From a virus: a stretch of DNA of 24,006 nucleotides. The stretch is taken from positions 1 through 24,006 of the IMG/VR virus record IMGVR_UViG_3300025669_000192; one strand, 5' to 3'. The notes under the pieces were generated by a model. The model searched no databases. It was not told the origin of the DNA and saw nothing but the letters and a program-made list of their open reading frames with translations. Every line of letters starts with the position of its first letter. Position 1 is the first letter of the stretch. The translations under genes were made by a program, and so were the position numbers. Shown here piece after piece: positions 1-24,006 of the stretch.

Positions 1-2
1 AG

Positions 3-107
3 GGCCTACAGATGTGGCGCGACAGCTACTCCCGGCCATGGGGCGAGGCTTGCCAGGCGCTCCGTGATGCGCGGGATTACATGGTCAACCCCGAAGTGTA
101 CGCCTAA
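3..107 (+). CDS. 3' end of a truncated upstream gene, hypothetical
   Basis: The reading frame is open from the left edge to a TAA at 105-107, giving about 34 residues that begin GLQMWRDSYSRPWGEACQAL. An ATG at 12 could start a 31-residue peptide, but no ribosome binding site is visible before it, so the more natural reading is the tail of a longer gene cut by the window edge. The stop lies 15 bases before the next start, with that gene's Shine-Dalgarno between them, which fits an operon. The function is not recognisable. The coding call rests on the frame and the packing alone. Confidence 0.45.
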   Translation, partial: GLQMWRDSYSRPWGEACQALRDARDYMVNPEVYA

Positions 108-122
108 ACAGGAGGCGGGAAG

Positions 123-377
123 ATGAGCAAGCACACAGTTTACGTTTACGCCGAACACACCAGCCGGGCCGGGAGCGTTTATCAGGGCGACCCTGAAGGC
201 ACAGAGGATAACGCGGACTTGGTTTTCGCTTTTGAGGGAACCGAAGAGAGCATTATTGCCGAGGCGCAGAAAGAATTGACCATCAGGTATGACACGCGAC
301 CGGGTGGCGCTGGCGATGCGTTCCGCTGCAAGTGTGCGCGGGAAGTCTTGGCGCATCTCGGCGCTGACGAGGAATAG
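123..377 (+). CDS. Small acidic hypothetical phage protein (84 aa)
   Basis: The gene starts at an ATG 7 bases after a good GGAGG at 111-115. The product begins MSKHTVYVYAEHT and has no membrane segment or obvious motif. A conserved-looking C-terminal part carries two cysteines (FRCKCAREVL). It is rich in glutamate and aspartate and is probably a small soluble cytoplasmic protein. Its first codons (ATGAGCAAGCA) match those of the next two genes, suggesting a shared start cassette. Small acidic proteins are common in early phage regions, where many bind host proteins, but nothing here shows that directly. The function is unknown. Confidence 0.7.
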   Translation: MSKHTVYVYAEHTSRAGSVYQGDPEGTEDNADLVFAFEGTEESIIAEAQKELTIRYDTRPGGAGDAFRCKCAREVLAHLGADEE

Positions 378-446
378 CACAAAACGTAGGTACTTGTCAA
401 CAACTACCGACATTTTATCACAGGAGGGCAAGACATGAGCAAGCAA
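378..446 (+). repeat. Upstream cassette, copy A of a duplicated intergenic element
   Basis: The whole gap between two small genes, plus the first 12 coding bases, closely matches 653-720. Conserved blocks are CACAAAACGTAGG, ACTTGT, AACTACCGACATTTTATC, GGGCAAGACATG and GCAAGCAAT. GTAG and CTAC sit 14 bases apart in both copies. A TTGTCA with a weak TATCAC 16 bases later could be a poor promoter, but the -35-like part is not kept in copy B. It may be an operator, a leader or a start-associated element; the sequence does not decide which. Confidence 0.7.
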
Positions 447-647
447 TTCTCAGACGTAGCGAGACACGCCACACAGGGCGAGCTGTCAGACGATGCAGAA
501 CTGTACTTGGAACTGAGCGAGATATCCGGGCATGAGCACGAGACATACGCCGAAACCGCCGAGCGCATCCGCGACGAACACCCAGAACTAGCGGCGTGGC
601 TTGACGCAGCGGAAACGCGCTGGTTCGAGCTGGAAGGCATGGACTAG
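435..647 (+). CDS. Small acidic hypothetical protein (70 aa)
   Basis: The ATG follows AGGAGGG at 422-428 by 6 bases. The product is strongly acidic (for example DDAELYLELSE and DEHPELAAWLDAAE) and looks fully alpha-helical, with no cysteines and no membrane segment. Nothing in it names a function. It lies directly downstream of copy A of the duplicated cassette and shares its first residues (MSKQ) with the MGKQ start of the next gene. After those residues the two proteins do not align by eye, so the upstream region was duplicated rather than the gene. Small acidic early proteins sometimes mimic DNA or bind host enzymes; that is speculation here. Confidence 0.7.
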   Translation: MSKQFSDVARHATQGELSDDAELYLELSEISGHEHETYAETAERIRDEHPELAAWLDAAETRWFELEGMD

Positions 648-652
648 CCAGT

Positions 653-720
653 CACAAAACGTAGGCACTTGTGCGTAACTACCGACATTTTATCGCAAAG
701 GGCAAGACATGGGCAAGCAA
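653..720 (+). repeat. Upstream cassette, copy B of the duplicated intergenic element
   Basis: This is the second copy of the element at 378-446, filling the gap before the 89-residue gene. It keeps the ACAAAACGTAGG and AACTACCGACATTTTATC blocks and the start-codon context. The middle differs: it contains GCACTTGTGC, a short inverted repeat not present in copy A. Its Shine-Dalgarno is weaker (AAAGGG against AGGAGGG). Conservation of non-coding bases over about 55 positions between two neighbouring gaps suggests a function or a recent duplication. Confidence 0.7.
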
Positions 721-978
721 TCAGCAATCGACGCGCAGCAGGAACAGATTAGACGCCAGGACATTGCAGCATTGGCGTCGGTGTGTATGCCCGACAAGGC
801 CACCCGCCAAATGCGTGAACGCGTGGCAGAAGCGAAACAACAATACAAAAACTTGTTGGAAGTGTTTCCAGGCGACCCAAACTCTGCCGAGCGTGTATCC
901 CTCATTGAAGCCTATGGCAGAATGTTGGCCGCCGCGCTCATGCCGAGCAACACAGATTCACCCCTTGACAATGGATAG
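709..978 (+). CDS. Helical hypothetical protein (89 aa)
   Basis: The start is the ATG that ends copy B of the cassette, with AAAGGG at 697-702 as a modest ribosome binding site. The product is predicted to be mostly helical and charged (QQEQIRRQDIAALA, RERVAEAKQQYKNLLEVF), without cysteine clusters or membrane segments. Its last codons overlap the perfect promoter at 965-993, so that promoter serves the following genes. I do not recognise a family. The coding call rests on the good start and the packing with its neighbours. Confidence 0.65.
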   Translation: MGKQSAIDAQQEQIRRQDIAALASVCMPDKATRQMRERVAEAKQQYKNLLEVFPGDPNSAERVSLIEAYGRMLAAALMPSNTDSPLDNG

Positions 979-993
979 ACAATCGGATATAAT
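965..993 (+). promoter_or_regulatory. Perfect sigma-70 consensus promoter P1
   Basis: TTGACA at 965-970 and TATAAT at 988-993 are separated by exactly 17 bp. The -10 is followed by ATAGGCA, which also follows the -10 of the promoter at 6383-6411. The start of transcription should be near position 1000, giving a leader of about a dozen bases that contains AGGAGG before the ATG at 1013. It overlaps the 3' end of the previous gene and should drive the zinc-ribbon gene and the genes behind it. Confidence 0.88.
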
Positions 994-1012
994 ATAGGCA
1001 ACAGGAGGCAGC

Positions 1013-1267
1013 ATGAATTACGCTTATAACCCACCCCCGGATATGTCCGAGTTCCAGCCCATAGGGGCCGGGCGTGTCATTGTTCCAGAGCGCGATAAGC
1101 ACCGCTGCGAACTTTGCGGGGAACTTTACCACCGCGTTCTGAAGGTCACTTTCGACGCGGACCACAAGCGCATCAAGGTTTGCAGCAGATGCAGACATGA
1201 TCTTTTGGCCAGGGCGAAGCGGCAAACGGAGGAGCTATTTCGTGGACAACATCAGCCTACCCAGTGA
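1013..1267 (+). CDS. Zinc-ribbon protein (84 aa)
   Basis: Two CxxC knuckles, CELC (C32, C35) and CSRC (C57, C60), are separated by about 20 residues including a TFDADHKRIKV strand pair, the usual layout of a zinc ribbon. The protein has a short proline-rich N-terminus and a basic helical C-terminus. It is likely to bind zinc and perhaps DNA, RNA or a host transcription protein. It is the first gene after a perfect consensus promoter and has AGGAGG 5 bases before its ATG, so it should be strongly expressed early. Its last 26 bases overlap the next gene. The exact role is not visible. Confidence 0.75.
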   Translation: MNYAYNPPPDMSEFQPIGAGRVIVPERDKHRCELCGELYHRVLKVTFDADHKRIKVCSRCRHDLLARAKRQTEELFRGQHQPTQ

Positions 1268-1400
1268 CGCGGAACTTGTGCATAGCTTTCTGGCAGACGA
1301 GGACCGCGATAGACGGGAAGACTTGTCGCCGACTGAGCGGCACAAACTGAGGCTGGCGCTAATCAAAGAACACAACTTGGCGCTAAAGGGAGGCGTGTAA
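1242..1400 (+). CDS. Small charged hypothetical protein, GTG start (52 aa)
   Basis: I chose GTG at 1242 because GGAGGAG at 1228-1234 lies 7 bases before it. An upstream start at 1197 would be longer but lacks a Shine-Dalgarno and lies deep inside the previous gene. The product begins VDNISLPSDAEL and is highly charged, with an acidic middle (ADEDRDRREDLSPTE) and a helical C-terminus. Its TAA shares a base with the ATG of the repeat-protein gene, a typical translational coupling. No family is recognised. Confidence 0.65.
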   Translation: MDNISLPSDAELVHSFLADEDRDRREDLSPTERHKLRLALIKEHNLALKGGV

Positions 1401-2524
1401 TGAGGATTGACGCAGAGTGGCTTGACACGCATGAATGGATGCTGAGGTCGAGCGAGAACGGGGTGAGTTACGGCGGCTTCAAGTGGGGGCGTAAGGGCGC
1501 GTGGAACAAATGCCCCGACTGGAAAGACGCGCCGGAGTGTGGCGGTGGCTTTCATGGAAACGCGCCAGAGGCCCACGGGTACGGCTTTGACTACGGGCGA
1601 GTTGAATTGCACGAAACGCGGGGCAAGCGGGTGGCGATAGGGAGCAACAAAATCAAAGTCCCGGAAAGCCGCGCAGTGGCCTATGGGGCCGAGATACCCG
1701 ACGAGGCGTTTGAACGGTGTGGATTTAGCGTGGCCCACGACGGGGATACCATTTCGCCCAAGAACGGCGAGGCGTGGATTGTGCCTGATGGAATTGTTCG
1801 CGTTGAGGCCCAGGCTGGCGGGGATTGCCGTGCCTACGGTAATGCGACGATCAATGCATCGGCCCAGGCTGGCGGGGATTGCCGTGCCTACGGTAACGCC
1901 ACGATCAACGCATCGGCCCAGGCTGGCGGGTCTTGCTACGCCTACGATAACGCGACGATCAATGCATCTGCTCAGGCTGGCGGGGATTGCTGGGCCAACG
2001 GTAACGCCACGATCAACGCATCGGCTCAGGCTGGCGGGTCTTGCTACGCCTACGGTAATGCGACGATCAACGCATCGGCTCAGGCTCGCGGGGATTGCTA
2101 CGCCAACAATAACGCCACGATCAACGCATCGGCCCAGGCTGGCGGGTCTTGCCGTGCCTACGGTAATGCGACGATCAACGCATCGGCTCAGGCTCGCGGG
2201 GATTGCTACGCCAACAATAACGCCACGATCAACGCATCGGCTCAGGCTGGCGGGTCTTGCTACGCCAACGATAACGCCACGATCAACGCATCGGCTCAGG
2301 CTGGCGGGTCTTGCTACGCCTACGATAACGCGACGATCAATGCATCGGCCCAGGCTGGCGGGGATTGCCGTGCCTACGATAACGCCACGATCAATGCATC
2401 GGCTCAGGCTGGCGGGTCTTGCTACGCCTACGATAACGCGACGATCAATGCATCTGCTCAGGCTGGCGGGGATTGCTGGGCCAACGGTAACGCCACGATC
2501 AATAGACGAGGAGGGGTACAATGA
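1400..2524 (+). CDS. Two-part protein with thirteen 18-residue cysteine-containing repeats (374 aa)
   Basis: Residues 1-138 form a non-repeated domain with W and G rich motifs and the segment CGGGFHGNAPEAHGYG. This recalls the small N-terminal domains of some prophage proteins that read C-x-GFH and are followed by AYGNAT-type repeats; I make this comparison from memory. Residues 139-368 are 13 tandem copies of an 18-residue unit, typically AGGDCRAYGNATINASAQ, the last one cut to 14 residues. One cysteine sits at the same place in every copy. A repeat of this length with N-A-T-I turns suggests a right-handed beta-helix with one coil per repeat. There is no signal peptide or membrane segment. 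The gene is coupled to both neighbours by overlaps (TAATG upstream, ATGAACATC at 2521 downstream). The function is unknown; binding, packing or structural roles are all possible. Confidence 0.82.
   Translation: MRIDAEWLDTHEWMLRSSENGVSYGGFKWGRKGAWNKCPDWKDAPECGGGFHGNAPEAHGYGFDYGRVELHETRGKRVAIGSNKIKVPESRAVAYGAEIPDEAFERCGFSVAHDGDTISPKNGEAWIVPDGIVRVEAQAGGDCRAYGNATINASAQAGGDCRAYGNATINASAQAGGSCYAYDNATINASAQAGGDCWANGNATINASAQAGGSCYAYGNATINASAQARGDCYANNNATINASAQAGGSCRAYGNATINASAQARGDCYANNNATINASAQAGGSCYANDNATINASAQAGGSCYAYDNATINASAQAGGDCRAYDNATINASAQAGGSCYAYDNATINASAQAGGDCWANGNATINRRGGVQ
1814..2503 (+). repeat. In-frame tandem repeat array, 54-bp unit, 12.8 copies
   Basis: Twelve complete 54-bp units and one 42-bp partial unit lie head to tail with no spacer. 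Each codes for 18 residues. Variation is concentrated in the codons on both sides of the conserved cysteine: D or S before it, R, Y or W after it, then Y or N and G, D or N. Units 3-4 and 12-13 match almost base for base, including a rare GCATCTGCTCAG variant. Units 5-6 and 7-8 also match as pairs. Growth therefore seems to have occurred in 108-bp, two-unit steps. Confidence 0.95.
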
Positions 2525-3666
2525 ACATCAGGTGTAGCGCATTACCGAGAATCATGGCCTGCCCCGAATCGCTGGCGGCGCCAGTCGTCGAGGTCGAGGG
2601 CGACAAGCGCATGGCCCGCTTGGGCAGCGCGATTCACGGGGCGATTGCCACCAAGATTCGGGGCATCGAGCCAGACCTGGAAACCCTGGCCCACTTGTAC
2701 AACGTGGACGCCGAGGATGAGGGCGACCTAAAATGGCTGACATTCGCTGGGCAGAAAATATGGAACCTGTATTCTGGGGAAGTTTGCGACGTGCGGGTAG
2801 AAGATCCGCTGAAGATGGGCATATTCGGAGAAACGGAAACAGCCTCGCTGACCGGGTCTCCTGACGTTCTGGCATTCCGCGCCTCAGACCCAAAGACGGC
2901 CATCGTGATTGATTGGAAGAGCAACTATGTTGAGCGAAACTACCGCGATCAAGTCATGGGATACGCAGCGCTGGCATTTGACAACAACAACATCGAGCGC
3001 GTTGTCGTAATCGTGGCCTGGTTGCGTGAGGGCATGACAGACGTTGAAACAATCGGGGCCGCAGAGATGGAGGCCTGGCTTGACAACCTAAACAAAGCGG
3101 TCGGCTCTCATCAATCCGGTAAGGCCGTCTATACCGACGACCCGACGCATTGCCAGTTCTGCCCCATGGCTGCGACCTGCCCAGGCCGAGCCGCTCTGGT
3201 CCGCAAAGCTGCTAATATGTTCTTGGCGCCCAAGGAAAACGTCACCCCAGCCCCGGCTGACCTTGCCAAGTTGTATCCCCAGGCCAAGGCGCTCAAGGCC
3301 GCGCTGGATGGGTATTATGCGGAATTGCGTTCCGCTATTGCCACGGCTGGCCATTTGCCCATTGGCGACGGGATGGAGCTTTTCCAACGCGAGAGCAAGC
3401 GCAACACGCTATCTATCGGCGAGGCTTGGGAAACCTTGCAGATTGCGCTTGACATTCCAGAGCCGGACCGGACGCCAAAGCCCGCGCTTATTGAGGCGTT
3501 GGGCGGCGCTATCAAGATCAGCAAAAGCGGGGTCTTGAAGGTTGCCGCCGAACTGGCCCCTCCGCGTGGTGAGGGCAAGGCAAAGAAAGAACTCATGGAG
3601 GCGCTGGCCGAAGCTGGCGCGGTACAAACTTCAGTCGTGCAAACCCTAGCAACGAGGAAGGCATAA
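2521..3666 (+). CDS. RecB/Cas4-like PD-(D/E)XK exonuclease with probable Fe-S cluster
   Basis: The protein should degrade DNA ends to make single-stranded tails for recombination. The nuclease core reads GSPDVLAF (D115), AIVIDWKS (D131, K133) and YRDQVMGY (Q144, Y148). An early LGSAIH (H39) is typical of the RecB and AddB nuclease group. Cysteines at 14, 211, 214 and 220 (C-x2-C-x5-C near the C-terminal part) match the one-plus-three layout that binds a 4Fe-4S cluster in Cas4 and AddB. Size (381 aa) fits phage nucleases of the DUF2800 type. Its ATG overlaps the end of the repeat-protein gene and is preceded by GAGGAGGGG. The next gene, a likely annealing protein, starts at its stop codon, which supports a two-part recombination system like Red. 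Confidence 0.85.
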   Translation: MNIRCSALPRIMACPESLAAPVVEVEGDKRMARLGSAIHGAIATKIRGIEPDLETLAHLYNVDAEDEGDLKWLTFAGQKIWNLYSGEVCDVRVEDPLKMGIFGETETASLTGSPDVLAFRASDPKTAIVIDWKSNYVERNYRDQVMGYAALAFDNNNIERVVVIVAWLREGMTDVETIGAAEMEAWLDNLNKAVGSHQSGKAVYTDDPTHCQFCPMAATCPGRAALVRKAANMFLAPKENVTPAPADLAKLYPQAKALKAALDGYYAELRSAIATAGHLPIGDGMELFQRESKRNTLSIGEAWETLQIALDIPEPDRTPKPALIEALGGAIKISKSGVLKVAAELAPPRGEGKAKKELMEALAEAGAVQTSVVQTLATRKA

Positions 3667-4691
3667 TGGACAATCAAGACATGGGCGCCGCAGTCGAGTT
3701 GGTACAGTCTGACATGGTGCAACGTTTGGAAAAGGCCCAGGTGGACATGCAGGTTGAGACGGCCAAGAGGTACCCGCGTGACATCGCCAAGTTTATCAAG
3801 AGCGTTGAGACGCTGGCAACGCGGGACCAGGAGACCGCTGAGGCTTGCTTCTACGCCCTGCCCAGGGATGGCAAGGTTATCTCAGGGCCATCAACCCGCT
3901 TGGCCGAGATTGTCGCGGCGACCTATGGCAACCTTCGGGCGCAGGCTGTCATTCTTGGCGCAGACGAGAAGCACGTTACCGCCCGTGGCATGGTGTGGGA
4001 TCTGGAAAACAATGTTGCAGTGTCCATCGACTCCAAGCGGCGCATTACCAACAAGTTTGGCCAGCGCTACAAAGACGATATGGTCATGACCACGAGCAAC
4101 GCCGCCGCCGCCATTGCATTCAGGAACGCCATATTTAAGGTGGTGCCTACCGCGCTTTTGCGTGAGACATTTGACAAAATCAAGAAAGTTGCCATGGGCG
4201 ACGAGCGAACCTTGCGCGAGCGCTGCAAGGCGATGTTTGCATGGTTTGATGGCCAGGGCGCCAAGAAGCCGGAAGTCTTGGGCCTGGTCGGGTGTAGCGA
4301 CGTTGAAAGCGTTACGCTGTCAGACCTTCAGCTATTGCGCGAAACCGCCACGTCCATCAAAGAAGGCATCTCCACGGTTGCGGAAGTATTCGCCACCAAG
4401 CCAGAAGCAAAGGCCAAGGTTGTTGACCCATTTGCAGAGGGGCGCCAGTCCACCCGCAAGCCCAAGGACAAGCCAGCGCCGGAGTCAGAGCCAGCAGAAG
4501 CCCCAGCCGTTGACCGGGCGCAGATGCTTGACGAGATTATCGACTGGCTGGAAAAGTGCGCGGTTGAAAGCGCCGACGTGTTTAAGAAGGCTGAGATGAA
4601 AGTACGCGTCAAAGAGGACGCCGCCGACATGGAGTCGCTATCTGATAAGGGCGTGGCGATCCTGTATTCCACAATGATTGACCTGAAATAG
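3666..4691 (+). CDS. Probable RecT-like single-strand annealing protein
   Basis: The middle part contains SGPSTRLAEIVAATYGNLRA (residues 73-92), then a WDLENNVAVSID segment, KRRITNKFGQRYKDD and a SNAAAAIAFRNAIFKVVP helix. This order of motifs occurs in phage proteins related to RecT, which anneal complementary strands during recombination. The last 90 residues are an acidic, lysine- and proline-rich linker followed by a helical tail that may bind SSB or other partners. The gene begins at the last base of the exonuclease stop (TAATG), so the two are translationally coupled, the usual arrangement of exonuclease and annealase. The identification rests on motif resemblance and neighbourhood; it is not certain. 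Confidence 0.62.
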   Translation: MDNQDMGAAVELVQSDMVQRLEKAQVDMQVETAKRYPRDIAKFIKSVETLATRDQETAEACFYALPRDGKVISGPSTRLAEIVAATYGNLRAQAVILGADEKHVTARGMVWDLENNVAVSIDSKRRITNKFGQRYKDDMVMTTSNAAAAIAFRNAIFKVVPTALLRETFDKIKKVAMGDERTLRERCKAMFAWFDGQGAKKPEVLGLVGCSDVESVTLSDLQLLRETATSIKEGISTVAEVFATKPEAKAKVVDPFAEGRQSTRKPKDKPAPESEPAEAPAVDRAQMLDEIIDWLEKCAVESADVFKKAEMKVRVKEDAADMESLSDKGVAILYSTMIDLK

Positions 4692-4702
4692 GAGGCTTAC
4701 CC

Positions 4703-4966
4703 ATGGCACAATTCTGCCCAGACTGCGCTGAGATTTTCGACAAGCTGCCCCTTGACCTTGTGAAGCAGTTTCACCGGACTATCGAGGCGTATGATAGGAC
4801 GTTTCCCAGAATCAGGAACTCGCACAGCACTGGCGAGGGCCTGATGATACGGCTTGAGGCGATGGCCGAGCGTTGCCCCAAGTGCAAGGGCGAGAAAACC
4901 ATTGATGGCGTTGGCGACGAGACCATGACATGCCCCGAATGCGGCGGCAGTGGGAACGCGGAATAG
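4703..4966 (+). CDS. Small protein with DnaJ-type CxxCxG zinc motifs (87 aa)
   Basis: It has an N-terminal CPDC (C5, C8) and a C-terminal pair CPKCKG (C58, C61) and CPECGGSG (C77, C80). The C-terminal pair is the CxxCxGxG pattern of the DnaJ cysteine-rich domain and of many small phage zinc proteins. It probably binds one or two zinc ions. A ribosome binding site (TAGGAGG) lies 8 bases before the ATG. The gene ends where a strong inverted-repeat region begins. The partner or substrate cannot be told. Confidence 0.72.
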   Translation: MAQFCPDCAEIFDKLPLDLVKQFHRTIEAYDRTFPRIRNSHSTGEGLMIRLEAMAERCPKCKGEKTIDGVGDETMTCPECGGSGNAE

Positions 4967-5039
4967 ATGCTGGCGCGGGGATTGTACCGTGAATGGCTCC
5001 ATGCCATATGAGCCGGGGAAGCATCGGCCACCCGCGCCA
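4966..5039 (+). other. Intergenic region with crossing inverted repeats, possible pseudoknot RNA
   Basis: TGGCGCGGG at 4971-4979 is the exact complement of CCCGCGCCA at 5031-5039. GATGCT at 4966-4971 is the exact complement of AGCATC at 5020-5025. The two pairings are interleaved, so they would form a pseudoknot (sharing base 4971) or alternate. A small hairpin, GGCTC at 4995-4999 with GAGCC at 5010-5014, lies inside. There is no uridine run after it, so it is not a standard terminator. The next gene starts 18 bases further on. Confidence 0.5.
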
Positions 5040-5056
5040 CACTGAAAGGGATAGAG

Positions 5057-5767
5057 ATGGGCAAGAGCATGAAGTTGAAGATGCACAGAGCCACGGACGG
5101 ATACTATGTTCACTATGAGGATGATATTGGTGAGTCATGTTTGACAAAGGTGTGCCGCGACCTGGTCGAGCCCGGCGAAACCGTGTTTGCAACGCTGACC
5201 GTTGACGAGCCGGAGCAGCCCAAGCCGCACGTCAAGGCGCGGTTCATGCTGGTCGAGCCGGGCAACGCTGTGTTGTATCAGGTGCTTGAGCAGGAGGGCA
5301 TTGATCCCGTTTGGAATAATAGCGCAAGCATTGCGCAAGATACGCCCATGTGCGTACGTTCTGCGGCCTTCCCAGATATATCGGAAGGCACGATATTGCT
5401 TCGCGGAGACACCACGGGCCTCGATTTGCGTGTGACGATGCGGAAGTTTGACACCCAAGAACTTGCCAGAGAAACCGTCCAGAAGGCCATCGCCACGCTG
5501 CGGATACTCAACGGCGCCCAGGTCTACACCGTCGACAACCCCGCGCCGTGTAAGGAGTGCGGTAGGCCCATGACAGTGCTGGAAGATGACGAATATACAT
5601 ACAACGCCTTTCGTGGTTGGTGTTCCAACTTGAATCACACCGCCGATGTGAAATGGGTAAAGACCCGCGAGTTAGCCATCGCCGACTGGAACAAAGCCAA
5701 CGCCCCGACCCCGGTGGATCATCACGATATCGAAGTACCCGCGGACGTGTGGATTGAGGAAGGGTAA
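5057..5767 (+). CDS. Hypothetical protein with C-terminal Lar-like zinc ribbon (236 aa)
   Basis: The N-terminal 155 residues are unrecognised and mixed beta and alpha. The C-terminal part, residues 160-215, reads PCKECGRPM, then about 18 residues to WCSNLNHTADVKW, and ends TRELAIADWNKAN. This is the pattern of Lar-like phage proteins: two CxxC-type knuckles, then a helix with an A-W-N motif. Here the second knuckle is unusual, with C189 followed by H194 instead of a second cysteine. Lar of the Rac prophage eases type I restriction, but most Lar-like proteins have no tested role. The start at 5057 follows AAAGGGATAGAG. The gene lies between two structured intergenic regions. Confidence 0.68.
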   Translation: MGKSMKLKMHRATDGYYVHYEDDIGESCLTKVCRDLVEPGETVFATLTVDEPEQPKPHVKARFMLVEPGNAVLYQVLEQEGIDPVWNNSASIAQDTPMCVRSAAFPDISEGTILLRGDTTGLDLRVTMRKFDTQELARETVQKAIATLRILNGAQVYTVDNPAPCKECGRPMTVLEDDEYTYNAFRGWCSNLNHTADVKWVKTRELAIADWNKANAPTPVDHHDIEVPADVWIEEG

Positions 5768-5773
5768 TCAGAT

Positions 5774-5848
5774 CACCCCGGCCAGCAGCGCGGAACGCTT
5801 TTATGAGTAGGGCTTACGCGTAACGGGGTGGACCCGGCTGGCTGGGGT
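5774..5848 (+). other. Intergenic region with two mutually exclusive stems
   Basis: ACCCCGGCCAGC at 5775-5786 can pair with GCTGGCTGGGGT at 5837-5848 along 12 positions, with one G-U pair. The same left arm, CACCCCG at 5774-5780, is also the exact complement of CGGGGTG at 5824-5830. The two stems cannot form together, so the RNA could switch between shapes. An inner AGCG/CGCT hairpin (5787-5799) and the palindrome TTACGCGTAA (5814-5823) add structure. The right arm ends 5 bases before the GGAGG (5851-5855) of the next gene, close enough to influence its translation. Confidence 0.5.
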
Positions 5849-5862
5849 TTGGAGGACTTGCC

Positions 5863-6117
5863 ATGATTGAGACCGAATACGCGATTGAGTTTGTGCGGAA
5901 AGATGGCACATCGTACAAGGTGCGCCAGTGGCTAGATGGATTTGGGCCGCGCGATGGGGAATACACCAAGACAGTAAGCCTACCCATAGCCAGAAGATAT
6001 TACACCAAAAAGGAAGCGCTGAACATGATGCGTCAAATGTGTGGCAACAACGCTGGCATGACCCGCTTAAAGCGCCTGGAGATCCAAACCCACATCGTAG
6101 ACGAAGGGGGAATCTGA
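5863..6117 (+). CDS. Small basic hypothetical protein (84 aa)
   Basis: The ATG follows GGAGG (5851-5855) by 7 bases. The product begins MIETEYAIEFVRKDG and looks like a small beta-sheet followed by a helix with KKEALNMMRQMCGNN. It has no cysteine pairs or membrane segments. It shares the TGATG overlap with the next gene, so the two are coupled. The structured leader in front of it could control its translation. I recognise no family. Confidence 0.68.
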   Translation: MIETEYAIEFVRKDGTSYKVRQWLDGFGPRDGEYTKTVSLPIARRYYTKKEALNMMRQMCGNNAGMTRLKRLEIQTHIVDEGGI

Positions 6118-6386
6118 TGGCCAAGAGCCACTATGCCAAGCTGGCCAAGAGCCCAAGATTACAGAGGACGCTTGCCGCGTTGGCCCCAGGGCATCATCTG
6201 AGCAGCTTCCAGCTTGCCACGTTGACTAGGAGCGTGGCGATTCATTCCAACGTCCACGAGTTGCGCCAGAATGGTTTTGACATAGCCTGCAAGCGTGGCA
6301 AGCGCAAGGACACGGGCGAGTATGTGTTTGAGTATTGGCTCGTTGGCGACTCGGTACGCCGCGCGAAGCTGGCCTGTGCGACTTGA
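6117..6386 (+). CDS. Small helix-turn-helix protein (89 aa)
   Basis: I start it at the ATG that overlaps the previous stop (TGATGG), with AAGGGGG 6 to 12 bases upstream. The segment LSSFQLATLTRSVAIHSNVHELRQNGFDI is a good helix-turn-helix, and KRGKRKDTGEYVFEYWL then gives the wing of a winged-helix fold. Phage proteins of this kind are common and probably bind DNA. A role in phage gene control or replication is an inference. Its stop codon lies inside the TTGACA of the promoter that drives the RNA candidate just downstream. Confidence 0.7.
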   Translation: MAKSHYAKLAKSPRLQRTLAALAPGHHLSSFQLATLTRSVAIHSNVHELRQNGFDIACKRGKRKDTGEYVFEYWLVGDSVRRAKLACAT

Positions 6387-6411
6387 CAAGCTTCAAAGGA
6401 TAGGGTATAAT
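6383..6411 (+). promoter_or_regulatory. Perfect sigma-70 consensus promoter P2
   Basis: TTGACA at 6383-6388 and TATAAT at 6406-6411 are separated by exactly 17 bp. The next bases, ATAGGCA, are the same as after promoter P1 at 988-993. Transcription should begin about 6 to 8 bases after the -10, that is at or near the A of the ATG at 6418. That leaves no room for a ribosome binding site, so the transcript is either a non-coding RNA or a leaderless message. Confidence 0.9.
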
Positions 6412-6417
6412 ATAGGC

Positions 6418-6533
6418 ATGAATAGATCAACTAACATCCTACCCGATTGCCCCCATTCCCCCAGAAGCGGTATGCCGCAAGGCGCCGGAGGCCTCTTAGT
6501 TGAGCCTATTCACTTCTGGGGGGATTTTCTTTT
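6418..6533 (+). ncRNA. Candidate small structured phage RNA of about 115 nt
   Basis: A perfect promoter ends just before this stretch and a terminator-like stem with a uridine-rich tail ends it, so a discrete short transcript is expected. Besides the 13-bp end stem, TCAACTAA at 6427-6434 is the exact complement of TTAGTTGA at 6496-6503 inside the loop of that stem, which makes a pseudoknot or a competing structure. Smaller hairpins (CGG/CCG at 6468-6477, AGGC/GCCT at 6480-6494) lie in the loop. A frame from ATG 6418 (MNRSTNILPDCPH) stays open beyond the stem, but it has no ribosome binding site and looks like shadow coding. It could instead be an attenuated leader for the HNH gene. No known RNA family is recognised. 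Confidence 0.6.
6455..6533 (+). terminator. Long-stem intrinsic terminator
   Basis: Positions 6455-6467 pair with 6513-6525 over 13 bp with a single G-U pair; the core is CCCCCAGAAG with CTTCTGGGGG. TTTCTTTT follows at 6526-6533. The loop is long (45 bases) and itself folds, unlike a compact terminator. It sits between a promoter and the HNH gene, whose start at 6579 is downstream, so it may stop or reduce transcription into that gene. Confidence 0.7.
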
Positions 6534-6578
6534 GTGCCCGCTTGAATGGACGAGCGCAAGCAGACACGGGAGATTAGC

Positions 6579-7151
6579 ATGAGTGTTTCACAAGGTCTAA
6601 GGTTTGCCGTTCTCGACCGCGATGGCTTTCGCTGCAAATACTGTGGCAAAACGGCCGGAGAATCAAAGCTAGAGGTTGACCACGTTATCCCAGTGACGTT
6701 GGGCGGCGACGACACGATGGACAACCTGGCTACCTCCTGCAAAAAATGCAATCGTGGCAAGGCCGGGCTTGCGCTAGGTGATGGGGAAACCGATAGTGAA
6801 CTTGCCATGAGACTAAAGGCGCTGGATCGCAGGGTGGATATACTGACCGGTATAGCCGAATTGCACACGGAAGTAATCAGGCTAAGAAATAAGGAGATGT
6901 GGCAAATCGTTGAGGAGTGGCACCACGCAAGAAACGAAACGCAACATAATGACAAAGGAGAACACACCGCAACCTTTGCTTTGACATCCTGCATAAAGGG
7001 GGTGCTGGCAAGGGTGGGATTTGAAGAAACGCTTGATTGCGTCCACATTGCCCTGTCGGGCCACACTAGAACAACATCTGAAACCAACGCTATCAAATAC
7101 CTTTATGGCGTAGTCCGAAACCGCCAGACGTTGCTGGAGGCGACGACATGA
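6579..7151 (+). CDS. HNH endonuclease (190 aa)
   Basis: The first 65 residues are a clear HNH nuclease: CKYC (C19, C22), LEVDHVIPVTLGG (D34, H35), MDNL (N49) and CKKCNRGKAG (C54, C57). The cysteines hold a structural zinc and D34-H35 with N49 form the metal-dependent DNA-cutting site. The rest (about 120 residues) is helical and unrecognised, possibly for DNA specificity. I prefer ATG 6579, which has GGGAG 6 bases upstream, over ATG 6546, which has none. It lies in the replication region, not next to the terminase, so a homing or accessory nuclease is as likely as a packaging partner. The stop overlaps the next start (ATGA). Confidence 0.85.
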   Translation: MSVSQGLRFAVLDRDGFRCKYCGKTAGESKLEVDHVIPVTLGGDDTMDNLATSCKKCNRGKAGLALGDGETDSELAMRLKALDRRVDILTGIAELHTEVIRLRNKEMWQIVEEWHHARNETQHNDKGEHTATFALTSCIKGVLARVGFEETLDCVHIALSGHTRTTSETNAIKYLYGVVRNRQTLLEATT

Positions 7152-8146
7152 GATACGTCACAACGCAGACTGGATTCTATACTGACCCGGACCTGGCCGA
7201 GTGGAGCCGTGACGCCATGTGGCTCTATAGATACTTGTATGAGAATGACCACGCCCACGGCATATCTGGCATTGGCCGGATAGCCAAGCATGTCATTCTG
7301 GCAGAGTCGCGCATGACCACGAAGCAGATCGCCAAGGCAAAAGAGGTTATTGGAGATAGGGTGCGGTGGTATCAAGATGGTTCATATTGGGTGGTTGGCA
7401 GAATCAAGCATACATGCCTTACTAACGACGGTAGGCCATCCCCAAAACACGTCAAGGCGGTATCAAACATACTCACGACCGCACAACCACAGCTTACAAA
7501 AGACGTTATAACAAAATACCCCTTTGACATTATCATGCAAGACCATCCCGAATACGATACCCCATTGATACCCTATCGATACCCACTAAAGGGGCAACCA
7601 AGTTTGCCTACCGAAGCCGTAGCCGTAACCGAAGCCGTAACCGAAGCCGAAGCCGAGAACAGCGCTGCGGGCGCGCGCAAGCAAGGAGCGTGCCAAGATG
7701 AAGGCAACGGAAAGGAAAACCCGCCAGCGGGCGCTAATGAGTTTGACCCGTCAGACGACGAACCCGTCACAAACCCGCCAAACGCTTCACCCTGGAAGGA
7801 CGACGCAGAACGCCAGGCCATTGTAGCGAAGGCGTTTGAGGCGCTTGGTTCAATGGTGAATGCCGCCGTCCTGAACAACTGGCGCGAGGGCCACGAGGCC
7901 GAATGGATCAGGGCCGCACTGTTGACCGCAGCCGAAGCCAACGCCAGGTCGCCTAAGTACGTTACGGCCATTCTGCAAAGATGGGCCGCAGATGGATACC
8001 CGCACCCGACAGAACTATCCGGCGAGGCGGCAAAGGCAAGATCAAAGGAATTGAACGCAAAGTGTGACGCCATGCTTGCTGAGGAAGCCGAAAAGGAAAA
8101 AGCCGCAAGGGCTGAAAGGAGACGCCATGACACGCGACCAGTTTGA
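7148..8146 (+). CDS. DnaD-like replication initiator or helicase loader
   Basis: The N-terminal part (about residues 1-110) resembles the winged-helix domain of phage replisome organisers, with YTDPDLAEWSRDAMWLYRYL followed by a turn and a basic stretch. A low-complexity linker follows, coded partly by 12-bp direct repeats (near 7617-7655, giving TEAVTEAEAE). The C-terminal part, about residues 215-295, ends in SPKYVTAILQRWAADGYPHP (Y271, I275, W279), the Y-x3-IL-x2-W signature of DnaD/DnaB_2 domains, which contact DNA and the helicase-loading machinery. Length (332 aa) is typical. It is coupled to the HNH gene and followed by zinc-finger, XRE and SSB genes, as expected for a replication module. 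Confidence 0.78.
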   Translation: MRYVTTQTGFYTDPDLAEWSRDAMWLYRYLYENDHAHGISGIGRIAKHVILAESRMTTKQIAKAKEVIGDRVRWYQDGSYWVVGRIKHTCLTNDGRPSPKHVKAVSNILTTAQPQLTKDVITKYPFDIIMQDHPEYDTPLIPYRYPLKGQPSLPTEAVAVTEAVTEAEAENSAAGARKQGACQDEGNGKENPPAGANEFDPSDDEPVTNPPNASPWKDDAERQAIVAKAFEALGSMVNAAVLNNWREGHEAEWIRAALLTAAEANARSPKYVTAILQRWAADGYPHPTELSGEAAKARSKELNAKCDAMLAEEAEKEKAARAERRRHDTRPV

Positions 8147-8771
8147 CCTGATATGGGAATCAAAAATTGCTAATCGCTGGAAGTTTGCCGACGTGGATGC
8201 CGAGTTGCTTTATGGCAAAGTTCAGATTGCAGCCATAACCTGCTTGACGGCTGCGGTAGATGATATTGCGCTGGAACTTGGAACTAGGCGCCCGACGTTG
8301 CTTGACATCGCCAATACCACAAGGCGGCTGAATTCCGAAACCAAAAATATGACGGTCCATACCACATGCCGATATTGCCACGGGACCGGGAACTTGATAT
8401 TTGCGGCCAAGCGTGGCCCCCGTGGCGAGATGCTGGCACACACGGTTTGCGATACCCTATTAATGCCCAAGGGTGGTGGCGAGACTGGATATTACACGTT
8501 TGCCATCACCTGCGACTGCGAGAATGCCCCATACGTTGATGACCACAATGGGGTACGCCGAGCTACTAAGGCCATGCCGACTGATTGTTGGGGCGACGGA
8601 CCAGACGAGCCCGCGTCTGATGAATCCTGGGCGACCATGACCGCAGCCATCAAAAACCTTGGGTCATGCAAGGCCGTACCGAACACGCGGAACAATGCGA
8701 GCAACGAGCGATTACGCCAACGCCAGGACTTGGCCGCCGCAGTAGTTCACGAAGAGGAGCCAGAATTTTGA
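8127..8771 (+). CDS. Zinc-finger hypothetical protein (214 aa)
   Basis: I start it at ATG 8127, 7 bases after AAAGGAG, inside the end of the DnaD-like gene. Residues 1-75 are helical. The middle has CRYCHGTGN (C81, C84) and CDCEN (C129, C131), a DnaJ-like CxxCxGxG knuckle with a second cysteine pair about 45 residues later, so one zinc site is likely. The C-terminus is acidic and polar. This could be a DNA- or protein-binding accessory factor of the replication module. I recognise no named family. Confidence 0.7.
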   Translation: MTRDQFDLIWESKIANRWKFADVDAELLYGKVQIAAITCLTAAVDDIALELGTRRPTLLDIANTTRRLNSETKNMTVHTTCRYCHGTGNLIFAAKRGPRGEMLAHTVCDTLLMPKGGGETGYYTFAITCDCENAPYVDDHNGVRRATKAMPTDCWGDGPDEPASDESWATMTAAIKNLGSCKAVPNTRNNASNERLRQRQDLAAAVVHEEEPEF

Positions 8772-8784
8772 CAAGGAGAACACC

Positions 8785-8976
8785 ATGAAGCCAGCAGAAT
8801 TGAAGAGGCTCAGAACATCGACCGGGTTATCACAAGAGAACTTCGGCAAGGTGCTGGGCTTATGTACTGCGAGTATATCCCGGTACGAATCAGGCGAGCG
8901 CCAGATGTCTCACATCGTGGCGTGTGGCGTAGTGTCTGAAATCGCCAAGTGGAAGCAAGCCAAAGCAAAGGAGTAA
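8785..8976 (+). CDS. Small XRE-family helix-turn-helix regulator (63 aa)
   Basis: The product is essentially one Cro/C1-type domain: ELKRLRTSTGLSQENFGKVLGLCTASISRYESGERQM, with the LSQ..FG..LG recognition helix region and the YESGER end typical of XRE proteins. It binds DNA as a dimer and should repress or switch phage promoters. An AAGGAG lies 6 bases before the ATG. Being inside the + strand operon rather than divergent, it looks like a Cro-like or auxiliary regulator and not a classical lysogeny repressor. Its stop lies 2 bases before the SSB start. Confidence 0.85.
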   Translation: MKPAELKRLRTSTGLSQENFGKVLGLCTASISRYESGERQMSHIVACGVVSEIAKWKQAKAKE

Positions 8977-8978
8977 TC

Positions 8979-9407
8979 ATGGCAAATCTGAATAAGGTAT
9001 TTCTCATGGGCAACTTGACCCGCGACCCGGAGTTGCGAAGCGTCAATGGCGGGACTTCGGTTTGTGAATTTGGCGTGGCAATAAACCGGACCTGGATCAA
9101 GCCAGATGGAACCAAGGGCGAGGAGACTTGCTTTGTGGATTGCACCATGTGGGGCAGACGCGGGGAAGTTATCGCGGAATCATTGAGCAAGGGCCAGCCG
9201 ATCTTTGTTGAGGGCCACATGAAACTTGACGAGTGGGAAAACCAGCAGGGCGAGAAGCGCAGCAAGCTCAAGATCGTGGCGGATAACTTCGAGTTCTTGG
9301 GCGGCAAGGAAAGCAAGGGATATGACACTGGACGCGCCCAGGCCCGGACGCCACAGAGACCCATCTCCATCAGGAACACGCCGCCAGGTAGCGGCATTCC
9401 CTTTTGA
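8979..9407 (+). CDS. ssb: Single-stranded DNA-binding protein
   Basis: The start ANLNKVFLMGNLTRDPELR is the classical first strand of bacterial-type SSB, followed by CEFGVAINRTW, FVDCTMWGRRGEVIAESLSKGQPIFVEGHMKLDEWENQQGEKRS split across the OB fold. It coats single-stranded DNA during replication and recombination. I use ATG 8979, with AAAGGAG 4 bases upstream. The tail is short (about 35 residues after the OB fold) and ends GSGIPF: the hydrophobic IPF tip is kept but the acidic residues that usually precede it are missing. Length (142 aa) is normal for phage SSBs. Confidence 0.93.
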   Translation: MANLNKVFLMGNLTRDPELRSVNGGTSVCEFGVAINRTWIKPDGTKGEETCFVDCTMWGRRGEVIAESLSKGQPIFVEGHMKLDEWENQQGEKRSKLKIVADNFEFLGGKESKGYDTGRAQARTPQRPISIRNTPPGSGIPF

Positions 9408-9418
9408 GGAGGACCGAC

Positions 9419-9901
9419 ATGACAAGTGATATGGCGGCGCTAGTAGCCGAGAACGTCGCGCTAGTTGAACGAATCCATCGACTGCGGACGCAACTGGACA
9501 AGGAACGCATGGCTGAAGGCGGTGCGGCATGGCACAAAAAGATGGCAGACGAGATATACAAGGTCGCCCGTGGATGCCCCCTCAGCGTTGAAGATGTGCG
9601 GCAAATCCTCGCAAGCGCTGGCGAGCTCAAAATGGTGGGCGTACCTACTGCCGTAATTGTCGCGACACTGGACGCGCTTGACGAAGCAGAAGCTAAGCTC
9701 AACGCCGCGCAAGAGTCAGCCAAAAAGCAGGAGGCGCGAGAATCAGGGGATGGTGAGTATAACGACATCCTTGGCTTTCTTTGTCTTGACTCAAAGACGG
9801 CAAATGCATTTCCCCAAGAAGAGGCGATAGAACTTCTTGCTTGCATAGCGGACACTATGTACAGTATGCTATTAGTTTATCAAGAGTTGACCTCAAAATA
9901 G
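9419..9901 (+). CDS. Coiled-coil hypothetical protein (160 aa)
   Basis: GAGGAGGA at 9406-9413 precedes the ATG by 5 bases and overlaps the SSB stop. The N-terminus (AALVAENVALVERIHRLRTQLDKERMAE) is a heptad-like coiled coil. A second helical stretch (ATLDALDEAEAKLNAAQESAKKQEA) follows, and the C-terminus is more hydrophobic. No catalytic motif or membrane segment is seen. Its place after SSB suggests an accessory role in replication, but the protein itself does not show that. Confidence 0.68.
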   Translation: MTSDMAALVAENVALVERIHRLRTQLDKERMAEGGAAWHKKMADEIYKVARGCPLSVEDVRQILASAGELKMVGVPTAVIVATLDALDEAEAKLNAAQESAKKQEARESGDGEYNDILGFLCLDSKTANAFPQEEAIELLACIADTMYSMLLVYQELTSK

Positions 9902-9912
9902 GGAAACCGCTC

Positions 9913-10107
9913 ATGACAGTAAGAACTATTAGGGACGCGTCACGAGGGGACGTTAAGGTTATTGTTGCGTCGAACGGAAGGATGTTCCATATCCGTGGAT
10001 TCAGGCACGAAGCCTTAACTGAGGGAATTGTATCCAGAGAGCCGGAGTCAACATTGGGTGAGAAGAGTGGAACCCCTAACCCTAGTAAAAAGGTCGATTG
10101 TGGCTAG
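9913..10107 (+). CDS. Small hypothetical protein (64 aa)
   Basis: The ATG at 9913 follows AGGGAA by 7 bases, a weak but usable site. The product begins MTVRTIRDASRGDVKVIVAS and is basic, with a short beta-rich N-terminus and a disordered polar C-terminus. No family is recognised. It is the last gene before a 140-base gap with several inverted repeats. The small size and weak start make this call less secure than its neighbours. Confidence 0.5.
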   Translation: MTVRTIRDASRGDVKVIVASNGRMFHIRGFRHEALTEGIVSREPESTLGEKSGTPNPSKKVDCG

Positions 10108-10246
10108 GTTGATCGGCTGGCATATCCGCAAACGGGTTTGTCCACCTTTTTGGCAGTAGCGTTCTTTTGGGCAAGAACGGGAAGTACCCGAGCGCAAAGG
10201 GCGCTGCTCGGCTGATTTGGCCTAATATAGCTGAATGGGAGTCGCG
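10108..10246 (+). other. Structured intergenic region, possible regulatory RNA or packaging site
   Basis: Three adjacent inverted repeats lie at 10161-10211: GTTCTT with AAGAAC (10161-10178), CGGG with CCCG (10178-10190) and AGCGC with GCGCT (10191-10205). The last is flanked by CCGAGC at 10188-10193 and GCTCGG at 10206-10211, an alternative outer stem. A five-T run at 10147-10151 follows a small CAAA/TTTG hairpin. One frame from 10113 to about 10266 is open but has no ATG and no ribosome binding site, so I do not call it a gene. It lies just before the possible small-terminase gene, where phages often keep packaging sites. Confidence 0.4.
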
Positions 10247-10759
10247 ATGCCAGGCAAGCAAATCCTAAAACCAAAACACACCCCCGAAATGGTCGCTAAG
10301 ATCACCGCCATTGCGCGGGACCGCATAGAGAAGGCCATGTCTTGGGAACAATGCGCGAAGGTCCACGGGTACAAGTCTGGCAACTCTATCACCGCGTGCG
10401 TCATGTCCGCGCAATACCTTGACTTGTGGCATGAGAAGATCACCGCAGCCCGCCAGGAGTTCAATGACCCGCTGGAATCTGAGGCGATCCTAACTCAGCG
10501 CCAATTGATGCGCCCATTCCGTGAAATCACCATGCCAAACGGGGATAAAGTAACCCAGATGATCCCCCCACAGGTCAACCAGAGCGCCGCGCATAGCGTC
10601 ATGAACCATTGCAGAAGCCAGCGAGCGCACCAGGTTACGATAGACGCGACGGTAAGCGGAAAAATTGAGGTAAGCGGGCTGACATTGGCCGCCCAGATGA
10701 ATGCGTATCTTGTGACGCTTGGGATTATTGACGATCCAGACAACAAGGAGGAGGGCTGA
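10247..10759 (+). CDS. Helix-turn-helix protein, possible terminase small subunit (170 aa)
   Basis: I start it at ATG 10247, 5 bases after GGGAG; another ATG at 10235 is in frame but has no site. The N-terminal third contains MSWEQCAKVHGYKSGNSITACV, which reads as a helix-turn-helix like those of small terminase subunits and related phage proteins. A helical middle and a C-terminal beta-like segment (VTIDATVSGKIEVSGLTL) follow. Small terminases recognise the packaging site and hand DNA to the large subunit. The large subunit is at 14445, about 3.7 kb away, which is further than usual, so the call is tentative. A GGAGGAGGG at the end serves the next gene. Confidence 0.45.
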   Translation: MPGKQILKPKHTPEMVAKITAIARDRIEKAMSWEQCAKVHGYKSGNSITACVMSAQYLDLWHEKITAARQEFNDPLESEAILTQRQLMRPFREITMPNGDKVTQMIPPQVNQSAAHSVMNHCRSQRAHQVTIDATVSGKIEVSGLTLAAQMNAYLVTLGIIDDPDNKEEG

Positions 10760-10762
10760 CAA

Positions 10763-11074
10763 ATGCTGACAACGATTATTGCGTTATGCGTGGCGCTTGA
10801 GGCAGCGTTCTGGCTTGGGCATATTATGGCGCCCAGGCGCGTCCCGTTCCAGGTCGCGTTTGATATCTTCGCCGGAGCAATGGGCGGGACAATCGAGCGC
10901 TCATCGGTCATAGATTGCGTCGCCAGAATTGACGCTATCAACGTGGGCGCCGTGGACAATTATCTAGGCGAGCAAATTGACGCCGCTGTAAAAGCTATGC
11001 CGGCAGACGACAACGAAGCGGACGCCCGGCGCATTCGGCGCGTCAAGAAGATGTTACAGGAGGCCGCACAATGA
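10763..11074 (+). CDS. Small protein with one N-terminal membrane segment (103 aa)
   Basis: Residues 1-21 (MLTTIIALCVALEAAFWLGH) form a hydrophobic helix, so the protein is probably anchored in the inner membrane. The rest is mostly helical and ends in a charged stretch (DARRIRRVKKMLQEAAQ). There is no cleavage site that would make it clearly secreted. The ATG follows GGAGGAGGG by 7 bases. Its end overlaps the next ATG (ATGA). It is not recognisable as a holin or spanin, and its function is unknown. Confidence 0.65.
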   Translation: MLTTIIALCVALEAAFWLGHIMAPRRVPFQVAFDIFAGAMGGTIERSSVIDCVARIDAINVGAVDNYLGEQIDAAVKAMPADDNEADARRIRRVKKMLQEAAQ

Positions 11075-11085
11075 TCTGGACAGAC
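11059..11085 (+). repeat. 27-bp direct repeat, left copy
   Basis: These 27 bases recur at 11436-11462 with one mismatch (GGAGGCC, then G or C, then CACAATGATCTGGACAGAC). Each copy holds a ribosome binding site, a start codon and the first five codons (MIWTD) of the gene that follows. The copies are 377 bases apart and enclose exactly one gene. Confidence 0.9.
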
Positions 11086-11451
11086 GCCAAGTACACAACA
11101 TGCCTAGACGCGCTGGCCGAAGCTGGCTGGCTATCGTGGAGCGATGGCAGTTGGGAACACAAGATTGCTTACTCCGATACGTGGAAGCGATTTGCTCATT
11201 CGAGGCTTGAGCATAACGGCGAATGGACAACCTATCGGGCATATCACAGCGTCGAGGCTAACCACATTCTGTCCGGCGCGGCACGGTTGTGGCTGGAAGA
11301 TCGGGGGGTTTACGTTGTGCCGATGGGTGACGACAGCAACTATCAGGCGTTGAGTATTAGCGCGGGGAAACGTATGCCCGGGCTTGTACACGATGGCTAC
11401 ACCAAGACCCAGCTTGAGGCGATGCTGGCGGTTTTGGAGGCCCCACAATGA
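11071..11451 (+). CDS. Hypothetical protein between direct repeats (126 aa)
   Basis: The ATG follows GGAGG (11059-11063) by 7 bases. The product begins MIWTDAKYTTCLDALAEAGW and contains several tryptophans in its first half. The C-terminal half looks like a small alpha/beta domain (RLWLEDRGVYVVPMGDDSNYQALS, then a helix). I recognise no family. The gene is bracketed by a 27-bp direct repeat that carries its own start region and that of the next gene, and it ends with an ATGA overlap. It could be gained or lost by recombination between the repeats without harming its neighbours. Confidence 0.65.
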   Translation: MIWTDAKYTTCLDALAEAGWLSWSDGSWEHKIAYSDTWKRFAHSRLEHNGEWTTYRAYHSVEANHILSGAARLWLEDRGVYVVPMGDDSNYQALSISAGKRMPGLVHDGYTKTQLEAMLAVLEAPQ

Positions 11452-11462
11452 TCTGGACAGAC
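11436..11462 (+). repeat. 27-bp direct repeat, right copy
   Basis: This is the second copy of the 11059-11085 repeat, carrying the start region of the RuvC-like gene. The shared stretch covers both non-coding and coding bases, so it is better explained by duplication or recombination than by protein conservation. Confidence 0.9.
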
Positions 11463-11966
11463 CCGATGAAAACATTACGCATCATGGGCGTTGACCCTGG
11501 CATGGGGCATACGGGATGGGCGGTTATCGAGGGGCGCGGCAATGACTGGAAGATTATAGATATTGACACATTCCGCAATCGTTCCGCGATGCACGACCAA
11601 GAGATAGACCGCAGTCTGATAAGGGATTGCGTTGTCAGCGTGGCGCATAACTATAAGATAATCTTGGCTGCAACCCAAGTGCTTACGGGCAATGGCAAGT
11701 TTGCGTTTTTCACAAAAGGCGCAGCGGCCAAGGTGCGTAACGCGGAACTATCTCAGACAATTCACGGCGCCCTGTGTGTTACGGGTCAGCGGCTTGGCTT
11801 TGGGGTTATCCCGATACCGTCCCAGGATTGCAAGGGCAAGGGCTTCAAGATGGACAAGACAATGTGGCAACGCTATTGGGATTACGACGGCAACACTTCT
11901 GAGGATGCGAGAGACGCAACGCAGATTGCCCGGATGGGCGCGGATATCTTAGCAAGGGAGAAGTGA
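11448..11966 (+). CDS. RuvC-like Holliday junction resolvase, one active-site acid replaced
   Basis: The N-terminal strand LRIMGVDPGMGHTGWAVIE carries the first catalytic aspartate (D16) of the RuvC fold. The C-terminal SEDARDATQIAR supplies the last acidic pair (D153, D156). Length (172 aa) equals that of RuvC. RuvC cuts four-way junctions made during recombination or clears branches before DNA packaging. The second motif, normally a glutamate in a form like FAIEQVF, here reads ILAATQVL, so threonine (T76) stands where glutamate is expected. Activity may therefore be lost or altered. I use ATG 11448, which has GGAGG 7 bases before it. The gene overlaps the next by TGATG. Confidence 0.75.
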   Translation: MIWTDPMKTLRIMGVDPGMGHTGWAVIEGRGNDWKIIDIDTFRNRSAMHDQEIDRSLIRDCVVSVAHNYKIILAATQVLTGNGKFAFFTKGAAAKVRNAELSQTIHGALCVTGQRLGFGVIPIPSQDCKGKGFKMDKTMWQRYWDYDGNTSEDARDATQIARMGADILAREK

Positions 11967-12169
11967 TGAAAAATAAGGATTGGGCTTGGCTTATAGTGGT
12001 TATTTTGGGCGTTATGCTTAGTTGTATTGAGGTCGGTATGATTGTAAGCCAAGCGAATAAACGCGCTGCCATCAGGGCTGGCGTGGCTAGATGGGTTGCG
12101 ACTGGGACTGGTGCGCCAGAGTTTCAGTGGATTGTGCCGAAGAAGGTCGCTGAGAACAAACACCCCTGA
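11966..12169 (+). CDS. Small membrane protein (67 aa)
   Basis: Residues 6-28 (DWAWLIVVILGVMLSCIEVG) form one strong membrane helix after a short basic start (MKNK). The remainder is polar and basic. The topology suggests an inner-membrane protein with a small soluble tail. The ATG at 11966 shares its A with the RuvC-like stop and has GGGAG 6 bases upstream. A single-span protein of this size could be a lysis, superinfection-exclusion or accessory protein, but no motif settles this. Confidence 0.6.
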   Translation: MKNKDWAWLIVVILGVMLSCIEVGMIVSQANKRAAIRAGVARWVATGTGAPEFQWIVPKKVAENKHP

Positions 12170-12183
12170 CTTTTGGTACACCA

Positions 12184-12200
12184 GGGGGCAAATGACCCCC
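12184..12200 (+). other. GC-rich hairpin after the membrane-protein gene
   Basis: GGGGG at 12184-12188 pairs with CCCCC at 12196-12200 around a 7-base loop, 15 bases after the stop at 12169. No uridine run follows, so it is not a normal intrinsic terminator. It may protect the message end or mark a processing point. Confidence 0.4.
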
Positions 12201-12219
12201 GCATTCTGGAAAGGACGCC

Positions 12220-12288
12220 ATGCAGCTAGACTTTGACTACATGATATTGGCGGGCGGCTTGCTGATTCTCTTGGCGTTTATGTGCTAG
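12220..12288 (+). CDS. Very small possible membrane peptide (22 aa)
   Basis: An ATG preceded by GAAAGGA (6 bases) opens a 22-codon frame ending in TAG. The peptide begins MQLDFDYMILAGG, continues with a run of leucine, isoleucine and alanine, and ends LAFMC. Nearly the whole second half is a single hydrophobic helix. It follows another small membrane protein and a GC-rich hairpin. Such tiny membrane peptides exist in phages but are easy to see by chance, so the call is weak. Confidence 0.35.
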   Translation: MQLDFDYMILAGGLLILLAFMC

Positions 12289-12402
12289 ACCCAGGCAAGG
12301 ATGCCCCAAGGCGGGCCCGGAGCGCTGGCGACCCCTTAGATTGATTTTCAGACACGGTTTCTGAGATGCGGACACCCATACAAAACCTAGCGACTAAAAA
12401 AC

Positions 12403-12474
12403 ATGGACACCCAAAAGATACGGGACGTAATCGCGAGATTGGCCAAATGGGTCAAGGAAATTGTGGGCTGGTAG
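12403..12474 (+). CDS. Possible amphipathic micropeptide (23 aa)
   Basis: A 23-codon frame begins MDTQKIRDVIARLAKW and ends VKEIVGW. Placed on a helix, its isoleucine, valine, leucine and tryptophan residues fall on one side and its lysine, arginine and acidic residues on the other, as in membrane-active peptides. No Shine-Dalgarno is visible in front of the ATG, and the promoter at 12461 lies inside the end of the frame. It is in the longest sparsely coding stretch of the window, 12170-12506. It could be chance. Confidence 0.25.
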   Translation: MDTQKIRDVIARLAKWVKEIVGW

Positions 12475-12489
12475 CAGATGTGATATAAT
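12461..12489 (+). promoter_or_regulatory. Extended -10 promoter P3 for the ParB-like operon
   Basis: TTGTGG at 12461-12466 and a perfect TATAAT at 12484-12489 are 17 bp apart, and TGA just before the -10 gives the TGn extended element. Transcription should start near 12496, about 10 bases before the ATG at 12507, with AAAAGGAG as ribosome binding site. It should drive the ParB-like, methyltransferase-like and radical-SAM genes. Confidence 0.75.
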
Positions 12490-12506
12490 TGGGAAAAGGA
12501 GATGCA

Positions 12507-13121
12507 ATGAGCAATAACCCCACGAGCATAGACGACTTGAAGGACGACCCGGTAAACCCAAGGCAGATTGCCTTCGGCGCACTGGACGGGCTGACTAATA
12601 GCCTATCCGAGTTTGGCGACCTGAGCGGCATAGTCTGGTCTGCTGATAGGGGGCATCTGATAGCGGGCCACCAGAGACTTTCGGCGCTCAAGGCCAAGCA
12701 TGGTGACGCGCTCAAGATCGAGGGCGGGGCAATCATTACGCCAGATGGTGAGGCGTTCCCGATCCGCGTTGTGTCAGGCTGGTCCGAAGCAAAGGAGAAG
12801 GCGGCAAACCTGTCAGCCAATAACCCAGCCATAAGCGGCACGTTTACGCCCGGCGTTCTGCCAGTTCTTGCCGATATCAAGGCCGAATTGCCAGAGTTGA
12901 TTGCCCCGCTGATGCTAGATATTGTGGTGTCAGACTTTGAGCCAGGCGCGATCCAAAAGGTAGGAGGAGTAAGTCAGCCACTCCCAAAATTGGCATTTGT
13001 ACTGATTGGATTACCCGTTGAGCGGTTTGGCGAGCTTGCCGGGGTTATGGAAAAGTATTCTGGCGACGACCACGCTGTCGTTGAAACCAGCCTCAGTGGA
13101 GGTGAAAGGGATGGCAATTGA
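12507..13121 (+). CDS. ParB/sulfiredoxin-fold protein (204 aa)
   Basis: Residues 15-70 contain DPVNPRQIAFGALDGLTNSL followed by GDLSGIVW and GHLIAGHQRLSALK, the pattern of ParB-like domains: an N-P-R box, an E-F-G helix and the GHQR catalytic or nucleotide-binding motif. In phages these proteins are often partners of DNA methyltransferases or act as nicking, NTP-binding enzymes. The rest, including NLSANNPAISGTF, fits the usual continuation, and the C-terminus is a short unknown segment. ATG 12507 has AAAAGGAG 5 bases upstream and lies just after promoter P3. The end overlaps the next gene by 11 bases, which shows a shared operon. Confidence 0.82.
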   Translation: MSNNPTSIDDLKDDPVNPRQIAFGALDGLTNSLSEFGDLSGIVWSADRGHLIAGHQRLSALKAKHGDALKIEGGAIITPDGEAFPIRVVSGWSEAKEKAANLSANNPAISGTFTPGVLPVLADIKAELPELIAPLMLDIVVSDFEPGAIQKVGGVSQPLPKLAFVLIGLPVERFGELAGVMEKYSGDDHAVVETSLSGGERDGN

Positions 13122-13716
13122 TAATTCCTCATTAACCACGAAGCTGGCAATCCGGAAGTATATGTTAGACAAGTGGAGTCAAGAGCCTATACGTGTTCTT
13201 GACTGCTGCGCTGGGAAGCGGGAGATATGGACCGCCCTGCAAAAAGATTATGATGTCAAGGAGTATCTAGCCGCAGATGTTAAGGCCACTCGCGGCAACC
13301 TTCGCGTTGACAGCCGTCGGCTGGTTGCTGACAAGGACGTTTGCTCTCGGTTTGACGTGATAGACGTTGACACGTATGGATCTCCGTGGACTCATTGGGA
13401 AAGCATCATCAAAAACTGCGGGCAAGACGTTACTGTGTTTCTGACCATGGGGCGCAGTGGGGGCCAGAAGGCAGTAGACGGAGCTGCCCTGGAAATGCTA
13501 GGGCTGAATGGCCTTGATGTACCAAATGGCATTAGGTGGAGGTTGGCTGATCTGTGCGTAAGTTATTGTTTGACAAAGTGTTACGATTACGGTATAATAC
13601 TAAAAGAAGCCGTAGAGACAAGATCACCGGGTAGCGGTGGCGCAAACTACTACGGCATACGCTTGAGGAGGCGGAAAAATGGGAGTAATCTACCAACCAA
13701 AGGGAGCGGCCCTTGA
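13111..13716 (+). CDS. SAM-dependent methyltransferase-like protein (201 aa)
   Basis: IRVLDCCAGKREIW (residues 27-40) resembles the first SAM-binding motif of class I methyltransferases, with D31 at the end of the first strand. AADVKATR follows as the second strand. FDVIDVDTYGSPW (81-93) takes the place of the catalytic motif; it is not the NPPY or DPPY of ordinary DNA amino-methyltransferases but recalls the D-x-D-P-Y-G-S-P box of tRNA guanine-N2 enzymes. The C-terminus is basic. The start at 13111 has GGAGG 8 bases before it. The target (DNA, RNA or small molecule) cannot be told. A perfect promoter lies inside this gene near its 3' end. Confidence 0.62.
   Translation: MAIDNSSLTTKLAIRKYMLDKWSQEPIRVLDCCAGKREIWTALQKDYDVKEYLAADVKATRGNLRVDSRRLVADKDVCSRFDVIDVDTYGSPWTHWESIIKNCGQDVTVFLTMGRSGGQKAVDGAALEMLGLNGLDVPNGIRWRLADLCVSYCLTKCYDYGIILKEAVETRSPGSGGANYYGIRLRRRKNGSNLPTKGSGP
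13570..13598 (+). promoter_or_regulatory. Perfect sigma-70 promoter P4 inside a coding gene
   Basis: TTGACA at 13570-13575 and TATAAT at 13593-13598 are 17 bp apart, both perfect. It lies in the last fifth of the methyltransferase-like gene and about 80 bases before the radical-SAM start at 13679. Transcription from it would supply the radical-SAM gene and probably the terminase and head genes as well. Confidence 0.85.
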
Positions 13717-14443
13717 GTATGGAGACTGGGCATGCAATCTGTTCCGTGGGTGTTCGCACGGTTGCAAATACTGCTATGCGCCGAGTGTTCTTAGGCTAAA
13801 GCGTGACGCTTTTTTGATGTCGGAGCCGAGGGCAAACATACTAGATAACCTCCAGAAGGAGTTGGGCAAGGGCGTTGGTGGCGACGCTCCAGTCTTCTTT
13901 TGCTTCACGTCTGACCCATATCAACCAAGGGAGGAGCAAGATCGAATCACGAGAAGGGCGCTTGACATGGTAACTGCTGGGAACATGGTCACGCCTGGGC
14001 GTGGAGTGATAGTCCTCACCAAAAACGGGAACTTGGCCGCTCGCGATTTTGATTTGATTTCCAGAAACCCAGAAAGCGCATTTGGCGTTTCGTTGTGCTG
14101 GATGGACGATGGCAAGCGGGAAGAATGGGAACCATTTGCCGGGTCGGTAGCGGATCGGATTAAATCGCTGGAATTGGCCAGATCAATGGGAATCAAAACG
14201 TGGGTCAGTGTAGAGCCTGTAATCGATGCCAGTGAGGGGCTGTCTGTAGTTACAGCCCTATGTGGGAAGGTAGACACAATCAAAATAGGAAAGCTAAACC
14301 ACAACCGCGCAATTGAGGATATAACAGATTGGCCAGACTTCCGGGAAAAATGTGTCAGCCTTTGCAAATCTTTCGGGCAGGCGTACTATATCAAGCACGA
14401 TTTGCGGGTTGCGGAGAGCAAGGCAACCCTTGAATCAGGATAG
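13679..14443 (+). CDS. Radical SAM protein, spore-photoproduct-lyase-like or Gp37/Gp68-like
   Basis: RGCSHGCKYCYAP carries the C-x3-C-x2-C iron-sulfur motif (C25, C29, C32) that binds a 4Fe-4S cluster and SAM. The surrounding YxGC-x-HGC-x-YCYA and the FFCFTSDPYQPRE segment match the SplB-like group, which includes phage Gp37/Gp68-type proteins. Length (254 aa) fits. Such enzymes make a 5'-deoxyadenosyl radical to attack a substrate. Repair or modification of DNA bases is possible here, but the substrate is unknown. The start at 13679 has GAGGAGG 7 bases before it, overlaps the previous gene by 38 bases, and lies below promoter P4. Its stop is one base before the terminase GTG. Confidence 0.8.
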   Translation: MGVIYQPKGAALEYGDWACNLFRGCSHGCKYCYAPSVLRLKRDAFLMSEPRANILDNLQKELGKGVGGDAPVFFCFTSDPYQPREEQDRITRRALDMVTAGNMVTPGRGVIVLTKNGNLAARDFDLISRNPESAFGVSLCWMDDGKREEWEPFAGSVADRIKSLELARSMGIKTWVSVEPVIDASEGLSVVTALCGKVDTIKIGKLNHNRAIEDITDWPDFREKCVSLCKSFGQAYYIKHDLRVAESKATLESG

Positions 14444-14444
14444 C

Positions 14445-15734
14445 GTGACCCCAGACCAAAGCGCCAAAATCAAAGCAACGGTTGTGGCACTGGCCCCATT
14501 TGCAGAGGCTAGACGCCTTGGCTATATCCCGCAAGAGCCAACACGCAAGCAGCTAGAGTTTTTGGCGCTGAATGGAATCGAGGCGTTCTATGGCGGAGCG
14601 GCCGGCGGAGGCAAATCGAGCGCCCTGCTCATGGCTGCCCTGATGTACGTCCATGTGCCGGGTTACTCCGCTCTGTTGCTCAGGAGAACATACCCGGACC
14701 TGAACCAAGCGGGCGCCCTAATCCCACGGTCTCAAGAGTGGCTTGGCCCCACGAATGCGAGATGGAACGGGTCTGACAAGCGCTGGACGTTCCCCAGCGG
14801 CGCCACTTTAGCCTTTGGGCACATGGCAAACGCCAACGATATGTACAACTATCAGGGGTCAGAGCTTCAATTCGTGGGGTTTGACGAGCTAACCCAGTTC
14901 CCGGAAGAATGTTACAGGTACTTATTCTCACGAACCAGGCGACTTGAGGGCGTAAATGTACCCATCCGGATACGATCCGCCAGCAACCCGGGCGGCATTG
15001 GACATAAGTGGGTAAGGGCGGCTATGGTTGACAATCAGGATACGCCATTTGTGGTGGCCAAGATCGCAGATAACCCGTACCTTGACCAGGCCGAATACCT
15101 CGAATCGCTCAGTAGGCTTGACCATATCACCCGGGCCCAGCTTCAAGACGGGGATTGGAGCGTCCACGGTACGGGGGGCATGTTCAACCGCACATGGTTT
15201 GAGATTGTCGAGGACATACCCCGCGAAGCCAAGGTTGTCAGGTATTGGGACTTGGCCGCAACGCCAGAGAAAAACGGGAATGACCCCGACTGGACCGCTG
15301 GCGCTTTGGTTGGATTGCTCGACGGGGTATGGTACATTGCCGACATGCGCCACGTTAGAGAAACCCCGCTCGGCGTAGAAAAATTAGTAAAAGCTACCGC
15401 CACTCTTGACACGAGAGCCGTTAGCGTGTATATTGAACAGGAGCCTGGTAGTGCGGGCGCACATGCAATTGATCTTTACAGGCGCCGCATACTGCCAGGC
15501 TACGCGGTAAAAAGCGATAGACCAACAGGCCCGAAGGACGTTAGGGCCAAACCAGTTAGCGCGGCCGCCGAGGCTGGAAACGTCAAGCTGATTCGCGGCC
15601 CGTGGATACCGGACTTCTTAGACGAGGCGGAGAGTTTTGGATTACCGGGGATGCACGACGATCAAATTGACGCGGTTTCTGGCGCGTTCAAATCCCTATC
15701 CGAGCCGCCCAAAAAGTGTTTTGTTGTCACGTAG
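14445..15734 (+). CDS. terL: Terminase large subunit
   Basis: This is the ATP-driven motor and nuclease that packs DNA into the head. Walker A is GGAAGGGKS (residues 50-58) and Walker B is LQFVGFDELTQ (D147, E148). SASNPGG follows as the coupling motif. The RNase H-like nuclease has RYWDLAAT (D269), YIEQEPGS (E331) and MHDDQIDA (D405, D406, D409). I use GTG 14445, just after the radical-SAM stop and 4 bases behind CAGGA, giving 429 residues; the frame is open further upstream but without a better start. The length is a little short for large terminases, though both domains are complete. It begins the head module. Confidence 0.94.
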   Translation: MTPDQSAKIKATVVALAPFAEARRLGYIPQEPTRKQLEFLALNGIEAFYGGAAGGGKSSALLMAALMYVHVPGYSALLLRRTYPDLNQAGALIPRSQEWLGPTNARWNGSDKRWTFPSGATLAFGHMANANDMYNYQGSELQFVGFDELTQFPEECYRYLFSRTRRLEGVNVPIRIRSASNPGGIGHKWVRAAMVDNQDTPFVVAKIADNPYLDQAEYLESLSRLDHITRAQLQDGDWSVHGTGGMFNRTWFEIVEDIPREAKVVRYWDLAATPEKNGNDPDWTAGALVGLLDGVWYIADMRHVRETPLGVEKLVKATATLDTRAVSVYIEQEPGSAGAHAIDLYRRRILPGYAVKSDRPTGPKDVRAKPVSAAAEAGNVKLIRGPWIPDFLDEAESFGLPGMHDDQIDAVSGAFKSLSEPPKKCFVVT

Positions 15735-15753
15735 TTTCTTTGGATGACAATTT

Positions 15754-17859
15754 ATGTTTGATCGCCTCTGGGGCCTGATTACAGGCCGGGAGGGGCGAGA
15801 AGCCGCAATCAAGGACGCAACAAATAACGCAGTACAAGCCGCCCTGGGCAGGGTGGTTCAAAGTTTAGACGCTGGCCAACTGAATATATTCGGCGCTGGC
15901 CACAGCTACAAGACCATTCCCGCTGGCAAGGTCGCGTCATACTTCAACCGATGGCCCTATGCCGCATCCACAGCTATCGCCGACGCGGTAAGCGCCCTTG
16001 ACTTTAGCGTACAAACTAAGTCGGGCGACGTGTGGGCAGATGCCCCAGACCATCCACTAGCGACTGTCCTTGCCAGACCAAACCCCCATATGTCAACCCG
16101 CATGATGCTCCGGTACCTTGCCCTTGATTGGTATTTCTTGGGCGAGCATTACTGGCATGTGCGATTCAACGGAATGCAGGAACCCGCTGAACTCTGGCCG
16201 TTGTTCGGCTCGGTAGAACCTATACCAGACCCGGAGCTATTTATCCGAGGTTACAAACAGGTATCGCAGACCGAGCGCGGCCAGAAGATTACCTATTACG
16301 AGCCCGACGAAGTTGTCCGCTTTGTCATGCCCACGTTTCACGACGCTATCAATGGGGCGTCTGACCTTGAAGCCGCCGCCTCGTCTGTCCAGGTTGACGA
16401 TAAGATTGTTGAAGCCCAGTGGCGAGCGTTCCGGCAAGGCATCTTTTCCAGTGGCGTGTTATCCATGGGCGAGGAAGACCCCCAGCTTCGCAAGGAATTG
16501 TTGGGTGAGTTCAACTCAGCGCACCGTGGCGCCCGCGAAGCAGGCAACGCCATTGGCATTGGTACTGACATGAGTTGGACCCCGACAAGCAAGACGCCGC
16601 GCGAGATGGACTTTTCAGCTTCGGCCACGCACGTTAGGGACGAGATAACAGGCGTGTCCCGTGTACCCGATATCGCTATGGGCATTACCCGCGATGTCCA
16701 GAACAGGGCAACCGCCGAAGCGTCCGAGTATGTCTTTGCCAAGTGGAACATCCTACCCAAAGCAAAGATGATCGAGGACCAGTTACGCAATGACATGGCC
16801 CGGAGATACTACGGTGATGATGTCCGCGTTGTAGTGGCGTCACCCGTTCCTGCTGATGCTGAATCACAACGCGCAGATGACAAGCTGGCCCTTGAGCAAC
16901 GTATCCAAAGCGTCAACGAGATTAGGGCACAGCGCGGCCTTGATGATGTGCCTTGGGGCGACGAGCCGCTTGTCCAGGCTAACCTTATCCCGATATCAGA
17001 CGCGGGTAAAGCCGCCGCTGGCGCTGGCAGTCAAGCACTCGCCATAAACCAGGAAGTAACCCCAAGCGGCTATAGCGCAGCCGAGCGCCGCGAGATCATG
17101 GCGAAGTACGAAAGCGCCCAGGTGCCGTTCTTGAAACAGTACACAAAGACTTGGGTGCGCATCTTTAGGTCCATTGAAGAACAGTTCATGCCGGAGTTTG
17201 ACAAGAGCCAGGACCGCCAGGACATGCCCGATGGCATTGTCACACAGGACGCCGATGACGCGGTAGTGAGTGTCCTAAATGAGAACACGCTTGCAAACCA
17301 CATGGCCCGCGAAACCAAAGGCGACAACGTGCGTGGCTTGGTTATCGGTGGTCAGACTGATGGCGAGATTGCCGGGATACCAGGGCGCGGATCGTGGAGT
17401 TCAAAGTCGAGTGAACTTATGGCCGCAGCCGCCGAGTTCGGCCCCGCACACTATGCCGGAATAGCCAGCACAACGCGCAAGCAGGTTGAGGAAGTCATAG
17501 CCAGGGCAATCGCCAAGCGCAAGACGTGGGGCGAGATGCGCGACATGGTAGAGGATTCATTCTCACACATGACCGCTGGCCGGGCTGGAAACATTGCCAC
17601 AACCGAGACCACAAAGCTATTCAACGCGGGCGCCCAGGCGTTCCGCAGCGAGTTTGATGTACCGTTCAAACAATGGATCGCGTCATACGTCAACACGCGC
17701 CCAACACACGCCGCCGCTGATGGCCAGGTCAGACGCAATGGCGACCCATACCGCGTTGGCCAAGACAGTATGCAATATCCAGGCGGCGGGATGCTGGCCG
17801 AAGAGAACTGCAATTGCAACTGCTATTCTGTTGGCGTACCGACAAAGGCAGGAACCTAA
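15754..17859 (+). CDS. Portal protein fused to a MuF-like minor head protein (701 aa)
   Basis: Residues from about 1 to 430 read as an HK97-type portal: FNRWPYAASTAIADAVSAL near the start, HPLATVLARPNPHMS, then a long region with IGIGTDMSW and SRVPDIAMG. The portal forms the ring at the head vertex through which DNA passes. Residues from about 590 onward contain RAGNIATTETTKLFNAGAQA, YVNTRPTHAAADGQVR and CNCNCYSV, which are the hallmarks of MuF/SPP1 gp7 minor head proteins. No stop codon separates the two, so they form one chain. Separate portal (about 450) and MuF (about 250 aa) genes add up to this length. The ATG at 15754 has only a weak site (GGATGA). Confidence 0.88.
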   Translation: MFDRLWGLITGREGREAAIKDATNNAVQAALGRVVQSLDAGQLNIFGAGHSYKTIPAGKVASYFNRWPYAASTAIADAVSALDFSVQTKSGDVWADAPDHPLATVLARPNPHMSTRMMLRYLALDWYFLGEHYWHVRFNGMQEPAELWPLFGSVEPIPDPELFIRGYKQVSQTERGQKITYYEPDEVVRFVMPTFHDAINGASDLEAAASSVQVDDKIVEAQWRAFRQGIFSSGVLSMGEEDPQLRKELLGEFNSAHRGAREAGNAIGIGTDMSWTPTSKTPREMDFSASATHVRDEITGVSRVPDIAMGITRDVQNRATAEASEYVFAKWNILPKAKMIEDQLRNDMARRYYGDDVRVVVASPVPADAESQRADDKLALEQRIQSVNEIRAQRGLDDVPWGDEPLVQANLIPISDAGKAAAGAGSQALAINQEVTPSGYSAAERREIMAKYESAQVPFLKQYTKTWVRIFRSIEEQFMPEFDKSQDRQDMPDGIVTQDADDAVVSVLNENTLANHMARETKGDNVRGLVIGGQTDGEIAGIPGRGSWSSKSSELMAAAAEFGPAHYAGIASTTRKQVEEVIARAIAKRKTWGEMRDMVEDSFSHMTAGRAGNIATTETTKLFNAGAQAFRSEFDVPFKQWIASYVNTRPTHAAADGQVRRNGDPYRVGQDSMQYPGGGMLAEENCNCNCYSVGVPTKAGT

Positions 17860-17873
17860 CGGAGAATTGTAAC

Positions 17874-18941
17874 ATGGAAACTAACGAACTTGTAAAACTT
17901 GAGTCAACCTTTGAGCTTGCCGCCCCGCCAACGGAAGATGCAAACGGCGATGTTACGTTCTGGGCGATTGGTTTGGACAAGAGCAAGACTCCAAACAGGC
18001 GCGGCTTGGTGTTTGATTGGAAGTCGCCAGCGGATATTGACATCACGGCCTTCCTCAAGAATCCCGTCATGCCATATGCGCACGACAGCGGTTCGGTTCC
18101 CATTGGCCGTTGGGAAAAGGTGCAAGTCACAAAGAGCCAGGTCAAACTGTTTGGCAGAATCCCAGGTGGCGACGATTACCCCGACCTGGCGCCCATTCGC
18201 GCCCGTGTTCGGGATGGATACCTCAAGGCAGTGTCAATAGGCTTCTACATCCGCGAGGCCGAAGAGGTCGCTATCAAGGGCGCTGATTATGCCCTGAAGG
18301 TGTTGGCGCTTGAACTTCTCGAATGCTCAGTTTGCACCATTGGCGCACATGCCGGGGCTGTGATTCAGTCTGACGCGATAGGCAATGGCGACCCCAAGCG
18401 GTTTGATGCCCCCGAAGATATCAAGTGGAATACTCAGACCTTTGCCGACGTCAAGCAGGGCGGCACAAAGGAGATGGTCTATTCGCTTGACGGTATTGCG
18501 CTTGACCCGGAGACGCCCGCAACTGTTGCCAAAAGCGCAACGGTTCAAGTGGACACGCCAGAAGAACCAGCCCCAGACACACAGGCCGCCGCAATTGATA
18601 GCCTCAAGGACTCCATATCAGCTCTTACGGATACTGTCAAGGCGCTGTCAGATAAGATTGATGCAGAACCAGAGCCCGAAGCGCAAGCAGTGATTGAACC
18701 CGACGGCCAAACGCCCGACCCGGAAGATACCGAGCCCGCGAAGCCAGACGGTGAACTTGCTGCGCCCCCGGTAGTTCCTACGGAGGCAGAGCTAAAGGCC
18801 ACGGCTGAAAAGGTGTATCAGGACTGGGCCATACAAAACCCGGACCGGATCGCCGAGTTTGACGCACTCGCAAAGCGTCTAGCACAAGCGCGAGTTGATT
18901 CACAAATCGAAGCAAACCTCAGACGAAGAAAGAGCAGGTAA
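17874..18941 (+). CDS. HK97-type prohead protease with long acidic C-terminal tail
   Basis: Residues 1-170 form the protease: MPYAHDSGSVPIGRW carries the likely catalytic histidine (H70) and KAVSIGFYI the likely serine (S121), with LELLECSVCTIGAHA near the end of the domain. It cuts the capsid protein and itself during head maturation. Residues 170-355 are acidic, rich in proline and glutamate, with a helical SLKDSISALTDTVKALSDKID segment and a basic end (RRRKSR). This extra part may act as the scaffold, which would explain why no separate scaffold gene is seen. I start at ATG 17874, 9 bases after GGAG, not at an upstream frame inside the portal gene. Confidence 0.88.
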   Translation: METNELVKLESTFELAAPPTEDANGDVTFWAIGLDKSKTPNRRGLVFDWKSPADIDITAFLKNPVMPYAHDSGSVPIGRWEKVQVTKSQVKLFGRIPGGDDYPDLAPIRARVRDGYLKAVSIGFYIREAEEVAIKGADYALKVLALELLECSVCTIGAHAGAVIQSDAIGNGDPKRFDAPEDIKWNTQTFADVKQGGTKEMVYSLDGIALDPETPATVAKSATVQVDTPEEPAPDTQAAAIDSLKDSISALTDTVKALSDKIDAEPEPEAQAVIEPDGQTPDPEDTEPAKPDGELAAPPVVPTEAELKATAEKVYQDWAIQNPDRIAEFDALAKRLAQARVDSQIEANLRRRKSR

Positions 18942-18943
18942 TC

Positions 18944-20119
18944 ATGGAAAAGACCAAAGAAGAATTGGCCTTGGAGAAGGAAGCCGAGGCGAATACCGCC
19001 GCGTTGATCGCAAACCCCAAGACCGCAGAGTTCTTGGCGCAGTTTGCATCAGCCGAACTTATGACCCGTCTTGATGCACACGCCGCGACCATCGTCGCCA
19101 ACGCCCGCGAGGCGCTTGACACGCGGGAAGCCGCAGCCGCATCACTCGCCGGGTCCGCCGACACTGGCAAGCGCGAACTGACGCACCCGGAACTGAATGA
19201 GTACCTCAGATGTTCGTTCTTGGCCCAGAACAAGCGGCCCTATAAGATTAGGGACGACTTCGCCAAAGAAGGCGTTGTAGAGCAGACCTTGACCGAAACC
19301 GTGGGGTCCGCCGGTGGCGTTGCTGTGCCTGACGCCTTTGACGCCATGGTCACCAAGCGCAACGTGGAACCCAGCGTTATCTGGCCCATGTTGACCGTCC
19401 GCCCGACATCTTCTGACGCTGTGAAGAGTTGGGAAGTCTTGACTTATGTCACCGCCAACACCGGAACAGATGCTAAGTCACAGTCCGCAACAAGCTCAGA
19501 CGAGGTGGCCGTCACGGAGCCGACGTTTGGCGAAATCAGTTGGTCACTCCATCCCCAAGACGCGAGAGTTCCGATCCACCTCAACCTGCTTGACGACGCC
19601 GAGACTGACGTTGTTCAGCTTTGCGTTGACCTGGTTGCGGAATCATTCCTGCACAACCGCGAAACCTACCCGCTGACTGGTAACGGCGCCACCCGACCCT
19701 TGGGTTTGCTGAATGCCGCCACGGGTCTGACAAGTTCCGCCGTAACCTCAATCACTACAGCCAACGTGATTGACTTTGTGGCCACGTTGCCGCAGAGATG
19801 GCGTGCTGGTTATCAGCCCGCGTTGGTGTCTGGTAGCGAGTTGCACTTCAAGATTGGCTTGGCGTTCGCCAAGGATATCAGGTCCGCCCAATACTTGATG
19901 AACATGATGCCCGTATTCAAAGAAGCCGGGAACATGCCCGTTGGTAAACTTTTGATTGGCGACTTCTCAAAGTACATCGTCTATCAAAACCGTTTGATGC
20001 GTATGGTTCAGGGTGTTGCCCCCGAGCGTTGGTGCCTGGAGCTTGTCTTCCAGGAACGCTGGGACGGCCAGGCCCCGCTGACTGATGCTTTCCGCATCGG
20101 CCTCGTGACCACGTACTAA
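18944..20119 (+). CDS. HK97-fold major capsid protein
   Basis: The first 100 or so residues are charged and helical (KTKEELALEKEAEANTAA), like the delta domain that the protease removes. The core then reads VGSAGGVAVPDAFDAMV, TPxFG-like VTEPTFGEISWSLHP, and PLTGNGATRPLGLLNA, all familiar from HK97-type capsids. Length (391 aa) matches. It begins 2 bases after the protease stop, with AGCAGG as a modest site. The position after portal and protease is standard. It should be the most abundant virion protein; a hairpin right after the gene may stabilise its message. Confidence 0.92.
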   Translation: MEKTKEELALEKEAEANTAALIANPKTAEFLAQFASAELMTRLDAHAATIVANAREALDTREAAAASLAGSADTGKRELTHPELNEYLRCSFLAQNKRPYKIRDDFAKEGVVEQTLTETVGSAGGVAVPDAFDAMVTKRNVEPSVIWPMLTVRPTSSDAVKSWEVLTYVTANTGTDAKSQSATSSDEVAVTEPTFGEISWSLHPQDARVPIHLNLLDDAETDVVQLCVDLVAESFLHNRETYPLTGNGATRPLGLLNAATGLTSSAVTSITTANVIDFVATLPQRWRAGYQPALVSGSELHFKIGLAFAKDIRSAQYLMNMMPVFKEAGNMPVGKLLIGDFSKYIVYQNRLMRMVQGVAPERWCLELVFQERWDGQAPLTDAFRIGLVTTY

Positions 20120-20130
20120 GCTGTTTTCAT

Positions 20131-20155
20131 GGGGGGCGTCCTCGTGGCGCTCCCC
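20131..20155 (+). other. Hairpin downstream of the capsid gene
   Basis: GGGGGGCG at 20131-20138 pairs with CGCTCCCC at 20148-20155 with one G-U pair and a 9-base loop. It starts 12 bases after the capsid stop. TTTT lies before rather than after it, so a + strand intrinsic terminator is unlikely. Such hairpins often stabilise abundant capsid messages or reduce read-through. Confidence 0.55.
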
Positions 20156-20168
20156 TCAAGGAGTTGAG

Positions 20169-20381
20169 ATGCCCTTTGTAAGATTCGTCAAGCGTGAAAC
20201 CGTGAGGCATACCCCATACGGAGTCGGGACTATTGTTGACATAGACGAGTCAATGGTTAAGCAGCTTGAGTTGCTTGGTTATCAGCGCAACGACCCGATC
20301 ATTGAGCGGGTAGAGAAGCCAGCCGTAAACAACATGATTCCCGATATGTTGGGCGGACAAACAGTATTGATTAGGAACTAG
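20169..20381 (+). CDS. Small head-associated hypothetical protein (70 aa)
   Basis: The ATG has AAGGAG 8 bases before it. The product begins MPFVRFVKRETVRHTPYGVG and contains GTIVDIDESMVKQLELLGY, a beta-rich N-terminal half followed by a helix. Small genes at this place often code for head completion or decoration proteins and this one is similar in size and position, but I recognise no exact family. It lies between the capsid gene and the glycosyltransferase gene with a 3-base gap to the latter. Confidence 0.65.
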   Translation: MPFVRFVKRETVRHTPYGVGTIVDIDESMVKQLELLGYQRNDPIIERVEKPAVNNMIPDMLGGQTVLIRN

Positions 20382-20384
20382 CTG

Positions 20385-23147
20385 ATGGTTCGGATATACC
20401 CAGTCATAGCCAGCCGTGGACGACAGAACGAGTTAGATAAACAACTCCGACTGCTTACCCCACAATTGGCAGACGACGAACTAATCACCGTTGTAATTGA
20501 CGGTGACAATGCCGGGTATGCCCTTGGCCAACCCAAGCGCGTAAAGTTTGTTGAGTTGCGCGAGTCCGTGGGCGTGGATTCAGCGCGGCGCATTGGGAAT
20601 AGCCTCGTGCCGGAAGACGGGATTGTACTTGAAATAGACGACCACGATTATGCGGAACAGACCTTGCTGGCAGAGGTTCGCGCCGCCTTTGAGGATGAGT
20701 CAACCAACGTCGTCTATTGCGATATCACATTGACTGACCCGGAGAACATCGTCAACCGCCCCAAGCATAAGACACCCGGGCCATCAATGGAGCGTGGCCA
20801 TCAGGGTTACGGCATGCGAGCGTATCGCAAGTGGCTTTATGAGGCCGTGGGCGGATACCCGGACGAGTTCTACCCCGCGAATGATATGGCCCTGATGTGC
20901 AAGATCGAGCAGCTTTGTGGCCACAGTGGAATCGTCTTGATACAGAAGCCGCTTGTCAAGGTCACGGTTGATGGGCAGGGCATCAGCGTCAAGAACAAGG
21001 ACGCCCAAGAGAAGGCCGCCAGCCGCGTGTTGGACATCGCTTGTAATGCTGGCTTTGACTTGCCCTGGGAGTTGCGGCAAAAGGATAGCGCATCGAGCAA
21101 GCCGCGAACCATCGAGCCCGTTAGTGCGATTGCGGCGCCCACTGTTGCAAATGCCAAGGCCCCCAGGAAGCCCCACGTCCTGCTTGTGACTGAAATAGTA
21201 GGCCATGGCAGGGGTGGTGGCGAGATGTCAATGTTGGGGTACCTCAGAGGAGCAGCCAAGCGCGGGTATCGTGTTAGCGCCCTGTACGCCAAGGACGCCG
21301 GGGATAAACCGCTTGCGGAGGACTGGCTTGAGCTTCACAAACTTGACACCGCCAGCCTCAGGGACAAGCGCGTATCTGCAAACGCGGAAGTCAATTCCGC
21401 AATTTGCGCCATCAACCCCGATATCATTGTGACAGAGGTCCGCACGTCCGCCAACATCGCCACGCTATGCGAAGCGCTGAATATCCCACTGATTACGATG
21501 GTCCAGTTCTGGCACAATATTATCAAGACCGATAGCGGCGGCTGGGATGCTCTTCATAAGCGCCCGATAGCCAAAGAAGCCCAAGACACATGGGGCGTTG
21601 CGCGACTCAGTAAAAGCGCGGCCCTGCTGGCCAATAGCGACTTTACCGCAAGCGTCATTGAGGATGTGTTCGGGCGCAAGGCAGCCGCTGTTGTCTATCC
21701 GCCCATTGATGCCGCAAGCGTGAAGGTGGACAAGCGCGAGGCTAGGTATGTTGTGTGTCCAAGTGTCCAAGCTGGCAAGGGTAGCATGATATTCTTGTCA
21801 CTGGCCGAGCGACACCCCGAGATAGACTTTCTGTTGCTGGCTGGCGACAACAAGCATTCCCGGGAATCGGATGTCATTGATAGGGCTGGATCGCTGGCAA
21901 ATGTTACCGTCAATAACGAGTGGGTTTCCGACATGCGAACCGTCTACGCTGAGACGGCTTGTTTGTTCATTGGAACACAGACTTGCGAATCATTCAGTCG
22001 CGCATCAGCAGAAGCCAGGGCCAACGGTATCCCGCTACTGGTCTCTGACGCCGGGAACCTTGTCAACATGGCAGCAGACGGCGCGGGCGTTGTGGTACCC
22101 AGGAACGCGCCGATAGAAGCGTGGGATGCAGGGCTTGTCAAGGCGCTTGCTTTGACCCCAGAGGCTACCAGTGCGTTTTGTGTGGACCATTCGGGTAGAT
22201 TTGCCAAGGCCCTTGACAATAACCGCAACCTAAGCGATGTGGTGTTTATCAAGCCCGACGCGCCCGGCGTATCTGAGGGAGTTGCGCAGTTCGGCCAGAC
22301 TTGCGGGACATCTGAAATTGAGTGGCTTCCGAATGCCGCAGACGTGGTGCAATACTCGCTTACCATTCTGCCCGGCCACTATAGCGCGAACTTCTCCGAG
22401 CAAGTCAATAACAAGTTGGCTTATTGGTGGTGTTCACATACTGCGCAGATGGATACGAGCCGCCACGAGATGGACAACCTACTCATGGCGCTTGGCGATG
22501 TAGTTCAACATGGCAACCGCTTCATGTGCCTAACCTCGAAACCGGACGCGGACGCTTGGGCCAAGGCGCTAGGCACTGACCGGATCAAGTGGCTTCCCAA
22601 TGTAATGACCATTCCCAAGGCGCCCAAGAAAGCCAAATACAAAGAATGCGGCGTCTTTATCCCCGGCCCGTTCGGAGTTCGCAAGAATATCTATACCGCA
22701 ATGCTGGCCTGCTCGATGGCCAAGGCAGAGGCGCACGTCACATCAATAAACATAGCCAAGTGTCCGAACCTAGAGACCATGGCGAAGCGGCTTGGCGTTC
22801 GGCTGCATGTCCACGACTGCCCCACGGTTGCGGATGTAAGAGCAGTCGCCAGCCGTTGCCACGCGGGGATTATGGTTTCAACCGCTGAGACGTATTGCTT
22901 CGCGGCGGCTGAGATTGTCGCGTCCGGTACGCCATGCGTTTATTGGGATGGCATACCGATTCTGCGCGGCGGGCCTAAAGAGTTATGCGTTATCAACCCA
23001 ACCGACATAGACGATATCGTGCCGTCACTCTCAGCGGCTATAGTGGGCGGTAGCTTGGCCAAACAACAGCTTGCACAGATGCGAACCCTTACCGACAAAT
23101 GGAACGCAGCAGCCCGGGCAACCCTGGAGGATATTCTTGATGCGTGA
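20385..23147 (+). CDS. Three-domain glycosyltransferase (920 aa)
   Basis: Residues 1-235 look like a GT-A (GT2-like) domain: a YPVIASRGR start, ESVGVDSARRIGNSL, and EIDDHD (D85, D86, D88) as the metal-binding DxD motif. Residues from about 264 (KPHVLLVTE, then GRGGGE) to 640 form a GT-B, GT4-like domain with CESFSRASAE, the E-x7-E motif of retaining enzymes (E535, E543). A second GT-B-like unit reaches the end, with another E-x7-E, AETYCFAAAE (E835, E843), and GTPCVYWDG. It should move sugars from nucleotide sugars to an acceptor. It sits where head or tail genes are expected, after the capsid gene. The acceptor is unknown; capsid, tail or host surface are candidates. It overlaps the next gene by 8 bases. 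Confidence 0.85.
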   Translation: MVRIYPVIASRGRQNELDKQLRLLTPQLADDELITVVIDGDNAGYALGQPKRVKFVELRESVGVDSARRIGNSLVPEDGIVLEIDDHDYAEQTLLAEVRAAFEDESTNVVYCDITLTDPENIVNRPKHKTPGPSMERGHQGYGMRAYRKWLYEAVGGYPDEFYPANDMALMCKIEQLCGHSGIVLIQKPLVKVTVDGQGISVKNKDAQEKAASRVLDIACNAGFDLPWELRQKDSASSKPRTIEPVSAIAAPTVANAKAPRKPHVLLVTEIVGHGRGGGEMSMLGYLRGAAKRGYRVSALYAKDAGDKPLAEDWLELHKLDTASLRDKRVSANAEVNSAICAINPDIIVTEVRTSANIATLCEALNIPLITMVQFWHNIIKTDSGGWDALHKRPIAKEAQDTWGVARLSKSAALLANSDFTASVIEDVFGRKAAAVVYPPIDAASVKVDKREARYVVCPSVQAGKGSMIFLSLAERHPEIDFLLLAGDNKHSRESDVIDRAGSLANVTVNNEWVSDMRTVYAETACLFIGTQTCESFSRASAEARANGIPLLVSDAGNLVNMAADGAGVVVPRNAPIEAWDAGLVKALALTPEATSAFCVDHSGRFAKALDNNRNLSDVVFIKPDAPGVSEGVAQFGQTCGTSEIEWLPNAADVVQYSLTILPGHYSANFSEQVNNKLAYWWCSHTAQMDTSRHEMDNLLMALGDVVQHGNRFMCLTSKPDADAWAKALGTDRIKWLPNVMTIPKAPKKAKYKECGVFIPGPFGVRKNIYTAMLACSMAKAEAHVTSINIAKCPNLETMAKRLGVRLHVHDCPTVADVRAVASRCHAGIMVSTAETYCFAAAEIVASGTPCVYWDGIPILRGGPKELCVINPTDIDDIVPSLSAAIVGGSLAKQQLAQMRTLTDKWNAAARATLEDILDA

Positions 23148-23346
23148 CACGCTTGACATTGTAATGCCAGCGGTGCGGCGCCCGGAGATATTAGACAAGG
23201 CGCTCGAATCCTGGAAGCCATTTTTCGCGGGCTACGATTGCCGCCTGATAGTCAACCTTGACGCGCTGATAAGCCCTGAATGGCTGGCGAAGCGCAATTA
23301 CATGGTGGTCGCAAGTGACCGAGATTGGGAGGGAAGCGATGAGTGA
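23140..23346 (+). CDS. Truncated GT2-like glycosyltransferase fragment (68 aa)
   Basis: The ATG at 23140 has GGAGG 9 bases upstream and overlaps the end of the large glycosyltransferase. DTLDIVMPAVRRPEILDKALESW is the first strand-helix of GT-A glycosyltransferases, in which a short sequence such as V-x-T-Y-N-R-P is normal. The next strand (DCRLIVNLDALI) is also recognisable, but the protein stops after 68 residues, before any DxD motif or acceptor part. The following gene starts inside it. It may be a decayed gene or a small remnant with another use. Confidence 0.55.
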   Translation: MRDTLDIVMPAVRRPEILDKALESWKPFFAGYDCRLIVNLDALISPEWLAKRNYMVVASDRDWEGSDE

Positions 23347-23932
23347 CTTTGACGTAAAGGATGTGTGCTATCCGAAGATTGGGAGCCTGATAACTGAGGC
23401 AGACGCCTTGCTTCTGCAGAAGTGTTGCGGGATTGCGGACGCCAAGACCATCCTTGAGATTGGAACCAAGCGCGGGGGAAGCGCCATTGTCTTGGCCAAA
23501 GAAGTTGAGAAGCGCAAGGGTCGCTTGTACTGCATGGACCCGAACTTCAACGCGAACCTTGCGGGGGACCTGGAAGACTTTGAGGTAGACCATCTGATAG
23601 AACTTATCTGCGGTTACTCGCCATGGGCTGGCCGTGGGATAGTGCCAGATGAACTTGACATGCTATGGATCGACGGCGACCACAGCATCCTTGGCGCGTT
23701 GGCGGACTTCATCTATTGGGAACCGCGTGTGCGCGTTGGTGGCGTTGTGGCGTTCCATGATTACTCTAGGCGCGGAGTTGTACCCAAGACAGCCAGCGTA
23801 GAGACCGCCGTTGACTTGATCCTACATGAGCGCAAAGACCTTGAAGAGATTGGCTTTGTTGGCAAGCCCGATGGCGGCACGATTGCATTCCAAAAGACCG
23901 CGCTACCCGAACTGGATGACAGCAATGTCTAA
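23339..23932 (+). CDS. Class I SAM-dependent methyltransferase (197 aa)
   Basis: ILEIGTKRGGSAIVLAKEV is the glycine-rich SAM-binding motif I. RLYCMDPNF gives the acidic end of the second strand, and LDMLWIDGDHSILGALADF with VGGVVAFHDYSR matches the Methyltransf_24 or cephalosporin-hydroxylase-like group, enzymes that often act on sugars or small molecules. The ATG at 23339 follows GGGAGGGA by 4 bases. Coming right after glycosyltransferases, it may methylate the same glycan; that is inference from the neighbourhood. The end overlaps the last gene by 8 bases. Confidence 0.75.
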   Translation: MSDFDVKDVCYPKIGSLITEADALLLQKCCGIADAKTILEIGTKRGGSAIVLAKEVEKRKGRLYCMDPNFNANLAGDLEDFEVDHLIELICGYSPWAGRGIVPDELDMLWIDGDHSILGALADFIYWEPRVRVGGVVAFHDYSRRGVVPKTASVETAVDLILHERKDLEEIGFVGKPDGGTIAFQKTALPELDDSNV

Positions 23933-24006
23933 TCACCTTGACATAGACCTATACGGGCAGCCAGTCAAGATTGTTGACGAATACATCAATGAGTACGTTT
24001 ACCGCG
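23925..24006 (+). CDS. 5' end of a gene cut by the window edge
   Basis: An ATG inside the end of the methyltransferase gene opens a frame that continues to the right edge: MSNHLDIDLYGQPVKIVDEY in its first 20 residues, 27 in all. The tight overlap matches the style of the other genes. The ribosome binding site is poor (GATGACAG), so translation may depend on coupling. Too little is visible to assign a function. Confidence 0.55.
   Translation, partial: MSNHLDIDLYGQPVKIVDEYINEYVYR

Follow-up and report, generated by a model that had tools for sequence, protein, structure and literature searches.

The closest described systems are the C4 antisense RNAs of phages P1 and P7 and the CI RNA of satellite phage P4. 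In P4, the CI RNA pairs with seqA and seqC and thereby causes premature termination (PMC4825925), and A. baumannii has been reported to contain many C4-like RNAs, with loop a' determining their specificity (PMC5320573). RNase P processing and action in trans count among the criteria for antisense regulators of the C4 clan. In the annotation of phage P1, the targets a1 and b1 are located between the c4 promoter and the C4 RNA, while a2/b2 lie over the start of icd. The Rfam family c4-a1b1 (RF03163) gives a match in P1 above its cut-off and a match in P4 just below it; a C4 match is present in P4 as well. A further family of the same clan, c4-2 RNA (RF02944, clan CL00128), was defined by bioinformatics in Rfam, and no functional study of it was found in the open literature searched. 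Both the c4-2 family and the existence of upstream targets for C4 are already known.

The locus analyzed here lies in a virus record of 24,006 bases (IMGVR_UViG_3300025669_000192), the whole of which is called the window below. It shares with C4 of P1/P7 (RF01695, RF03163) the order of promoter, upstream target, antisense RNA and phage genes, as well as the pairing of loop and junction sequences with the target. Whereas the P1 target is found 31 nt past the -10 box, with a second target on the icd start, the target in the window begins 7 nt past the -10 box, at the predicted transcription start. The genes behind the RNA also differ: icd/ant in P1, HNH and replication-like genes in the window. 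The P4 CI RNA (seqA/seqB/seqC) resembles the window element in that its seqA target is located in the leader, 5' of the RNA, and in regulating its own operon, as the window element is predicted to do. However, neither the isrK-like leader of P4 nor a counterpart of its downstream seqC was found in the window.

Identification of a c4-2 RNA upstream of an HNH gene

The element is located between a gene for a small winged-helix-type protein, which ends at 6386, and an HNH endonuclease gene. Its features are as follows.

6383..6411, plus strand: consensus sigma-70 promoter TTGACA-17-TATAAT (sequence match), with a predicted transcription start near A6418
6418..6582, plus strand: possible leaderless leader ORF of 54 codons crossing the c4-2 RNA (putative translation); its TGA overlaps the HNH start (ATGA)
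6419..6425, plus strand: b1 target TGAATAG at the transcript 5' end, complementary to b' (6506-6512)
6427..6434, plus strand: a1 target TCAACTAA, complementary to loop a' (6496-6503)
6455..6528, plus strand: c4-2 antisense RNA core (cmscan RF02944; fold; covariation)
6496..6503, plus strand: a' antisense sequence UUAGUUGA, in the P3 loop (complement; RF02944 alignment; fold)
6506..6512, plus strand: b' antisense sequence CUAUUCA, 3' side of P3 and unpaired junction (complement; RF02944 alignment; fold)
6526..6533, plus strand: U-rich tail of an intrinsic terminator, TTTCTTTT (sequence; fold)
6579..7151 (alternative start 6546), plus strand: HNH endonuclease gene, 3' of the RNA (Pfam HNH, 7.1e-14; PHROG 14314, 1.2e-25)
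7148..8146, plus strand: replication-initiation-like protein, next gene after HNH (PHROG 6251, 8.4e-5; Pfam DnaB_2, 1.9e-4, just under the cut-off)

An earlier note, made from the sequence of this region, had described a perfect promoter, and this was borne out: TTGACA (6383-6388) and TATAAT (6406-6411), separated by a spacer of 17 nt, match the consensus at 12 of 12 positions. The window contains three perfect promoters with a spacing of 16-18, where a shuffled window would be expected to contain 0.007; the promoter is thus unlikely to be due to chance. All three are TTGACA-17-TATAAT on the plus strand (965-993, 6383-6411 and 13570-13598). The first two have TATAATATAGGCA in common; the third sits within an ORF (13006-13716), upstream of a radical-SAM gene. 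Elsewhere in the window, the gene at 1400-2524 contains about 13 tandem copies of a 54-bp unit (1807-2502), with an encoded repeat of the type QAGGSCYAYDNATINASA.

A sensitive Rfam scan of the region identified c4-2 RNA (RF02944) over the full model (1-79) with 43.5 bits and E-values of 1.8e-8 and 1.3e-8 in two scans. The score is only 2.5 bits above the gathering score of 41 bits. c4-2 is the best match at this position within the C4 antisense clan, to which RF01695 belongs, in an output that omits weaker overlapping matches of a clan. The earlier note had not recognized a known family and had suggested an Rfam search; a family does exist. A default Rfam scan of the whole window reported nothing, and a genome family search also loses 6455-6528. 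As this above-gathering match is lost by both, c4-2 RNAs with a short P1 are probably under-annotated.

When the 74-nt element was folded alone, a free energy of -37.3 kcal/mol was obtained (z -4.15, with none of 200 shuffles as good), and the minimum-energy fold is the same junction as in the c4-2 family alignment. P1 (6455-6467/6513-6525) has 13 pairs, one of them G-U, and doubles as the stem of the terminator, in agreement with the 13-bp stem and terminator noted before. P2 (6468-6487) is closed by a GCAA tetraloop, and P3 (6489-6492/6504-6507, AGGC/GCCU) carries a loop of 11 nt. The three-helix junction, the GNRA-type P2 tetraloop, the use of the P3 loop and junction as antisense segments and the double function of P1 are all common to c4-2 RNAs. 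The window element departs from the c4-2 consensus by a continuous P1, by GCAA in place of GAAA and by the lack of a detectable second target downstream. The internal loop of P1 (UAU/UAA in the consensus) is deleted in the RF02944 alignment of the window element and is also absent from several other short-P1 relatives; this form occurs in loci L093, L094, L099, L100, L104 and L105. Since the whole-model score still passes the curated cut-off, we take the missing loop as variation within the family, but if it is counted as a defining feature the window element should better be called c4-2-like. With this reservation about naming, we assign the element in 6383-6533 to c4-2 RNA with high confidence.

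Conservation of the three-helix junction

Close comparison was limited by the relatives available. No DNA relatives were found in phage or plasmid collections, and among viral contigs the sole relative of the region is a near-identical one (99.9% over 9.7 kb), which therefore provides neither covariation nor a close comparative series. Relatives of the RNA were gathered instead by pattern search and family search, and ten short-P1 elements were aligned, with the structure of the window as reference. A locus that fits the pattern but by eye lacks an upstream target (L101) was left out. On the ten elements, 86.5% of cells are paired, as opposed to 37-49% after a shift of the structure by 1-3 columns, a comparison tilted somewhat towards the unshifted structure because this was derived from the window. 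Changes on both sides were found in 15 of 23 pairs among these related elements, and the covariation score was 0.61 versus 0.19 (0 of 500 shuffles). P1 and P2 carry the covariation; P3 shows no two-sided changes in this set, and 72.5% of its cells pair. The three-helix junction is kept in related elements through compensatory changes. The stems thus covary in homologues, and the earlier note is supported in placing a discrete, structured RNA, equipped with its own promoter and terminator, ahead of the HNH gene.

Two other ways of finding relatives were tried. The contigs returned by a scan for the terminator stem only had no c4-2 match, and a scan for the core hairpin returned 27 contigs, of which only one (L026) was recognized as a real c4-2.

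Loop-target complementarity in the window

The earlier note had reported an exact 8-nt complement between 6427-6434 and 6496-6503. This complement is exact (TCAACTAA/TTAGTTGA), and it extends by a second block of 7 nt that had been missed. Together, TGAATAG-A-TCAACTAA (6419-6434) and TTAGTTGA-GC-CTATTCA (6496-6512) form 15 Watson-Crick pairs in two blocks of 7 and 8 nt, separated by a 1x2 internal loop. Such a 7+8-bp arrangement appeared in none of 1000 shuffles of the 118-nt RNA, and the upstream target score (S=15, 8+7) has p=0.0002 against shuffled leaders. No second target (b2/a2) was found downstream in the window (p=0.54), and no further a'/b' target anywhere in the window scored better than shuffles. 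At 6542-6548, the sequence TGAATGG offers possible pairing to b' alone.

As had been proposed, the terminator helix is crossed by the long helix. A rival reading is a cis-acting attenuator, in which a pseudoknot or antiterminator helix, formed by b1/a1 with a'/b' of its own molecule, would set read-through into HNH with no trans-acting RNA. In its favour, a single transcript carries both arms, and the topology allows the two helices to coexist. We nevertheless consider it unlikely. The 13-bp P1 stem is strong and belongs to the minimum-energy fold of the whole transcript. Furthermore, a second copy of the target is present downstream in phage P1 (a2/b2), and many c4-2 loci have one ahead of the next start codon, as would suit an RNA acting in trans. 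Judging from the relatives, the upstream arm is an antisense target and not only the arm of a cis pseudoknot. Of the two readings offered before, non-coding RNA or antitermination switch, the discrete RNA is upheld; an attenuation-type switch may form part of the mechanism that we prefer. The long complement itself corresponds to the b1/a1 target that the clan uses in trans, which is annotated in P1 and modelled in Rfam as c4-a1b1.

Loops and targets in other c4-2 loci

Targets in the c4-2 loci gathered were scored by the match of a' plus b', energies of whole-P3 duplexes having been dropped as too noisy. For the window and some other loci, where the automatic parse was wrong, the limits of P3 were drawn manually, which means that the scores of these rows followed inspection. 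In most loci, loop and junction match an upstream target in the order b then a (p<=0.03, dinucleotide shuffles), and in many a second match is found just 5' of the next start codon. Exceptions to the upstream match include a tandem second copy and low-scoring matches (L070, L087, L089, L073, L095, L097). Loops vary from locus to locus and the targets vary along with them, so that the two change in concert.

The position of the target relative to the promoter was also similar, the promoters being sequence matches. In loci from Bacteroidota, b1 begins 2-5 nt past a TAnnTTTG-type -7 element, and in loci of the sigma-70 type (other genomes and viral contigs) 3-9 nt past the best-scoring -10. This places the antisense target at the very start of the predicted transcript, a design common to c4-2 loci, the window included, as read from sequence.

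In a Desulfobacteraceae locus (L061), the gene behind c4-2 encodes an AntA antirepressor, a link between c4-2 and the type of gene that C4 accompanies in P1. Several Bacteroidota genomes (L064-L092) have 3-6 copies of c4-2, many followed by small genes starting with MSTxTLSKE; the one gene of this type tested had no Pfam family match. By eye, a short hairpin with a T-run lies between b1/a1 and the c4-2 core in L104 (GCCA...TGGCATTTTTT), L093 and L094. It may correspond to the isrK-like leader terminator of P4, and is not present in the window. L105 has a T-run at the same place with no clear hairpin.

A possible leader ORF through the RNA

The earlier note had taken the ATG at 6418 as the only one, which proved incorrect, as a second ATG is present in the same frame at 6472. 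The frame 6418-6582 could be an ordinary leaderless small gene, the RNA features being incidental: it is open over 54 codons and its end forms an ATGA with the HNH start. Searches of protein families and homologues returned no homologue of it, and the frames of relatives are in different registers and encode unrelated peptides, whereas the RNA helices covary. As no homologue was found, the frame shows no protein-type conservation, which would have argued against a non-coding RNA. A small gene of this kind is very improbable, even though, as in many relatives, no stop interrupts the frame along the RNA. A type III toxin-antitoxin RNA antitoxin would match the order of promoter, structured RNA, terminator and gene, but 6383-6560 contains no direct repeats and the gene downstream is an HNH endonuclease, not a ToxN/TenpN-type endoribonuclease, which leaves this explanation a negligible probability.

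Most c4-2 loci have an ATG within or close to the target, and its frame has no stop across the RNA core. When only the ATG nearest the target is considered, 27 of 32 loci fit, whereas the number of open frames would predict 15; no proper probability can be attached to these figures because the loci are related. The excess was seen both in Bacteroidota (19 of 22, expected 10) and in the others (8 of 10, expected 5). The statistic is a test on the core only, a control with frames +1/+2 having been set aside as ATGA-biased. Three registers are in use in Bacteroidota, so that the peptide is not conserved. In L067 the leader frame overlaps the next start as in the window, in L069, L076, L083 and L094 it continues in frame into the next gene, and in phage P1 a frame crosses C4 and ends just before icd. 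These data are suggestive only.

When transcription and translation are coupled, a ribosome crossing the RNA could open the terminator. The leader ORF would begin in or just behind the antisense target and run through the terminator into or up to the next gene. We tentatively raise the possibility, to which we give less than even weight, that c4-2 RNAs are ribosome-dependent attenuators, in which termination is enforced because the RNA blocks the start of this leader ORF. C4 of phage P1, which also has an ORF of this kind, may work likewise. No description of a ribosome-dependent attenuator was found for the C4 clan in the accessible literature.

Proposed mechanism and significance

The element is most likely an antisense regulator or immunity RNA of the P1/P4 type whose target is the 5' end of its own transcript and which would limit expression of the HNH and replication-like genes. 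From the perfect promoter, a short RNA would be made, ending where its P1 stem forms the terminator. In the c4-2 core, a' in the P3 loop and b' in the junction are exposed and are together complementary over 15 bases to b1/a1, the beginning of this transcript; the RNA, once accumulated, would bind b1/a1 on new transcripts in trans. By analogy with P4 CI acting via seqA and P1 C4 acting on its operon, this binding would make the 5' end of the transcript unusable, with no read-through into the HNH and replication-like genes. More speculatively, a ribosome that initiates at A6418 would open the terminator as it crosses the RNA, and this initiation would be blocked by the antisense RNA. We regard antisense control of its own transcript by the c4-2 RNA as probable. 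Its likely role is in immunity or in the self-limitation of an early operon.

Relative to the literature consulted (the original c4-2 description, NAR 2017, aside), the new points are this member of c4-2, the co-change of c4-2 loops and targets with the target at the transcription start, and the leader-ORF hypothesis. The co-change of loop and target gives c4-2 a concrete, testable function, antisense control of the P1/P4 type at the transcription start. Regulation of this type is thereby extended to further phages and mobile elements, many found in Bacteroidota, and the leader ORF, if real, would explain how the terminator is overcome.
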